Under the pieces are notes generated by a model that saw only the letters and a program-made list of their open reading frames with translations, made no database searches and was not told the DNA's origin. A DNA stretch of 64,000 nucleotides, taken from assembly GCA_021776565.1 (NCBI GenBank), contig JAJFFQ010000020.1:1-64000 (forward strand). Direction: 5' to 3'. The position numbers were made by a program, and so were the translations under genes. Below, in pieces: positions 1 to 64,000 of the stretch (within the stretch, counting starts at the first letter, position 1; every line of letters starts with the position of its first letter). The stretch is from Robiginitomaculum sp. (GTDB lineage: Bacteria > Pseudomonadota > Alphaproteobacteria > Caulobacterales > Maricaulaceae).

Positions 1-68
1 GGCGTGCCCGCCTCTGCTTGCCTCAAAATGCCGATGATCTGGCTGTCCGAATATCGTGACTTCTTCAT
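1..68 (-). CDS. IS3-family transposase OrfA, N-terminal fragment (partial)
   Basis: The reverse strand from an ATG at 68 translates to MKKSRYSDSQIIGILRQAEA followed by G-T-P. This is the characteristic start of the helix-turn-helix OrfA of IS3-family elements, which binds the IS ends. A GAGGAG ribosome binding site sits just upstream of the ATG. Only about 22 codons lie inside the window, so it is unknown whether orfA and orfB are intact. Confidence 0.75.
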   Translation of the reverse strand, partial: MKKSRYSDSQIIGILRQAEAGT

Positions 69-141
69 GGATGAATCTCCTCAATCCTGATTACGAGAAA
101 ATTCTACTTATCAATACCCTTAAAATACGGGAGTATTACCG
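1..141 (-). mobile_element. End of an IS3-family insertion sequence (cut by window edge)
   Basis: The reverse strand carries the first codons of an IS3-type orfA (see next entry) preceded by a short untranslated stretch. The element runs off the left edge. Its outer end probably lies near 135-145, where an AT-rich leader gives way to unrelated sequence, but the terminal inverted repeat cannot be confirmed because the other end is outside the window. Confidence 0.6.
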
Positions 142-293
142 CCCCCAGAACTGTGGATGCCGTTTGGAAGAGTGCCGGAAAAGTCCTTGAACTGTTCTCA
201 AAACAGGAATGTGCAAACTTCTTTGCCGCAAGCGGATATGGATCAAACTAAACCGGAAATGCTCTAGACCCAACGCTTCAATGATTATCACGA

Positions 294-386
294 AGTTATA
301 GCTGATTAGAAAACGTGGGCCAACCGCAACGATGAATAACATGCTCCCATGCTATATTTAGTTATAGCTGATTAGAAAACGTGGGC
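294..386. repeat. 27-bp direct repeat, two copies 66 bp apart
   Basis: The sequence agttatagctgattagaaa, continuing acgtgggc, occurs at 294-320 and identically at 360-386. The flanks differ. It lies in the gene-free stretch next to the IS3 end. It could be a duplication scar, an attachment-like sequence or the ends of a decayed element. I do not recognise it. Confidence 0.8.
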
Positions 387-391
387 TTTAC

Positions 392-457
392 CCTCCGACT
401 GATCGGAGGAGGGCAATATGACTTGCAATCGCTCTGGCTCCTCTGGTCAAGCCAGAG
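392..457. terminator. Two hairpins downstream of the GFA gene
   Basis: A 7-bp stem (392-398 with 403-409, loop ctga) and an 8-bp stem (432-439 with 450-457) lie beyond the stop codon of the leftward GFA gene. Neither has a clear U tract on the minus strand, so a terminator role is only possible. The remaining gene-free sequence from 69 to 485 shows the IS leader, the 27-bp repeat and no convincing gene. A 68-codon reverse ORF at 136-342 resembles no family I know. Confidence 0.3.
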
Positions 458-485
458 GGCGACAAGGGATAATTATTGTCCTGAC

Positions 486-893
486 TTAACCGGGCATACG
501 CTCTGGCGCTGGTAAATCCGGGTCAAGCAAAGTGCAGTCCATTTTGCTACCGGCAAAGACGTTGATCTGGGGTTTGACATGCTCATGCTCGTTAATGCAG
601 CCGGCACGCAAGGCAATCAATGTCGGGCGGGATTCGCTGGTGCCAAACACTTGCGATCCACAATTGGGGCAAAAGTGTTTGGTTAAAACATTGCCGCTAT
701 CGACCGTATGCGCAAATGTTGTCACATCACCGGAAACCTCCACATCTGATTGATCCATAAACAGCAATGTTGCAAAAGTTGCGCCGGTTGTTTGCCGACA
801 ATCAGAGCAATGGCAATTGGCCTGAAATGCAACATCTCCTTCGGTGGCAAACGTAACGTCACCGCAAAGGCATTGCCCTGTTAGTTTTGGCAT
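486..893 (-). CDS. GFA/CENP-V domain protein (zinc-binding)
   Basis: A 135-residue protein of the GFA (glutathione-dependent formaldehyde-activating enzyme-like) superfamily. These small zinc proteins adopt the Mss4-like fold. Most members are of unknown substrate, and formaldehyde activity should not be assumed. The zinc ligands are visible: C8-x-C10 (CLCG), C27-x-C29-xx-C32 (CHCSDC) and C75-xx-C78 (CPNC). The start is supported by a GGAG ribosome binding site seven bases upstream and a promoter at 921-950. The gene appears monocistronic, and its neighbour gabD starts well away on the same strand. Confidence 0.88.
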   Translation of the reverse strand: MPKLTGQCLCGDVTFATEGDVAFQANCHCSDCRQTTGATFATLLFMDQSDVEVSGDVTTFAHTVDSGNVLTKHFCPNCGSQVFGTSESRPTLIALRAGCINEHEHVKPQINVFAGSKMDCTLLDPDLPAPERMPG

Positions 894-920
894 GGGTTTT
901 CTCCAATAAAATTATATCCC

Positions 921-950
921 ATAATAAAAGGGCAGAACGATCTGCGTCAA
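921..950 (-). promoter_or_regulatory. Sigma-70-type promoter for the GFA gene
   Basis: On the minus strand TTGACG (950-945) and TATTAT (926-921) are separated by 18 bp. They sit about 30 bp upstream of the GFA start codon. A second AT-rich box lies closer to the gene. Confidence 0.5.
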
Positions 951-1050
951 ACGTCATCTTCCAGATTGCATGTGTATTTTGTGATTTGCCGTCTGGCCTT
1001 CCCATAATGTCGCTTTTTCACACCCGCTTTTTTATGTCTGATCGGAAAGT

Positions 1051-2505
1051 TTAAATCCCGCCAAGGCAGACATTCTTGATCTCGACATATTCCTCGATAC
1101 CATATTTTGAACCTTCGCGGCCAATGCCTGATTGCTTGACGCCGCCAAAGGGGGTCACTTCGGAGGTGAATAGTCCGGTATTGACCGCCACAATGCCGGT
1201 TTCTAACCCCTCCATCACCCGCCAGACGCGGCCCATGTCGCGGGCAAAAAAGTAGGCTGCCAAACCAAACGGGGTATCATTGGCCAAGGCAATGGCTTCG
1301 TCCTCATTGTTAAATCGGCGTAGCGCCGAAACGGGGCCAAAAATTTCTGTATTGGCAATGTCCATATCCGGATTGACATTGGTGATGACCGTGGGGGTAA
1401 AGAAAAGATCACCCTGATTGTGTGGCTCGCCACCGGTCAGGATGATGGCGCCCCTGGCTTTGGCGTCGGCCATCAGGTGTTCCACTTTGGTCAGAGCGGC
1501 GGCATTGATGAGTGGGCCGATCTGTACACCGGGTTGATCGCCGCGCCCGATCAGCAGTTCTTTGGTGCGTTCGGCCAGTTTGTGCGCGAATTCATCATGG
1601 ACACCGTCCTGCACAAAAAACCGGTTGGCACAGACGCAGGTCTGCCCGGCATTGCGGTATTTGCTGGCTAGTGCACCCTCGACGGCAGCATCAATATCGG
1701 CATCATCGAACACCAGGAACGGTGCATTGCCACCCAGTTCCAGTGATACTTTGGTAATATTTTGAGCCGCCTGTTTCATCAAAACCTTGCCCACGGCGGT
1801 TGAACCGGTGAAGGAAATTTTACGAATACGGGTGTCAGAGGTCATGGCCTCTCCCACGGGGGCCGCCTTGCTGGTCGGGACAAGATTGAACGCGCCGGGC
1901 GGGATGCCGGCTTCCTCGGCCAGCACCGCCAGTGCCAGGGCGCTTAATGGCGTGTCTTCGGCGGGTTTGACCACCGCCGTGCACCCGGCGGCCAGGGCCG
2001 GGGCAACTTTACGGGTTATCATCGCCGAGGGGAAATTCCACGGGGTAATGGCCCCCACAACCCCGATGGGTTGTTTAAGAACAATAAAACGCCGGTCTGC
2101 ACCGGTGGAAGGGATCACATCGCCATAAATGCGTTTGGCCTCTTCGGCGAACCATTCAATGAAGCTGGCACCATAGATCACCTCACCGCGCGCTTCGGTG
2201 AGCGGTTTGCCTTGCTCTGCGGTCAGTAATGCTGCCAAAGCATCGGCGTTTTGAACAATCAGCTCAAACCATTTACGCAAAGTTTTAGAGCGATCCCCCG
2301 CCGTGCGTGCTGCCCACCCAGGAAAAGCCTCATGGGCGGCGTTTATGGCCTCACGGGTTTCCTCTGCGCCCATATCAGCGACCTGGGCTATCTGCGTGCC
2401 GTCTGCCGGATTACTGACCATAAAACGAGCGCCAGAGGTCGCATCCACCCATTTGCCATTGATATAGCCCTGGGTGCGAAGAAATCGTGGATCAAGGTTG
2501 GTCAT
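1051..2505 (-). CDS. gabD: NAD(P)-dependent succinate-semialdehyde dehydrogenase
   Basis: A 484-residue aldehyde dehydrogenase of the GabD type. It oxidises succinate semialdehyde to succinate, the last step of GABA degradation. The general base is E256 in SLELGG, the nucleophilic cysteine is C290 in NAGQTC, and the cofactor-site motif SFTGSTAVG lies at 231-239. Length matches the family. The reading frame is open for another 100 codons upstream, but the homologous N-terminus starts at the ATG at 2505 (MTNLDPRF). This start overlaps the end of the upstream phosphoribosyltransferase gene by 14 nt, suggesting coupled translation. Specificity among related semialdehydes cannot be read from sequence. 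Confidence 0.92.
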   Translation of the reverse strand: MTNLDPRFLRTQGYINGKWVDATSGARFMVSNPADGTQIAQVADMGAEETREAINAAHEAFPGWAARTAGDRSKTLRKWFELIVQNADALAALLTAEQGKPLTEARGEVIYGASFIEWFAEEAKRIYGDVIPSTGADRRFIVLKQPIGVVGAITPWNFPSAMITRKVAPALAAGCTAVVKPAEDTPLSALALAVLAEEAGIPPGAFNLVPTSKAAPVGEAMTSDTRIRKISFTGSTAVGKVLMKQAAQNITKVSLELGGNAPFLVFDDADIDAAVEGALASKYRNAGQTCVCANRFFVQDGVHDEFAHKLAERTKELLIGRGDQPGVQIGPLINAAALTKVEHLMADAKARGAIILTGGEPHNQGDLFFTPTVITNVNPDMDIANTEIFGPVSALRRFNNEDEAIALANDTPFGLAAYFFARDMGRVWRVMEGLETGIVAVNTGLFTSEVTPFGGVKQSGIGREGSKYGIEEYVEIKNVCLGGI

Positions 2506-3088
2506 GACTGATCTCCTTGGTGATTTGACGGTGCATTTTGATGAGGGTCTCGGGCAGCTCCTTGTTGGCACGCACTTCATCCTCCGAGAGGCCATCCAGT
2601 TCGTGCGGGAAGACCAGCCAGGTTTCGGTTTCATGCACATAATAATCAGGCACGCGCTCGGTTTTATTCTTTTTTGGTTTGTAATAGACGGTGCCGGTGC
2701 GCACATCGGTGGGCATATTGCGTCGACATTGCCTGGATAGCTCGCGGATGATGGCATCAATAGAGCGGCCCGAATCAAACACATCATCCAAAATGAGCAG
2801 ACTATCTTCGGCACTCATATTCTCGATCAGATAATGCAGACCATGCACACGCACATTGGCGTCCTGCTGTTCTATGCCATGATAGGACGAGGTGCGAATG
2901 GCTATATGATCCGAAGGGATGCCGCAAAAATCCAGGGCTTCCTGCACAGCAATACCAACCGGCGTGCCCCCGCGCCACACCCCGACAATATAGTCCGGGC
3001 GAAAGCCGCTAAGAACTATTTTTTCGGCCAGTATATAAGAATCACGCAGCAAGCCTTGCGCGTCTAAAAATTCTTTCTCGATGGTCAT
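2492..3088 (-). CDS. Phosphoribosyltransferase-family protein
   Basis: A 198-residue type I phosphoribosyltransferase resembling hypoxanthine/xanthine phosphoribosyltransferases (COG2236-like). The PRPP-binding loop is LLILDDVFDSG near residues 97-107, where the acidic DD pair and the small-residue turn are clear. An upstream WRGG turn at 38-41 fits the pyrophosphate loop. The ATG at 3088 gives a family-length protein. The longer frame to 3178 begins with unrelated residues. The gene is translationally coupled to gabD (14-nt overlap). Substrate base is not determinable: purine salvage is the default expectation. Confidence 0.82.
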   Translation of the reverse strand: MTIEKEFLDAQGLLRDSYILAEKIVLSGFRPDYIVGVWRGGTPVGIAVQEALDFCGIPSDHIAIRTSSYHGIEQQDANVRVHGLHYLIENMSAEDSLLILDDVFDSGRSIDAIIRELSRQCRRNMPTDVRTGTVYYKPKKNKTERVPDYYVHETETWLVFPHELDGLSEDEVRANKELPETLIKMHRQITKEISHDQP

Positions 3089-3211
3089 AAGAAATCCAAT
3101 CAAAGCCCGGCCCTGTCCAGACATGCGGGCATAGGCCAGCGCAAAACAAATGTCACCATTATTTGTTTGCCAAAGCACGCCTTTATTGATAAACGATATG
3201 AAAGGGGACGC

Positions 3212-4465
3212 ATGATGACAGACTCAAATACAAATACAGACCTTGTGGCCGGGCCGGTCAAGGCCAGTGTACGCATTGAAAATCTGGATGTTTTGCGCGG
3301 GCTTGCCATTATGGGCATTTTGCTCATCAACATCTGGGCCTTCGCCATGTCCGAGGCGGTGCTGCAAACGCCAAATGCGCTTGGCCCTCTGGAAGGTGCC
3401 AATGCATTGGCCTGGCGGTTAACGGCGGTGTTTGGGCAGTTCAAGTTCATTACACTTTTTTCGATGCTGTTTGGTGCGGGCATAGTGTTAATGGCTGGTG
3501 ATGTGCGCGAACCAGCCGCCGATGCACGGCACAGACGGCGCATGTTATGGCTGGTCTTGTTTGGTTTCATCCATATGTTCTTTATCTGGTTTGGCGATAT
3601 TTTACTGGTCTATGCCTTGTTGGGTCTCATTGCCGGGCGCTGGCGCGGGATGAAACCGGGCAAGCTGATCTGGGTCGGTTTGATTTTGATTCTGGTGTCC
3701 ACCCTGTTGATGGCTGGCTTGCCATTGCTTCTTAACTTTGCACCCGCAGAGACACTGGAAACTGTAAGGGCGCAAATGACAGAGCAGATGCAGGAACTCA
3801 CAAAGTTATCAATGGCGGCGTATAATGGCGGGTATGCCGATCAGGTCATACATCGCTTCAAAACCATGCCAACTTTCTTTCTCTTTGAATTCCTTGCCTT
3901 TGGGCCACGAACCATAGGCCTGATGTTTATTGGCATGGCGTTTTTGAAAACCGGGGTCTTGCAAGGTAAAAAGTCGTTTTTATTGTATGTACTGATGATC
4001 GCCCTGGGCGCTGTTGCACTTTATTTTATAAATGAACGTGCCGTGCATGATCTGGCTGCGGGTTTTGCCTTTCCCGATTATTTTACAAACGGGGCCGGTG
4101 TGAATGTCATTGGCAGCCTGTTTGTCGCCATGGGCTATATGGCACTGGTGGTGCTCATTGGTAAAATTGGGATTTTGCGCTGGGTCAGATACCCGTTTGC
4201 CAGTGCCGGGCGCATGGCGTTTAGTATTTACATTGCTCAATCATTGATATGCACGTTTCTTTTTTATGGCTGGGGTCTTGGCTGGTACGGCGAAGTTGAC
4301 CAGGCGGCGCAATTTCAAATCGTATGGAAGGTCTGGCTGGGCTTGTTGCTCTGGGCGATGCTCTGGTTGCAGGTTTTTCGCTTTGGGCCACTGGAATGGC
4401 TATGGCGCGCCCTGACCTATGGCAAGGTTGCGCCGTTGCTTAAAGGTTCAAAAAAGAACGATTAG
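3212..4465 (+). CDS. DUF418 family membrane protein
   Basis: A 417-residue polytopic inner-membrane protein of the DUF418 family (YeiB-like). The N-terminal signature RIENLDVLRGLAIMGILLIN is followed by about ten hydrophobic segments. The C-terminal half has the DUF418 pattern ASAGRMAFSIYIAQS. The family is predicted to be transport- or acyltransfer-related, but no function is established. Two adjacent ATGs (3212, 3215) follow an AGGGG ribosome binding site, and the second has the better spacing. It is divergent from the phosphoribosyltransferase gene, with only about 120 bp between them for both promoters. Confidence 0.85.
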   Translation: MMTDSNTNTDLVAGPVKASVRIENLDVLRGLAIMGILLINIWAFAMSEAVLQTPNALGPLEGANALAWRLTAVFGQFKFITLFSMLFGAGIVLMAGDVREPAADARHRRRMLWLVLFGFIHMFFIWFGDILLVYALLGLIAGRWRGMKPGKLIWVGLILILVSTLLMAGLPLLLNFAPAETLETVRAQMTEQMQELTKLSMAAYNGGYADQVIHRFKTMPTFFLFEFLAFGPRTIGLMFIGMAFLKTGVLQGKKSFLLYVLMIALGAVALYFINERAVHDLAAGFAFPDYFTNGAGVNVIGSLFVAMGYMALVVLIGKIGILRWVRYPFASAGRMAFSIYIAQSLICTFLFYGWGLGWYGEVDQAAQFQIVWKVWLGLLLWAMLWLQVFRFGPLEWLWRALTYGKVAPLLKGSKKND

Positions 4466-4572
4466 GGCATTCTATATGCACTATTTATTGGACGCTATTC
4501 ATATGCCTCATATTGATGCGGGAAAGTCAGCCACCTATATTTTGAACACAAATGATGCCGTTGGAGGTTTGG

Positions 4573-5439
4573 ATGGCTCTCAAAGGAATAGACGATCCGT
4601 TTCATGATGGGGAAAAAGTTTTGCAGCTTCGTGCGGGTGCGCGAGAAAAACTTGCCGAAGTTGTTCATTATTTCGTCAAAACGGAAATGCCGGAACAGCA
4701 TCAGGAATTTTATGCTTTGCTGTCCAGTCTCTATTTGGGCTTTACCGAAAAAGATGGCTCCCCACGTGCCAAATTGTTAATCGGCAAGCCAGGATTTGTC
4801 AGCACCAGTGCTGGCCAGTTTGTCAATATCCAGTCACCTGGACGCCATATTACGGAAGCTATTTTTGTCGGCCAGTGTGTTGGTGGCCTTGGGTTGCTTC
4901 CGGCGGTAAAGCGCCGAAACAGGTTTTCAGGCAAGGTGGTTAAAAATACGCCAGACCTTCTGCAAATCGAGATTGATCAGGCCTATGGCAATTGCCCCAA
5001 ATATATTGTGCCGCGTGAGTTCTCACCCGTGGCGGCGGATGCGCCGGTTTTGGCAGGTGAAACCTTTGAAACCTTCCCCAAGACCGTACAACAGGTCATC
5101 GAACAAGCCGATACCTTTTTTATCTCAACGGCTTGTAAGGCCATGGATCCAGACCATGATGGTGCCGCCGATATATCGCACCGTGGTGGCCCACCGGGGT
5201 TCATTGAAATTTTAAGCAATACCAAATTTCGTGTGCCGGATTATATTGGCAATCTGCATACGAATAAACGCGCATCCATTTTGTTTATTGAGTGGGACAA
5301 GGGAAACGTGATTGAACTGGTTGGAAATGTAGACATTCACTGGGATGAGCCTAGCGAAGTTGACGGGCCAAGAAAACGATATTGGGATTTTGAACTGGTG
5401 TCAGGAAAAGTCATCACCAATGTTTTTCAAAACAAATGA
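4573..5439 (+). CDS. Pyridoxamine 5'-phosphate oxidase-family (flavin-binding split barrel) protein
   Basis: A 288-residue protein of the PPOX/FMN-binding split-barrel superfamily (COG3576-like). Visible landmarks are an early PRAKLLIGKPGF segment that fits the first barrel strand. A second typical block is DISHRGGPPGFI (about residues 202-213), followed by DYIGN and the strand RASILFIEW. Members bind flavin, F420 or haem, and the substrate of this subgroup is unknown. The ATG at 4573 has a TTGGAGG ribosome binding site six bases upstream and is preferred over the frame start at 4552. It stands alone after the DUF418 gene. Confidence 0.8.
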   Translation: MALKGIDDPFHDGEKVLQLRAGAREKLAEVVHYFVKTEMPEQHQEFYALLSSLYLGFTEKDGSPRAKLLIGKPGFVSTSAGQFVNIQSPGRHITEAIFVGQCVGGLGLLPAVKRRNRFSGKVVKNTPDLLQIEIDQAYGNCPKYIVPREFSPVAADAPVLAGETFETFPKTVQQVIEQADTFFISTACKAMDPDHDGAADISHRGGPPGFIEILSNTKFRVPDYIGNLHTNKRASILFIEWDKGNVIELVGNVDIHWDEPSEVDGPRKRYWDFELVSGKVITNVFQNK

Positions 5440-5460
5440 TTTGAAGTCTGCGCCCGGTTT

Positions 5461-6732
5461 TTAATAACAATCGCCTTCCATGGCATTGATCCAGTCCGCA
5501 ATCAGGGCAACGCCGTCATCGTCTGCGGTCGAGCGACCCAGTTCGGGCATCATTACCGCCGGATTGGTTGAAGCCATGCGATACCAGAGAATGGATTGCT
5601 CCGCTTTGCCTGGAACAATATCAAAGCGGTAACCGCCAGTGCCTTGCCCGGCGGCGACAGGTGGTTTGCACAGCCCGGCATTGCCGCTGGGGTATGCGTG
5701 TTCCGGGCGGTCTAGATAAAGCGCCGAGGTGTCTGCCACGCCCACCGGGTTATGGCAATGGCCACAATTTATATCCAGCCAGGCCCGTGCGCGCCTGTCC
5801 AAAGATGCACTTTCATCACGCCAGTTGGCATTACGTGGGGCCGTGTTGGCGCTTTCAAAACCACTTAAATATCCAAGCCGGGCCAGATGCTCCAGTTGGT
5901 TTTCTGACCCACCGGGATAAGAATAGGTCTTGTTCAGATGACGCGGTGCCGGGCCGATGGGCTGAATGGCTTTGGTTGTGGCGTTCACCGCATGGCACCC
6001 GGCGCATTGATTAGCGTTTGGCACAACATAGATAAAGTCTTGCCCGTCGCCATTATCTTTTTGCAAATGTATGGGCAGGGCACCACCGGTGCGTTCCAGC
6101 ACAGCATCATCCTGTGCATCATTCCAGATATAGGGCAGGGCCGCCCAACCGCTCTGACGATGCACCAGAATACGCGTCTCAATCAGGCGCACGGTGTTCA
6201 GGTTCAAACCCTCACCAGCAAAATCAGCACTCATGTCATGGGTGTTGAGAAGAACGCCCGTATTACTCTTTGGGTAATAAAACGTTTTGGCAATAACGGT
6301 GCCAACCGGAAAATCCAGCGCCTGTTCTTCACGGTAAATGGCGCGTTTACCCAGGGGCATCCAAAGCACACGCAATTTGTGCGCGGCATCGGTATAAAGC
6401 GCCGAATTGAGATCATAAGGCATTGCATCCACGCCCAGTGTCAGCCTGTCATCATCGACCGTCACGATACCCCAGGCGCTCAGGTTCGGCGGATTTTCAT
6501 CCATAAATGGGCTGATTTTTGGTGTCGGCGCCGAACAGGCCGCCAGTATCAGAAGGAGTGGGACGATCAAACCCCGACACCGCAGCACCCCTATCGACCG
6601 CTCACGCGGCCACTTCCCCCGCTTGCGGGGGAAGAAAGGCAAGGCCCGGCCTTTTCCTACCCTGTTTACGGGGGAGGTGGTCTGAAAGACCGGAGGGGGA
6701 GGGTTTTTTGATGGCAAAAAGGAAAGGGTCAT
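5461..6732 (-). CDS. SO2930/HNE_0200-type diheme c-type cytochrome lipoprotein
   Basis: A 423-codon frame with two haem c sites, CAGCH at 243-247 and CGHCH at 323-327, and a lipobox LILAAC with C66. It matches the conserved family I recall as TIGR03806 (HNE_0200 family), normally found beside a beta-helix protein as here. The ATG at 6732 has a perfect AGGAGG seven bases upstream that overlaps the stop codon of the preceding gene. This marks the ancestral start. Residues about 8-48 are encoded by a palindromic repeat element, which pushes the signal peptide to residue 50. A GTG at 6588, exactly at the element edge, would give a normal 375-residue lipoprotein and may be the present start. Confidence 0.85.
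   Translation of the reverse strand: MTLSFLPSKNPPPPVFQTTSPVNRVGKGRALPFFPRKRGKWPRERSIGVLRCRGLIVPLLLILAACSAPTPKISPFMDENPPNLSAWGIVTVDDDRLTLGVDAMPYDLNSALYTDAAHKLRVLWMPLGKRAIYREEQALDFPVGTVIAKTFYYPKSNTGVLLNTHDMSADFAGEGLNLNTVRLIETRILVHRQSGWAALPYIWNDAQDDAVLERTGGALPIHLQKDNGDGQDFIYVVPNANQCAGCHAVNATTKAIQPIGPAPRHLNKTYSYPGGSENQLEHLARLGYLSGFESANTAPRNANWRDESASLDRRARAWLDINCGHCHNPVGVADTSALYLDRPEHAYPSGNAGLCKPPVAAGQGTGGYRFDIVPGKAEQSILWYRMASTNPAVMMPELGRSTADDDGVALIADWINAMEGDCY
6588..6710 (+). repeat. Palindromic repeat element, copy A (inside the cytochrome reading frame)
   Basis: A GC-rich element with successive hairpins. Hairpin 1 pairs 6613-6621 with 6626-6634 (cttcccccg/cgggggaag). Hairpin 3 pairs 6679-6683 with 6687-6691 (ggtct/agacc). 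The order and sequence match copy B at 36957-37073 along the whole length. The two copies differ at paired positions in compensating ways. It resembles the intergenic palindromes common in Caulobacterales-like genomes, but here it is translated. Confidence 0.8.
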
Positions 6733-6743
6733 GCCTAAGCCTC

Positions 6744-7961
6744 CTAGAGTTTTACCTCGGGCAAGGGCGGCAAGGTGCAGTCATAGGCGCTTTGATCCAT
6801 GCTCGGGTTTTTATTGCCGCCCGGCCCATCCACATTGATGACTTGCGCGGCACCATTTTGCACGCATAGACGTTTGGTGCCCGCAGGTAGTGCCTCATTG
6901 ATATAACCGTCCCACATAATATCCGGCAATTTGCCCTTCAGGCCAAACATGGCCAGTTTCAGGGCTTTCAGCTCTAGCAATGACGGTGCATTACCGCCGC
7001 CCTCAAATTCATTGTCGTGAATAAAGATACCTTCGGGATAGGGGTCAAAGCTTTCCTTGATGCCTTTTTCGTTCATCGAGCCAATGGAAAAATAGCTGGA
7101 AATGACAATGTTAGAGGTCTTGTTGTTCTTGATGATATTGTCGAAAATCTCGACATTGTCATTGGCACTGATGATAATGCCGGTTCCGGCGGGTACGCTG
7201 GCAACAATGGCGCCCTTATGGGCAAAGTTTTTCAAATTATTGGCAATTACCACATTATCATGAACCCGGGTCTGGTAGCCGCGTTGCTCCAGATTAGGCA
7301 GGTTAAATACCAATATGCCACCGGTATTATTGGTGGCGACATTGTCATACACATCGGCATTGATGGAGTTTTCTACCTCAAGACCGGCGACATTAAATTC
7401 AACCCGGTTACGGCGCATGATGATGTCTTTTGACTGGCCCACATAAATCCCGGCGTCGGAGGCTCCAATGGCAATGCTGTCCTCGATCAGGACATTTTGC
7501 GTCTGCACCGGGTAAATCCCATAGGCACCGTTATTAACATCAGGGCCATTTGTCCATTCGGTACGTACGAAGCGAACAACAATATTTTTGCCTTCATTGA
7601 TTTTCAAGGCATCACCTTTGGTATCCTCAATGGCTAGGTTCTCGATGGTGAAATCACTGGCGGTAACCAGAATACCTTCTGCTCCGGCGATCTGACCCTT
7701 GAAAGACAAAATGGTCTTGTCATGACCTGCCCCGCGTATGGTGACCCCGTCTACGGTTAGCGATAATGAGCGATCAAAATGAAAAATACCCTCGGGTATG
7801 ATAATCACATCACCGGATTTTGCGTCCAGCAATTGGGTTTGTAATTGTTTCTGAAAGGCAGTGTCTTGCGGGCTGGTGGGGGTTTTGGCTGGGGGGTTAT
7901 CACAACTCGCCAACAATAAGGCCAAGACTGTAAACCCGACACACAAACGTATTATATTCAT
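6744..7961 (-). CDS. Parallel beta-helix repeat lipoprotein (TIGR03805-type)
   Basis: A 405-residue right-handed parallel beta-helix protein. The N-terminus is a lipoprotein signal peptide ending LLLASC. The body consists of repeated short strands rich in N, D, G and V (for example blocks with DNVATNNTGGI and FDNIIKNNKTSN), typical of pectate-lyase-like solenoids and NosD-like proteins. It fits the family I recall as TIGR03805, which travels with the TIGR03806 diheme cytochrome, the next gene here. The two overlap at the ribosome binding site level: the TAG stop is part of the AGGAGG of the next gene. Start is the ATG at 7961 rather than the TTG at 7964. Substrate unknown. Confidence 0.85.
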   Translation of the reverse strand: MNIIRLCVGFTVLALLLASCDNPPAKTPTSPQDTAFQKQLQTQLLDAKSGDVIIIPEGIFHFDRSLSLTVDGVTIRGAGHDKTILSFKGQIAGAEGILVTASDFTIENLAIEDTKGDALKINEGKNIVVRFVRTEWTNGPDVNNGAYGIYPVQTQNVLIEDSIAIGASDAGIYVGQSKDIIMRRNRVEFNVAGLEVENSINADVYDNVATNNTGGILVFNLPNLEQRGYQTRVHDNVVIANNLKNFAHKGAIVASVPAGTGIIISANDNVEIFDNIIKNNKTSNIVISSYFSIGSMNEKGIKESFDPYPEGIFIHDNEFEGGGNAPSLLELKALKLAMFGLKGKLPDIMWDGYINEALPAGTKRLCVQNGAAQVINVDGPGGNKNPSMDQSAYDCTLPPLPEVKL

Positions 7962-8020
7962 CAAAAAACCCCCGTATTTTGACCATTGTGTAGTCTGATT
8001 ATCGAAAAAGCCAGAAAAAC

Positions 8021-8560
8021 CTAACTGCCATCGAGCATATATTTTGCCTGAGGGACATAACTGGCCGGATCGGTGCCCAAATGACTGCGGTAAAGGGCGA
8101 AGCTGTCAGCCTCAAAATCTGGCGCAGCAAAACCATTCATTTGCTCCATAAACCTGGCTGCATCCACGTTCAAAGTCCCCCGGCAATAGGCCAGTGTGAT
8201 ATGGGGGATATAGGTTTTGCGCTCTATCTTGATGCCAAGCCTCTGTGCAGCGTGCTTGCAGGCGGTGGCAAGGCTCTCAAGCGCCGGATTTGGCTTGAAG
8301 CCGATCCACAAGGCGCGTGGTTCGCGGCCACCAAAAATACCAGCCGCCCCTAAAGTCAGGCATAGCGGAGGTGCGGTGATACGCGCCAGTTCCTCATCCA
8401 GCTCTCTGGCCATCACCGGGTCAACAATCTCCCCAAAAAAACATAGCGTGATGTGAAAGTTTTCCCGGGGCCGCCAACGTGCGCCCGGCACGCCATGTTG
8501 TATGCCCAACAGGGGTTGGGCAATTTCATCGGGGATGGGCAGGGCAGCAAACAGGCGCAT
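8021..8560 (-). CDS. thpR: RNA 2',3'-cyclic phosphodiesterase (LigT/ThpR)
   Basis: A 179-residue 2H phosphoesterase. The two H-x-T catalytic motifs are present: HITL at 36-39 and HITL at 120-123. Length and motif spacing match ThpR, which opens 2',3'-cyclic phosphates on RNA ends and historically was assayed as a 2'-5' RNA ligase. The protein starts MRLFAALPIP, the usual family start. It is a single gene separated from neighbours. Confidence 0.9.
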   Translation of the reverse strand: MRLFAALPIPDEIAQPLLGIQHGVPGARWRPRENFHITLCFFGEIVDPVMARELDEELARITAPPLCLTLGAAGIFGGREPRALWIGFKPNPALESLATACKHAAQRLGIKIERKTYIPHITLAYCRGTLNVDAARFMEQMNGFAAPDFEADSFALYRSHLGTDPASYVPQAKYMLDGS

Positions 8561-8664
8561 AGATCATAAACTCTTCGCTTTATAGACACCCATTGTGAGA
8601 GGCATAAAACAGAACGGCAATGCTTGTATGTGAAATAATTCTGTAATCAGCATGACAAGCACAC

Positions 8665-8693
8665 TTGACTGCGCCATTGTAAATATGTAAAGC
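8665..8693 (+). promoter_or_regulatory. Possible promoter for the alpha/beta hydrolase gene
   Basis: TTGACT at 8665-8670, 17 bp spacer, then TAAAGC at 8688-8693. The -10 box is weak. It lies about 30 bp upstream of the start codon at 8726, in the only gap between divergent genes. Confidence 0.35.
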
Positions 8694-8725
8694 AACATAG
8701 ACAAACAATCAATGGAGCAAGACAT

Positions 8726-9622
8726 ATGCGCATATTTTCTTTTATTTTCGGTTGCGTTGCGATTCTCGCGCTAACCAGTTTGAGTACGATTTCCCGGGCT
8801 GAACAAAACCCATGGATAGAGGTTAGTAAAGAGGGATCAGGCCCGCCTGTGCTGCTTATTCCGGGGCTTTCTTCATCTGCGGATGTGTGGGCGGGTACGG
8901 CGGCATATTTGGCAAAAAGTTACACGGTTTACCGTGTGCAGGTAAAGGGTTTTGCCGCTAGCCCTGCTGCGCCGGGTATGGATGAGGACGGCCTAATGGA
9001 TGGGCTGACCAACGCCCTAGCCTCCTTTATCAAAGACAATGATCTGAAACAGCCTGTGATTGTTGGTCATTCTATGGGCGGGTATCTGGCGTTACGACTG
9101 GCACGCGATCACCCGGCACTGATAAGCAAAGCCATGATTGTCGATGCCTTGCCGTTTTACAGTGTGATACTCAACCCGACGGCCACAGTGCAAAACATGA
9201 AACCCATTGCCGTAAACTACAAGGCGCAGCTGATTGCGGGCGCAAAACTGGATGAAAGCGTGCGCCGCCCTCAGCAACGCCAGATGCTCTCTTATATGGT
9301 GACTGGTGAGGATGATCTTGGCAAAGTGGTCAGTTGGGCCATGGATAGCGATGCGGCAGTGGTCGGCCAGGCGGTTTTTGAGCTGATGACGTCTGATCTT
9401 CGTGGTGATCTTGCCAGCATGAAAACGCCCACATTAGTCTTGGCCGCATGGGCATCGGGCGGGCCTTATACCAAGACGCAAATGCTCGGCTATTGGCAAA
9501 GCCAATATGCCGCTCATACAACAGCCAAAGTGGAACTCATGTCTCCAGCGCGGCACTTTATCATGCTGGATCAACCCGGTGATTTTGTTACCAGAGTTGA
9601 TGCGTTTCTAAGCGAGAAATAA
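8726..9622 (+). CDS. Exported alpha/beta hydrolase
   Basis: A 298-residue alpha/beta-hydrolase-fold protein with a signal peptide (hydrophobic residues 5-20, probable cleavage after SRA at 25). The nucleophile elbow is GHSMGG with S116, and the oxyanion region is LIPGLSS at 44-50. The catalytic histidine is H277 (ARHF). The usual acid position after the strand TLVLAAW carries a glycine-rich loop rather than a clear aspartate, so the acid may be elsewhere. Such secreted hydrolases include esterases and lactonases. The substrate is not predictable. It converges tail to tail on the tesA-like gene, with only a few bases between stops. Confidence 0.85.
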   Translation: MRIFSFIFGCVAILALTSLSTISRAEQNPWIEVSKEGSGPPVLLIPGLSSSADVWAGTAAYLAKSYTVYRVQVKGFAASPAAPGMDEDGLMDGLTNALASFIKDNDLKQPVIVGHSMGGYLALRLARDHPALISKAMIVDALPFYSVILNPTATVQNMKPIAVNYKAQLIAGAKLDESVRRPQQRQMLSYMVTGEDDLGKVVSWAMDSDAAVVGQAVFELMTSDLRGDLASMKTPTLVLAAWASGGPYTKTQMLGYWQSQYAAHTTAKVELMSPARHFIMLDQPGDFVTRVDAFLSEK

Positions 9623-9625
9623 ACC

Positions 9626-10372
9626 TCAGGGGCCACGCCTGCAGGGAATGTGTGGGCTTTCCAGTTCCGTATCCAGCCAGTCAGACAGGGCGTGGCCAAT
9701 AAGAGCCGCCCCTGCTTTGGTTGGGTGCAAACCATCAATCTGTATCAATTTCTGGTCTATGGCGGTACCATCATCATTGGCCAATGGTTGCATCAGGAAG
9801 GCAAAAAGCGGCACACAATGCGCGTTTGATAAATTTTCATAAAGTTCATCAAAGTCTTGCCCGTATTTCACCCCAAGGTTAGGCGCAGCGCGCATACCGG
9901 CAAGAAAAACATCCAGCCTGCGCAGGCGTGCTTTTTCTATCATGGCGGCAAGGTTTTTACGGGTTTGCGCCGGATCCAGACCGTTCAGCATGTCATTGGC
10001 CCCCAGCGCGATAAACACGCCGTCCGCTTCTGGCCCCACAGACCAGTCAAAACGGGCCAGGCCACTGGCGCTGGTATCGCCGGAAACCCCGGCGTTCAGC
10101 ACAGCAATATGTTGTCCGTCCCGGGCATCCAGATCGGCCTCAATAATACGGGGAAAGGCATCAGCAGCGGCCAAGCCAAGGCCGGCGGTCAAACTATCAC
10201 CCAACATGACAAGCTGATAAATGCCGCCTGTCGGTTTTGGTTGATAATCTGGATTTACCTGCGCCGCCTTAGATGGCGGTTTTGTAATTGCCTCATTCTC
10301 TGGCGCCCGCCCACACGAGACCAGCATCGATGCTATGACCAACATCACAAAAAATTGTATTTGCTTTTGCAC
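9626..10372 (-). CDS. TesA-like SGNH arylesterase/lysophospholipase lipoprotein
   Basis: A 248-residue SGNH hydrolase. Catalytic S60 lies in GDSLTAG, the Gly/Asn oxyanion residues include N126 in GANDM, and the D213-x-x-H216 pair lies in DGLHPT. An N-terminal lipobox LVSC (C20) predicts a lipoprotein, unlike the soluble periplasmic TesA of E. coli. The start is a GTG at 10372 with AAGGA upstream. It is divergent from ybbA-ybbP, the same tesA/ybbAP arrangement known from E. coli, which supports a link to envelope lipid handling. Likely activities are thioesterase, arylesterase or lysophospholipase. Confidence 0.88.
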   Translation of the reverse strand: MQKQIQFFVMLVIASMLVSCGRAPENEAITKPPSKAAQVNPDYQPKPTGGIYQLVMLGDSLTAGLGLAAADAFPRIIEADLDARDGQHIAVLNAGVSGDTSASGLARFDWSVGPEADGVFIALGANDMLNGLDPAQTRKNLAAMIEKARLRRLDVFLAGMRAAPNLGVKYGQDFDELYENLSNAHCVPLFAFLMQPLANDDGTAIDQKLIQIDGLHPTKAGAALIGHALSDWLDTELESPHIPCRRGP

Positions 10373-10451
10373 TCGTAATCCTTATCGATTATCGCTATAT
10401 ACTCTGTGTAAGCCATAAGAACATGTTCGCCAATCAAAGATAGAGAAAAAA

Positions 10452-11123
10452 ATGCCGTCATCACCTGTTATTGAAATGCAAAAGGTCAGCTTGACCTTGC
10501 CGGCGGCTAATGGCCCGGTGCATATCCTTAAAAATCTTGATATGTCTGTGGCCCAGGGTGAGAGCGTTGCCATTGTCGGGCCATCGGGTTCGGGCAAAAC
10601 CTCGCTGATCTCTGTGGCGGCGGGGCTGGAGCGCGCCAGTGTCGGCATTGTGCGATTGTTGGGCGAAGAGCTTGGCCTTTTGAACGAGGATGCCCTGGCC
10701 CGCCTTAGGCGGGGCCGTGTTGGTTTTGTGTTTCAGTCCTTTCATCTCTTGCCTAATATGACAGCACTGGAAAATGTCGCAGCACCGCTGGAGATTATGC
10801 ACAATAAAAACGCGATTGATCTGGCGCGTGAAGCATTGGAACAAATGGGGCTGGCAGATCGTGTTCATCATTACCCGGCGCAGCTTTCAGGTGGAGAGAA
10901 ACAGCGTGTGGCGGTTGCCCGTGCTCTGGCATCAGAGCCAAAAATAGTGTTTGCCGACGAGCCAACCGGAAATCTGGACACTAAAGCAGGCAAGATGGTT
11001 GCCGATCTGGTTTTTGCTGAATGTGCTGCACGCGGTGCTGCATTGCTGCTGGTCACCCATGATGCGGCGTTGGCGGCACGGGCCGGACGCATTATCACCA
11101 TGCAGGACGGGCATATTATATGA
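10452..11123 (+). CDS. ybbA: ABC transporter ATP-binding protein, YbbA/LolD type
   Basis: A 223-residue MacB/LolD-class ATPase. Walker A is GPSGSGKT at 43-50, the signature LSGGE at 145-149, and Walker B IVFADE at 165-170 followed by PTGNLD. These ATPases pair with FtsX-type permeases in mechanotransmission rather than classical transport. The partner is the next gene, overlapping by 4 nt (ATGA). Context beside a tesA-like gene identifies it as ybbA rather than lolD. Function of YbbAP is envelope-related, and in E. coli it has been tied to periplasmic hydrolases such as TesA. Confidence 0.9.
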   Translation: MPSSPVIEMQKVSLTLPAANGPVHILKNLDMSVAQGESVAIVGPSGSGKTSLISVAAGLERASVGIVRLLGEELGLLNEDALARLRRGRVGFVFQSFHLLPNMTALENVAAPLEIMHNKNAIDLAREALEQMGLADRVHHYPAQLSGGEKQRVAVARALASEPKIVFADEPTGNLDTKAGKMVADLVFAECAARGAALLLVTHDAALAARAGRIITMQDGHII

Positions 11124-13663
11124 GTGCGCGTCTGGCAGATTTGTTGCTTGCGGCACGCTTTGCCCGGCGTGAATTGCGCCAGGGCGTGCGTGGCTTTGTG
11201 ATTTTTCTGGCCTGTCTGGCGTTGGGTGTTGCCGCCATAGCGACGGCGGGATCATTGGGTGAAACTTTTCGGCGCGGTATAGCACAGCAATCACGCGTGC
11301 TTTTGGGTGGTGATCTGGCTTTTACCCTGAACCAGCGCCGCGCTACGCCTAAAGAACTGCAATGGATCAGAGAACTTGGCCCGGTTTCAATCGTAATGGG
11401 CTTGCGCACGATGGCCGGGCCACCCGATGCGCGCCGTCTGGTGCAATTGCGGGCGCTGGATGATGCCTATCCGTTGGTTGGCCAGGTTGAAATGCAAAAC
11501 GGTCAGGGTGTGCATGACGCCTTGGCCTTTAAGAATGGCCTACCCGGTATTGCCATGACCGCAGACGGGTTAAGTGATTTTAATCTGAACATTGGCGATG
11601 AATTGTCTTTGGGCGCCCGGCGCGTTTATATCGGCGGCATACTGGTTAGCGAACCTGACCGGTTAGGCATTGGCGGCGGGCTGGGCCAGCGTGTGCTGAT
11701 CTCGGATGATGGTCTGGAGCATCTGGGCCTTGCCGGAACCGGCGCGCTTTATGGCATTACCTATCGGGTTGTTCTGCCTGAGGATGAAGACCCGGAGGAA
11801 ACTGCAAAGACAGCACGAGAACACTTCACCGATGCTGGTTTTAACATCACAGACCGGGAAAATTCAGCCACTGGATTAACTAACTTGATTGGCTTTCTTG
11901 AAACATTTCTGGCGGTGGTGGGTCTTGCGGCTCTGGTGGCTGGCGGTCTGGGTGTGGCACAAGCGGTTAATGCATTTCTGGATCAGCGTCGCCCGGCCAT
12001 TGCCACGCTAAAAGCTCTTGGCGGCGATCAAAACCTGATCCGTATGACCTATGGTCTGCAATTGGGTGTGCTGGCTTTTGGCGGCGCATTTATTGGCATG
12101 GTATTTGGCGCACTGGCCCCTTTTGCGGTGATGGCCTGGGCCGGTGAAAACCTGCCTTTACCAACCGCAATGGCGATCTATCCTCTGCCATTATTAACCG
12201 CGTTGGGTGAGGGATTACTGGCTGCTGGGGTATTTGCCTTGCCCGCCCTTGGTCGTGCTCGGGCCACGCCCCCGGCGGCGCTCTATCGCGGTGCGATTGA
12301 GAAAACCAGGTTTGCGCCTCTACCGGAGCTTATTGTTGCGCTGCTGTGCGGGCTTGGGTTTAGCGCACTTGCGGTTCTGACCAGCCCGTCAAAAATGGTG
12401 ACCTTGTTTTTGCTGGGTGCGAGCCTGATCGCATTTTTGTTGTTCATCGGGCTTTCCCGTGTGCTGATGGTACTGGCGCGCCTTGTGGCCCGGCGCAGTT
12501 CTGGTTTGACCCGCATGGTGTTTGCCTCTCTTGGCGGGCCGGGGTCTGCGGCGCGTGATGCGGGGCCGGCCCTGGGACTTGGCTTTGCGCTTCTGTCTTT
12601 GGTGGTGCTGGTGCAATCCAATCTGGTTCGCCAGATCAGCGATATTGCCCCCAAGACCAGCCCGTCTTTGGTGCTGGCACAAATTCAGGCCGATGATACG
12701 GACAGGCTGGATGCGTTGTTGCAGGGCAACGGCCTGGATATTACCGATGATGAACACTATTTGCGCGGCGCGTTTCTCACCGGGCGTATCCATAGTCTGA
12801 ATGGCAACAAGATAGACCGTGATGAAGTTAAACAGGGTGAACGCTGGGCCATTGATAACGAGATCGGCATGTCCATTGTTGCGGCAGAGCCAAAAAATGC
12901 ACAACTGACCCAGGGTACATGGTGGCCAGCAAATTATAGCGGCCCGGCACTGATCTCGCTGGAAGATGACGTGGCCAAAGGCGTGGGTATCGAACTGGGT
13001 GATACTTTGAGCATCCGGGTTCTTGGTCGTGATGTGAAGGCAAAAGTGGCTAATTTACGCACCATAGACTGGGGCGGTTTCGGGGCGACGTTTGCAATTG
13101 TTTTTGCCCCCGGCACATTAGAGGCAGCGCGACCCTCGCACATCGCCATCATTCGTACGCCCAAGGCAATGGATGAAAAACTCGCTCGCGCCGTGGGCGC
13201 TGCCTTTCCCACGATCAGCATTGTGCGTGTGCGCGAAGCTCTGGAGGCCGTGGCTGAACTGTTCGCCGATGTATCTCTGGCGGTTAGTGCAATTGCCGGG
13301 ATTGTCGCCCTCTCTGGCGCGCTGGTTTTGCTGGGCGCATTGGCGGCGGCGGCACAAAGACGGCAGAGCGAGCTGGCGCTTCTTAAAACTCTGGGTGTTA
13401 CCCCGCTGGGCGCGCTGACCATGATGGCCGCAGAGTTTTTTCTGGCCGCCTTTGCCATGGCGTTTCTGGCGCTGGCGCTAGCCGCTCTAGCCGCTTATCC
13501 CATTGTTGTGAACAGCTTTGAGGCCAATTGGGCGCCCGACTGGGCCGCCGCCGTTGCCATGCTTGGCATGGCCGCTGGCATGGCCGGGCTTGGTGGCTGG
13601 TTTGCCGGGCGCGCGGCGTTATCGGCACCGCCTGCGCGGGCCTTGCGGCAAAATCAGGTTTAA
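11120..13663 (+). CDS. ybbP: FtsX-like permease, YbbP family
   Basis: An 847-residue inner-membrane permease with two FtsX domains. One hydrophobic segment near the N-terminus (GVRGFVIFLACLALGVAAIA) is followed by a large extracytoplasmic domain. Three segments at about 255-375, a central helix-rich part and a second periplasmic domain come next. A last set of three segments lies at about 715-835. This layout matches YbbP (804 residues in E. coli). It overlaps ybbA by 4 nt, so both are made together. Confidence 0.9.
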   Translation: MSARLADLLLAARFARRELRQGVRGFVIFLACLALGVAAIATAGSLGETFRRGIAQQSRVLLGGDLAFTLNQRRATPKELQWIRELGPVSIVMGLRTMAGPPDARRLVQLRALDDAYPLVGQVEMQNGQGVHDALAFKNGLPGIAMTADGLSDFNLNIGDELSLGARRVYIGGILVSEPDRLGIGGGLGQRVLISDDGLEHLGLAGTGALYGITYRVVLPEDEDPEETAKTAREHFTDAGFNITDRENSATGLTNLIGFLETFLAVVGLAALVAGGLGVAQAVNAFLDQRRPAIATLKALGGDQNLIRMTYGLQLGVLAFGGAFIGMVFGALAPFAVMAWAGENLPLPTAMAIYPLPLLTALGEGLLAAGVFALPALGRARATPPAALYRGAIEKTRFAPLPELIVALLCGLGFSALAVLTSPSKMVTLFLLGASLIAFLLFIGLSRVLMVLARLVARRSSGLTRMVFASLGGPGSAARDAGPALGLGFALLSLVVLVQSNLVRQISDIAPKTSPSLVLAQIQADDTDRLDALLQGNGLDITDDEHYLRGAFLTGRIHSLNGNKIDRDEVKQGERWAIDNEIGMSIVAAEPKNAQLTQGTWWPANYSGPALISLEDDVAKGVGIELGDTLSIRVLGRDVKAKVANLRTIDWGGFGATFAIVFAPGTLEAARPSHIAIIRTPKAMDEKLARAVGAAFPTISIVRVREALEAVAELFADVSLAVSAIAGIVALSGALVLLGALAAAAQRRQSELALLKTLGVTPLGALTMMAAEFFLAAFAMAFLALALAALAAYPIVVNSFEANWAPDWAAAVAMLGMAAGMAGLGGWFAGRAALSAPPARALRQNQV

Positions 13664-13741
13664 GCCTTGAATCTGATGCAAAAAACAACGATATTACCAC
13701 TAAAGCTGCCAACGAAGCAGTATGGATAAAGGATTAGCCTT

Positions 13742-14458
13742 ATGAATAATTACAATCGATCCATGGCGGGTGCACAGACCATGGACACCAGTGTCGATGC
13801 AGGTTTGCGCACCTTTATGCTCGGCATTTATAATAATATGAGCATTGGTCTGGCGATCACCGGACTGGTGGCGTTTTTTACATCACAAAGTTTACCACTT
13901 ATGCAATTGATCCACGGCACGCCTTTGCGTTGGGTGGTGATGCTGGCCCCGCTTGGCTTTGTAATTTATCTCTCCGCACGGGTGATGAAAATGTCTCCGG
14001 CCACAGCGCGCATGTGGTTTTTTGCGTTTTCTGCGATGATGGGGCTTTCCATCTCCTATATATTCCTGGCCTATACCGGGCTTTCTATCGTTAAGGTGTT
14101 CTTCATCACAGCGGCTTCTTTTGGTGCGTTAAGCCTTTGGGGTTATACGACCAAGAAAAACTTGTCCGGCATGGGCAGCTTTATGATGATGGGACTGTTT
14201 GGCATCATCATTGCCATGGTAGTCAATATTTTTCTGAAATCCTCAGCCATGGATTTTGCCATCTCCGCCATTGGCGTGGTGATCTTTGCCGGGCTGACCG
14301 CCTGGGATACCCAGCGGCTGAAGCACAGCTATTACCAGATCGGTGCCAATGCCGAAATGGCGGGTAGAGTTGCCATTATGGGGGCGTTAAGTCTTTATCT
14401 TGATTTCCTCAACCTGTTCTTGTTCCTGCTGCGCTTTATGGGCGGTAGTCGCGGTTAA
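13742..14458 (+). CDS. Bax inhibitor-1/YccA family membrane protein
   Basis: A 238-residue protein with seven predicted membrane helices of the BI-1/TMBIM family. Typical signatures are the N-terminal VDAGLRTFMLGIYNNM, the central ARMWFFAFSAMMGLSIS, and the end AIMGALSLYLDFLNLFLFLL. The aspartates D312-like in AWDTQR and D in YLDFLN are the conserved proton/calcium-linked residues of the family. Bacterial members (YccA, YbhL) modulate FtsH or leak cations. It is followed at once by a strong terminator, so it is probably the last gene of its transcript. Confidence 0.92.
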   Translation: MNNYNRSMAGAQTMDTSVDAGLRTFMLGIYNNMSIGLAITGLVAFFTSQSLPLMQLIHGTPLRWVVMLAPLGFVIYLSARVMKMSPATARMWFFAFSAMMGLSISYIFLAYTGLSIVKVFFITAASFGALSLWGYTTKKNLSGMGSFMMMGLFGIIIAMVVNIFLKSSAMDFAISAIGVVIFAGLTAWDTQRLKHSYYQIGANAEMAGRVAIMGALSLYLDFLNLFLFLLRFMGGSRG

Positions 14459-14482
14459 GGCGAATTTTGATTTGTGAAAAAG

Positions 14483-14506
14483 CCCGGCCTTGTGGTCGGG
14501 TTTTTT
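14483..14506 (+). terminator. Rho-independent terminator
   Basis: Stem cccggcc (14483-14489) with ggtcggg (14494-14500), loop ttgt, followed by six T. It lies just after the BI-1 gene. Confidence 0.88.
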
Positions 14507-14543
14507 GTTAGAATGTAAACCAACACTGTGCTAATCAACACTC

Positions 14544-14762
14544 ATGAACAGATTTGGCAAAAGTTTTACCGGCGAAGCAGACCTGTCTTACGGGGATGGT
14601 GAGTTTCTGATTATGAAGGCTGGTGCCTATGTTATCTGCGCCGAAACCGGCAAGCAGATACCATTGGATGAGTTGCGCTATTGGAGTGCAGAACTGCAAG
14701 AAGCCTATGTGGATAGTGTGGCGGCGATGACGCGCTGGCGCACGGTGCAGGAAAAATCCTGA
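14544..14762 (+). CDS. DUF2093 domain protein
   Basis: A 72-residue protein of the alphaproteobacterial DUF2093 family, with the features LSYGDGEFLIMKAGAYVIC and the conserved LDELRYWS. Function is unknown. In many alphaproteobacteria this gene sits next to lpxK, which is encoded here about 1.7 kb away on the other strand. Its stop overlaps the start of the M23 peptidase by one base (TGATG), so the two are co-translated. Confidence 0.88.
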   Translation: MNRFGKSFTGEADLSYGDGEFLIMKAGAYVICAETGKQIPLDELRYWSAELQEAYVDSVAAMTRWRTVQEKS

Positions 14763-15589
14763 TGTTGCTTTTGGCGCTGCTGTTAATCGCCAGCCCTGAT
14801 CCGACCCCCATTTGTCATGGCAGCTATGAACAGGGCGCGTTATTGACGTGCCGCACCCTTCCCGGTGCTGATGTGACGTTAAGTGATGCGTCAGGTTTTG
14901 AAGCGCAGGTAAAGGCCGATGAGGCGGGGCGCTTCATCCTTGGCTTTTCCCGTGATGCTGCGCCCAATATGACCTTGCGCGTTTGCGCGCCCGGTAATGC
15001 GTGTGCGTCTCTGCCATTGGCTATTGTGCCACACGATTACAAGATCGAACGTATAGACGGTTTGCCCCCGGGCAAGGTGTCAAGCTTTACCCCGGCACAA
15101 TTGGCCCATATCCGTAAAAGCAGCGCCAGAAAAAAAACCGCTTTTGCGGCGAAAACCATTTCGGACGCTTTCCTTGCCGGGTTTTCCAAACCGGTGGAAA
15201 ATGCCCGCATTAGCGGGTTTTATGGCTCGCAACGGGTGCTGAATGGGGAGCCAAAACGCCCCCATATGGGCATGGACTTTGCGGTGCCAACAGGCACGCC
15301 CATTGTTGCCCCGGCGGGGGGAGTGGTGACCCTGGCTGACCCGGATTTATATTTCGAGGGTGGCACGGTGTTTCTGGATCATGGTCAGGGACTGGTGAGC
15401 GTATTTATGCATATGAGTGCGCTGGATGTTAAAGACGGACAGCGCGTGAACAAGGGCGAGGTGTTGGGTAGGGTCGGGGCCACAGGCCGGGCCACGGGGG
15501 CGCATTTGCACTGGTCGCTCAAATGGCGCAACCGATATTATGTTAACCCGGATGCGGCGCTGGAACTGGACTTGTCACCTTTGCGATAA
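14762..15589 (+). CDS. M23-family metallopeptidase (LytM domain)
   Basis: A 275-residue exported protein with a C-terminal LytM/M23 domain (about 150-265). Zinc ligands are H168 and D172 (HMGMD) and H250 in HLHW, with H217 in FMHMS as the additional active-site histidine, so it looks catalytically competent. The N-terminal segment MLLLALLLIASP is a short signal sequence. Family members cut peptide cross-links in peptidoglycan or activate amidases. It is coupled to DUF2093. Its 3' end overlaps the convergent acyltransferase gene by 52 nt. Confidence 0.9.
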   Translation: MLLLALLLIASPDPTPICHGSYEQGALLTCRTLPGADVTLSDASGFEAQVKADEAGRFILGFSRDAAPNMTLRVCAPGNACASLPLAIVPHDYKIERIDGLPPGKVSSFTPAQLAHIRKSSARKKTAFAAKTISDAFLAGFSKPVENARISGFYGSQRVLNGEPKRPHMGMDFAVPTGTPIVAPAGGVVTLADPDLYFEGGTVFLDHGQGLVSVFMHMSALDVKDGQRVNKGEVLGRVGATGRATGAHLHWSLKWRNRYYVNPDAALELDLSPLR

Positions 15590-16488
15590 ACATGCTTGGG
15601 CCAGCGCCGATGCACCCAGAACCAGTCCTGTGGGTGGGTACGAATTTGATCTTCCAGAAATTCATTTATTCTGGCAACTGTGTTGGCAATGGCTTTGGTT
15701 TTGTCCGGGTTTTTGTCTGGCTCTATGGGCGGGTGAAAGGTCACGGCAAAGCGTGCGGCGGGCAAGCGCGTTATTGAAACCGGCAATAAGGGCGCACCAA
15801 AGCGTATCGCCAGCCGGGCCGGGCCGGGCGCGGTTTTAAGGCTATGACCAAAAAACGGTGCATCAATACCTCGATTGAATTTTTGATCGTTTAAAAACGT
15901 GCATGTCTGGCCGTTTTTAATGGCGGACAGCATTTCGCGTGCGCCGTCTTCTCCCTTGGAACTCAAATCCGAAATTCCATAGCCCAGGCGGATCGCGTTG
16001 ATACGTTTGTCGATATGCGGGTTGTTGGCATGGCGATAGGATACCCGCGCATCAAGCCCGCTTTGACAGATGGCGACGGCCATGACCTCCCAATTGGCAA
16101 AATGCCCGGTGACAATGACGGCAGGTTCTCCGGATGCCTTGATCGCCTCTAAATGTTCCAGCCCGTGAACATCTACGCGGCTATTGCTTTCATAGGGGCG
16201 CATGTCCTTCATGTGAGGAAACTCGCCCCCCAGACGCCCCAGATTATCCCATGCGGCCATGGCCAGAGCCTTTGCTCCTGCTTCGTCAATCTTTGGGAAC
16301 ACCAGTTTGGCATTGACAAGTGCGGTGCGATGCGCTGGCAATAACGGGCCAAACATACGCATGAACCAGCCACCAAGGGCAGAGGCTTTTTCAATGGGCA
16401 AGCGTGAAAACACACCCATGAGCGCATCCCACAGCATGACTTCCATGCGCCAGCCAAGTCTATGCAAAAAAGGTTTTTGCTCGTTCAT
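15538..16488 (-). CDS. Lipid A biosynthesis acyltransferase (LpxL/HtrB family)
   Basis: A 316-residue late lipid A acyltransferase that transfers secondary acyl chains to Kdo2-lipid IVA at the inner membrane. The H-x4-E catalytic motif is H129-E134 in GHFANWE, and an upstream hydrophobic anchor lies around residues 36-52. The FLNDQKFNRG block fits the family. The start is the ATG at 16488, which overlaps lpxK by 4 nt. Last gene of the DUF374-waaA-lpxK-lpxL operon. Confidence 0.9.
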   Translation of the reverse strand: MNEQKPFLHRLGWRMEVMLWDALMGVFSRLPIEKASALGGWFMRMFGPLLPAHRTALVNAKLVFPKIDEAGAKALAMAAWDNLGRLGGEFPHMKDMRPYESNSRVDVHGLEHLEAIKASGEPAVIVTGHFANWEVMAVAICQSGLDARVSYRHANNPHIDKRINAIRLGYGISDLSSKGEDGAREMLSAIKNGQTCTFLNDQKFNRGIDAPFFGHSLKTAPGPARLAIRFGAPLLPVSITRLPAARFAVTFHPPIEPDKNPDKTKAIANTVARINEFLEDQIRTHPQDWFWVHRRWPKHVYRKGDKSSSSAASGLT

Positions 16489-17465
16489 GACCGGCTCGCC
16501 TGTTCCCATAGCGGCTTTAGTGTTGCCATGAGGATTTGCGGGTCATCAAAGCGCGCCTCCACCGGCCAGGCGTGTATACCAGTGCGTTGATCTTCGGCCA
16601 ATCGCACAAAATCTTTTTGCGTGGTGACCAGTGTCGCGTTTTCCTCATGCGCCCAATTGCGAAGGCGGGTAATTTCGGCGGGGCGGTAGAGATGATGATC
16701 GTCAAAGGCGATCTCCTGCACAAGATCAGCACCACAGTCGCGCAGGGCATCAAAGAACTTCTGCGGACGACCTATGCCAGCAAAAGCCAGCAGTGACCCT
16801 TTTGGTGGCGGCACAGGATTGACCAAACGAACGGTTAAAACGGGCAAGTCGGGGTTTTGTTTTAATGATCCTGTGCCTATGGCAATCACGGCATCGGCGC
16901 GGGCCAGGGCATCGCCCAGCGGTTCGCGTAATGGCCCTGCCGGAAACACCCGACCATTGCCAATTCCGCCGCCGGTTTCCAGCACCAATAACGAAACATC
17001 TTTGGTCAGATACGGATTCTGAAAGCCGTCATCCATAATGATGATGCTCGCCCCTTGCATCACGGCTATTTTGGCCCCGGCCACCCGGTCACGGGACACA
17101 ATTACAGGTGCGTGGCTAATCAACAACAAGGCTTCATCGCCCACATCAAGTGCGCTATGGTGCGCCTTGTCCACAGATAACGGCCCTTTGGCTTTGCCGC
17201 CATAACCGCGTGTGAGAAATGCCGGGTTATACCCTGCCTTTTGCAAGGCTTTGCAAAGTGTGATGGCCAGTGGGGTTTTGCCGGTACCGCCCAGGGTTAC
17301 ATTACCAAGGCAGATCACTGGTATGTTCACCCGTGTGGGCTTTACCCTGCGCTGCCGCCAGCGCCCGGCCAGTATCACCAGCCATGATAATGGCATAAGA
17401 AGTGCGCGGGTGAGCGGCGCACTGAGCGATCCGTGTTTGTGGTTCCAAAACTCTGGCGCACGCAT
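16485..17465 (-). CDS. lpxK: Tetraacyldisaccharide 4'-kinase
   Basis: A 326-residue LpxK, which phosphorylates the 4' position of the lipid A disaccharide to give lipid IVA. It has an N-terminal membrane-anchoring segment and the P-loop GNVTLGGTGKTP at 54-65. The family signature IIIMDDGFQNP (DDGFQ) is also present. Length is normal. Its start overlaps the waaA stop by one base and its stop overlaps the next acyltransferase by four. Confidence 0.95.
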   Translation of the reverse strand: MRAPEFWNHKHGSLSAPLTRALLMPLSWLVILAGRWRQRRVKPTRVNIPVICLGNVTLGGTGKTPLAITLCKALQKAGYNPAFLTRGYGGKAKGPLSVDKAHHSALDVGDEALLLISHAPVIVSRDRVAGAKIAVMQGASIIIMDDGFQNPYLTKDVSLLVLETGGGIGNGRVFPAGPLREPLGDALARADAVIAIGTGSLKQNPDLPVLTVRLVNPVPPPKGSLLAFAGIGRPQKFFDALRDCGADLVQEIAFDDHHLYRPAEITRLRNWAHEENATLVTTQKDFVRLAEDQRTGIHAWPVEARFDDPQILMATLKPLWEQASRS

Positions 17466-18748
17466 CAGCTTGTCTCCCCGATGAGTGACAAAAGCGCAAC
17501 CAGCGTTATCTTTACAGGGGTTTGCGCATTATCACGGGCGCAAGTTTGTGCCGCCTCTGCCATGGCTTTGGCATGTTCTGGCTCTGTGAAAATTTTAACA
17601 ACGGCCTTGGCAATCTCTGCAGTTGTGCGGGTTTCAAGGGCGCCTTTGGCGGTAATCAAACCCTTATAGACATCATAAAAGCTGGCCCGATAAGGCCCAC
17701 TTAATACTGGCACGCCCAATTTTGCCGCCTCCAGCGGATTATGCCCGGTCATTGTGGAGAAAAGCGATCCGCCGATAAAGGCGGGTGAACCAAGACGCAG
17801 CCATAATCCCATTTCGCCAATGCTGTCACCAATATAAACACTGGTTTGACGATCAGGCATTGCCCCGCTGCTGTGGCGAATACAAGTCTGACCGGTTTTT
17901 ACGCACAGGGCAGCAATACCCGTTGCCCGTTCCGGGTGGCGCGGTACAAGGATGAGAGCCGCATCCGGGTATTGATCGCGCACACGCCGATGCGCGGCCA
18001 GAACCACCTCGTCCTCATTTTTGTGGGTGGAAATAGCCAGCCAGATTTGTCTGTTGCCAAAGGCAGATTGCAAACCGCTGAGTGCCTTGTCATCAACGGA
18101 TGGTGCCGGTGCCGCATATTTCAAATTGCCGGTATGGGCAATGTTCTTGCTGGTGAAGCTTTGCAAACCATGCATGGTTTTTCCATCGGCTGCACCGATC
18201 CAGTCAAAGGCACCAAATAAATGCGCCGCGCTTGCCGGTGCGCCTTTCCAGCGTTGTAAAGAGTGTTCGTTCATGCGCGCATTGACCAGCGCCAGTTTTA
18301 TATTTTTTTGCCGGGCCGCGAGAATTAAATTTGGCCAAAGCTCTGATTCCACAAACACCCCGATATCGGGCTGCCAATGATACAAGAACCGCTGCACTGC
18401 GCCCGGTATGTCCAGTGGCAGGTATTGGTGCCGCGCATTTTTGCCCAATCGTTTGGCGATCAGACTGGCCGAACTGGATGTTCCGCTGGTCAGCAAAAAC
18501 TGTAGATCGTTGCGAACGGCGCCAAGTGTCTGCACCAAATTAAGAGCTATCTCTGCTTCGCCAACACTGGCACCATGCAACCAGACAAGGGTGCCAGCGG
18601 GGCGATCAAGACCGGGTTTCCCCAGCTTCTCGCCAAGGCGATCCTCGTCTTCCTTGTCGCTTCTGACCCGGTATCCAAGCCAAACACGCGCCAATGGTGA
18701 CAGCACGCTGGTGATGGCGCGATAGATGTTAAGTCCAAGAGGTCTCAT
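17465..18748 (-). CDS. waaA: 3-deoxy-D-manno-octulosonic acid (Kdo) transferase
   Basis: A 427-residue GT30 glycosyltransferase that attaches Kdo to lipid IVA. The N-terminal membrane segment is followed by the conserved catalytic block WLHGASVGE (56-64, general base E64). The C-terminal nucleotide-sugar region contains FIGGSLF and GHNPLEAAK. Overlaps the upstream DUF374 gene by 4 nt and lpxK by one. Number of Kdo residues added cannot be inferred. Confidence 0.95.
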   Translation of the reverse strand: MRPLGLNIYRAITSVLSPLARVWLGYRVRSDKEDEDRLGEKLGKPGLDRPAGTLVWLHGASVGEAEIALNLVQTLGAVRNDLQFLLTSGTSSSASLIAKRLGKNARHQYLPLDIPGAVQRFLYHWQPDIGVFVESELWPNLILAARQKNIKLALVNARMNEHSLQRWKGAPASAAHLFGAFDWIGAADGKTMHGLQSFTSKNIAHTGNLKYAAPAPSVDDKALSGLQSAFGNRQIWLAISTHKNEDEVVLAAHRRVRDQYPDAALILVPRHPERATGIAALCVKTGQTCIRHSSGAMPDRQTSVYIGDSIGEMGLWLRLGSPAFIGGSLFSTMTGHNPLEAAKLGVPVLSGPYRASFYDVYKGLITAKGALETRTTAEIAKAVVKIFTEPEHAKAMAEAAQTCARDNAQTPVKITLVALLSLIGETS

Positions 18749-19458
18749 GGACTGGCCTCAATGGAATTATGTCCACAAGCGATGTCTGCCTCTTTGGTGG
18801 CCTCGCGCAGCAAGCTTTGCAATTGTTGGCGCTTTTCTTCCAGTATCTCATCATCAGCATTACCCGGAACTGTGATGATCCCTGTCCAGACGATCACACC
18901 GCGCCCAAAGGGCAGGGGCAATATAAAACGATCCCAGCTGGAAAAGACCTTGCGCCAGCGCGTTGACCAGGACAGGCCGATCATCGGTGCACCGGTGAGC
19001 CTTGCCAACCTCACCGTGCCCATGCCAGCGTGCATAAGCGGGCCGCGTGGCCCATCCGGGGTAAGCGCCATGCAACCGCCATCCTTCACATGTTTAATCA
19101 TCCTGGATGCGGCGGCGCTGCCCCCCTTGTCCTTGTCTTTGCGCATGTTTTTGGCCGAGCCACGAATGACCCCCGCACCCAGCATTGCCGTTGCGCGGGC
19201 GATAAAGGCACCATCGGCGGAGCGGGAAATTAAAAACGCCGGGGGTTGTTTGTCCATAGGCCAGGCTGCCATGCTCATGAGTACCCGGCCATGCCAAAGC
19301 GCGCCAATAACGCCTTCACCAGTTTCCCAAACCGGAATGATGTGTTCCAGCCCGCGTACCTCCCAGCGCGTTGTGGCCCTGACCAGACGCATATATCCCG
19401 CCAGCAGCATGGCCAGCATGGTTTGTACAAATGAGGATCTAAAAATCTGTTTTAGCAT
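18745..19458 (-). CDS. DUF374 lysophospholipid acyltransferase-family protein
   Basis: A 237-residue acyltransferase-like protein (DUF374). An N-terminal hydrophobic segment precedes the motif ALWHGRVLM with H56, the PlsC-like H position. TPDGPRGP is the family's second signature. In alphaproteobacteria this gene commonly precedes waaA-lpxK and is thought to acylate lipid A or its precursor, but no single reaction is established. First gene of the four-gene lipid A operon here. Start ATG at 19458, divergent from the phosphatase gene. Confidence 0.88.
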   Translation of the reverse strand: MLKQIFRSSFVQTMLAMLLAGYMRLVRATTRWEVRGLEHIIPVWETGEGVIGALWHGRVLMSMAAWPMDKQPPAFLISRSADGAFIARATAMLGAGVIRGSAKNMRKDKDKGGSAAASRMIKHVKDGGCMALTPDGPRGPLMHAGMGTVRLARLTGAPMIGLSWSTRWRKVFSSWDRFILPLPFGRGVIVWTGIITVPGNADDEILEEKRQQLQSLLREATKEADIACGHNSIEASP

Positions 19459-19518
19459 GGATAAGCCCGTTTACACAGGTTATGACACGTTTTGCGTTTT
19501 TATGAAGTATGATCTGTG

Positions 19519-20178
19519 ATGCATTTTAATCTTTCCACTGATGATGGCCGCCGCCGGGCACAGCATGATTTGTTCTGGCGCGATCACGGATTTTTGCGAG
19601 TCTGGTTTCAAAATGCACACTGGATCAGTGATGAAATGGTGCGCACCAATCAACCAAGCCCGCGTCAGATTGCGCTTTGGACGCAGGCTGGTATCAAAAC
19701 CATTATCAATTTACGTGGCGGCACAGCGACAGGATTTCATGCGCTGGAGCGTGAAGCCTGCGCGGCGAGCGGCATAAAACTGGTAAATTTCACGGTAAAG
19801 TCCCGCGATGTGCACCCACCGGAGGTGATATTTGGCGCGCGTGATTTATTTGAAAGCATCGAATATCCGGCGCTCATGCATTGTAAATCCGGAGCTGACC
19901 GGGCCGGATTTATGGCGGCGCTTTATCTGCATTTTCGTAAAAATGAGCGCATAGAAGTGGCGGCGCAACAATTATCCCTGAAATATCTGCATGTACGCCA
20001 GGGCAAAACCGGCATGCTGGACTTTTTCTTTCAAAATTATCTGGATTATGCACGCGGAAACCCGATCAGTTTTTCTGACTGGGTGCGTGATGTTTATGAC
20101 CCACCGGCACTAAAGGCTGCCTTCATGGCGTCATGGCTGGGCAATACATTGGTCGACAAGGTGCTAAGGCGGGAATAA
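19519..20178 (+). CDS. Protein tyrosine/dual-specificity phosphatase-like protein
   Basis: A 219-residue cysteine phosphatase. The P-loop HCKSGADR supplies C122 and R128 (C-x5-R), and the TIINLRGG strand at 61-68 is typical of the dual-specificity fold. The start is the ATG at 19519 rather than the preceding GTG at 19516. No signal peptide. It is divergent from the lipid A operon by about 60 bp and abuts the convergent epimerase gene with no spacer. Physiological substrate unknown: protein, phosphoinositide or sugar phosphates are all possible in this class. Confidence 0.85.
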   Translation: MHFNLSTDDGRRRAQHDLFWRDHGFLRVWFQNAHWISDEMVRTNQPSPRQIALWTQAGIKTIINLRGGTATGFHALEREACAASGIKLVNFTVKSRDVHPPEVIFGARDLFESIEYPALMHCKSGADRAGFMAALYLHFRKNERIEVAAQQLSLKYLHVRQGKTGMLDFFFQNYLDYARGNPISFSDWVRDVYDPPALKAAFMASWLGNTLVDKVLRRE

Positions 20179-21162
20179 CTATCCCCACAACGTCGCGTCT
20201 GGCGGGTGCACCAGAGCGCCCTCATAACGAAGGCCCGGCTGTCGGTCGGTTTGCAGCAATAACGGCCCGTCAAGGTCGATAAAATCGGCCATGCCACCCA
20301 ACACCAGTGATGGCGCCATACCCAATGATGTGCCCACCATACAGCCCAGCATTATTTTCAAATTTAGCGCTCTGGCTTCCTTTACCAGCGTTATCGCCCC
20401 GGTCAGGCCGCCGGTCTTGTCCAGTTTTATATTCACCGCATCATAAAGCCCGGCAAGGCGTTGCAGATCGGCGCTGGTGTGCAGACTTTCATCAGCGCAC
20501 AGCGATATCGGCGAGACCAGTCCGGCGAGCGCCTGATCCTCATTTGTGGGCAGGGGTTGTTCGATAAGAACGACATTGAACCTGGCCAGCTTTGGCAGCA
20601 GGTTTTTAAGTCGGGTTATGGTCAGTCCCTCATTGGCATCCAGTATCAGTCTCGCATCACCCCGCACCGCATGAATGGCGGCAAGGCGTTCAAGGTCTTG
20701 ACCATCACCGGCCAGTTTTAGTTTGAGGAGGGTGAAATTTTTCGAGGGTTTGGCTTTTTTGGCCATAATTTTCGGGGCCGCGATTGAAATGGTCAGTGCC
20801 GTGTTGACCGGTTTTGGCCCAGGCACTCCGGCGCGTTGCCATACGGGTACGCCGGTAAGCTTTGCCTCCAAATCCCAAAGTGCGCAGTCAAGGGCATTGC
20901 GCGCCGCCCCGGCGGGCAGGGCATTTTGTAGCATTTCGCGAGACAGGCCGCGCTCAATGCTTTCGCGCACACTTTTTATCTGGGTAGTGACGCTCTCTAT
21001 ACTCTCTCCATAGCGGCCATAAGGCACACATTCACCGCGTCCGGTTTTCCCATTTTCATGCAAATGGGCGGTCAGGGTGTGGGCGTGGGTTTTGGCACCC
21101 CGGGCGATACGAAAATCACCAATAATGGGCCAGCTTTGCCGGATCAGTTCAAGACGGCGCAT
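20179..21162 (-). CDS. Dipeptide epimerase (enolase superfamily, L-Ala-D/L-Glu type)
   Basis: A 327-residue enolase-superfamily enzyme. The K-x-K motif is K147/K149 (LLKLKL), the metal ligands are D175 (LDANEG), E201 (IEQP) and D224 (ADES), and the second catalytic lysine is K246 in NIKLDKTGG. These match L-Ala-D/L-Glu epimerases (YcjG/YkfB), which recycle murein peptides. Specificity in this family varies between dipeptides. The stop codon directly abuts the stop of the convergent phosphatase gene. Confidence 0.9.
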   Translation of the reverse strand: MRRLELIRQSWPIIGDFRIARGAKTHAHTLTAHLHENGKTGRGECVPYGRYGESIESVTTQIKSVRESIERGLSREMLQNALPAGAARNALDCALWDLEAKLTGVPVWQRAGVPGPKPVNTALTISIAAPKIMAKKAKPSKNFTLLKLKLAGDGQDLERLAAIHAVRGDARLILDANEGLTITRLKNLLPKLARFNVVLIEQPLPTNEDQALAGLVSPISLCADESLHTSADLQRLAGLYDAVNIKLDKTGGLTGAITLVKEARALNLKIMLGCMVGTSLGMAPSLVLGGMADFIDLDGPLLLQTDRQPGLRYEGALVHPPDATLWG

Positions 21163-21220
21163 TTGCCCTCACTCTATCCTTTTGCTTGACGCTGTGTCTT
21201 TGGCCTGATTGCGTAGTGAG

Positions 21221-22372
21221 ATGAATACTAAACGTCATGATTCCAAGCTTATCGACATCTATGTCAACAGGGAAGATGGGCGTGTTGTTCTTGTGCTCAC
21301 TGGTGACTGGGTGACGGATAATCTGGCGCAGATAGATGAGCGTCTGCGGGCGTTTGAGACACAGATCGGATCAGAGCCAGCCATTTTTGATGTGCGTGCA
21401 CTTGGGCGGATTGATCTTGCCGGGGCGTTTGTTCTGGGCCGCACTGTGCGCTCCTGCGCGCGCCCGCATATGCAATTTGAATTCATTGGCGAGCATGATA
21501 TTGCGCAAAAATTGATGGCTGAAGCCGATGCCAATTCAGAAGTTTGTCCACCGTCACCTATGCCGCGCAATATACTGGATATTGTTCTTACCCGGTCTGG
21601 TCGTGCGGTGTTCCGGGCCTTGCATGAAGGTGTTGAGACGGCGGCATTTTTCGGGCAATTATTGATGACGTTCGGGCGCGTGATCGCCCATCCACGGCGT
21701 ATTCGCTGGAATGATATAATAAATGTTGCCGAGGAGGCCGGTGTAAATGCTCTGCCGATTATTGCCCTGCTGGCATTTTTTATCGGAGCGGTGGTGGCAT
21801 TTTTGGGAGCAAATCTTCTTGGCCGCTTTGGTGCGTCATTGTTTACCGTGGATTTGGTTGCTCTGGCGGTCTTGCGTGAATTTGGCGTGATGATGATGGC
21901 ACTTATTCTTGCCGGGCGCTCCAACTCTGCCTTTACCGCCCATATTGGTGCCATGAAAATGCGCCAGGAAGTTGACGCCATGCAGGTGCTGGGGCTGGAT
22001 ACCTTTGAAGTGCTGGTTTTGCCACGGGTCATCGCTTGTGTTGTTATGGCCCCGGTGTTGGCCTTTGCCGCCACCATGTCCGGGCTGGTCGGCGGGGGGC
22101 TGGTGACCTGGGCAGTGCTGGATGTTTCCCCGTCCCTGTTTGTGACCCGTATGCAGGAGAATGTCCCGCTTATCCACTTTTGGGTGGGCCTTGCCAAGGC
22201 CCCGGTTTTTGCGTTGGCTATATCGCTGATCGGTTGCCGACAAGGTCTTCTGGTGGAGGGTAGTGTGCAATCGCTGGGTGAACGCACTACGTCCTCGGTG
22301 GTGCAGGCCTTGTTCACAGTTATTTTTATCGATGCGGTATTTGCCATGATCTATCTGGAGTTGGGCTGGTGA
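21221..22372 (+). CDS. mlaE: ABC transporter permease, MlaE family, with N-terminal STAS-like domain
   Basis: A 383-residue permease of the lipid-transporting Mla class. Residues 1 to about 110 are a soluble STAS/MlaB-like domain and the rest is the MlaE membrane domain (signature AGRSNSAFTAHIGAMKMRQE). The fusion replaces a separate mlaB. The start is the ATG at 21221: the open frame begins at a TTG four codons earlier. Together with mlaF, mlaD and the lipoprotein it forms a transporter moving phospholipids between membranes. Overlaps mlaF by 4 nt (GTGA). Confidence 0.9.
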   Translation: MNTKRHDSKLIDIYVNREDGRVVLVLTGDWVTDNLAQIDERLRAFETQIGSEPAIFDVRALGRIDLAGAFVLGRTVRSCARPHMQFEFIGEHDIAQKLMAEADANSEVCPPSPMPRNILDIVLTRSGRAVFRALHEGVETAAFFGQLLMTFGRVIAHPRRIRWNDIINVAEEAGVNALPIIALLAFFIGAVVAFLGANLLGRFGASLFTVDLVALAVLREFGVMMMALILAGRSNSAFTAHIGAMKMRQEVDAMQVLGLDTFEVLVLPRVIACVVMAPVLAFAATMSGLVGGGLVTWAVLDVSPSLFVTRMQENVPLIHFWVGLAKAPVFALAISLIGCRQGLLVEGSVQSLGERTTSSVVQALFTVIFIDAVFAMIYLELGW

Positions 22373-23133
22373 GCCGCGATAGTCAGCAAAACGTGATCGT
22401 GGTGCGTAATGTCACCAACGCCTTTGGTAGCCATGTGGTTCACCAACAGCTTGATCTTGATGTTCATCGCGGTGAGGTTTTGGGGCTGGTGGGCGGCTCC
22501 GGTACCGGAAAATCAGTTTTGATGAACACCATATTGGGTTTGCGCTCCCCGCAGAGCGGTACCATCGAGGTATTGGGTCATAGCACCAGAAGTGCGCGGG
22601 AACGTCGCGGCCTGGAAAGTCGCTGGGGGGTTCTTTTTCAAAACGGGGCATTGTTTTCTTCACTGACGGTGAAGGAAAATGTATTGCTGCCTTTGCGCGA
22701 GCATACCCGCTTGTCAGAAAAATTGATGAGCGAACTTGCCGACATGAAAATCATGCTGGCCGGGCTGGAGCCGGAAGCCGGGCAAAAAAAGCCATCAGAA
22801 CTGTCGGGTGGGATGCTTAAACGTGCCGCTCTGGCCCGCGCTCTGGCGCTGGATCCAGAAATTGTTTTTCTGGACGAGCCAACCTCGGGGCTTGATCCGA
22901 TCAGTGCCGCCGCCTTTGATGAATTGATCGCGGATTTACAATCTACTCTTGATCTTACGGTTTTTATGATAACCCATGATCTGGATAGTCTTTACGCGAT
23001 TTGTGACCGCATTGCGGTTCTGGCCGATAAAAAAGTTGAAATTGTAGCCCCGATAGAAGACGTGTTAAGGTCGGATCATCCATGGATACGATCTTATTTT
23101 CATGGCAAACGCAGCCGGGCCGCCCAGGGATGA
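22369..23133 (+). CDS. mlaF: ABC transporter ATP-binding protein, MlaF family
   Basis: A 254-residue ATPase. Walker A GGSGTGKS at about 42-49, signature LSGGM, and Walker B EIVFLDEPTSGLDP are intact. It has the MlaF/MKL (Ttg2A) character rather than that of a nutrient importer. Begins with GTG overlapping the mlaE stop. Powers phospholipid transport with MlaE. Confidence 0.92.
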   Translation: MSRDSQQNVIVVRNVTNAFGSHVVHQQLDLDVHRGEVLGLVGGSGTGKSVLMNTILGLRSPQSGTIEVLGHSTRSARERRGLESRWGVLFQNGALFSSLTVKENVLLPLREHTRLSEKLMSELADMKIMLAGLEPEAGQKKPSELSGGMLKRAALARALALDPEIVFLDEPTSGLDPISAAAFDELIADLQSTLDLTVFMITHDLDSLYAICDRIAVLADKKVEIVAPIEDVLRSDHPWIRSYFHGKRSRAAQG

Positions 23134-23159
23134 GATGTGCGAGGATAGGGGAGTGAAAA

Positions 23160-24119
23160 TTGGAAGCTGAATCACGCTATGCGCTTGTTGGTGCCTTTAC
23201 CCTGGCGATCATTGCCGCAGCAGCATTTTTTACTTTGTGGTTGGGGCAGGTCAGTTTCGATCAGGAATTTGCCGAATATGATGTGGTGTTTGAAGGCCCG
23301 GTGCGCGGACTTTCAAAATCTGGCGAAGTGCGCTTTAACGGCATCAAGGTTGGCGAAGTAACCAATCTGGGGCTTGACCGGGCTGACCCCAATAACATCG
23401 TGGTTGCCCGTATCAAAATCTTTGCTGAAACACCGATCAAGCAAGACAGTTATGCCCAGCTGGAGCCACAGGGTATAACTGGTCTGTCTTATATCCAGAT
23501 CAATGGTGGTAGTGCGACCAGTCCGTCTTTGACACTGCAACCGGGTGAATTTTACGCCAAAATACCGTCCAGGCAGGCACAACTGGATGAATTATTTGCC
23601 GGTGCCGATGACATGATGCTGGCGGCCAACGCCGCACTGGTGCGTATTAACGTGCTGTTCAGTACCAAAAACATGACGGCGCTCTCCACTGTGCTGGAGA
23701 ACATGGAAACGGTGAGTGCAAGACTTGCCGATGAGGAGACCCTGTTTGCGGACTTTGGTGCCATGATCCGCTCCGCTGGCTCCGCCGCCGATGAGGCTGC
23801 CAAAGCGGCACAGACGGTTCAGGAGCTTTTGATAAGTGGTAATGAAGTGTTCGCGGAAGATGCCAAAGCAATGATTCAGGCCTTTACAGATGCCGCCATA
23901 CAATTGGAGCAAGCGTCAACCAAGGCCAATGCGTTTATGGATAATATCGGTGAACCGCTTACCGAGTTTAGCAAGGAGGGGTTAAGCGAGTTGACCCTCA
24001 CCTTGATGCAATTGCGCTCTCTCACTCAGACCCTTGAACAGGTGATGGAGGAGATTGACCGCAATCCGGGTGAGTTTATTGCTGGCGAGCCGATAAAAGA
24101 AGTGGAGGTGCCGCGATGA
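23160..24119 (+). CDS. mlaD: MlaD/MCE-family substrate-binding protein
   Basis: A 319-residue MCE protein: one N-terminal membrane helix (about 7-27), then the MCE domain (about 38-120, with GLSKSGEVRFNGIKVGEV), then a long helical tail. The tail suggests a longer tunnel-like assembly than E. coli MlaD (183 residues). The start is a TTG at 23160 behind a good GGGGAG ribosome binding site, and no ATG gives a plausible N-terminus. Its stop overlaps the lipoprotein gene by 4 nt. Confidence 0.9.
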   Translation: MEAESRYALVGAFTLAIIAAAAFFTLWLGQVSFDQEFAEYDVVFEGPVRGLSKSGEVRFNGIKVGEVTNLGLDRADPNNIVVARIKIFAETPIKQDSYAQLEPQGITGLSYIQINGGSATSPSLTLQPGEFYAKIPSRQAQLDELFAGADDMMLAANAALVRINVLFSTKNMTALSTVLENMETVSARLADEETLFADFGAMIRSAGSAADEAAKAAQTVQELLISGNEVFAEDAKAMIQAFTDAAIQLEQASTKANAFMDNIGEPLTEFSKEGLSELTLTLMQLRSLTQTLEQVMEEIDRNPGEFIAGEPIKEVEVPR

Positions 24120-24730
24120 AGGCGAAGCTGATTTTGTTGACAGCATCAATTATGCTGGCCTCGTGTGTCTCGATCTTGCCCAAGCCGGGGCCGGAGCCGG
24201 ATATTTTCCGCCTTAGCGAAGTTATACTGCCAGAGCAGATAGCCGCAATGCCCGTGGTGCTGGTGGAATTGCCACGTACATCAAAAATTTTGCGCAATAA
24301 CCGCATTGCAATTGCGCAGGGCGTGCAGGGTATTGCCTATACCGCTGGTGCGCGCTGGGCTGCGCCGGTGCCGCAAATTATGGCCGAAGTATTGGGTGAT
24401 TCATTGCTGGCTACGTCCCGGCTTAATGTTGTGACCCCACAAGAAGGCGTGCATCCGCGCTTTGGCCTGATGACCGAGATACGCCATTTCGAGATTATCT
24501 ATGATAAAGGGCCAGAGCTTGCTCCTCTGGGGCGGGTGTCAATTCGTGCCAAGCTTATCAACCGCCGGACACGCGCGCTGATCGCGCAAAAACAGTTTAA
24601 TGCCAATGTGCGTGCTAATGAAAACCTGCTTGGTGCCATTGCGGCGGCGGTGGATGAAGCGGCGCATGATGCCGGGCGCGAACTTGGGCAATGGGCAGCC
24701 GATGAACTGGCTAAAGTGGAAAGCAACTAA
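24116..24730 (+). CDS. ABC-type transport auxiliary lipoprotein (PqiC/ABC_trans_aux family)
   Basis: A 204-residue lipoprotein with lipobox MLASC (C17) and the ABC_trans_aux fold seen in PqiC and LetA-associated partners. The family is located at the outer membrane and docks onto MCE proteins. The ATGA overlap with mlaD and order mlaE-F-D-lipoprotein support membership of the lipid transporter. It overlaps the convergent exporter gene by 4 nt. Confidence 0.87.
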   Translation: MKAKLILLTASIMLASCVSILPKPGPEPDIFRLSEVILPEQIAAMPVVLVELPRTSKILRNNRIAIAQGVQGIAYTAGARWAAPVPQIMAEVLGDSLLATSRLNVVTPQEGVHPRFGLMTEIRHFEIIYDKGPELAPLGRVSIRAKLINRRTRALIAQKQFNANVRANENLLGAIAAAVDEAAHDAGRELGQWAADELAKVESN

Positions 24731-26415
24731 TCGCTGAATTGTTCCTTTGCCAGGGCGGTATACAATCCGTCTGCGGCCAGTAATTGTTCATGACTGCCCT
24801 GTTCAACCACCCGGCCATTATCCAGGACAAGAATATGATCTGCCCGGCGGACGCTGGCCAATCGATGGGCAATCATTATTACTGTACGATTTTTACACAG
24901 GTGCGCCAGTGCCTTTTGCACCATTGTCTCTGAGCGTGCATCCAGCGCGCTGGTGGCTTCATCCAGAAGCAATATTGGTGCATCTTTGAGGAGCGCACGG
25001 GCCAGGGCAATGCGTTGTTTTTGGCCACCGGAAAGCCGATGTCCGTGCTCGCCGACCTGGGTTTCATAGCCCTGGGGCTGATCCAATATAAAGTCATGAG
25101 CGGCGGCACTTTTGGCCATTTCAATTACATCATTCAAACTGACACCAGGGCGCCCAAAGGCGATGTTCTCAAAGATACTGCCATCAAACAAAATCGCATC
25201 CTGGCTGACCAGCGCCACGGACTTACGCAATGAGGTTAGCGTGACATCCGTTATGGGTATATCATCAATGAAAATACTGCCCGTATCAGGGTCATAAAGC
25301 CGGGGGATAAGGTTCAGCACACTGGTCTTACCCGCGCCAGAGGGGCCAACCAGGGCAAGGGTTCTGCCGGGCCTGGCAGAAAAACTAATGCTATCCAGCA
25401 CCTTATTGCCATCACCATAAGAGAGCTGAACATTGTCAAAGCGCACCTCACCTCTGGTAACTGCAAGGGTCTGCGCATCAGGCTTTTCAGTAATGTTCGG
25501 CGTTTCATCAAGTAACGTAAAAATTCGGTCAAGCGCCGCTGCGCCTTCCTGCCAAATAGCGTTTAGTGTGCCAATGGCACGCATAGCCGGAGCCATGACG
25601 GCCAACGCCGTAATAAAGCCGATAAGATTGGCTATGGGCGTACCGTTTGTGCTGGCCCGCCAGCCGGCAAAGGCCAAAACAGCAGCAAAAGCGATGCCGC
25701 CAGCAATTTCCAAAATCGGGTCTACTTGTGCCTTTTTGGCCATAACCCTAAAGCCAAGCATCCGGCGTTCCTCAAAGCTGTCATCGGCACGGGTTTGTTC
25801 ATGATCTTCAAGTTGATAGGTTTTGACCATGCGTACTCCCGAAAGACTTTCTGTCAGAAGCGCAGTCAGGCGCCCAAGCTGGGCCTGGGCCTGGGCTGAA
25901 AGATCACGCACGGTCTTGCCAATGCGCACCACCGGCATGGCCGCCAGTGGATAAAGCGTAAACACCAGCAGGGCCAGTAGCCAGTCAATCCACAGCATGA
26001 CGGCAATCGTTCCGGCTACTGTCAGGGCATCGCGTACCAGATTGGTCAAGGCACGGGAGAAGGCATCACGAACCAAAGTGATGTCATTGGTCAGGCGTGA
26101 CACCCATTGCCCTGTCGGAATGGCGCTGATCTGGCCAAAATCCGCGCCCAGCAAATGGCCAAACATGGTGTTTTGTAAACCTGTGGTAATGCGCAAAGAT
26201 ACAGCATTAGTGACCAGAGTTTGCCCATAAAGTGAGGCCGCCTTGAACAGGGTCAGCGCAACAATAGCAAGAGGCACGCCGCCCAATATGCGGGGGTCGT
26301 TTGCCGATAACAAAGTCACCGCCCAGCGCACAATAATGGGATAGAGGGAGTTTGCGGCCGCCACCAGCACCATAAGAACTGCGGCCAGAACAAGACGCGG
26401 CCAGTGCGGTGTCAC
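24727..26415 (-). CDS. MsbA-like ABC exporter (fused permease/ATPase)
   Basis: A 562-residue half-transporter: six membrane helices (about 1-290), then the nucleotide-binding domain with Walker A GPSGAGKT, signature LSGGQKQR and Walker B ILLLDEATSALD. It fits MsbA/lipid exporters, and its linkage to pmbA-cysQ-DUF4170 is an alphaproteobacterial arrangement. The GTG at 26415 is the only standard start in frame. The reading frame continues upstream into WRQW-type residues that look homologous to family N-termini. The true start may therefore be unusual, or the N-terminus slightly shortened. Substrate could be lipid A or another lipid. Confidence 0.85.
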   Translation of the reverse strand: MTPHWPRLVLAAVLMVLVAAANSLYPIIVRWAVTLLSANDPRILGGVPLAIVALTLFKAASLYGQTLVTNAVSLRITTGLQNTMFGHLLGADFGQISAIPTGQWVSRLTNDITLVRDAFSRALTNLVRDALTVAGTIAVMLWIDWLLALLVFTLYPLAAMPVVRIGKTVRDLSAQAQAQLGRLTALLTESLSGVRMVKTYQLEDHEQTRADDSFEERRMLGFRVMAKKAQVDPILEIAGGIAFAAVLAFAGWRASTNGTPIANLIGFITALAVMAPAMRAIGTLNAIWQEGAAALDRIFTLLDETPNITEKPDAQTLAVTRGEVRFDNVQLSYGDGNKVLDSISFSARPGRTLALVGPSGAGKTSVLNLIPRLYDPDTGSIFIDDIPITDVTLTSLRKSVALVSQDAILFDGSIFENIAFGRPGVSLNDVIEMAKSAAAHDFILDQPQGYETQVGEHGHRLSGGQKQRIALARALLKDAPILLLDEATSALDARSETMVQKALAHLCKNRTVIMIAHRLASVRRADHILVLDNGRVVEQGSHEQLLAADGLYTALAKEQFSD

Positions 26416-26452
26416 CCATTGCCGCCAAAACCTTTGGGAAGAGGAATTTGTA

Positions 26453-26710
26453 TTAGCTGTCGTGATGGTCGTGTTCCGGGTCTATCAGGCGATGGGCATG
26501 GATAATGAAATAGCGCATGTGGGCATTGTCCACAGTTTGTTGCGCGGCGGATTTCCAGGCGGCATAGGCGCTCGCATGGTCAGGAAAGGCGCCGATGAAA
26601 TCCAGCTTGCTCAAATCCTTGAAATAAACCTTGTTGACGTCATTCAGCTCTCCGCCAATGACAAGGTGCAAGAGTTGTTTTTCGTCTGTTCGTTGTCGTG
26701 GCGTGCTCAT
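26453..26710 (-). CDS. DUF4170 domain protein
   Basis: An 85-residue alphaproteobacterial DUF4170 protein with LHLVIGGEL near the start, GAFPDHASAYAAWKSAAQ in the middle and a histidine-rich end. Function unknown. The ATG at 26710 overlaps the cysQ stop by 4 nt, and the longer open frame from 26782 is inside cysQ. Always seen near cysQ-like and ABC exporter genes. Confidence 0.85.
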   Translation of the reverse strand: MSTPRQRTDEKQLLHLVIGGELNDVNKVYFKDLSKLDFIGAFPDHASAYAAWKSAAQQTVDNAHMRYFIIHAHRLIDPEHDHHDS

Positions 26711-27513
26711 GGGTTTTGTCTCTTTTTTCTTGAAGTAAGGACGCGCTCTAATATCAGGGTGTGCAGAGCGGGGCCAGCGCAAATCACCCCGTCTTTTATA
26801 GTCTTTAATCTGTCATAACGAAATGGCTGCCCAGCCGGGTCAGAGATAATTGCGCCGGCCTCGGTTGCGATCAGATCAGCGGCGGCCAGATCCCAATCAG
26901 ACTTTGGGCGTAAAGTAAGAGTTGCATCCCAAAGACCAGCCCCCACCAGGGCGATGCGATAGGCCATGGAATTGCGTGCGCCCGTGTGCATTTTTGGCCA
27001 AGGATCAATCCAGCCCTTATGGGCAAACAGGCCATCACTGGCCAGCATGTTCATGCCTTCCAGTTGACTGCACGCGCTTACCGTTATGGCTTTGTTATTA
27101 CAGGTCGCACCACTGCTTGCTTGTGCGAAGAACATCTCGTCAAGTGCCGGATTATAAACCACAGCAGATAGGGGTCGCCCGTTCTCAACCACTGCGATGC
27201 ACACAGTAAAATGCGGTTTGCCTCGAATAAATGCACGGGTGCCATCAATGGGATCGACGACAAAAGTGCGTTTTGCACTTAACCGAGAGCCATCATCCGG
27301 GCTTTCCTCTGATAACCAGCCATAGTCTGGTCGAGCCTTACATAAAAAATCACGCAACAGCACATCGGTTTGCAGATCAGCCTGGGTGACAGGATGGTTC
27401 GGGCTTTTCTCGGTTACCGTGCCGGGATCAGAAAACCAGCTCATGGCGCAGACACCACCCAGCTGCGCCGCTTCTTGCAGGAGTTTAAGATCAGAGCGGT
27501 GCGCGGCGCTCAT
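26707..27513 (-). CDS. cysQ: 3'(2'),5'-bisphosphate nucleotidase / inositol monophosphatase family
   Basis: A 268-residue metal-dependent phosphatase. Motifs: EESPDD (metal-binding glutamate), DPIDGTRAF and SDWDLAAADLI. This motif set and length fit CysQ, which removes the 3' phosphate from PAP formed in sulfate assimilation. Inositol monophosphatase activity is the alternative. Coupled to pmbA and to DUF4170 by 4-nt overlaps. Confidence 0.88.
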   Translation of the reverse strand: MSAAHRSDLKLLQEAAQLGGVCAMSWFSDPGTVTEKSPNHPVTQADLQTDVLLRDFLCKARPDYGWLSEESPDDGSRLSAKRTFVVDPIDGTRAFIRGKPHFTVCIAVVENGRPLSAVVYNPALDEMFFAQASSGATCNNKAITVSACSQLEGMNMLASDGLFAHKGWIDPWPKMHTGARNSMAYRIALVGAGLWDATLTLRPKSDWDLAAADLIATEAGAIISDPAGQPFRYDRLKTIKDGVICAGPALHTLILERVLTSRKKRQNP

Positions 27514-28871
27514 TGTCCGGCGACGCTAAGGCCTTCGATCATCAGCGAAGGCGTATTGGTGCTATTGTGAAATTCCAGATCAGATGCGGCAACAAGGCGG
27601 GCATATATATCCAGCAAATTACCGGCAACCGTCATTTCATTAACCGCACCGGCACGCATCCCGTTGATGATTTCAAAGCCGGCAATACCCACAGACCAGT
27701 CACCGGTACCGGCATTAAATGACGGCCCAAAGGCATCGGTAACTAAAATACCTTTGCCCATATCAACCATGAGTTCGGTTGGAGATTTTGCCCCGGCAAC
27801 GATATGCACATTGCTGGTTCCCACCCCCGGTGGGCCGCCCAGGCCAAGGGCACCATGGCCGGTGGGCGCTTCGCCCAATTGTCGTGCCGAAGACAGCGAA
27901 TGAAGCCAGGTTGTCAAATGGCCATCCCTGACCAGTTGGCGTTTTTGCCTGGGCAAGCCTTCGCCATCCACGGCGGAGGAGCCAAGACCGCGAGTGCGAA
28001 ACGGGTCTTCAACAACATCAAAACCCGGCGTAAAAACCTGCTCCCCCATTTTGTCTTTCAAAAATGAAATACCGCGGGCAACGCCGGGGCCGGATATGGC
28101 CCCCAAAAACATGCCCAGCAGTGACCGGGCTGTGCGTGGTTCAAACATGATTGTCATACGGGCACTGGCCAGCTTGCTTGCGCCAAGGCGGGCCGCCGTG
28201 CGTGTGCCGGCCTCAAGGCCCACATCTTCGCAGGTGCGCAAATCCTCGGCCCAATGGGCGGTGCTTTGCGCCCAGTCGCGCTCCATCGCCCCATCGCGTT
28301 CCGCCAGCACCATGACACTGCGGCCGTGTGAGGTTTTTCGCCGTGCCGTTTCAAAGCCATTGCTGGCAAAGACATTTACAGAGGTCGCACTCCAGCCCGC
28401 CGATGCGCCGCCGGATTTGCTTACGTTTTTAACGCCAAGGGCAGCCGTCTCGGTAGCCAGGGCAGTGTGCGTCAAATGTTCAATATCGGGGATCATCGGA
28501 TCGAAAAGGTCAAAATCCTGATTTGTTGTTGCCAATTGTTCCAGGTCCGCCAAACTGCAATACGGGTCTTCGGGTGCCGCTTTGGCCATGGCGCACGCCC
28601 GGTTGGCCAGTTTTTCAAGGCCGTTCGTTGAGAGGTCTGATGAAGATATTCCGGCCTGACGTTTGCCGATCAATACCCGAAGGCCCAGATCCTGGCTCTC
28701 TGAACTTTCGACTTCCTCACGCGATCCTTCCCGCACAGACACATCCACGGCGCGTGATTGAACAATCACGGCCTCGGCGGCTGTAGCGCCATTATTGAGA
28801 GCCAGATGAACAAGCTCTTTGGCAAGCGGGGCAAACTGTGCCGTGTCAGGCGACTGATCTTTTGTATTCAT
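27510..28871 (-). CDS. pmbA: TldD/PmbA family metalloprotease component
   Basis: A 453-residue PmbA/TldE protein, the partner of TldD in the TldD/E complex that degrades unfolded peptides and matures modified peptides such as microcin B17. The family pattern SVREGSREEVESSESQ at the N-terminus and GLGGPPGVGTSNVHI at the C-terminal half are clear. TldE lacks the zinc site of TldD, and no HEXXXH is seen here. No tldD in the window. Start is the ATG at 28871. First gene of the pmbA-cysQ-DUF4170-exporter operon. Confidence 0.9.
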   Translation of the reverse strand: MNTKDQSPDTAQFAPLAKELVHLALNNGATAAEAVIVQSRAVDVSVREGSREEVESSESQDLGLRVLIGKRQAGISSSDLSTNGLEKLANRACAMAKAAPEDPYCSLADLEQLATTNQDFDLFDPMIPDIEHLTHTALATETAALGVKNVSKSGGASAGWSATSVNVFASNGFETARRKTSHGRSVMVLAERDGAMERDWAQSTAHWAEDLRTCEDVGLEAGTRTAARLGASKLASARMTIMFEPRTARSLLGMFLGAISGPGVARGISFLKDKMGEQVFTPGFDVVEDPFRTRGLGSSAVDGEGLPRQKRQLVRDGHLTTWLHSLSSARQLGEAPTGHGALGLGGPPGVGTSNVHIVAGAKSPTELMVDMGKGILVTDAFGPSFNAGTGDWSVGIAGFEIINGMRAGAVNEMTVAGNLLDIYARLVAASDLEFHNSTNTPSLMIEGLSVAGQ

Positions 28872-28913
28872 GGGCGCAGGTGTAACGCCGCGCCCTGGGT
28901 CTCGCAATCAGCT

Positions 28914-29321
28914 TTAGCCGACAAAAATGAAATACAGCAGCGCAACAGCTTCGGCCAGCAACGTCAAACCAGTAAAAACTATGCCATAAAACCGACCAAG
29001 AGGTCTTCCTTCGCCCGGAGTAGTAAAACCAAAGCCATGCGCATAGCGTGCTATTGTAAAAACAATACCGAAAATATGAATGACCAAAACAGGCGCGCCC
29101 AGCGCTCCCAGAGCAAACAGGCCGATCAAGGGAAGCGGTGCATATTCAGCGAAATTGGCATGAACGCGCATGGCGCTCAACATCTCTTCGCTATCGCCAG
29201 ACCCCAGGCCGATACCAGTTTTTTGCCGCATCTTGATGGCCCGAAAGCCCAAAATGAAAAGCAAAATCAGATTAAGCGCCAGATACAGCGCCGCCGCTTC
29301 GTGTGCAGTAAAGTCAAACAT
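28914..29321 (-). CDS. MAPEG family membrane protein
   Basis: A 135-residue four-helix membrane protein of the MAPEG (eicosanoid/glutathione metabolism) superfamily. The family pattern RxxxxHANFAEYAPL lies near 52-65 and the R-ARYAHGFGF block in the third helix. Bacterial members may be glutathione transferases, but the substrate is unknown. The start is the ATG at 29321. It lies just upstream of pmbA on the same strand, with about 40 bp between. Confidence 0.87.
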   Translation of the reverse strand: MFDFTAHEAAALYLALNLILLFILGFRAIKMRQKTGIGLGSGDSEEMLSAMRVHANFAEYAPLPLIGLFALGALGAPVLVIHIFGIVFTIARYAHGFGFTTPGEGRPLGRFYGIVFTGLTLLAEAVALLYFIFVG

Positions 29322-29482
29322 CAATAATCTCCCTGCCGGTTTGTTCCGGCGCTGTGCAATCATTGTCGTGCGGGGCTGAAACCGTCAAGCCATAGCCGCC
29401 AAACAAATATGAATGATGCCTGTCATGCTTGACGCAACCCACACTGTCTGAAACACAACCACGCCATAAACGGAGCACAATC

Positions 29483-30580
29483 ATGGGATTCAAATGCGGC
29501 ATAGTTGGTCTGCCTAATGTGGGGAAATCCACGTTGTTTAATGCGTTGACACAAACCGCGGCGGCGCAGGCGGCAAACTATCCGTTTTGCACCATTGAGC
29601 CAAACGTTGGTGAAGTGGCAGTTCCCGAACCACGCCTGGCCAAACTGGCCAGGATTGCTGGTTCCAAAGAGCTGATCCCGGCCCGGATGAATTTTGTTGA
29701 TATTGCTGGCCTGGTCAAAGGGGCGTCAAAGGGCGAAGGACTGGGCAACCAGTTTTTGGCCACCATTCGCGAAGTGGATGCGGTGCTCTATGTGCTGCGC
29801 TGTTTTGACGATGATGACATCACCCATGTCAACGGCCAGATTGACCCGTTGAGCGATATGGAAACCGTGGAAACGGAGCTGATGCTGGCCGATCTGGAAA
29901 GCCTCGAAAAACGTGTGGCCAGTGCCGAAAAAAAGGCTCGATCCGGGGACAAGGAAGCCAAGGTCGCGATAGCACTTATGGATATGGCGCTGGAGCAATT
30001 GCGTGAAGGTCATCCGGCGCGCTGCGCCGATGTACCAAAAGATGCCCGAAAGGCCTGGCGCGCATTACAACTTCTGACCTCAAAACCCATCATGTTTGTG
30101 TGTAATGTAGACGAGGGCAGCGTCGGCACCGGCAATGATTATTCGCGCACAGTTGAGGACTTTGCCAAAACCGATGGTGCGCCGGTGGTGGTCATCTGTG
30201 CACAAATCGAGGCTGAACTGGCATTGCTTGACGCGGGCGAGCGCACTGAATATCTGGCTGAGCTGGAACTGGACGAGCCGGGTCTGGATCGGCTGATTCA
30301 TGCGGGCTACCAGCTATTGGACTTGCAAACCTATTTCACCGTCGGGCCAAAGGAGGCCCATGCCTGGACGATTAAAAAAGGCATCAGTGCACCAAGGGCC
30401 GCCGGGGTCATCCATGGCGACTTTGAGAAAGGCTTCATCCGCGCCGAAACCATATCTTACGACGATTTCATCGCCTGTGATGGGGAGTTGGGAGCCAAGG
30501 AAGCCGGTAAAATGCGCGCCGAAGGTAAAACCTATATCGTCGCCGATGGTGATGTGCTGCATTTCAGGTTTAATGTGTGA
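29483..30580 (+). CDS. ychF: Redox-regulated ribosome-binding ATPase YchF
   Basis: A 365-residue Obg-family ATPase. G1 is GLPNVGKS at 9-16, the G4-like motif is NVDEG, and the C-terminal TGS domain carries YFTVGPKEAHAWTI. Length and motifs match YchF/OLA1 closely. The ATG at 29483 follows a GGAG site. The frame upstream to 29429 is not homologous. Confidence 0.97.
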   Translation: MGFKCGIVGLPNVGKSTLFNALTQTAAAQAANYPFCTIEPNVGEVAVPEPRLAKLARIAGSKELIPARMNFVDIAGLVKGASKGEGLGNQFLATIREVDAVLYVLRCFDDDDITHVNGQIDPLSDMETVETELMLADLESLEKRVASAEKKARSGDKEAKVAIALMDMALEQLREGHPARCADVPKDARKAWRALQLLTSKPIMFVCNVDEGSVGTGNDYSRTVEDFAKTDGAPVVVICAQIEAELALLDAGERTEYLAELELDEPGLDRLIHAGYQLLDLQTYFTVGPKEAHAWTIKKGISAPRAAGVIHGDFEKGFIRAETISYDDFIACDGELGAKEAGKMRAEGKTYIVADGDVLHFRFNV

Positions 30581-30742
30581 ATTAACCGCCTTTGTCTTTG
30601 AAAATAGAAACACAATATCTCATATGTCGTCATTTATGCGAAAGCCGATATGACGCCAGGGTTTTGACAATCAAATGCGCAACCAAACGAGCTTCATGCA
30701 AAGGTCTCACCCAATGCGAAGAAAATATTATAGAAAGGTGAA

Positions 30743-31501
30743 ATGGTGCAAACGCTGGCTTTATCTGTTGGGCTGATTGTCCTTGTATTGGGTGTGATTG
30801 CCCTGTTGGCCCATTATACGTTCTGGCTGCCGTGGAAGCCCCGTCACTGGCCGCGAGTGCTGATGTACCATGATGTCGGCGCGGGGGCGCAAGACGGGAT
30901 GAATATTCATCCACTTCATCTTGCAGACCAGTTGGCGGTTTTACAGCATAAACAATACCGGTTTGTCACCATTAGCGGGCTGGTACAGGGTCTGCATGAC
31001 AATTCAGATCATGTGGTGGCTCTTACCTTTGATGACGGGTTTGCCGGGCTATATCAACATGTGTTGCCGTTATTGAAGCATTATGATGCCTTTGCGACCA
31101 TTTATCTGGCACCGCGAATTGCGGGTATAACCATGCTGGATAATACGCAGATTTTGGCTATGCAAAATACCGGGCTGGTTGAGTTTGGTGCCCATACCAT
31201 GGATCATGTAAACCTGCTGAACATTGGTGACGAGGAAGCCATTGCGCAAATCAGAAATTCAAAAGATGCTGTTGAACAAATGACAAATGCGCAATGCCGC
31301 AGTTTTGCCTATCCCTTTGGCCGTTACGCTTCGCGCCATGTAAAAATGGTAAGGGAAGCGGGGTTTGAAAGCGCGGTAACAACCAAAAAACGCATTGTGG
31401 CAACACCAAACCTCTATGAAATTCCCCGATTATCCATGAACGGGGCGGCCAATGCCCTGCAATTTCATATTCAGTTCGGCACAGGCAAATACCGGGTATG
31501 A
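30743..31501 (+). CDS. Polysaccharide deacetylase (NodB-domain) membrane-anchored protein
   Basis: A 252-residue protein with one N-terminal membrane helix (about 5-27) and a NodB/CE4 domain. Motif 1 is TFDDGF (D97, D98), and the metal-binding histidines are H151 and H155 in HTMDH. Later the motif AYPFGRY supports the CE4 fold. It probably removes acetyl groups from a surface polysaccharide or LPS sugar in the periplasm. It overlaps the glycosyltransferase gene by 4 nt, which points to a glycan pathway. Confidence 0.87.
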   Translation: MVQTLALSVGLIVLVLGVIALLAHYTFWLPWKPRHWPRVLMYHDVGAGAQDGMNIHPLHLADQLAVLQHKQYRFVTISGLVQGLHDNSDHVVALTFDDGFAGLYQHVLPLLKHYDAFATIYLAPRIAGITMLDNTQILAMQNTGLVEFGAHTMDHVNLLNIGDEEAIAQIRNSKDAVEQMTNAQCRSFAYPFGRYASRHVKMVREAGFESAVTTKKRIVATPNLYEIPRLSMNGAANALQFHIQFGTGKYRV

Positions 31502-32256
31502 GCCAGATCGCCGCCAGTGTTTTTATTATTACGCTAAACGCCGGGGAAACCCTTGAGGCGGCCTTGAAAAGCGTGTCTGATTTTACCCAGATTGTTGTGG
31601 TGGATTGCGGTAGTCAGGATGAAACTCTGGCCATTGCCCGGTGCTATGCCCATAAGGTGGTACATCATGATTTTACAGGGTATGGGGCGCAAAAAGCCTT
31701 TGCCCTTGGTCTGTGCGAGCAGGACTGGGTGCTCAACATAGATGCTGATGAGCAGGCCAGCCCGGAATTGCTGGACAACATCCGTACGATAATGGTGGCA
31801 AACAAACCTGATGGCCTGATGGTGCCCGTGGTGGATAAAGTTTTTGGCCGCACTGCGCACCCGTTCACCCATGCCAACGCAAAAATCAGGTTTTATCGCC
31901 GCAAGCTGGCCCATTACCAATCAAAGCCAGTGCATGAAGCTGTGACGCTTGATGGTGTAACCCGGTACGCCAAGGGCGTGATTCACCATCGATCTGATGT
32001 GACCATTGCGGCTCGTTTGGCCAAAATCAATTTATATGCTGATTTGCGGGCAAAGGAAAAACATGCCGCCGGGCGTAAACCAAGCTTGTTAAAACTTGTT
32101 TTTGTCGGGCCTTTAATTTTCCTGAAAACCTGGGTTTTCCGGCGTCAGATACTGAATGGTAGAAACGGCTTTGTTCTCAGTGTGTTGAATGGGCATTATG
32201 CATTTTTGAAAGAAGCCAGACTGTTTGAATACGGGGAAAAAAAGGATAAAATGTAA
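31498..32256 (+). CDS. Glycosyltransferase family 2 (WaaE/KdtX-like)
   Basis: A 252-residue GT-A enzyme. The start VFIITLNAGETLEAALKSV and VVDCGSQDET are the family 2 donor site. DAD at 82-84 binds the metal. The later KIRFYRRKLAHYQSKPVHE block is typical of the WaaE branch that adds sugars to the LPS core. Coupled to the deacetylase upstream and to the GNAT gene downstream (one-base overlap, TAATG). Confidence 0.88.
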   Translation: MSQIAASVFIITLNAGETLEAALKSVSDFTQIVVVDCGSQDETLAIARCYAHKVVHHDFTGYGAQKAFALGLCEQDWVLNIDADEQASPELLDNIRTIMVANKPDGLMVPVVDKVFGRTAHPFTHANAKIRFYRRKLAHYQSKPVHEAVTLDGVTRYAKGVIHHRSDVTIAARLAKINLYADLRAKEKHAAGRKPSLLKLVFVGPLIFLKTWVFRRQILNGRNGFVLSVLNGHYAFLKEARLFEYGEKKDKM

Positions 32257-32828
32257 TGAATCTCATTGCTAAAACTCTGATCGGGGAATTTATCCGCCTT
32301 GAACCGTTGTGTGAGGCTCATCGCAAGGATATGCGCCCGGCGGCCAATGACCCTGATACATGGAAACGCTTCATCGTGCGCGGCGATGGCAAGCATTATA
32401 ATCACTGGTTTGATGGTATGCTGGCGGATCAGGTTAAGGGCAATGCCATTAGTCATGCGGTGATTGCGGACGGCAAAGTGATCGGCCACAGTGCCTATCT
32501 GGCCATTACGCCGCAGTTTGACCGGGTCGAGATCGGCAGCACATGGTATGCGAAGGAACATCGCGGCACTATGGTTAATCCGGAATGCAAGCTGTTGCTT
32601 CTGGGCCATTCCTTTGCGTGCGGCGCGGAACGGGTGGAATTAAAAACCCACCACAAAAATCTGCGTAGCCAGAACGCCATGGCCAAACTGGGCGCAGTGC
32701 GTGAAGGCACACTGCGCCACCACGCAAAATGCTGGGATGGAAGTTATCGCGATACAGTGTTTTTCTCGGTTCTGCGCGAAGAATGGCCGGGGATCAAAGC
32801 AGGTCTTGAGGCGCGGCTAATGATCTAA
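32256..32828 (+). CDS. GNAT-family N-acetyltransferase (RimJ/RimL-like)
   Basis: A 190-residue acetyltransferase with the RimJ/RimL-type layout. LEPL near residues 15-18 opens the fold, VEIGSTWYAKEHRGT carries the strand and acetyl-CoA loop region, and NLRSQNAMAKLGAVREG forms the C-terminal helix. Likely acetylates a protein N-terminus or small amine. The start overlaps the glycosyltransferase stop by one base, so it is the third gene of that operon. A role in sugar modification is possible but unproven. Confidence 0.87.
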   Translation: MNLIAKTLIGEFIRLEPLCEAHRKDMRPAANDPDTWKRFIVRGDGKHYNHWFDGMLADQVKGNAISHAVIADGKVIGHSAYLAITPQFDRVEIGSTWYAKEHRGTMVNPECKLLLLGHSFACGAERVELKTHHKNLRSQNAMAKLGAVREGTLRHHAKCWDGSYRDTVFFSVLREEWPGIKAGLEARLMI

Positions 32829-32865
32829 GAATTGTCCAAATAAATTGCATTATGAGTCAAAAATA

Positions 32866-32893
32866 TTGACTTTTTATCATTTTGGGTTACAGT
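32866..32893 (+). promoter_or_regulatory. Promoter of the candidate small RNA
   Basis: TTGACT at 32866-32871, 16-bp spacer, TACAGT at 32888-32893. It lies in the gap between the GNAT gene and the convergent DUF3800 gene, with no coding sequence to serve on the plus strand. Confidence 0.45.
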
Positions 32894-32899
32894 CTACTT

Positions 32900-32963
32900 A
32901 AATGGATTGGGAATGCCCGGTCGGCGCTGTGGTCTCGGTGAACACCGGGGCCTTTCGCTTTTT
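32900..32963 (+). ncRNA. Candidate small structured RNA facing the DUF3800 gene
   Basis: Between a promoter-like pair and a terminator lies a GC-rich segment of about 64 nt with no open frame. Its 3' hairpin pairs 32931-32939 with 32944-32952 around a gaac loop and runs into a T tract. A second possible pairing joins gcccggt upstream with accgggg downstream. It ends exactly at the stop codon of the convergent DUF3800 gene. Published comparative work (Weinberg and colleagues, from memory) described several orphan RNA motifs near DUF3800 genes, and this may be a related case. Alternatively it is simply the terminator region of the GNAT operon. Confidence 0.4.
32931..32963 (+). terminator. Rho-independent terminator (small RNA or GNAT operon)
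   Basis: Nine-bp stem ggtctcggt/accggggcc with two G-U pairs, tetraloop gaac, followed by tttcgcttttt. Confidence 0.7.
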
Positions 32964-33699
32964 AGGGAAAGGTTTTTAGACCGTACCCTATTGTTTTTCC
33001 TGAAGTTGAGCGTCGGAACTTTGTATTTACGACATCATAAGCTAAATTTTGTTGTTTGGGATTGATGTGATGTCTCCCAATTGGATGGGCTACCATATCG
33101 GCAAACTGTAATCCGGCAGAATTGTGTTTCTTGTCCATAAATATAATTTCTAAATTTGGCATTGGGCCAACATAACCAGCCCGGTCACATATACGGCGAA
33201 ATTCAAGTTCAAGGGCGTTATCCTCAGGCTTACCTCGGCTTTCGACCATGATATGCGTCAAAGCATCATTTTGACCGTGTTCGGTAAGGAACAACTGTAA
33301 TCGTTCCATACAAAAGGCCAATGCAATTTCATATGGATCATCAGGAGATGCATATGTGGTAACAAGTCTTGGCTTATCAATCACAGAGGCAATCAAGGTG
33401 AATTCAGTGTCGCTGATTAACGTGTTCAACGCTGGTAAAAACTGTTTACGAACGTTCTTGTTTAAAAGGATGTTAAAATCACCTTTTGCCTTTCTGATTT
33501 CATGGCTGTGCAGAATAACAGCGTCATGCCCCCAGAATTGAAATTTGAGATTTTGTATTTTAGGAACTACCTGCTCAACGTAAGGCTGCTTGTGAAAGAT
33601 ACAAAAGGCTAAGACGAAAACCGGGTATTCTCGGTCAATGTTCCTTAGCCCATGGTCGCCACTCTCATCGACATAAACAATATAGTCAGAGAAATTCAT
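32962..33699 (-). CDS. DUF3800 domain protein
   Basis: A 245-residue DUF3800 protein. The acidic start of the domain, YVDESGDHG (D11, E12, D15), and the later block KKHNSAGLQFADMVAHPIGR with its aspartate fit the RNase H-like/retroviral integrase-like fold predicted for the family. DUF3800 genes are scattered in accessory regions and sometimes linked to defence or mobile DNA. No function is established. The gene looks more AT-rich than its neighbours by eye (many AAA, AAT and TTT codons), suggesting horizontal acquisition. A candidate small RNA converges on its 3' end. Confidence 0.85.
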   Translation of the reverse strand: MNFSDYIVYVDESGDHGLRNIDREYPVFVLAFCIFHKQPYVEQVVPKIQNLKFQFWGHDAVILHSHEIRKAKGDFNILLNKNVRKQFLPALNTLISDTEFTLIASVIDKPRLVTTYASPDDPYEIALAFCMERLQLFLTEHGQNDALTHIMVESRGKPEDNALELEFRRICDRAGYVGPMPNLEIIFMDKKHNSAGLQFADMVAHPIGRHHINPKQQNLAYDVVNTKFRRSTSGKTIGYGLKTFP

Positions 33700-33752
33700 G
33701 CAGTAATGTTTTCACAAATTTCAATGCTCATCAATCAGCAATGCATAATTAC

Positions 33753-34829
33753 CTACTCCGCCGGATGGGCGTGTTTTTCCCGCTGCGCTTCGGCTGCGTC
33801 GCCCCACAACCGGGCTAGCGCGTGAGCGAGGCTTTTACGGCTGGCGCGCAAATACAGCGTATTGTCGCCAAGGCCATCGCGCAGGCGCACGTAAGCGCGG
33901 GGCAAATTATGATAAGGCATGCGGGGGAAAAGGTGATGAGTGGCATGAAAACGCAATCCCACCGGCGCCCAAAGGGTGGTGATAATCCTGTGTCCTGGCA
34001 CATCAACGCTGTCCAGAAACTGTTCGGCAACGCTCATTTGCTCTGGCCCAGGATTGCGATAGGCGTGAGCGGCCAAAGTGCGCAAGGAATTCAAGAGAAA
34101 AATTAGCACTGCCACTGCATACCACATGACCAGCGCCTTCACTGGCAAAATGTTGAACCAGACCAGTGCCATTGCGCCCCAGCCATAGGCAAATGCCATA
34201 AATTCCTGTGCAAACCACAGGGTTTTGGGGTCGCCCTTTTTGGGTGCAGCACGTTCATAGGTTAAATCAATGGTCAGCGATGAGGCCCGCCCCCAGATCA
34301 GTTTGCGCAAGGGCGGCAGAACCCATGATAGCGGTGCCAGAATGAGAAATCGCACCACAAAAAACCCGGGCAGAATAAAAATCAGAAACATATAGCCAAT
34401 AATGCCCGATGGATTTCCCGCGCCAAAGGGCAGATATTCGCCGTCTTCGGACGTGCCATAAACATCATGCACATGATGGTGGCGGTGTACGCCATGATAG
34501 GTGAAGCTGGGGATCAACATGGCAAAACCGCAAAGCAAATTCCACACCAGTCGAAAGAACCCGAACGTGCCGGTTTTCAAATGGGCCAACTCATGGGTAA
34601 ACAAGACGGCGCGATATAAAAACAAGGTGGAGATCAAAATTCCGACCAGAGCTGGCACAGACAAAACCGGAAAAATGACAGCAATAACAAGCCCAGTCCA
34701 ACCCAATGCAACAGAGATCAGAAAATCCGGCCAGTAAATACGCGGATCCGGTTTCATCAGATCAGCAACCAGCTTGTTGGCCTCGTTCACAGGAAAGGCG
34801 TTGTTGTCGCGCTCAATGGCCATACTCAT
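33753..34829 (-). CDS. Membrane fatty acid desaturase
   Basis: A 358-residue di-iron desaturase. Three histidine boxes are present: HELAH at 79-83, HRHHH at 115-119, and HATHHLFP near 295-302. Hydrophobic segments flank them as expected. It introduces a double bond in acyl lipids. Position and carrier (phospholipid or CoA) are not predictable, although the Delta-9 or sphingolipid-type branch is possible. The ATG at 34829 is preferred to the in-frame TTG at 34883. Confidence 0.9.
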   Translation of the reverse strand: MSMAIERDNNAFPVNEANKLVADLMKPDPRIYWPDFLISVALGWTGLVIAVIFPVLSVPALVGILISTLFLYRAVLFTHELAHLKTGTFGFFRLVWNLLCGFAMLIPSFTYHGVHRHHHVHDVYGTSEDGEYLPFGAGNPSGIIGYMFLIFILPGFFVVRFLILAPLSWVLPPLRKLIWGRASSLTIDLTYERAAPKKGDPKTLWFAQEFMAFAYGWGAMALVWFNILPVKALVMWYAVAVLIFLLNSLRTLAAHAYRNPGPEQMSVAEQFLDSVDVPGHRIITTLWAPVGLRFHATHHLFPRMPYHNLPRAYVRLRDGLGDNTLYLRASRKSLAHALARLWGDAAEAQREKHAHPAE

Positions 34830-34939
34830 ATATCCATTTTTTTGCAGGATGTTCTCAATAGGAAATAATGCGGGTTTGGGCAAGCGCAGGCAACAAGATG
34901 TGCGGCTTTGTCACATACTCTATTTAATGCTTTGCAAAT

Positions 34940-35164
34940 TTAATCGGGGGAGCAACACGCTGCCTCTCCGGTTTCTTGTGTCAATTGCATCGGTGGGCAT
35001 GGATGCGTCCCATAAGAACAAAACACACAGCAATCCCCGGCCAGGGGTTTGAGTACCGCCTTGCAATGCACACAGTCATAAAAATACTGACAGGCGTTTG
35101 TTGGCATGGTCTCGGTGGTTTCGCCTCCGCATTTCGGGCAGGTGATGGTTGATGCTGATTGCAT
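34940..35164 (-). CDS. GDCCVxC domain small cysteine-rich protein
   Basis: A 74-residue protein with an N-terminal CPKCGG pair, a DCVHCK pair and the diagnostic GDCCVFCSYGTHPCPP block at 43-58. NCBI names this group 'GDCCVxC domain-containing (seleno)protein' because some members have selenocysteine in the motif. Here all are cysteine codons. A metal- or redox-linked role is likely, and mercury or copper contexts are often seen elsewhere. No such neighbour here. Start at ATG 35164. Confidence 0.82.
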   Translation of the reverse strand: MQSASTITCPKCGGETTETMPTNACQYFYDCVHCKAVLKPLAGDCCVFCSYGTHPCPPMQLTQETGEAACCSPD

Positions 35165-35247
35165 GTTTTTTAGCGCCAAATTGATTATTCACAGACCCTA
35201 GCGCACGTCGCACCAATAAAGAAACACTTCAATTTACGCCTCGCCCC

Positions 35248-35276
35248 TTGGCATTGATGATCGGGACGGTTACACA
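35248..35276 (+). promoter_or_regulatory. Possible carB promoter
   Basis: TTGGCA (35248-35253), 17-bp spacer, TACACA (35271-35276), just upstream of carB. Moderate match only. Confidence 0.4.
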
Positions 35277-35302
35277 CGCCAAAATCTAACGGGACTTCAT
35301 CC

Positions 35303-38300
35303 ATGCCAAGACGCGAGGACATTTCCTCTATCCTGATTATCGGGGCGGGGCCGATTGTGATCGGTCAGGCGTGCGAGTTTGATTATTCTGGTGTGCAGGC
35401 TTGTAAGGCCCTCAAAGAAGAGGGTTATCGGGTTATACTGGTCAATTCCAACCCGGCGACAATTATGACCGACCCGGGGTTGGCTGATGCTACCTATATC
35501 GAACCAATTACCCCGCAAATGGTGGCCAGGATTATCGCCAAAGAACGCCCCGATGCCTTGTTGCCAACCATGGGCGGTCAGACGGCGCTCAACACCGCAT
35601 TGACGCTGAACAAGGATGGCACACTCAAGAAGTATGGAGTGAAGCTCATCGGGGCTGAGGCTGATGTGATCGACAAGGCCGAGGATCGCGAAAAATTTCG
35701 CGCCGCCATGAAAACCATTGGCCTGGCGACCCCGCGTTCTCATCTGGCGCACTCACTGGACGATGCCATGTTGGTGTTTGAAGACATTGGTCTGCCCACG
35801 ATTATCCGGCCTTCGTTTACGCTGGGCGGCACCGGCGGCGGTATTGCTTATAATATTCAGGAATATCGCCAGATTGTCTCCAGCGGCATAGAGGCTTCGC
35901 CGACCAATGAGGTGTTGATTGAAGAATCTGTTCTGGGCTGGAAAGAGTATGAAATGGAGGTGGTGCGCGACAATGCCGACAATTGCATCATTATTTGTTC
36001 AATCGAGAACATTGACCCCATGGGGGTACATACCGGCGATTCGATCACCGTAGCCCCGGCACTGACCCTGACCGACAAAGAATACCAGATCATGCGTAAT
36101 GCTTCCATCGCCGTATTGCGCGAGATCGGCGTGGAAACCGGTGGCTCAAACGTGCAATTTGCCATCAACCCGGTGGATGGCCACATGGTGGTGATCGAGA
36201 TGAACCCGCGAGTGTCGCGCTCTTCGGCACTGGCTTCCAAGGCCACCGGATTTCCCATCGCCAAAATTGCCGCAAAACTGGCGGTGGGCTATACGCTGGA
36301 CGAGCTGGAAAACGACATCACCCGCGCCAGCCCGGCCAGTTTCGAGCCAAGCATTGACTATGTGGTGACCAAAATTCCGCGCTTTGCCTTTGAAAAATAT
36401 CCTGGCGCAGAGCCGGTGTTGTCCACAGCGATGAAATCAGTGGGTGAGGCCATGGCCATTGGCCGCAGCTTTGCCGAATCCCTGCAAAAGGCCTTGCGCT
36501 CGCTGGAAACCGACCTGACCGGGCTGGATGAAATTGAGATCGACGGCATGGGCGAGGGCGATGACGCTCGCGCGCTGGGTGCGGCACTGGCCAAGGCAAC
36601 GCCGGATAGACTATTGGTTATTGCCCAGGCCTTTCGGATGGGTTTTAGCGTGGAAGACATTCACGCCGCCTGTCAGTATGAGCCGTTTTTTCTGCGCGAA
36701 ATCGAGGCTTTGATTGCTCAGGAAGCCCGCGTGCGTGCGCATGGTTTGCCTGACACTGCAGCAGGTTGGCGGGCGTTAAAGTCACAAGGGTTTTCCGATA
36801 TGCGGCTGGCGCATCTGGCCGACCTGAGCGAGGCGAAAGTGCGTGCTGCACGGCGCGGCCATGGTGTGCGCCCGGTTTATAAACGCATTGATACCTGCGC
36901 CGCCGAGTTCGAGGCCATCACACCCTATATGTATTCGACCTATGAGATGCCGTTCTTCCCCCCATCGACCACTTTGTGGCCACTTCCCCCGTACACGGGG
37001 GAAGAAATGGCGGCACGTCTTGTTTCCTCCCCTGCTTGCGGGGGAGGTGTCGGCAAAGCCGACGGAGGGGGCGCGCAATGCGAAGCTGATCCCTCAACGC
37101 GTAAAAAAGTCATTATTCTGGGCGGTGGGCCTAACCGGATCGGACAAGGGATCGAGTTTGACTATTGTTGTTGTCATGCGGCCTTTGCCCTGGAAGAGGC
37201 CGGTATTGAATCAATAATGGTCAATTGCAATCCAGAGACCGTTTCAACCGATTATGATACCTCAGATAGGCTGTATTTTGAGCCACTGACCGAAGAAGAT
37301 GTGTTGGAAATTTGTGCAATTGAACAATCAAAAGGCACATTACTTGGCGTGATTGTGCAATTTGGCGGGCAGACACCTTTGAAACTGGCCGAAGCACTGG
37401 AACGCGATGGCGTGACCATTTTAGGCACCTCCCGCGATGCCATTGATCTGGCCGAGGATCGCGAACGTTTTAAGGCTTTGCTGGAAGATATGGGCCTGAC
37501 CCAGCCGCCAAACGCCATTGCCAAGACCGAGGAAGAAGCCCTTGTTGCAGCACAAAAACTCGGGTTTCCCCTGGTGCTGCGCCCCTCATACGTTCTGGGT
37601 GGCCGGGCCATGGAAATTGTCTCTGGCATGGATGGCTTGCGCCGTTATGTGCGCGAGGCGGTGCAGGTGTCGGGCAAAAGCCCGCTTCTTCTGGATCGTT
37701 ATGTCAACGAAGCCATCGAGGTGGATGTGGATGCGGTTTGCGATGGCACGCGGGTCTGGGTGGCCGGTATTATGGAGCATATCGAGGAGGCCGGCGTCCA
37801 TTCGGGTGATAGTGCCTGCGCCTTGCCACCCTATACGCTAAAGCCGGATATGCTGGCGCGCCTGTCCGAGCAAACCGTGCAACTGGCCAATGCCTTGCAG
37901 GTGCGCGGTCTGATGAATGTGCAATATGCCATTCAGGGCGACATTATTTATGTGCTTGAGGTCAATCCACGGGCCTCGCGCACCGTGCCATTTGTTGCAA
38001 AAGCCATTGGCGCACCGGTGGCCGGTATTGCGGCGCGTATTATGGCCGGGGCCAAGCTGAAAGACTTTGATCTTCCTGAGATGCCAACCACCCATGTGGC
38101 GGTTAAAGAGGCGGTGTTTCCCTTTGCCCGCTTTGCCGGGGTAGACCCGGTGCTGGGGCCAGAAATGCGCTCCACCGGCGAAGTGATGGGGCTGGATACC
38201 AGTTTTGCTCGCGCCTTTGCCAAATCCCAGCTTGGTGCCGGGGTGGATTTGTCCCTGTCCGGCACAGTGTTTATCTCGGTCAAGGACAGCGATAAACCAG

Positions 38301-38650
38301 CTATGGTGGAACTCGCCGGTGATCTGGTGGCCCAGGGGTATTCTCTTATGGCTACTGGCGGCACGGCCAGTGCCATATTGGACGCAGGTATTCCAGTGCA
38401 GCGCGTTAACAAGGTTTATGAGGGTCGCCCCCATGTTGTCGACGCCATGAAAAACGGCGAAGTGCAGATTGTCTTTAACACCACGCAAGGTCAGCGCGCC
38501 CATATAGATAGTTATTCCATCCGCCGCACGGCACTGGAAATGCACATCCCGTATTTCACCACGGCCGCCGCCGCTTCGGCCACGGTGCAAGCCTTGCGCG
38601 GCCTTGCCGAAGGCGCACTCGATGTGCGTGCGCTTCAAGAATACGGGTGA
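35303..38650 (+). CDS. carB: Carbamoyl-phosphate synthase large subunit with in-frame repeat insertion
   Basis: A 1115-residue CarB with two ATP-grasp halves, an oligomerisation domain and the C-terminal MGS-like allosteric domain (ends near [18 protein letters not shown]). It makes carbamoyl phosphate for arginine and pyrimidines with CarA, encoded about 21 kb away on the other strand. The family norm is about 1070-1090 residues. The surplus is explained by residues about 552-591, encoded by a palindromic element and reading as low-complexity Pro/Gly-rich sequence. It sits just before [16 protein letters not shown], the start of the second synthetase half. The frame is preserved and all flanking motifs are intact, so the enzyme is probably functional. 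Confidence 0.97.
36957..37073 (+). repeat. Palindromic repeat element, copy B (in frame inside carB)
   Basis: Hairpin 1 pairs 36983-36991 with 36996-37004. Hairpin 2 pairs 37026-37032 with 37041-37047. Hairpin 3 pairs 37049-37054 with 37058-37063 (gtcggc-aaa-gccgac). The order and flanking words (ggccacttcccccg, gggggaggtg, ggaggggg) match copy A at 6588-6710. In hairpin 3 the two copies have different sequences that both pair. Confidence 0.85.
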
Positions 38651-38670
38651 GTACGAAGATAATAGCACCC

Positions 38671-38711
38671 TCGTCCCCCTCCGGCTTGACCGGAGGGGGA
38701 CGAAATTTTTT
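38671..38711 (+). terminator. Strong rho-independent terminator after carB
   Basis: A 14-bp perfect stem (38671-38684 with 38690-38703, loop cttga) followed by a run of T. Its core, ccccctccgg, resembles one arm of the palindromic elements above, so it may derive from that family. Confidence 0.9.
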
Positions 38712-38851
38712 ACGTTTTTGTGCTAATGGCCTTTCACCTAAAGTCTCACCACCTCGTCGTTCATTGACCCAAAACCTGAACAATCCTTAACTTGAGTTTG
38801 GCGGATCAACTGTCATCCTGCCCTTAACGCTATCGCAATTGGGGACACGCC

Positions 38852-39607
38852 ATGACCATACGCATTTTTTTTGTCGCTATTTTCGTCGCCACTATCATGC
38901 CGGGCCTGGTTCACGCTAACCCGGCCATTGCCGAGCGAATAGAGGCGGCAATGGCCGCATCAGACCGACCCGAAGGCCATGTTAAACGCGACGCAACACG
39001 CCAGCCCGCCAAGGTATTGGCCTTTAGTACCATCAAGCCCGGCGATGTAATTGCTGATCTGGGTGCTGGCGGCGGGTATTTCACCCGACTGATCTCAGGC
39101 ATTGTTGGCGCGAACGGTAAGGTGATCGCGCAAAATCCGCCGCAATGGATAGAAAAATACAAGGGCATTACCCCTTCATTGGAAATTCTGACCAAAGACC
39201 GGGCTAATGTGCAGGCGCTCACCGCAGAGTTTGATGCACTCGGGCTAGATAATGCCTCTTTGGATGTGGTGACCATGGCCCTGATTTATCACGATGTAAC
39301 CTTGATGACCGATACCGCGCAGCGGGCCACGATGAACGAGCAAATTTTTGCAGCCCTGAAGCCCGGCGGCGTGGTTATCATAACCGACCATCATGCGCAA
39401 AAAGGCTCAGGCAATGTCACCACAGACGAACTGCACCGCATTGCCGGGGATATGGTTGTCAGGGAACTGGAAGCGGCAGGTTTCATGCTGGACGCACAAT
39501 CTGATGCTTTGCATTTTGCCGCCGACGATCGCACCAAAAACGTGTTTGATCCGGCGGTGCGTGGCAAAACTGATCGTTTTGTTTATCGCTTTCGCAAAGC
39601 AAACTAA
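38852..39607 (+). CDS. Exported class I SAM-dependent methyltransferase-like protein
   Basis: A 251-residue protein with a convincing signal peptide (hydrophobic 3-19, cleavage near VHA at 22) followed by a Rossmann methyltransferase domain. Motif I is DLGAGGGYF at 69-77, and the late motif LKPGGVVIITDHHA is typical. Methyltransferases of this family with signal peptides are found in several alphaproteobacteria. How they would obtain S-adenosylmethionine outside the cytoplasm is unclear. No operon partner. Confidence 0.83.
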   Translation: MTIRIFFVAIFVATIMPGLVHANPAIAERIEAAMAASDRPEGHVKRDATRQPAKVLAFSTIKPGDVIADLGAGGGYFTRLISGIVGANGKVIAQNPPQWIEKYKGITPSLEILTKDRANVQALTAEFDALGLDNASLDVVTMALIYHDVTLMTDTAQRATMNEQIFAALKPGGVVIITDHHAQKGSGNVTTDELHRIAGDMVVRELEAAGFMLDAQSDALHFAADDRTKNVFDPAVRGKTDRFVYRFRKAN

Positions 39608-39669
39608 GCCTCATTTGTCTTGTGTTTAAGGGTAGTGTAGCAGGATAATGGCCTGCTCACCTGGCTATC

Positions 39670-39698
39670 TTGAACCTTTGGCCTTTAGGGGTTATATT
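39670..39698 (+). promoter_or_regulatory. Promoter of greA
   Basis: TTGAAC (39670-39675), 17-bp spacer and TATATT (39693-39698), about 70 bp upstream of greA. A good sigma-70-type match. Confidence 0.6.
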
Positions 39699-39770
39699 GT
39701 CACCTTCGGTGCGGTTCGGGGCTGGCGTATTGCGGCTCTTCCCACGTGAACACAAGAGAATTCTGACACT

Positions 39771-40244
39771 ATGAATAAAGTCCCCATGACCGCCGAGGGC
39801 CGCGACGCCCTTGACGAAGAACTTAAATTTCTCAAAACCAATGAACGCCCGTCTATCATTCAGGCGATTGCCGAAGCGCGCGAACATGGTGATCTGAGCG
39901 AAAATGCAGAATATCACGCCGCCAAAGAGCGCCAGGGTTTCGTCGAAGCCCGGGTCAAGGATATTGAAAGCAAACTGGCTCGTGCACAGGTGATCGACAT
40001 CAGTGTCCTTGGCGGTGAAACGGTCAAGTTCGGTGCAACCGTTCGCGTTGTTGATGAAGACACCGAAGAAGAAGTGGCCTATAAAATTGTTGGCGAAGAC
40101 GAGGCAGAAGTGGCCAAGGGCAAGGTATCGGTTACCTCGCCTATTGCCCGCGCCCTGATCGGCAAGGAATGTGGTGATGTGGTCGAGGTTCTTGCCCCGG
40201 GCGGTGCGCGCTCTTTGGAAGTCCTTGCTGTTGACTGGGTGTGA
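39771..40244 (+). CDS. greA: Transcription elongation factor GreA
   Basis: A 157-residue GreA. The N-terminal coiled coil carries the acidic tip [19 protein letters not shown], which reaches into the RNA polymerase secondary channel to trigger transcript cleavage. The C-terminal FKBP-like domain follows, with [14 protein letters not shown]. Its stop overlaps the GTG start of the ELM1 gene, an alphaproteobacterial pairing. Confidence 0.97.
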
Positions 40245-41218
40245 GTCCCGCTTCTGGAAAACTTGATATATGGGTCGTCGATGACGGGCGTGCCGGTTTG
40301 GCCAATCAAACATTGGGTCTGGCCGAGGCCATCAATGCACTGGTGCCCGCCAGAATAAAGACGCACCAGGTCAAACGAAAAGTCATCAATTTTGGCCCGG
40401 CCCGTAAACCCGCAGCCAGCATGAGTGCTCCCTGGCCGGATATTTGTATTGGTTGTGGCCGTGCCAGTATTCCATATTTACGGGCCATGCGGCGCTGGTC
40501 TGATGGGCGCACACTAACGGTTCAATTACAGGATCCGCGCTGCAAGTCCTCATATTTTGATCTGGTTATCCCGCCAGAACACGATCGTCTTGAAGGTGAG
40601 AATGTTTTTCCCATACTGGGCGCGCCGACCCGGGTAAGCACCAGGTTGTTGGATGAAGCGATAACAAAATTTGCAGATAAAATGAAAACGTATCCCCGGC
40701 CTCACCTTGCTGTGCTGTTGGGTGGCAATTCCAAGCATCACAAATTCACCAACAGGTCATACAAACGCCTAGTGAAGTCATTGCAAGGACTTATGGATAG
40801 CAAGGTATCCTTGTTGATTACCACCTCGCGCCGCACACCAAAAGGCATCACCAAGGCTTTGCGTCGCCAGTTTGGCAAAAAAGACCAGGTTTGGCTGTGG
40901 GCGGGCGCGCCCAAGGATGGGCCTAATCCATATTTTGCCTTTTTGCAGGCCGCCGATGCGGTATTGGTAACCAATGATTCCACCAATATGCTGACCGAAG
41001 CGGCCAGTGCGGGCAAGCCCATCCTCCTGTTTACGCTCAAAGGCAATGACGCAAAATTTAACCGGCTTTACGATTCTCTGGCAGGTGCGGGTCTGGCCCG
41101 ACCCTTTACAGGCAGTCTGGCCACATGGCCGGTAGAGCCTTTGGAAGAAACCGTTCGTGCCGCCAAAGAGGTGGTAAAGTACCTGTATTTGCGCTTACAG
41201 GAAAACCGCAGAACCTGA
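40241..41218 (+). CDS. Mitochondrial fission ELM1 family protein
   Basis: A 325-residue ELM1/DUF1022 protein with a GT-B-like fold signature. [20 protein letters not shown] lies at the start and [19 protein letters not shown] in the C-terminal half. The plant homologue ELM1 recruits dynamin to mitochondria. The bacterial role is unknown and may be a glycosyltransferase. GTG start, 4-nt overlap with greA. Confidence 0.87.
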
Positions 41219-41307
41219 GCACGCAAGCGTTGCAAAACACCTCTTGCGCTTATTCCTGGTGCCGCCTATGTCTTTCTTCGATTTTGTCAAGAATATGGAT
41301 CACATTT

Positions 41308-42246
41308 ATGTCCGAGATTACTCACCATTGCGTTGCCATTATCGGCTCCGGGGCCGCCGGATACACAGCCGCCATTTATGCCGCCCGGGCCATGCTATCC
41401 CCTGTGGTGTTCGCCGGACTGCAACCGGGTGGCCAGCTGACTATCACGTCCGAAGTTGAAAATTATCCGGGGTTTGCCGAGCAAATTCAGGGGCCGTGGT
41501 TGATGGAACAAATGCGCGAACAGGCACTGGCCATGGGCACAAAAATCATTGAAGACACCATCGTCAAGACCGAGCTTGGCCAGCGGCCTTTTATTTTGCA
41601 CGGCGATGGCGGGCAAATTTACACCGCCGATGCGGTCATCATTGCCACCGGTGCACAGGCCATGTGGCTGGGCTTGCCATCCGAGGAAAAATTCCAGGGT
41701 TTTGGCGTTTCGGCCTGTGCCACATGTGATGGTTTCTTTTATCGCGGCAAGGATGTTGCGGTCATAGGTGGCGGCAATACTGCCGTTGAAGAAGCGTTAT
41801 TTTTGACTAATTTTGCCGAAAAAGTAACACTGGTTCATCGGCGGGACAGCTTGCGTGCCGAAAAAATTCTGCAGAACCGTTTATTCAAAAATCCCAAGGT
41901 GGAAATTCTCTGGGATCACGTGCTTGAAGAAATACTGGGTGATGATAACCCGCCTGGCGTGACCGGTATGCGAGTGAAAAATGTCAAAACCGGCGATATA
42001 GCGACACGCAAACTGGATGGTGTGTTTGTGGCTATTGGTCACAAGCCGGAAACCTCGCTTTTTGAGGGCCAACTGGAAATGAAACAGGGCGGTTATCTGG
42101 TCACCGCGCCAGACAGCACGGCCACCCAAATTCCGGGCGTTTATGCCGCCGGCGATGTCACTGATGATAAATATCGCCAGGCCGTCACCGCCGCCGGCAT
42201 GGGCTGTATGGCGGCGCTTGAGGCAGAACACTTTTTGGCTGAATAG
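41308..42246 (+). CDS. trxB: Thioredoxin-disulfide reductase
   Basis: A 312-residue flavoprotein that reduces thioredoxin with NADPH. The redox pair is C137-A-T-C140, the FAD site is GSGAAGYTAAIYAAR at 13-27, and the NADPH site contains GGGNTAVEEA. The C-terminal GDVTDDKYRQAVTAAG is typical. The ATG at 41308 is the homologous start, since the long frame from 41125 overlaps the ELM1 gene. Confidence 0.96.
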   Translation: MSEITHHCVAIIGSGAAGYTAAIYAARAMLSPVVFAGLQPGGQLTITSEVENYPGFAEQIQGPWLMEQMREQALAMGTKIIEDTIVKTELGQRPFILHGDGGQIYTADAVIIATGAQAMWLGLPSEEKFQGFGVSACATCDGFFYRGKDVAVIGGGNTAVEEALFLTNFAEKVTLVHRRDSLRAEKILQNRLFKNPKVEILWDHVLEEILGDDNPPGVTGMRVKNVKTGDIATRKLDGVFVAIGHKPETSLFEGQLEMKQGGYLVTAPDSTATQIPGVYAAGDVTDDKYRQAVTAAGMGCMAALEAEHFLAE

Positions 42247-42260
42247 GATAATAGTTAGGG

Positions 42261-44390
42261 TCAGGCCGTAGGGGTCAGCCCGGTGATCTTGATAGCAAAG
42301 GCAAATTCAAGTGCGATGGTTTTCAGGCCTTCAAAGCGTCCACTCGCTCCGCCATGTCCAGCGTGCATTTCTGTTTTGAGGTAATACGGCCCTGCATCTG
42401 GCGCAATTTCGCGTAAACGTGCCACCCATTTTGCCGGCTCCCAATAGGTTACCCGTGGATCGGTTAGCCCTGCGGTGGCCAATAATGGCGGGTAGGCGGC
42501 ATTATGGACGTTATCATAAGGGCTATAGGCGAGAATGTTGGCGAAGGCGGCCTCGTCCTCTAGCGGATTGCCCCATTCGGGCCATTCCGGCGGGGTGAGC
42601 GGCAGGCTTTCATCGCTCATGGTGTTCAACACATCAACAAATGGCACGGCGGCAATGATGCCCGCAAACAGCTCTGGTGCCATATTCATGGCTGCGCCGA
42701 CAAGTAAACCACCGGCGGAGCCGCCCATGGCAATAATGCGTTTTTCGGCGGTATAGCCTTTGTCGATCAGTGTGTGTGCCACGGCGATGAAATCATGGAA
42801 TGTTTTGGGTTTTCCTGCCCCCTTTGCGGCTGTGTACCAGGCATGGCCTTTGGCCCCGCCACCGCGAACATGGGCAATGGCAAAGACAAACCCGCGATCC
42901 AGCAATGACAACCGCCGGGCTGAAAACCCGGCAGCAATGGTGATCCCATAGGCACCATAACCATAAAGCAACAAGGGGGCGCTGCCATCCAGTTTCAGGT
43001 CTTTGCGATAGACAAGGCTAACCGGCACCTGCTCACCATCGTCAGTGTCTGCCATAATGCGCTCAACACAATACGCATCCGGGTTATGGCCAGAAGGGAT
43101 GTGCTGGGTTTTGCGTAAAATTCGTTGGCGAGAGTATAGCTCATAATCAAAAACCTGTTCCGGCTGTGCCGGTGACGACAGGGAGAAGCGTAGGCGCGGC
43201 GTCTCAAAATCCAGCAAAGGTTCCAGATCAAGATCAAAGGCGGCACCATCAAACGCTATGTCATGCTCAGTGTCGCTATTCAGGTCTCGTACAACAAGGC
43301 GCGGCAGAGCGTCCTGGCGCTCCAGGCGAACATGATGGCCTTTGAAGAGCCTCTGCGAGAGGCGCTGCACACCGGTTTTGGGTGCTATCAGGTCTTGCCA
43401 ATGGGCGCGCCCGGGCGTGGTTTCAGGTGCCGTAACGATTTTGAAATCCTCGGCTCCATCGGCATTGGTCAGGATGTAAAACAGTGCGCCAGCATGATCC
43501 ACATGATATTCCAGATCGCGTTTACGCGGCGTGATAAGTGTTGGCGTGACATTGGGGTTTTGGGCGTCCAGCACATGCACCTCACTGGTGCTATGGTCAT
43601 TGACCTCAATCAGGATAAAACGCCGGTCGCTGGTTTCCCCAAGGCTGAGGAAAAATCCATCATCCGCCTCGCGGTAAATTGGAGTATCCTTGTGTGCCTC
43701 AGTGTCCAGCTTGTGTAGGCGAACCTCACGGGGGCGGTTATTTTCATCGCGAAATATCCACACCAGTCCAGCACTGTCAGCACACCAGACAAAATCTTCA
43801 CACGCTGAAATGATCCGATCCGGCAATTCCTCGCCAGTTGCTAAATCCTTGATGCGAATTTCATAATATTCGCTGCCCTGACGATCACTTGCATAGGCCA
43901 GGTATCGGTGATCGGGGCTGTGGGCAATACTGCCAAGGTCGAAATACGCGCATTGCCCGGCTAGCGCATCCGCGTCCAGTAATTCCTCAATACTTTCTGA
44001 CAAACCACCATCATTCTGGATTGCACGGCGGGCATATACTGGATGTTCGCTGCCGGTGCGATAGAAATTAAAATAGGCATACCTGCCATCTTCAACAGGC
44101 ACACTTTGGTCGTCTTCACGTATCCGGGCGCGCATTTCTGCGATTAACGTCTCTTGCAAGGCATTGGTATCCGCCATGGCCTCATCGCAATAGGCGTTCT
44201 CTGCCAGCAGATGTGCCTTTATGTCTGCGGGTAGTGATTGCGGATCGTGCATCACCTCTCGCCAGTTTGATGCACGCAACCAGAAGTAGTTGTCCTTGAT
44301 GGAGTGTTCTGCGTATGTTTTTATGTATGGTCGCTTCTTTGCTCTGGGGGCGGGCAGGGTTGGGTTAAAGGTCTTTGAGGCAGGGTGCAT
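42261..44390 (-). CDS. ptrB: Oligopeptidase B-like S9 serine peptidase
   Basis: A 709-residue prolyl-oligopeptidase-family enzyme: N-terminal beta-propeller and C-terminal hydrolase domain. The nucleophile elbow is GGSAGG, the acid lies in GLTDPRV, and the histidine in HAGHGGASGR. YGYGAYGI precedes the catalytic domain. Length matches oligopeptidase B, which cuts short peptides after Arg or Lys. Cytosolic, no signal peptide. Convergent with trxB. Confidence 0.92.
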   Translation of the reverse strand: MHPASKTFNPTLPAPRAKKRPYIKTYAEHSIKDNYFWLRASNWREVMHDPQSLPADIKAHLLAENAYCDEAMADTNALQETLIAEMRARIREDDQSVPVEDGRYAYFNFYRTGSEHPVYARRAIQNDGGLSESIEELLDADALAGQCAYFDLGSIAHSPDHRYLAYASDRQGSEYYEIRIKDLATGEELPDRIISACEDFVWCADSAGLVWIFRDENNRPREVRLHKLDTEAHKDTPIYREADDGFFLSLGETSDRRFILIEVNDHSTSEVHVLDAQNPNVTPTLITPRKRDLEYHVDHAGALFYILTNADGAEDFKIVTAPETTPGRAHWQDLIAPKTGVQRLSQRLFKGHHVRLERQDALPRLVVRDLNSDTEHDIAFDGAAFDLDLEPLLDFETPRLRFSLSSPAQPEQVFDYELYSRQRILRKTQHIPSGHNPDAYCVERIMADTDDGEQVPVSLVYRKDLKLDGSAPLLLYGYGAYGITIAAGFSARRLSLLDRGFVFAIAHVRGGGAKGHAWYTAAKGAGKPKTFHDFIAVAHTLIDKGYTAEKRIIAMGGSAGGLLVGAAMNMAPELFAGIIAAVPFVDVLNTMSDESLPLTPPEWPEWGNPLEDEAAFANILAYSPYDNVHNAAYPPLLATAGLTDPRVTYWEPAKWVARLREIAPDAGPYYLKTEMHAGHGGASGRFEGLKTIALEFAFAIKITGLTPTA

Positions 44391-44424
44391 GTTTGTCTCT
44401 GATTAAAGGGTCTGAACCCGATGT

Positions 44425-44790
44425 TTATTGCGCAATGAAATTCAATACAGTGCCGTTTACGCAATAACGCAAGCCGGTGGGCTTGGGGCCGTCATCAAAA
44501 ACATGGCCCATATGAGCCTCGCATTTTGCACAATGGATTTCGTTGCGTGTCATGGCCAGGGCGTTATCTGTTTGTTGGCCAAGAACGCCGGGCGCAATGA
44601 CATCAAAAAATGATGGCCAGCCAGAGCCGGAATCATATTTATGGGCAGAGGAAAAAAGCGGCGTGTCGCAGACAACGCATGTATAAATACCTGCGCGCTT
44701 TTCATCGAGCCACGGGCCGGAAAATGGCGCCTCGGTTGCGCAAGATCGTGCGATACGCTGCTGTGCTGGCGTCAGTTTTTTAGTCTCCAT
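44425..44790 (-). CDS. msrB: Peptide-methionine (R)-S-oxide reductase
   Basis: A 121-residue MsrB. Zinc cysteines C38-xx-C41 and C87-xx-C90 and the catalytic C110 in RYCVN are present, with the substrate motif KYDSGSGWPSF at 51-61. It repairs the R form of methionine sulfoxide. Slightly short at the N-terminus compared with E. coli MsrB. Located upstream of ptrB on the same strand. Confidence 0.95.
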   Translation of the reverse strand: METKKLTPAQQRIARSCATEAPFSGPWLDEKRAGIYTCVVCDTPLFSSAHKYDSGSGWPSFFDVIAPGVLGQQTDNALAMTRNEIHCAKCEAHMGHVFDDGPKPTGLRYCVNGTVLNFIAQ

Positions 44791-44844
44791 CTGGATTACC
44801 TCATGTTGCTATCTGTGCCGTGCTATGTGAATAAACGCCGCGTG

Positions 44845-45594
44845 CTAGCTCAGCAAGCCATAATGGCGGGCCAGTCGCTCCAGCGCCAGTTTAAGTACCA
44901 CTTTGGCGGTTCGCTTTGGCCATTTGCGGGCTTTTTCCAACCCTTCAATTCTGCTTTCGCGAATACATAAACAAAATACAATATCATCCAGGCCAGGGCC
45001 AAGCGCGTTCAGGGCATCCATGAACCTGTCCTTGGCGGCAAGGGCACTGTCTGCGGCATCCAGAACTGCATTTCGTGGGCTAGATGCGGCGGAGCCTCGT
45101 GCTGGTGCATCCCAGTTGGCACAAAGCTTCTGGGCCAGTGAAGAGCGTGCATAATCATCACGCAGACGCTCGGCGGCGGCAAATTCTGCGCGGCTTAAAA
45201 AGGGCGTATCGCTGCTGCCTGATCGTCTGCGCAACCAGGCCAGAGGTGACTCGGCGGCGTTTTTTCGAGCTTTGAAAATTCTGCCCTTGGGGTCAATCAG
45301 GTCTACGGTTTGCATATCGCGATGCTGGGCGGCAAAGGCTTCGTCTTCATCGCCTTCCTTTTGCCTGGCTAACCAGGTTCGGGACTGTGCATTGGCGAAC
45401 AATTGATGATTATTGTGCCGGGTTAACAGACCCTGGCTACAGGCTTTTTTGGCTTCTGTCGCGTTCAGCCTTGCACAAATATTACCATTCAAACTGATGG
45501 CAAAAGAACCATCATGCTGAACGCTCAGTGGGAGATTGTTATCCACCATGCGTTCAATGACGCGCACCAATTTTTTATTGACCCGTGGGGACAT
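44845..45594 (-). CDS. DUF6456 domain protein
   Basis: A 249-residue alphaproteobacterial protein. The C-terminal DUF6456 region begins around TPFLSRAEFAAAERLRDDYARS and ends near WPKRTAKVVLKLALERLARHYG, a helical DNA-binding-like unit similar to the C-terminal region of phage-type regulators. The family usually follows the small DnaA-C-like helix-turn-helix gene, as here with a one-base overlap. Cell-cycle or replication-linked regulation is suspected but not shown. Confidence 0.82.
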   Translation of the reverse strand: MSPRVNKKLVRVIERMVDNNLPLSVQHDGSFAISLNGNICARLNATEAKKACSQGLLTRHNNHQLFANAQSRTWLARQKEGDEDEAFAAQHRDMQTVDLIDPKGRIFKARKNAAESPLAWLRRRSGSSDTPFLSRAEFAAAERLRDDYARSSLAQKLCANWDAPARGSAASSPRNAVLDAADSALAAKDRFMDALNALGPGLDDIVFCLCIRESRIEGLEKARKWPKRTAKVVLKLALERLARHYGLLS

Positions 45595-45953
45595 CAGGAC
45601 TGGAAAACTGCTTGCAGCAGGGCCGGAGCTGGCGCTGAACGCAAAATACTTTCAAGGGCTTCCAGAAGGGTATCAAATTTTGGATCATCGCGGCGGTCTT
45701 CGACCAGATGACAGGCATGGGAAACCGTTGTGCGATCCCGACCAAAGGCCATGGCCACCCGGCTAAGGCTTAACTCGAACGAGATGTGGGCAAGGTACAT
45801 GGCAACCTGGCGCCCAAAGGCGGCGCGGGCATTGCGCCGTGTCATGGCATCCATATCTTTTTCTGGCACCCCAAGTGCATAGGCGACCAAAGTGCGTGCC
45901 AGTCTGGCGCGGGCCTCGTCTTGCTCGCGGCGGCGATAATATTCCGGGTTCAT
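45594..45953 (-). CDS. Helix-turn-helix protein related to the DnaA C-terminal domain
   Basis: A 119-residue protein whose residues about 45-95 resemble DnaA domain IV: ARQ...QVAMYLAHISFELSLSRVAMAFGRDRTTVSHAC. In DnaA this helix-turn-helix reads the DnaA box. It lacks the AAA+ domain. An AGGAGG ribosome binding site precedes the ATG at 45953. Upstream boxes at 45987-46030 may be its operator. Confidence 0.85.
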   Translation of the reverse strand: MNPEYYRRREQDEARARLARTLVAYALGVPEKDMDAMTRRNARAAFGRQVAMYLAHISFELSLSRVAMAFGRDRTTVSHACHLVEDRRDDPKFDTLLEALESILRSAPAPALLQAVFQS

Positions 45954-45986
45954 TTTATCCTCCTACAAAATTTATGACTGGAAGGC

Positions 45987-46030
45987 AGGATAATTGCTAT
46001 TCCTAGTTGTAGGATTATGTTCCTATTATA
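45987..46030 (-). promoter_or_regulatory. Promoter with TAGGA boxes upstream of the HTH gene
   Basis: On the minus strand a TATAAT at 46030-46025 is followed by TAGGAAC, the inverted pair TCCTAGTTGTAGGA (46001-46014) and CAGGAT at 45987-45992 (+). The repeats lie across the expected transcription start, a position typical of autoregulation. The -35 region is weak. Confidence 0.35.
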
Positions 46031-46079
46031 CGGCTGTGTAAAGCTCTTTCTTGGTACCAAAAATACTTAATTATAACAT

Positions 46080-46604
46080 TTATTCGTTGAAGGTGTGCAG
46101 TTGTAACCCCGGGGATAAGTCAGCAAGGGGCATAAAAATGTCATAGGCCAGTATGGCGCTGACAGTGCCATTTTCGTTTGCGAGGGGAAATTTGACCCAA
46201 AATTGCGCCAGGCTGCATAATGCCTGTTTACCGCCTTTATGCCAGATGAGCGGCGTGACACCACACAAGGGTTTACGATCTTCAACCACATTATCATGCA
46301 CTTGTCGCCAATGAGGCAGGGCCAAACCAAAGGGCAAATCATCAAGGGTTTTGCCGGTGATCTCGGTTTCAAGAACTGTGCGCAACCCGGTACCAGCCAA
46401 CCGGATCCTGTATGAACGCCGGGCGTCATTTTGCACAACATCAGTTAACGTAATAAAGGGCAGAAGCTGGATCATGTCGCGGGGGTGCAAATCACCACGG
46501 CCTGGTAAAACGCCTGGGCGGCATTTGCTACGCCAGTAATCATACAGGCTGCGCTGTTCATCGAATTCAAGTTGATGCTTGAATGGTTCAATGCGCTTGC
46601 CCAT
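46080..46604 (-). CDS. PAS-domain protein (PAS_5 family)
   Basis: A 174-residue single-domain protein of the alphaproteobacterial PAS_5 family. Early residues LYDYWRSKCRPGVLPGRGDLHPRDM are the family signature, followed by RIRLAGTGLRTVLETEITGKTLDDL, the core of the fold. No kinase or output domain is attached. The ATG at 46604 has a GAGGGG site. Ligand and partner unknown. Confidence 0.83.
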   Translation of the reverse strand: MGKRIEPFKHQLEFDEQRSLYDYWRSKCRPGVLPGRGDLHPRDMIQLLPFITLTDVVQNDARRSYRIRLAGTGLRTVLETEITGKTLDDLPFGLALPHWRQVHDNVVEDRKPLCGVTPLIWHKGGKQALCSLAQFWVKFPLANENGTVSAILAYDIFMPLADLSPGLQLHTFNE

Positions 46605-46676
46605 TGTCAACCCCCTCGTTGCGTATGGCAAAAGTGATTCGTTTCGTTAATATCCATTAACTTATGGAATTTGCGC

Positions 46677-46699
46677 AAGAGTCCCTTGACTCTTTTTTT
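46677..46699 (+). terminator. Orphan terminator-like hairpin
   Basis: AAGAGTC (46677-46683), loop CCTT, GACTCTT (46688-46694) and a T run on the plus strand. No plus-strand gene precedes it. It lies in the leader region of the leftward PAS gene, so it may be incidental or end an antisense transcript. Confidence 0.3.
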
Positions 46700-46760
46700 A
46701 TTTTAAGGAATCAAAAAACACACATAGAATCGCTTGAAATAGAAAATCACCAATAAAAAC

Positions 46761-46785
46761 AAAGCCCGGCACTGGGCCGGGCTTT
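46761..46785 (-). terminator. Rho-independent terminator of mucR
   Basis: A perfect 10-bp stem (46761-46770 with 46776-46785, five-base loop). Read leftwards, it is followed by a T-rich tract. It lies directly downstream of mucR. Confidence 0.88.
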
Positions 46786-46812
46786 GCAGAAAAAAGTGTG
46801 GAAAACTTGAAT

Positions 46813-47229
46813 TTACCGACCCCGGCCTCGGCTTCCGCGTCCTAATCCCATCTCTTTGGCCAGTTTTGAGCGCGCTTCGGCATAGTTTGGTGCGACCATG
46901 GGGTAGTCAGATGCCAGCCCCCATTTAGATCTGTATTCATCTGGGGACATATCATACTTGGCCCGTAAATGCCGTTTGAGAGATTTATATTTCCCACCGT
47001 CCTCAAGGCAAATAATATAGTCAGGGGTAATGGAACGCTTGGGTGAAACAGCCGGTTTTTGTGGCGGTGCCGGTGGAGCGTTCCCTTCGGTTTCTGCCTG
47101 GCTCAGGGCGCTATAAACACAACGAATAATCTCTGGTAATTCTGATGCCGCCACAGTGTTGTTGCCAACATAAGCAGTCACAATATCAACGGCCATTTCC
47201 GTAATTGCTGTTTGTTCAGTCATGCTCAT
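46813..47229 (-). CDS. mucR: MucR/Ros family zinc-finger transcriptional regulator
   Basis: A 138-residue MucR protein. The Ros-type zinc-finger region is YIICLEDGGKYKSLKRHLRAKY followed by MSPDEYRSKWGL, closely matching MucR/Ros. The N-terminal helical part is the oligomerisation region. MucR is an H-NS-like silencer that binds AT-rich DNA and often represses its own gene. The region upstream (47230-47470) is AT-rich, in line with that. Basic glycine/arginine tail GLGRGSRGRGR. Confidence 0.94.
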   Translation of the reverse strand: MSMTEQTAITEMAVDIVTAYVGNNTVAASELPEIIRCVYSALSQAETEGNAPPAPPQKPAVSPKRSITPDYIICLEDGGKYKSLKRHLRAKYDMSPDEYRSKWGLASDYPMVAPNYAEARSKLAKEMGLGRGSRGRGR

Positions 47230-47396
47230 TCTCGCTATTAGCTAAACGTGTTCAATGAACATAAGGTCAAAAAATGAAAAATACAATAAAGTAAATACAT
47301 AAATAACACACAATAGGCGTGTTTATCTGTGGTATTAGGCGTTCTTATTCAAATTCATTGTGAATTTTTAGTATTTACAGCGATATTTAGGTAAAA

Positions 47397-47416
47397 ACCT
47401 GTCTATTTAGACAGGT
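47397..47416. promoter_or_regulatory. Perfect 20-bp inverted repeat
   Basis: ACCTGTCT-ATTT-AGACAGGT. Lies between mucR and the Mrp operon, upstream of both mucR (leftward) and the 29-codon ORF (rightward). No T tract follows, so an operator is more likely than a terminator. The rest of 47230-47594 is AT-rich and holds only this repeat and the small ORF. Confidence 0.5.
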
Positions 47417-47470
47417 GTAGAAATGAATGTATACGAATTTATAATTTGAATGCATTAAGGCCTGAACCTT

Positions 47471-47560
47471 GTGTATCTCAAAACCGCCCTCTACGCGACA
47501 TTATTAGCGATCATTGCGTTGGCGATGATGATGAGTTTTCTGGCATATTATAGCGGTTAG
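47471..47560 (+). CDS. Candidate 29-residue membrane peptide
   Basis: GTG at 47471 opens a 29-codon frame ending TAG at 47560. The peptide, starting MYLKTALYATLLAIIALAMM, is one hydrophobic helix with a short charged N-terminus and a Tyr-rich end. An AAGG lies ten bases upstream of the GTG. It is the only plus-strand frame in the gap. Resembles the many small membrane proteins missed by gene finders, but conservation is untested. Confidence 0.4.
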   Translation: MYLKTALYATLLAIIALAMMMSFLAYYSG

Positions 47561-47594
47561 TGCGCCATATCGACCCTGTTTACGAGTCTATGGC

Positions 47595-49319
47595 CTAGCC
47601 AGCCATATATACGGCCAGCAAGGCCAGAGTAAGAAACGCTGCCGCCCAGCCCGCCACGGCACCAGCCGGGAAGGAGCGGCTGAACGCCCCGTCAGGGCTT
47701 AAAAATGTTGCCAGTATGGCAGATACACCCGAAAGCGCCTTGTCCAGCCCACGCAAGGCATGTGCCCAAAGGCGGGCAATGATGGCGTAAACCCATTGCC
47801 CGAGTGCCTTGCCCGGCTTTCGCCAGAACCAGTCCACATCCAGAATGGTCATGCGTTTTTCGGATGGATACCAGCCAAGGCGCATCAGCAGGGCAAAGGC
47901 GAATATGGCCGCCAGCAAGAGCTGCATCTGCCCGACAATATGGCCAAGGGTATAGGGCTCATAGTCATTGGCGTAGGGCAAGAGCGCATAAAGCCAGCGG
48001 TGATTGACACCAATAAAAATGCTTAAAAATGCGGCAATACCCATGGCGACGAGCATATTCCACGGTGCTTCCTTGACCCTGCGCCCGCTATCATGGGCAA
48101 AGAATGAGAAATACGGAATTTTAATCCCGGCATGCTCCAGCACCCCTGCGCTGGCAAAAACCAGGGCCAGCCAGATGATCCAGTGCCCTTCATCGGCCAC
48201 GGCAGCCAGGATGAGGGCTTTGGTGACAAAGGCCGAGAGGAATGGAAAGGCAGAAATTGACCCGGCCCCGATAAGACAGAAAAATGCTGTGATGGGCATG
48301 GAGCGGAACAGCCCGCCAAGCTCTGATGCCTTGGTTGTACCGGTGCGATAAAGCACCGCACCCATACTCATGAATAACAGCCCCTTGAACAACACATCGG
48401 CGAAGGCGTGTGCTGCTGCACCATTTATGCCCAGGCTTGTGCCAATGCCAATGCCGACCACCATAAAACCAAGCTGGTTATTGATCGAGAACGACAGAAC
48501 CCGGCGCAGGTCATTTTCAATGACCGCAAAGAAAACCGGAAACAGCGCCATTATGACACCCACATAAATCAGAATTTCCGTACCGGCATATCCGCGTGCC
48601 AGCGCATAAATCGCCATTTTGGTTGTAAAGGCAGACAGCACCACGGCACCGGTAATTGTTGCCTTGGGATAGGCGTCTTGCAACCAGCTATGTAGCAGGG
48701 GAAACGCAGCCTTGATGCCAAAACCGATCAGGATTAACCAGCCTGCCAGACCAGCCTCAAGCCCTATATGTTCAAACGCCCACGACCCTGTTTGTGCGTG
48801 GAGCAACACCGCCCCGGCGAGTAATAACACGCCAGAACCGATGTGCATAAGCAGATAGCGTATGCCCGCATTGCGGGCCGCCGCCGTTCCCGTGCGCCAG
48901 ATCAGAAAAACCGAGGTAAACGCGGTCATTTCCCAAAATACAAACAGGGTTATCAGGTCGCCGGCAAAAACCGCTGCCATTGCCGCGCCGCCGTAAAGCA
49001 CGCTCATGGCGTCTTGCAAACGGTCACGGTCATGCAGCGCATAAAGTGCGTTCAAAAACGCAGCAATGATGAAGATCAAACCCCATATGCGGCTTAACCC
49101 GTCAAAGCGAAATGTCTGTATACCGGCACCGATTGTGTCGATGTCAATTGGCGCAAATGTGCCAAAGGCGTTCATTTTCAACCAGAAAAACAGTGCCACA
49201 ACCGGAGACAACAACATGACGGCCTTGCGCGCACTGTGCCAGGGCAATGCCGCGATCAGCAGCCCGGCGGCCAAAATGATCCAGGCAGGATTAACCGGTG
49301 CAGCGAAAAACTCAGTCAT
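47595..49319 (-). CDS. Mrp-type antiporter, third D-like (proton-conducting) subunit
   Basis: A 574-residue polytopic protein of the NuoL/M/N-MrpA/D superfamily, with the conserved helix GDLITLFVFWEMTAFTSVFLIW and the lysine-bearing LIGFGIKAAFPLLHSWLQDAYP. It is the last gene of the operon. The ATG at 49319 overlaps the preceding small gene by 8 nt. A C-terminal extension with extra helices is present compared with the other two D-like subunits. Confidence 0.88.
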   Translation of the reverse strand: MTEFFAAPVNPAWIILAAGLLIAALPWHSARKAVMLLSPVVALFFWLKMNAFGTFAPIDIDTIGAGIQTFRFDGLSRIWGLIFIIAAFLNALYALHDRDRLQDAMSVLYGGAAMAAVFAGDLITLFVFWEMTAFTSVFLIWRTGTAAARNAGIRYLLMHIGSGVLLLAGAVLLHAQTGSWAFEHIGLEAGLAGWLILIGFGIKAAFPLLHSWLQDAYPKATITGAVVLSAFTTKMAIYALARGYAGTEILIYVGVIMALFPVFFAVIENDLRRVLSFSINNQLGFMVVGIGIGTSLGINGAAAHAFADVLFKGLLFMSMGAVLYRTGTTKASELGGLFRSMPITAFFCLIGAGSISAFPFLSAFVTKALILAAVADEGHWIIWLALVFASAGVLEHAGIKIPYFSFFAHDSGRRVKEAPWNMLVAMGIAAFLSIFIGVNHRWLYALLPYANDYEPYTLGHIVGQMQLLLAAIFAFALLMRLGWYPSEKRMTILDVDWFWRKPGKALGQWVYAIIARLWAHALRGLDKALSGVSAILATFLSPDGAFSRSFPAGAVAGWAAAFLTLALLAVYMAG

Positions 49320-49656
49320 CTTCGGTGCTCTCCGGATAATAGTCTTCATCGCGCCCGGTTGCGCGGCGCAATGGCCAGCCCATCAACACAACAAAGGCAA
49401 AAGCAGCAAAACCAAAGAAGGCGAAAAACCCGATCCGTTCTTCAAAATGAAAATGACCATGACGGTTGATAAGAAAATCCGCAGTCATACTGAGGATCAT
49501 GGCTATGCCAATAAAGTATAAAAACCCTTTGCGCACCTTGTCACTGACCAGCCATAAAAATGGCCGCGCAACGGGATGTACGCCTTCATCATGGGCAGGC
49601 TTGCGCGGGGCTGCTGGCTTGGTGTTAGCCTTTTTCGATGTCTTGGCGGTGGTCAT
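49312..49656 (-). CDS. Small membrane protein of the Mrp operon
   Basis: A 114-residue protein with a basic N-terminus rich in Lys, Ala and Pro, two hydrophobic helices (about 45-62 and 75-93) and an acidic tail. I do not recognise a family. Overlap of 4 nt with the upstream D-like gene and 8 nt with the downstream one places it firmly in the operon, so an accessory antiporter subunit is likely. Confidence 0.75.
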   Translation of the reverse strand: MTTAKTSKKANTKPAAPRKPAHDEGVHPVARPFLWLVSDKVRKGFLYFIGIAMILSMTADFLINRHGHFHFEERIGFFAFFGFAAFAFVVLMGWPLRRATGRDEDYYPESTEDD

Positions 49657-51128
49657 TGTATTCCTCCGCTTTCAAAAACCGGGCGTAAAAAATCAACAAT
49701 TGGCCCAATGGCGAAAAACAGGACAATTGTCCCCGCAGCGGTCAGTAATGGCGGGATAACCGCAAGGCGCGGCGCAGTTGGCAGCTTGCCTTTTTTCGTA
49801 TCCGGTTTGCCAAAAAAAGCATTAACCGGGATGGGCAATAAATAAGCCACATTCAACAATGATGAAATGACCAGGGCACCAATAAAGATGCGGTTGATTG
49901 GATCAGTAGCCCCCATCATCAGCATCAGCTTGGGCCAGGCACCGGCAAGCGGGGGCAGGCCGATAATAGAAAGCGCGCCGACTAAAAATGCGCCAAACAC
50001 CCAGGGCATGGATTTTCCCAGCCCCTTCATGCCGCTGACATTGGTGATGTGCCGTGCGGTATAAATGGCCCCTGCGCACATGAACAGTGTGATTTTGCCC
50101 CAGGCGTGCATAATGATGTGCAGGGCGGCCCCAAGGGCGGCCAGCGGCGTGGCGATCATAGCACCCAGGGTAATATAGGAAAGCTGGCTGATGGTGGACC
50201 AGGCCAGGCGCTCTTTCAGATTATCCCTGGAAAGCGCAATCAGGGAGGCAAGAACGATAGAGATTGCTGCAATCCATGCCAGCCAGTGGGCCGCCGGTAT
50301 GGTGCGCATAAAGTCCAGGCCAAAAACATAGACAGACATTTTCAACATGGTGAAAACACCGGCCTTGACCACTGCTACGGCGTGCAGGAACGCACTGACC
50401 GGCGTTGGCGCGACCATGGCATTGGGCAGCCAGTTTTGCACCGGCATGATCGCCGCCTTGCCAATGCCAAATACATAAAGGATGAGTAAAATACTGGCCA
50501 TTGCCGGGGTGATACTCCCCGCTAAAAGTCCGCCAGCGATAAAGTCTGTGGATCCAGCCAGTACGTGTGTGGCAATGACGGCGGGTAGGAAAAGCCCAAT
50601 AGAAGTACCCATGAGTATGGTAAGATAAATGCGACCACCATTGCGGGCTTTTTCATCACCGTTATGGGTGACCAGGGGGTAGGTAGACAGGGTCAGTGCC
50701 TCGTAAAATATAAACAGTGTGAACATATTGCCAGAGGCGGCAACGCCCATGGCGGCGGCGATGGCAATGGTAAAACTGAGATAAAAGCGGGTCTGATCCT
50801 GGGCGTGGTTACCCCGCATATAGCCAATGGAATAAAGCGAATTTATCAGCCATAAGGCGCTGGCTAGAGCGGCAAATATTGCACCCAGAGGCTCCAGGGT
50901 AAAATTAAGCGATAATCCCCCGGCGACACTCATCAGGGTTAGTGTCGGGCGCGCGCCCGCATCGACCGCCAACACCAGCATGACAACATTGGCAAGAAGG
51001 GCTGCGCCGGTCAGAAGTGTTGCGGCTTCGCGCAAATTTGGCCAGTGCGACAAGGCCAGTACGCCAACAGCGCCGCTTAGCGGTATGACCAACAGCAAAA
51101 GAAGGCCAAGTTCCGGTGTCCAGCTCAT
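49653..51128 (-). CDS. mrpD: Mrp-type antiporter, second D-like subunit
   Basis: A 491-residue NuoN/MrpD-like proton-conducting subunit with about 14 helices. Landmarks are GNMFTLFIFYEALTLSTYPLV and GIGKAAIMPVQNWLPNAMVAPTPVSAFLHA (conserved lysine and Pro-rich loop). Overlaps its neighbours by 4 nt on both sides. Confidence 0.9.
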   Translation of the reverse strand: MSWTPELGLLLLLVIPLSGAVGVLALSHWPNLREAATLLTGAALLANVVMLVLAVDAGARPTLTLMSVAGGLSLNFTLEPLGAIFAALASALWLINSLYSIGYMRGNHAQDQTRFYLSFTIAIAAAMGVAASGNMFTLFIFYEALTLSTYPLVTHNGDEKARNGGRIYLTILMGTSIGLFLPAVIATHVLAGSTDFIAGGLLAGSITPAMASILLILYVFGIGKAAIMPVQNWLPNAMVAPTPVSAFLHAVAVVKAGVFTMLKMSVYVFGLDFMRTIPAAHWLAWIAAISIVLASLIALSRDNLKERLAWSTISQLSYITLGAMIATPLAALGAALHIIMHAWGKITLFMCAGAIYTARHITNVSGMKGLGKSMPWVFGAFLVGALSIIGLPPLAGAWPKLMLMMGATDPINRIFIGALVISSLLNVAYLLPIPVNAFFGKPDTKKGKLPTAPRLAVIPPLLTAAGTIVLFFAIGPIVDFLRPVFESGGIQ

Positions 51129-52675
51129 GGTGCGCCTCCGCCAAGAAGGGCCATGGCTGCGGCATCGGCCAGTCCTTTGGGTAGGCTGGCATCAAAGAAA
51201 AACCAGATATTGGCGACGGCCAATACGACCAAAGGCGCAATGGCCAGCACCGGGGCTTTGGTTGTGCGGGCCTTTTTTGAACGGCCTTTGGTTTTTGGGG
51301 CCGGGTGTAAATACATGGCCTCTAACATGCGGCCAACATAAAAAATGGCCAGCACCGAGGACGCCAGGATGGCAATGACGGCCCACCACCAGCCATGCTC
51401 TAGTGCGGCGGTAATCAGATAGTATTTGCTGACAAATCCGGCAAAAAACGGCGCGCCGATCAGACTAAGGCCGCAAACGGTAAATGCTGCCGCCGTCACC
51501 GGCATGGTTTTGCCAAGTCCGCGTAAATCCTGCACCTGACGCACACCATATGTCAGTGCAAAAATACCAAGGCCCATAAACAGGCCGCCTTTGAGCAAGG
51601 CATGATTAAACAGATGCAACAGCCCGGCCGAGACCCCGGCTGCGGTACCGATGGAAAGCCCCAATAGCATATAGCCAAGTTGCGCCACGGATGAATAGGC
51701 CAGAAGTTTGCGTAAATCTGTCTGGTAAAGCGCCTGCACAGAGCAAATTATCATGGCCGCAACCGCCATGGGCGTGAGTACAAACCCCAGAAAAGCATGG
51801 TTGAAAGGCGAGTCGGGCAGAAATACACCCAGAGTAAAACGTACCATGGCGTAAAACGCCACCTTGGTTGCCGTTGATGCCAGAAATGCCCCGACAACCG
51901 TTGGCGAATAAGCATAGGCATTGGGCAACCAGGTGTGTAGCGGGAACATGGCGGTTTTCAGTCCCAGCCCGATGACGATAAAGGCGAAGGCTGCGCGCAC
52001 CACCCGATCATCGCCGCGCAAGTGCAATTGCGCGGTAATATCCGCCATGTTGAGCGTGCCGGTGGCCATATACAAAAGGCCAATGCCAATGACAAAGAAC
52101 GTTGCGCCAATGGTGCCCAAAACAAGATAGCTGAAACTGGCCGTCAGGGCGCGCCGGTCTTGCTTGCCGCCCATGGCAATCAGAATATACGTGGATATGG
52201 AGGAAATTTCCAAAAACACAAAAACATTAAACGCATCACCGGTTATGGTAACGCCCAACAGGCCAGTAAGACATAACAGGAAAGCCGCAAAGAAGGGAGC
52301 CTGATCCCTGGGCGCAATTTCCTTCAAAACACTGGGCAGGCCATAAAAAACTGAAAGAACACCCATGCCGGCCACGATGAGCAGGATCAGCATGTTCAGC
52401 GCATCAATGTTATAGGTGATGCCCAATGGAGGCGCCCAATCGCCAAAGGCGTACTGCACACTGCCATGCTCAAGAACCTGGGCGTAGAGGATCAGCGTCA
52501 GGGCAAAAGTCGCCAAAGAAATGACAACCGCCCAGATCCAGGCAAGCCGCCCACGTGAAAGTATCAGCGCAATAGGGCCACTCAGAAGCGGCGTGACAAC
52601 CAAAAGAGCCGCTGTCTGCATCAAGAGCCAGGCAGGCATCCATGCCAGAAAATCTGCAATTAACAGCGCGCTCAT
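51125..52675 (-). CDS. mrpD: Mrp-type antiporter, first D-like subunit
   Basis: A 516-residue MrpD-class subunit. GDAFNVFVFLEISSISTYILI carries the conserved membrane glutamate, and IGLGLKTAMFPLHTWLPNAYAYSPTVV the lysine and loop. Starts at the ATGA overlap with mrpC. Of the three D-like genes this is closest in position to the canonical mrpC-mrpD order. Confidence 0.92.
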   Translation of the reverse strand: MSALLIADFLAWMPAWLLMQTAALLVVTPLLSGPIALILSRGRLAWIWAVVISLATFALTLILYAQVLEHGSVQYAFGDWAPPLGITYNIDALNMLILLIVAGMGVLSVFYGLPSVLKEIAPRDQAPFFAAFLLCLTGLLGVTITGDAFNVFVFLEISSISTYILIAMGGKQDRRALTASFSYLVLGTIGATFFVIGIGLLYMATGTLNMADITAQLHLRGDDRVVRAAFAFIVIGLGLKTAMFPLHTWLPNAYAYSPTVVGAFLASTATKVAFYAMVRFTLGVFLPDSPFNHAFLGFVLTPMAVAAMIICSVQALYQTDLRKLLAYSSVAQLGYMLLGLSIGTAAGVSAGLLHLFNHALLKGGLFMGLGIFALTYGVRQVQDLRGLGKTMPVTAAAFTVCGLSLIGAPFFAGFVSKYYLITAALEHGWWWAVIAILASSVLAIFYVGRMLEAMYLHPAPKTKGRSKKARTTKAPVLAIAPLVVLAVANIWFFFDASLPKGLADAAAMALLGGGAP

Positions 52676-53217
52676 GATGCGTCACCTTTGGCAACTTGAT
52701 AATCCGCAGCTTGCAAATCGTCATCTTCGATAGAGTCGTAAGCTTCGCGGATGCGCACAACCAGTGACAGGCCAACAGCCAGTGTCGCCACACCCACCAC
52801 AATGGCGGTCAGGATCAATACATGGGGAAGCGGGTTGGAATAAAGAACACCGCCCACCAGAACTTCATCCATGCTGCTGGCGATGGAATATGCCGTGTCC
52901 GTGTTGACTTGGGCGTGTTCGGCAATGGCTTGCCCATGTTCTGTAACGGTTTGGGCATGTTCGGCAATGATTGGCCCGTGCTCGGCAGCGGGGGCTTCAT
53001 GAACACCTTGCAGAATTGGTGGCTGTCCGCCTGCCACTTTTGACAAGGAAATGTAAAATTGAAAAACCGAGGTTTGAAAGACGCCCAGACCCACCAGTTT
53101 TTTGACCAAATTACCCGTGGCAATCACAATATAAAGCCCGGTCATCATCAAGATGATAACAATAAAATTATTGAAATGGCCGGTCAGAAAATGCCAGATA
53201 TCCATGCCAGAGCCCAT
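52672..53217 (-). CDS. mrpC: Mrp antiporter subunit C (MnhC/NuoK-like) with EH-repeat insertion
   Basis: A 181-residue NuoK-like subunit. Helices lie at about 15-33, 40-58 and 128-155, with the typical TGLYIVIATGNLVKKLVGLG and SNPLPHVLILTAIVVGVA blocks. The family norm is about 110-125 residues. An insertion of about 50 residues in the loop between helices two and three carries four 7-residue repeats (EH at 79-80, 86-87, 93-94 and 100-101). The loop would face one side of the membrane. Histidines could bind protons or metal, but that is inference. Confidence 0.9.
   Translation of the reverse strand: MGSGMDIWHFLTGHFNNFIVIILMMTGLYIVIATGNLVKKLVGLGVFQTSVFQFYISLSKVAGGQPPILQGVHEAPAAEHGPIIAEHAQTVTEHGQAIAEHAQVNTDTAYSIASSMDEVLVGGVLYSNPLPHVLILTAIVVGVATLAVGLSLVVRIREAYDSIEDDDLQAADYQVAKGDAS
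52906..52986 (-). repeat. Four tandem 21-bp units in mrpC
   Basis: Units encode AEHGPII, AEHAQTV, TEHGQAI and AEHAQV. The DNA repeats are similar but not identical, so they have diverged since duplication. Confidence 0.8.
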
Positions 53218-53218
53218 A

Positions 53219-53782
53219 CTACCAGTCCTTGTCGCTGATGTCGGGGTGTCGTGAGGTGAACCCGTAAAAAATAATCAGCATAACCGAGGCGACAGTGACC
53301 AATACGCCTATCTCTACAAACATAATGCCCAGTTCCTGGCCATGGGTCGGGTGGGCCGGGTTCAAGGTGTTGTAGCTGAGAAAATTGCCGCCAAGCAGCA
53401 AATTGATGACCCCTACACCACCATAAATCAGCACTCCCAGGGCCGCGCCAAGGCGCACCAATGATGGCGGCACGGCTTCCTTGGCAGCGTCTACTCCAAA
53501 AATCAGTGCATAGAGAATAATGGCAGAGGCGATGATTAAACCCGCCTGAAACCCGCCGCCGGGACCAAAATCACCATGAAATTGCACATAGGCACCATAG
53601 ACGATAATGATCGGAATCATCAATTTTGAAACCACCCGCAACACCACATGGTGCGACCCCAGTACTTTTCCAGTGGTTGCCTTGGCGGTAATATTTTTCT
53701 TTTTACGGCGTGCCGGGCCACCAAGGCCCAAAATAAGAATAACCCCCAGCCCAGCCGTCAGGATCACAGTGGTTTCCCCCAA
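53219..53782 (-). CDS. mrpB: MnhB-domain Mrp antiporter subunit B
   Basis: A 187-codon frame whose second half is the MnhB domain (SKLMIPIIIVYGAYVQFHGD, then FGPGGGFQAGLI). The first about 25 residues, TLGETTVILTAGLGVILILG, are the helix that in relatives ends the DUF4040/MbhE unit. The start is a TTG at 53782 behind TAGGATACC, which gives an SD-like AGGA. The same frame continues upstream through one amber codon into the DUF4040 gene. Confidence 0.85.
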   Translation of the reverse strand: MGETTVILTAGLGVILILGLGGPARRKKKNITAKATTGKVLGSHHVVLRVVSKLMIPIIIVYGAYVQFHGDFGPGGGFQAGLIIASAIILYALIFGVDAAKEAVPPSLVRLGAALGVLIYGGVGVINLLLGGNFLSYNTLNPAHPTHGQELGIMFVEIGVLVTVASVMLIIFYGFTSRHPDISDKDW

Positions 53783-53788
53783 GGTATC

Positions 53789-54268
53789 CTAACCCCGATA
53801 GCTGGCCAGCACCGCACTAACCACATTGGGAACACCGGTGTCGGGGCCAGTGTTTTTAAGATATTCAAGACCGACATAGGCATTGGGTACCGATAATGGG
53901 TCACCAAAATACGGCATGTCCACTGTGGCATAAAGCAATGCGGCACCAGTCGCACAAACAATAAGGAGCGCAGCCCAGTGCCGCGCCGGTTTGGTGGGCG
54001 CGGCTTTGCGGGCGGTCAACAGCATGGCCCCCAGCATCAATACAGTGGCTATGCCTGCGCCAACGGCGGCCTCGGTAAAGGCCACATCAACTGCATCCAG
54101 CGATACAAACCACGCCGCCGAAACCAGTGAGTAGACGCCTGATAACATCACAATGGCAAACAGGTCTTTTAAGCGCACAATCGCAATACCCACGACCACC
54201 AGCATCATCATGAAAACAAGATCGATCACCGTAAAGGCATCGATGGGAGTCAGAAACTCACCGCTCAT
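53789..54268 (-). CDS. DUF4040 (MbhD-like) Mrp antiporter subunit
   Basis: A 159-residue membrane protein corresponding to the C-terminal MbhD/MbhE part of canonical MrpA. The pattern DLFAIVMLSGVYSLVSAAWF and DAVDVAFTEAAVGAGIATVL is typical. It ends VLASYRG then TAG, inside the conserved motif YRG-x-DTLGE, and the rest of the motif follows immediately in the same frame. Starts at the ATGA overlap with mrpG. Confidence 0.87.
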   Translation of the reverse strand: MSGEFLTPIDAFTVIDLVFMMMLVVVGIAIVRLKDLFAIVMLSGVYSLVSAAWFVSLDAVDVAFTEAAVGAGIATVLMLGAMLLTARKAAPTKPARHWAALLIVCATGAALLYATVDMPYFGDPLSVPNAYVGLEYLKNTGPDTGVPNVVSAVLASYRG

Positions 54269-54633
54269 GCTGTTTCACCCGTATCATCTTCGGGTGGATT
54301 GCTGTGATATGTGCCAAGACGTGGTTTCAGACCTGCCTTGTGCGCTGCATTGGCTACGGCATGGGTTGCTGCAGGACTGGTCAACAGCAGGAACATGCCG
54401 ACAAGGGCCAGTTTGGCACTGAGCAATGTAAACCCTGAAAACAGGATCAGACCCAGCAAAACCAGCAAGGTTCCCAGGGTATCGGTCACCCCGGCGGCGT
54501 GCAGCCGACTGTAAAAATCCGGCAGCCGTAATACGCCGCTGGCCCCGATCAATACAATAACACCACCAGCCACCAGAACGATGCCGGCAAGAAAGGGGCG
54601 CAAGGCGTCCAGTATGTGCAAAAATTCGCTCAT
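54265..54633 (-). CDS. mrpG: Mrp antiporter subunit G
   Basis: A 122-residue three-helix protein with the MnhG signature IGASGVLRLPDFYSRLHAAGVTDTLG. The ATG at 54633 overlaps mrpF by one base (the TTG at 54636 is not needed). Confidence 0.93.
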   Translation of the reverse strand: MSEFLHILDALRPFLAGIVLVAGGVIVLIGASGVLRLPDFYSRLHAAGVTDTLGTLLVLLGLILFSGFTLLSAKLALVGMFLLLTSPAATHAVANAAHKAGLKPRLGTYHSNPPEDDTGETA

Positions 54634-54923
54634 CAACGTTCCCCACGTCTCTGCATGCGCGAAAGCGCCACATCAAGTGCGCGATAACGGAAGAATTTCA
54701 GGATAGCGATAGTGGCAATAAAATTCATCAACGCATACAAAAGCGCAATATCAATAGCGTCCGGGCGTTCAATTAAAAATGCAAAGACACAAAGGAACAA
54801 TACCGTTTTGGTGCCAAAGGAATTAACCGCCAACACGCGGTCATAAAGTTCTGGCCCGCGCAAAAGGCGCACAAGCATTAACGTCATACTGGCCATGAGT
54901 AGCAAATTGGCGGCAAAAATCAC
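54633..54923 (-). CDS. mrpF: Mrp antiporter subunit F
   Basis: A 96-residue three-helix protein with the MnhF motif RLLRGPELYDRVLAVNSFGTK. The true start is probably the GTG at 54923, overlapping the mrpE stop as GTGA. The longer frame to 54959 lies inside mrpE. Confidence 0.9.
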   Translation of the reverse strand: MIFAANLLLMASMTLMLVRLLRGPELYDRVLAVNSFGTKTVLFLCVFAFLIERPDAIDIALLYALMNFIATIAILKFFRYRALDVALSRMQRRGER

Positions 54924-55411
54924 GACCCGCCCTCCTTTTCTCCACAAGCGCGGGCGCAACGGGCAGACATTTCAGCAAAACCGTTTTTGCTCGTCAGCTC
55001 CTTGAGGACAGCATGAACAATGATTTCATCGTCATCCAGATCAATACTGACCGTTCCCGGCGTCAGGGTGATGGAATTGGCATAGAGCGCCCGGGCAAAA
55101 TCAGTGCGCGGTAATGATTTCACCCTGACCATGCGCGGGCTTAACACCATATCAGGCGCGAGGATGGAGCGAATAACAATGATATTGGATTTGACAACCT
55201 CCCCAAGTAACCAGGGCCAATAAAACATAAATCGCCATAGCTTGTGATAGGGCGAAGTTTCCGCATCAAGAATGTGTAATCGCCAGGCCAGGGCGCTGGC
55301 AAAAATGGCAGAACCGGCACCCAGTCCAAGCAACAGCGTGTTGTCATAATGGCCCGACAATAATAGCCAGAGCACCGCCATCGCCGCCGTCAAGGATATT
55401 GTGTAACCCAT
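54920..55411 (-). CDS. mrpE: Mrp antiporter subunit E
   Basis: A 163-residue MnhE protein: two N-terminal helices, then the conserved cytosolic part with NSITLTPGTVSIDL. First gene of the ten-gene operon mrpE-F-G-DUF4040-B-C-D-D-small-D. Multisubunit Mrp systems exchange Na+ or K+ for protons, supporting pH and salt tolerance. No full-length MrpA is present. Confidence 0.92.
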   Translation of the reverse strand: MGYTISLTAAMAVLWLLLSGHYDNTLLLGLGAGSAIFASALAWRLHILDAETSPYHKLWRFMFYWPWLLGEVVKSNIIVIRSILAPDMVLSPRMVRVKSLPRTDFARALYANSITLTPGTVSIDLDDDEIIVHAVLKELTSKNGFAEMSARCARACGEKEGGS

Positions 55412-55558
55412 CTACTCCCCATTTCGCGATTCGTTTATGCCGACCACGTTGCCTCTTTTGTAGCTATCTCTGCGCGCCTTGGCGAGTCCCGTTCGGGCGA
55501 ATTTATTGTGTGTTCGTGTATAATTTATCCTACCGGGATTAATGGGGGAGCAGGGCTA

Positions 55559-55639
55559 ATGTCCACAGGCTCAGGAAACACCAGTGAAGATTGCGATCGG
55601 GAGTTTCATACCCCGCACAGGGGTGTAAACGGCAAATGA
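55559..55639 (+). CDS. Candidate 26-residue small ORF upstream of padR
   Basis: ATG at 55559 to TGA at 55639, a hydrophilic 26-residue peptide. A purine-rich GGGGGAGCAGGG precedes it and a TATAAT lies at 55519-55524. No recognisable family. The remainder of 55412-55702 shows no other gene and should hold the divergent promoters of mrpE and padR. Confidence 0.2.
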   Translation: MSTGSGNTSEDCDREFHTPHRGVNGK

Positions 55640-55726
55640 GAATACTTGTAGATATAGAAAAATTGCCTACCATTTGCCCGGTGACACGGCGTATTGCCAT
55701 TCATGGTCATCAGTAAAGGGGTTTTT

Positions 55727-56239
55727 GTGCGCGCACTGACCGAAACAGAGTTTATTATGCTGTCCAATATCTGGAAGCTTGCTCCCTGTACGGCTTATGC
55801 CGTAAAAAAACTGATCGCCAGTTCCCCTGTCGGGCGTTTCAGTGATAGCGCAGGTTCCATTTACCCGGCCATCAAGCGGTTGATTGAACGCCAGCTGGTC
55901 ACCGTCGAGGCGCAAAAAAACGACAAACGCAAATCAAAAATTTTACGTTGTTCTACCCTTGGGGAAGCTGCAATTCGGAACTGGTTGTTTGATTTGGATG
56001 CCCGTACCAACTTTCCTGAAGACCCCTTAAGAACCCGGATGATTTTCCTGAATATTCTTGATGAAGAAGAACGAAAGGAATGGCTGTTAAAAGCGCGAAA
56101 TTCATTGTCAGAACAGATGGCTCTTATTGAACAGTTTGAAAATGCAGAAGTACCAAAAGATGCGTATTATCAACATGCACACCGTAATTCCAGGCTGCTG
56201 ATTAAAGCCAGAATGAAATGGTTGAAAGGCGTCACCTAA
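55727..56239 (+). CDS. PadR-family transcriptional regulator
   Basis: A winged-helix PadR regulator of about 170 residues. LTETEFIMLSNIWKLAPCTAYAVKKLI forms the first helices, SAGSIYPAIKRLIERQLV the recognition helix and wing start. A C-terminal helical dimerisation region ends the protein. The GTG at 55727 has AGGGG six bases upstream. An ATG at 55703 in the same frame is the alternative. Candidate operators lie between it and the next gene. Confidence 0.85.
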   Translation: MRALTETEFIMLSNIWKLAPCTAYAVKKLIASSPVGRFSDSAGSIYPAIKRLIERQLVTVEAQKNDKRKSKILRCSTLGEAAIRNWLFDLDARTNFPEDPLRTRMIFLNILDEEERKEWLLKARNSLSEQMALIEQFENAEVPKDAYYQHAHRNSRLLIKARMKWLKGVT

Positions 56240-56301
56240 GACGGCCCAGAATTTTGAGTGCCTGAGAAGGCCTGTAAACCTTACAAAATAATAATATTTA
56301 C

Positions 56302-56344
56302 ATATTACGAAACGTAATATAACGATAATCTGAACTTTTGTTCA
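56302..56344. promoter_or_regulatory. Two inverted repeats between padR and the truncated S41 gene
   Basis: ATATTACG-AAA-CGTAATAT at 56302-56320 (perfect) and TGAAC-TTTT-GTTCA at 56331-56344. The AT-rich symmetric first site is of the kind bound by PadR regulators. Both lie upstream of the start codon at 56384. Confidence 0.45.
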
Positions 56345-56383
56345 ATTATCATGAAAATATGCAAGACAGGAAAGTCATAAGAG

Positions 56384-56896
56384 ATGCCACAAAATAAAAA
56401 GTTAAAGGCGATGGTACGCAAAGGTACTGTATTATTCAGCACAGTCTTTTTGGTGATCCACTTTGCTACAATGGTTTCTGCCAGTCAGGCGCTATCGGAA
56501 GAAGATAAAGACTATGTCATCACGCGCATTATAGATATGATCGAGGATAAATACGCCTATCCGGAACAAGGGCGCGCTATCGTGGCCCAACTCAGGCAGC
56601 ACAAGGCCGATGGTGCATTTAACGATGCCATGACGCCTGCAGATTTATCAACACGACTGACCGAATTTCTCAGCTCCTTTGACCGTCATTTTTCTGTTAA
56701 ATGGAGCGAGAAACCATCGAAAGATGTTAAATCGGGAAGAGAGATAACGCCCCCCAGTCAGTCAAAAAGCAATTTTGAGTATCCTAATTTAAGGTTCAAA
56801 CCCTCCGCCTTGAGGCGGAAGAGGCTTCAGCCGTTATGTGTCATAGTCTTTCTCCTTAAAATGAACATCGGCATTGCCGGTATATGTTCATTTTAA
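56384..56896 (+). pseudogene. N-terminal remnant of an S41-family peptidase
   Basis: The frame starts with a signal peptide (hydrophobic 13-32) and the N-terminal helical domain of S41 peptidases. YVITRIIDMIEDKYAYPEQG, then TRLTEFLSSFDRHFSVKW, is diagnostic. Native sequence ends near 56800, and the last about 33 codons read into the IS200-like element. The catalytic C-terminal domain is missing from the window. Its promoter region carries the PadR-type palindromes. Confidence 0.8.
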
Positions 56897-56911
56897 GGAG
56901 AAAGACTATGA
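56841..56911 (+). promoter_or_regulatory. 28-bp perfect inverted repeat covering the tnpA start
   Basis: 56841-56868 is the exact reverse complement of 56884-56911. The loop contains a further cggc-att-gccg stem. The right arm includes the AAGGAG ribosome binding site and the ATG of tnpA, so a transcript starting upstream would hide both. IS200 of Salmonella is known to limit its own translation with a start-site hairpin. Confidence 0.85.
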
Positions 56912-57309
56912 GCTATCGGACAGGCAGTCACACCGTTTTTCATCACCGGTATCATATTATCTGGGTTCCCAAATACCGATACAAGGTCTTGCGCGGGGAA
57001 GTTCGTGAACGGGTACGCGATATTATCCGCCAAGTCTGTGCCGAGATGAGAGTGCGGATTATCAAGGGCATACTGTCAACAAATCACATCCATATGTTTG
57101 TAGACATACCGCCGCATATTTCGGTCAGTATGTTTGTGCAACGGGTCAAGGGAAGATCATCCCGCAAGGTGCAGCAGGAGTTTCCGGCCTTGAAAAAAAG
57201 GTATTGGGGTCGCCGGTTCTGGGCACGTGGGTATTTCTGCACCACAAGTGGTAATATCACCAATGACATTATAATGAGATACCTCGAAACCCACACAAAA
57301 TCACCGTAG
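56908..57309 (+). CDS. tnpA: IS200/IS605-family transposase TnpA (Y1 HUH)
   Basis: A 133-residue Y1 transposase. The HUH motif is H60-I-H62 in NHIHMFV, and Y125 in MRYLETH fits the catalytic tyrosine. The block SMFVQRVKGRSSRKVQQEFP is typical of IS200. It appears intact. The ribosome binding site AAGGAG is eight bases from the ATG and is held in the long hairpin. No tnpB is present. Confidence 0.93.
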   Translation: MSYRTGSHTVFHHRYHIIWVPKYRYKVLRGEVRERVRDIIRQVCAEMRVRIIKGILSTNHIHMFVDIPPHISVSMFVQRVKGRSSRKVQQEFPALKKRYWGRRFWARGYFCTTSGNITNDIIMRYLETHTKSP

Positions 57310-58599
57310 CGGGCTTACAGCCCAAGACGAACCTACCGGCATCCGCCGGTAGTGGTTCAGTCCCCGATCAAAAGAGGCAATGGCCAGATCAAACGCACCT
57401 TCATCAATGAACGTGTAAAGCCCCGCCGGATCGGCTGCGATCAGCGCACAATCAACGCCAATGTCTTTCCAGTCTTCGGCAAGAACAATAGCAATGCGTT
57501 CACGCAAGCCACCAGAATGCATCAGGGTTATTTGTAAATTATTTTCAAACCCGGCAGCGGTCAAAAGTGTCCGCGCCTGGGCCTGTCGTTCTGACAAGAG
57601 AGAACTGGTTTTTTCAGCACCTGCAATGATACGCGCGGTGGGCATGGCGGTGTCGGCCAGAACCTGATCGGTTATAAACTCTCGATCAATGGCCATGGAT
57701 AGCGCCCGGCGAACCCGCGCATCGTTTAATGGCGCATGGTCATGATTTACCTTGAGATAAACCAGTTTAGGTGCAGGCCAACTATTGAGTACCACACCAG
57801 GCCGGGTGCTTAAATGCGCAATCTGCCCCGGCGGCGGGTCTTGGGTAATATCCAGATCGTCTGCCCGTACCATGCGTGTACGGGTTGCTGCTTCTTCAAT
57901 AAACGCAACATCCAGAGTTTTAATCTGTGCCGGTATGCGCGCATGAATATTTTTGGACAGAACTATACGGCTTTGGCTAAGGTCTGATACGATGTAGGGG
58001 CCAGAACCGACAAAATCCGGCGGCAGTGGCCAGTTTTTTTCTGGATTTTCAAGTATATGGGCGGGCTGCGGGTAAAACTCTCGCATTAGTTCGGGAAATA
58101 CCCCCAAGGGCTGTTTCAGGTGAAAAACAATGCGGGTTTTGCCGGGTGCACTGACCCCGACGGTTTCAGGCGCGCTATGCCCGGATATTGCCTCTACTGC
58201 GTTTGTTACAAGATAAAAGTCACCGGCATCGGCATAACCGGTATCCGGGTTTAGCGCCCGGCGCACGGAATAGAGCACATCTTGCGCCGTTAACGGCTGC
58301 CCGTCTGACCATCGCAAATTCTCAAAAAAATTAAACGTCCAGACCAGGCCATCGGCAGACACATGCCAGCTTTTTGCCAGACCGGGTGCCAGTTTTCCAT
58401 CCAGGCCATAATCGGTGAGCGGCATGTAAATCTGCTTGTAGATCAATGCTGCCGCCGCAAACTGCCCTTGCAGTGGATCCAGACTGTCCGGCGCGCCGGC
58501 AATACCAATACGCAGGGTGTTGGCCGGTGCCTTTGAGCGTGCGCATGAGGCCAGCGCCAGCACCGGGACGGCGCCCAGCAGATGACGGCGGTTCAGCAT
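57301..58599 (-). pseudogene. C-terminally truncated peptide ABC transporter substrate-binding lipoprotein
   Basis: A family 5 (OppA/DppA-like) solute-binding protein. Lipobox LALASC follows MLNRRHLLGAVPV, and the early DSLDPLQGQFAAAALIYKQIY and WTFNFFENLRWSDGQPLTAQDV are typical. Intact members are about 520-540 residues. Here only about 413 native residues remain before the IS200-like right end at about 57357, after which the frame reads 19 IS-derived codons to a stop at 57301. The last third of lobe I is missing, so it is probably non-functional. The ATG at 58599 is the start. Confidence 0.8.
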
Positions 58600-58627
58600 A
58601 TAGAGCAGGTTTGGCAATACACTCGGC

Positions 58628-59626
58628 TCATTTGGCGAACCTTTTTTTAAGGGCAATGCAGGGATCGGTGCGCACCACTTTTGGTGTGAACCAGGCATAG
58701 TCTGCCGCCGGTTTACCATCGGGATCATTAGGGATCAGGCCGAGAGGGTTATCATCTTCACCGGCAACGCCAACAAACATCAGGCTGGCAATGCTGCGGC
58801 TTTTTTGATGGCGGTGCAAATACCAGGGAACAGCGCGATCCAGCCTGACATGACCGGTACCGGCAATGAGAATGGCTCCGTCTGTGCTGCCGGATTTAAT
58901 CATGCTGCGCGCCATATAGGCGTCACGAAGACGCTGTCCGCGAAACATTGGCCCGGTGGCATTGGCGGGGATCAAATTACAATGAGAGGTGACGATTTGT
59001 CGTTCAAGTGCGCTTTGCAGATCATCGCTTAAGGGGGTGTCCACAAACAGGGATTGCGCCTGTCCCTCTGGCAAAATGGAATACCCGTCTTTTCCTGCGG
59101 CGCGCACCAGCGTTACCGGAGGATCACCGGCAAACATATCTAGCCCTGCCGCCAGTGCCGCTTCGGCAATAGGTTGATACAGGGGCCAGTCTGGCCAGCC
59201 GGTCTTGTCCCAGCCAATGGCATTGCCCAGATCGTCGGCATCATCCGGTTGTGAGGCAAGATAACGGGCAAGGGCATCGCTTTGGCCGGTGTCAAACATT
59301 TCCCAGACGATGGCTGGGCGTCTCCCCTGTGCGGCAATAGCACTGACTACCCAGGCTTGCAGACGATGGTGATCTGCATTGTCGTGAGTTTCGCCCAAAA
59401 GCACAAAATCGATAGTGGATAACTCTTTTGTCAATTGTTCGGGGTCGATAAAACCATTGTCCCGGTAAGACCATATTTTGCCCTGCAAAGAGGAGGTGAC
59501 AGGCAAGGGGGTTTGCCAGTTTTTCCAGGGTGTGTTCGCGTCTGGTTCATCAGGCAGACTGGCGCAGTTTGTCAGTGCAAGCACGGTAAAAATAAATAAT
59601 CCGGAACGCAGTTTATGTATGAGCAT
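58628..59626 (-). CDS. ChaN-family lipoprotein
   Basis: A 332-residue ChaN-like protein. After a hydrophobic signal ending near LALTNC, the domain opens with [17 protein letters not shown]. It continues with [26 protein letters not shown] and [12 protein letters not shown], the ChaN core. Campylobacter ChaN binds a pair of haems and is linked to iron uptake. The lipobox has Asn at -1, which is unusual. The start at 59626 overlaps the carA stop by 14 nt. Confidence 0.88.
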
Positions 59627-60818
59627 TCGAGGGCAAACTCCCCATAGAGCGGTTAAATTGTTCAAACAGATAAAAGCTGTCCTGGGGGCCGGGGCTGGCC
59701 TCGGGGTGATATTGCACAGAGAACACCGGCTTGTCGGCCAGGCGAAGGCCGCAATTGCTGCCATCAAACAGGGATATGTGCGTGGCGATAACGCCGTCTG
59801 GCAGACTGGTTTCATCCACGGTGAACCCATGGTTCATGGACACTATTTCCACCTTGCCAGTGCTTAAATCCTTGACCGGGTGGTTGGCACCATGATGGCC
59901 CTGTTCCATCTTTTTTGTTTTGGCCCCCAGCGCCAGTGCCAGCAATTGATGGCCCAGGCAAATGCCAAACATGGGCATGTCAGCGTCGATCAGCGTGGTG
60001 ATGAGTGGGTTGGCATGACGTGCCGTTGCTGCCGGATCGCCGGGGCCATTGGATAACAGTACACCGTCCGGGTTCATCGCCAGAATATCCGCTGCTTCTG
60101 TGGTACAGGATACAACACTGACCTTGCAACCAAGGGCGGCAAGGCGGCGCAGGATGTTGCTCTTGGTGCCATAATCAACGACCACCACATGCGCGCCTGT
60201 ATTGGGGGCATGTTGATAGCCGGTATCCAGTTTCCAGTCTGCCTCCCGGGCCTCATAAGTGGTATTGGTGGATACCTTTGCTGCCAGATCTGCGTTTTCC
60301 AACCCTGCCCAGGTTTTGGCCTTTGCTTGCAAAGTGACAATATCAAATTTACCATCCGTTTGGTGCGCAATAACCCCGTGCGGCATACCATTGCGGCGAA
60401 TATGTATGGTCAACGCCCGGGTATCTATTCCGTAAAGGCCGATAATGCCGCGCCGGGCCAGCCAGTGCGTAAACGCTTCTTGCGACCGCCAGTTTGCTGG
60501 CGTGCCGGGGGCAGCGCGCATAATGACGCCGCGTGCGCCAGATGGCACAGTGCTGCGCCGGGTTGTTTCATCTTCGGTATCGTCGGCATTGGTGCCAGTG
60601 ATCCCCAAATGTGGAAACGTGAAGCACAATAATTGATCGGTATAAGACGGGTCAGTAAGGATTTCCTGATACCCGGTCATGGCAGTATTAAAGCAAATTT
60701 CGCCAACGGCCTGGCCTGTTGCGCCAACACCAAATCCGGCAAAAACAGTGCCGTCTGCAAGTACCAGAAGTGCGTTTGTTGGCTTTTGGTGCTCTTGACT
60801 CTTTGGCTGTGCAGTCAT
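59613..60818 (-). CDS. carA: Carbamoyl-phosphate synthase small (glutaminase) subunit
   Basis: A 401-residue CarA. The class I glutamine amidotransferase triad is C287 in FGICLGHQ with H371 and E373 in QYHPEAS. The N-terminal domain starts [16 protein letters not shown]. It supplies ammonia to CarB, encoded on the other strand about 21 kb away. This separation is common in alphaproteobacteria. A promoter lies at 60859-60887. Confidence 0.97.
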
Positions 60819-60858
60819 AGGCCAACGCTCCGGTTTTTACTGCCCGTGAAGTGACGAG

Positions 60859-60887
60859 AAACTAGGCAAGGCACCGCTTAGCGTCAA
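60859..60887 (-). promoter_or_regulatory. Promoter of carA
   Basis: TTGACG (60887-60882), 17-bp spacer, TAGTTT (60864-60859) on the minus strand, about 40 bp upstream of carA. Confidence 0.5.
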
Positions 60888-60952
60888 CCGGCAGTACGCT
60901 CTGCAAGGTGTGTTGTTTTACAGACAATACAACCGCAAACAAGGTGAGAGAC

Positions 60953-61411
60953 ATGTCGCTACGCGATCAAATTAAAACAAAGCTCATTGAAGCCATGAAA
61001 GCAAAAGAACCCGTGCGCGTCTCGACGCTGCGTCTGGTTCAGGCGGCGATCAAGGATCGTGATATTGCTGCGCGAACCCGCGATGTGGGTGAGGGCTGCG
61101 CCGAAGAACAGATATTACAAATTCTTGCCAAACTGCTCAAGCAACGTGAAGAAAGCGCCAAAATATATGAAGAGGCAGGGCGTGCTGATCTGGCAATGCG
61201 CGAGCGCGAGGAAAGCGCCATCATCGTTGAATTTTTGCCGCGCCAGATGAGTGACGACGAAATAGAGGCCGCCGCGCGCTCTGTAGTTGAAGACATGGAT
61301 GCTGCTGGCCTGAAAGATATGGGCAAGTGCATGGGGGCACTAAAATCCAAACACGGCGGGGCCATGGACTTTGGCAAGGCCGGTGCGGCGGTGAAGGCGA
61401 TATTGAGTTAA
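60953..61411 (+). CDS. GatB/YqeY domain protein
   Basis: A 152-residue protein: N-terminal helical part and C-terminal YqeY/GatB-tail domain (EEQILQILAKLLKQREES, later FLPRQMSDDEIEAAARSVVEDM, ending near DFGKAGAAVKAILS). The domain binds tRNA in GatB, but the stand-alone role is unknown. AAGGTGAG precedes the ATG at 60953. Divergent from carA, an arrangement often seen in alphaproteobacteria. Confidence 0.92.
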   Translation: MSLRDQIKTKLIEAMKAKEPVRVSTLRLVQAAIKDRDIAARTRDVGEGCAEEQILQILAKLLKQREESAKIYEEAGRADLAMREREESAIIVEFLPRQMSDDEIEAAARSVVEDMDAAGLKDMGKCMGALKSKHGGAMDFGKAGAAVKAILS

Positions 61412-61471
61412 AGAGGAATACTCTTTCGTCGTTCTTCGGTTGTATCGAGTGGCAACTCCAACCTGCCATAA

Positions 61472-63223
61472 TCACTCACTCTGACTTTCTATCCAGCGTT
61501 CGATCTTGGTTTCCAGCATGGCCATGGTGATGGAACCATCGCGCAACACTTCGTCATGAAAGGCGCGCACATCAAAGGCATTCCCAAGTGCCGTTTCCGC
61601 CTGTTTGCGAAGGCGTACAATGGTCAACTCACCGATTTTGTAGCCCAGCGCCTGACCCGGCCAGGAAATATAGCGATCCGTTTCTGTCTCGATATTATGT
61701 AGCGCCAGTGCAGAATTATCCTTCAGACAGGCCATGGCCTGATTGCGGCTCCAGCCAAAGGCATGAATACCCGTATCCATAACCAGGCGGCAGGCGCGCC
61801 ACATCTCATAAGTTAACCGACCAAAATTCTCAAAAGGCGTGGTATACATGCCCATCTCCAGCCCCAGTTTTTCCGCATATAACCCCCAGCCTTCGCCAAA
61901 GGCAGTCAGGTACAGGTCTTTGCGAAATTCCGGCACATCTTGCAATTCCTGGGCAATAGCAAACTGGTGATGATGCCCGGGAACAGCTTCGTGCAGGGTC
62001 AGGGCTGGCAATTCATATAACGGGCGTTGATCCAGTGCATAGGTGTTGACCATATATCCACCGGCACGGTGGGTGCGTGCATCGCCCGGCCAATAGCGCG
62101 CTGTGGTATAATGCGGGGCAATAGCATCGGGTACTGGCCTAACGCCATAAGGCAAGCGCGGTAAATGGCCAAAAAGTTCCGGCATTTTGTCATCGGCCTT
62201 TTTGGCGATCCACGCGGCATGGCGCAATAACGCTTCGGGTGTTGTGACGTAGAATTGCGAATCGGTGCGCAGGAAATTCAAAAACTCTGCAAACCCGCCT
62301 TCAAAATCGGTTTGCAATATAACGGCTTCCATCTCTTTGCGGATCCGGGCGACCTCGGCAAGGCCCAGATTATGAACGTCTTGCGGGGTCATATCTGTGG
62401 TGGTGAATATACGCACAAGGCCCGCATAATGTGTATCACCGCCAGGCACATCGGATATGCCAATACTTTGCCTTGTGGCCGGGCGGTATTCAGCTTTGAA
62501 GTATGCCAAAAGTGCTTCATAAGCCGGGCGAATTTTGGTTGTGACGGTCTCGTTCAGCTCGTGCTCAAGGGCGGTGCGTTCGGCCTCAGCCATGGTTTTA
62601 GGCAAAAACTCCAGAGGTTTGGCAAACCCGGCTTCAAAGTCTTTATCCTCGATGGTGCCGGTTATGGTGGCAATCACCGCATCGACCACAATTTGTGGCT
62701 GGGTAGTGCCGGATTTCAAACCCGCACGAAGATTGGCTTTGTGCTGGTCAAAATAATCGGGAAGTGCGCCAAGGCGGGCAATCCAGGCTTTGGCTTCGCG
62801 CACATCTGTGGCGCGGGTGGAACGGGCCAGAAACCCGGCTTGGGTATGAAAACCCGAATCATTGGTAAACGGCAAAGCCGCCACATTAAATTGTGAACGG
62901 GTGAGGCGTTCATTCAAGACAAAATCAAGCAACCCCGCATTGATGCTTTGCGCATCATCAAAATCGCTCTGGTCAATGACGGCGAGGCGCTGGGCAAAGC
63001 GGGCATTGATCGCGGCGCGGCGGCTGTAAGCTTGCTTCGTTTCATCAGGCCAGCGCGAAAGCGCATCCATATCACCCTCCTGACCGGCAAGCACAGGGTC
63101 TTCACGCAAGTCAAAGGCGCGCACATCGGCGATCAGCGTATCAAGCGCAGCCTCCTGGGCGATAACCGCCGGGGAAAACAAAAGAAGGCCTGTTGCGATA
63201 TATATGAAAAACCATTTGGTCAT
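61472..63223 (-). CDS. DUF885 family exported metallopeptidase-like protein
   Basis: A 583-residue DUF885 protein with a signal peptide (hydrophobic 4-20, cleavage near VIA at 22). The zinc-site motif is HEAVPGHH at 411-418, with the third ligand probably E444 in FGEGWGLYAE. Members are predicted peptidases of the M2/M3-like gluzincin type. The substrate is unknown. No operon partner. Confidence 0.9.
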   Translation of the reverse strand: MTKWFFIYIATGLLLFSPAVIAQEAALDTLIADVRAFDLREDPVLAGQEGDMDALSRWPDETKQAYSRRAAINARFAQRLAVIDQSDFDDAQSINAGLLDFVLNERLTRSQFNVAALPFTNDSGFHTQAGFLARSTRATDVREAKAWIARLGALPDYFDQHKANLRAGLKSGTTQPQIVVDAVIATITGTIEDKDFEAGFAKPLEFLPKTMAEAERTALEHELNETVTTKIRPAYEALLAYFKAEYRPATRQSIGISDVPGGDTHYAGLVRIFTTTDMTPQDVHNLGLAEVARIRKEMEAVILQTDFEGGFAEFLNFLRTDSQFYVTTPEALLRHAAWIAKKADDKMPELFGHLPRLPYGVRPVPDAIAPHYTTARYWPGDARTHRAGGYMVNTYALDQRPLYELPALTLHEAVPGHHHQFAIAQELQDVPEFRKDLYLTAFGEGWGLYAEKLGLEMGMYTTPFENFGRLTYEMWRACRLVMDTGIHAFGWSRNQAMACLKDNSALALHNIETETDRYISWPGQALGYKIGELTIVRLRKQAETALGNAFDVRAFHDEVLRDGSITMAMLETKIERWIESQSE

Positions 63224-63287
63224 GGGTATTCTCCCTGGGCGGCGAAGCGCACTTGCACACCGTCTGTTTTATCGGCACATAAGGCCA

Positions 63288-64000
63288 ATGAACAGTCTTC
63301 CCTTATCTGGCGTTTGCGCACAAGGCTTTGAGCCGGTTCGCAATGCTTTCACCGAGATTTTTGCCACGGGCGTTGAGCGCGGTGCCAGCCTTGCCGTGCT
63401 TGTCGATGGTGAGGTAATGATTGATCTGGTTGGCGGGTTTGCTGACCGGGCAGAAAGTCAGCCCATGAGCGCACAGAGCTTGATCCCGGTGTTTTCATGC
63501 TCAAAGGCAGTGTCATCACTGGTAATTGCCAAAACGGTCAGCGAGGGCAAGCTGGATTATGAGCAAACTGTCGCCTCGCTCTGGCCGGAATTTGGCGCAC
63601 AGGGCAAAGACACGGTAACAGTTGGTGAGGCATTATCCCATCAGGCTGGCCTGTGTGCCATACCGGATAATTGGGCGCCCGAGGACTGGTTTGACTGGGA
63701 CAAGACCTGCGCACGGCTGGCGGCCATGGAGCCATTATGGCCCTTGGGCGATGGCTCGGGTTATCATCCGGTCAGCTGGGGTTATATCGCTGGTGAGATT
63801 GTCCACCGGGCTACGGGGCGCACCATTGGCACCATATTGCGCGAGGACTTGTGCGCACTGGGAGCAATCGATTTCTGGATTGGCTTGCCGGACGAAGAAC
63901 ATGAGCGTGTGGCCCAGACCAGCAAGCCGACACGCATGCCAAATTTTGGCACCATGAATGAATTTCAAAACCTGGCCTTTGTGAAGCCATGGTCATCACC
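63288..64000 (+). CDS. Beta-lactamase/EstB-like serine hydrolase (partial, runs off window)
   Basis: An open frame from the ATG at 63288 to the window end, 237 residues so far, starting MNSLPLSGVCAQGFEPV. It has the class C beta-lactamase/esterase layout. FSCSK holds the S70-x-x-K73 catalytic pair. Later HPVSWGYIAGEI fits the Y-x-N-like block, preceded by a tyrosine in SGYHP. The AAGG ribosome binding site lies just upstream. Similar proteins are esterases or D-aminopeptidases. The C-terminal third lies outside the window. Confidence 0.88.
   Translation, partial: MNSLPLSGVCAQGFEPVRNAFTEIFATGVERGASLAVLVDGEVMIDLVGGFADRAESQPMSAQSLIPVFSCSKAVSSLVIAKTVSEGKLDYEQTVASLWPEFGAQGKDTVTVGEALSHQAGLCAIPDNWAPEDWFDWDKTCARLAAMEPLWPLGDGSGYHPVSWGYIAGEIVHRATGRTIGTILREDLCALGAIDFWIGLPDEEHERVAQTSKPTRMPNFGTMNEFQNLAFVKPWSS

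Follow-up and report, generated by a model that had tools for sequence, protein, structure and literature searches.

An in-frame palindromic element at the junction of the two synthetase halves of CarB in a Robiginitomaculum species

How does a palindrome come to lie within the gene of a central enzyme, and what does the enzyme make of it? The question is raised by carB of Robiginitomaculum sp. (assembly GCA_021776565.1), which was identified by its open reading frame and by alignment at positions 35303–38650 on the plus strand of the 64,000-nucleotide stretch of contig JAJFFQ010000020.1 analysed here (the window). An initial annotation, made from the sequence alone, had described a palindromic element lying in frame at the junction of the two synthetase halves of this gene. 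We therefore examined the element, its other copies and the corresponding sites in related genomes.

An in-frame insert in CarB

The gene encodes a carbamoyl-phosphate synthase large subunit of 1115 amino acids; further matches to CarB listed from the rest of the genome reach only 23–25% identity. In an alignment with the Escherichia coli chain of 1bxr, residues 1–548 and 592–1102 pair with residues 1–548 and 550–1058, and 38 additional codons (36958–37071) fall between the counterparts of E. coli residues 548 and 550. The alignment thus places the insert directly before the second synthetase half, at the proposed junction. The 114 nucleotides inserted there, which encode approximately residues 552–590, start with CCCCCC, finish with GGGGG and form an inverted pair of 49-nucleotide units of a palindrome termed here family A. 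The reading frame crosses the whole insert without a stop, as the initial annotation had stated. This is in itself unremarkable, as 78% of the frames of 21 family-A units are free of stops, compared with 70% for shuffled units.

The insert had also been described as about 40 residues long and atypical for CarB, which agrees with the 38 extra codons and with the length of the linker elsewhere. In 78 of 80 named loci the linker measures 25–38 residues; it measures 45 in one, and one was missed by the linker motif. Among 30 loci from relatives (own copy included), 6 linkers have 66–81 residues and 21 have 24–37. The motif missed the other three, namely L010, the out-of-frame copy of genome G012, and L020 and L028, the linkers of which have a normal appearance. 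One long match, L112 (a Sphingomonas CarB), suggested a large insertion and was rejected, as its frame encodes a normal 1110 amino acids. Over its full length, the CarB of the window is 89–90% identical to four relatives, and it is 81% identical to that of G001 across the part held by that genome. The first named matches listed, among which very near records may have been omitted, include those from Phenylobacterium (70%), Maricaulis (69%) and Brevundimonas (68%).

Architecture and fold of the element

The two units of the carB element are oriented outwards, minus then plus. Read along its own strand, the left unit (36959–37007, minus strand) is of the A1 type, with CGATGGGGG at its end, and it matches the family-A model R1 with 69.0 bits (E = 1e-16); the right unit (37023–37071, plus strand), of the A2 type, ends CGGAGGGGG and matches with 73.9 bits (E = 4.6e-18). 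A family-A unit is made up of a hairpin with a C/G-rich stem (H1), a hairpin with a variable stem that covaries among copies (H2) and a G run. H1 occupies 36983–37004 in the left unit and 37026–37047 in the right unit, and H2, assigned from the sequence letters and from covariation in the family, occupies 36967–36981 and 37049–37063. The element therefore has four hairpins, two per unit, rather than the three originally counted. Family A also has terminal inverted repeats (C5–6 … G5–6) that continue imperfectly inwards, and the unit types, compared by eye, differ within 9 of 13 pairs. At gathering scores, Rfam gave zero matches in the window.

Folded as a single strand, the carB element has a free energy of −69.2 kcal/mol, compared with a mean of −48.7 kcal/mol for 200 shuffled sequences (z = −5.8), none of which was equally low. 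When 21 units of this genome were aligned, 98.1% of the cells were paired (at most 57.8% in slid controls), and 29 cells were changed on both sides, compared with 7.3 in shuffles. This covariation shows that the structure of family A is maintained.

Dispersal of family A

Absence of the element from the rest of the genome is refuted by a genome-wide search, which gave 39 blastn matches and at least 68 R1 matches, carB included in both; the R1 figure is a lower bound, because the best 150 of 833 candidates were scored. The sites were surveyed in 34 fetched regions, comprising all rows from this genome listed by blastn and R1, plus the carB locus. These regions contain 75 R1 matches, 62 of them full-length, at 37 sites, a count in which a small number of sites at contig ends may have been included twice or represent truncated pairs. 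Pairs make up 24 of the sites, 11 arranged (−,+) and 13 (+,−), and the remainder are 12 single units and one overlapping weak pair. Besides carB, the sole site in the window with R1 matches at E up to 1 is 6588–6699, a second pair that runs minus then plus as in carB. Matches to R1 were obtained from 15 of the 18 genus genomes and from 30 of the 41 genomes of a family sample, in which 4 genus genomes are included.

The (+,−) pairs often sit in a longer, MITE-like element that spans about 300 bp and is bounded by TACTGTCCGGTTTAG … CTAAACCGGACAGTA or similar sequences (copies in L239–L243, L246, L251, L259, L260 and L267), some copies of which carry, besides the A units, a short hairpin resembling a second palindrome, B, described below. 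Of 11 examples examined, 6 have both ends, 4 have only the right end and 1 has neither. This longer element may be a carrier of family-A units; the pair in carB is without its ends. Nested repeats were seen as well, with a short B-like palindrome in the H1 loop of family A in L042 (1585–1655) and L059 (1464–1534).

Copies inside genes

At 5 of the 37 sites, family A lies in frame within a recognisable gene: carB, pdhB, pdhC, glyS and a DNA methylase gene. According to Pfam, the pdhB copy (residues 95–111) lies between the lipoyl and transketolase domains and the pdhC copy (residues 144–160) between the lipoyl and E3-binding domains. The glyS beta chain matches its single Pfam family in two stretches; the copy in the methylase gene is located behind the methylase domain. 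The other sites have shorter frames or none; family-A units flank both ends of one DUF559 open reading frame and lie at the 5′ end of the frame spanning 6588–6699. As bacterial genomes are mostly coding, 5 of 37 sites points to depletion within recognisable genes.

The pdhC linker between the lipoyl and E3-binding domains reads, in about ten species, as a mosaic of translated repeats, family A included (L252:2945–4282, L273–L291); the remaining species have Ala/Pro-rich or other ordinary linkers. The stretches HPELVEG and LRQAQDE in these mosaics we take to be translations of short B-like units, and PSPQPSPQGEG presumably represents a third repeat. Of the five genes, carB, glyS and pdhC were compared with empty sites.

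The same sites in related genomes

Alignment with relatives revealed no unrelated linker shared among them: their CarB linkers are short without an element or hold one of two palindromes. Among 18 genomes of the genus, the carB linker contains family A in three (G000, which is this genome, G004 and G001) and the unrelated palindrome B in four (G017, G003, G010 and G012). It is empty in ten (G002, G005, G006, G007, G009, G011 and G013–G016), and a carB match was absent from G008. The frame is kept by six of the seven inserts; in G012, carB is in three pieces in different frames and its linker of 163 nucleotides is not a multiple of 3. The orientation of A in G000 is opposite to that in G004 and G001. 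A similar series was observed at glyS site 1, which holds A in G000, G004, G008 and G013 and B in G017, G010, G003, G012 (degenerate) and G011, and which is empty in eight genomes, G002 being outside coverage. A different picture is seen at site 2 of the glyS beta chain, after IRLVLENGVRL, where species-specific insertions of varied length, unlike the A and B palindromes, occur in G001, G003, G004, G006, G007, G008, G010, G012 and G013.

The edges of the B copies bear on how the two families are related at these sites. In carB of G012, B is flanked by A-like CCCCCCATC and GATGGGGGGG, and in G010 it adjoins a weaker A-like end on one side. In glyS of G017, G010 and G003, B is flanked by CCCCC and a G-rich A-like end, and the degenerate copy of G012 has the A-like right end alone. 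For carB of G003 and G017, clear A-like ends are missing around B, and the glyS copy of G011 has them on neither side; a reading in which A and B replaced each other is weakened by these copies. The best matches of the B copy in G010 carB, across the 18 genomes, are the carB copies of G012 and G003. In glyS of the clade of G000, holders of A and of B have in common a flank, L-DLP--DL--, that is missing from the empty alleles.

To fit the CarB tree, each of the two families must have changed at least three times among the seven holders, with 2 changes forced by well-supported branches. The GlyS tree is of poor resolution, with 5 of 15 inner branches well supported, but firmly groups G000 with G006, whereas the CarB tree does not. 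We read the history of the carB and glyS sites as one of insertion and replacement, plus either loss or exchange between species.

R1 counts, all lower bounds because 150 candidates were scored per genome, are 68 in G000, 23 in G004, 29 in G001, 38 in G008 and 17 in G013 among holders of A, and 6 in G017, 9 in G003, 0 in G010, 1 in G012 and 10 in G011 among holders of B. They separate the two groups, in which related species are not independent. We also considered a simple rule, that the occupant of a site is the commoner family of its genome. Blastn counts with one B query agreed with it in all 10 occupied genomes, but it was rejected with the B model R2, under which 8 of the 10 conform and G000 (A 68, B 74) and G004 (A 23, B 84) are exceptions.

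Inversion in place was examined by comparing the carB copies of A in G000 and G004, which are 0.82 identical when one is reversed and 0.69 identical in forward orientation. Identities to 10 own-genome dimers reached at most 0.76, yet the best pair among the other own-genome dimers also reached 0.82. Downstream of the carB linker, G012 is 0.92–0.96 identical to G002 in five intervals, and in the interval adjoining the linker it is 0.85 identical to G002 and 0.91 identical to G004. These identities are ungapped, intervals of G012 further upstream being out of register, and they are only suggestive of recombination between species around this linker.

Predicted effect on CarB

The AlphaFold model of CarB, computed from a 32-row alignment, has a mean pLDDT of 83.2 and a pTM of 0.86. 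In the insert, residues 551–590 have a pLDDT of 26–31, and four further short segments fall below 50. Low values in the insert are partly expected, because, apart from the query, only 3 of the 32 rows have an insert there. With a pLDDT of about 30 in a model averaging 83, the insert most likely forms a loop that is disordered and is tolerated by the enzyme.

Origin of the insert

Taken together, we propose, with a probability of about 0.8, that the carB insert derives from a non-autonomous mobile palindrome, dispersed in this genome, one copy of which landed at the junction of the synthetase halves and is predicted to be translated as a tolerated, disordered loop. Family A would survive where a protein tolerates insertion; a copy would have arrived between the two halves of CarB by transposition, and its translated product would be neutral. 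Subsequently, A and B may have been swapped in the linker via their similar C/G-run ends, or may have been exchanged between species by recombination. More tentatively, and with less than even odds, interdomain linkers of central enzymes in this genus might be long-lived docking places at which unrelated palindrome families displace each other through similar C/G-run ends, with mobile DNA serving again and again as material for flexible linkers.

The agent of such mobility was sought among PF01797 transposases, which occur in 6 of the 18 genus genomes. No A or B units (R1/R2) were found in any of the nine loci around these matches, and a RAYT as the driver of A and B is unsupported, no RAYT-like gene adjoining either family in that search. 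By eye, the 11 (−,+) pairs display no consistent target duplication; L255 alone has TAT on both sides. The window itself contains an IS200-like Y1 transposase (56932–57291, plus strand; PF01797, 140 bits), and the frame immediately 5′ of it resembles, in our own reading, a cut-off peptidase gene.

Several alternatives were weighed. The replacement step alone is challenged by the possibility that the linker is a target that A and B entered in several independent insertions. The opposite orientations of A in G000 and in G004 and G001, the scattered distribution on the CarB tree and the lack of A-like ends around some B copies all agree with repeated insertion, which we consider possible although not the favoured course: the B copy in G010 carB is best matched by copies at the same linker, A-like ends surround B in two genes in some species, and the glyS flank shared by A and B holders of one clade is missing from empty alleles. 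It is improbable that the palindrome is useful where it lies, its RNA hairpins slowing the ribosome between the halves so that the first can fold, or its loop tuning the enzyme. The strong RNA fold, the interdomain positions in carB, pdhB and pdhC and the presence of some palindrome at the same linker in several species would fit such a role, but the linker is empty in 10 of the 17 genus genomes in which carB was matched, A differs from B in sequence, and neutral inserts would also survive best at domain junctions.

Two further explanations are less credible still than a useful role. Production of CarB as two chains, through an internal start within the element, is highly unlikely. There is an in-frame ATG preceded by a G-rich stretch at 37007, and the halves of the synthase are described as separate genes that work together in Aquifex (PMC6022934); however, the inserts of G004 and G001 encode no methionine, and the frame stays open across the element. 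Least plausible of all is an assembly artefact or a dead gene. The assembly is a draft (74 contigs), with several A copies close to contig ends, but an insert of this kind also occupies the linker in G004 and G001, two genomes independent of this one, and the identity of this CarB to its relatives is high, as given above.

Significance and comparison with known systems

On this reading, family A would add a further palindrome family, from another alphaproteobacterial group, to those translated within genes, and carB and glyS provide a multi-species series for following the gain, loss and replacement of palindromes. The repeat mosaics of the pdhC linkers suggest that mobile DNA is a possible supplier of protein linkers. 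Among the literature matches listed for carB with palindromes, for intragenic palindromes and for the sequence letters of A and B, the carB insert is undescribed.

The initial annotation likened the insert to the Rickettsia palindromic elements (RPEs). These are dispersed palindromes of about 100–150 bp that lie in frame in unrelated conserved genes (PMC3767692, PMC10969869, PMC2229807); different RPE groups are reported at one locus of orthologous genes (PMC3767692), and translation of an insert is reported for Rickettsia gmk (PMC10969869/PMC2229807). The likeness is one of behaviour: the carB element is a palindrome of 114 nucleotides, its family has at least 68 dispersed R1 units, and copies lie in frame in five unrelated genes. 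Family A differs from the RPEs in that the carB element is a G+C-rich pair of two-hairpin units and in that its host, judged by a genome of 2.9 Mb and by the relatives of its CarB, is neither Rickettsia nor Wolbachia.

Among MITEs with reading frames (ERIC/RU-1, RU-2 and Correia), family A has a counterpart in its terminal inverted repeats, but its (−,+) pairs, inspected by eye, show no consistent target duplication, and no cognate transposase was found in a search of PF01797 alone. GTAG/CGTC REPs, according to a 2013 study, form inverted dimers that are mainly intergenic and in some cases intragenic, with different REPs at about one recB site in two Xanthomonas (PMC3733652). Family A likewise forms inverted dimers, at the 24 paired sites. 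REPs, however, are palindromes of 20–40 bp with a GTAG/CGTC end tag, whereas the family-A unit has 49 nucleotides, two stems and no such tag, and GTAG REPs associate with RAYTs, whereas none of the nine PF01797 loci contains an A or B unit. By analogy, then, family A appears to behave like the RPEs and the intragenic REPs. Occupation of one site by different families has already been reported for both; what is presented here is another such family, together with a series of A, B and empty alleles in two genes.
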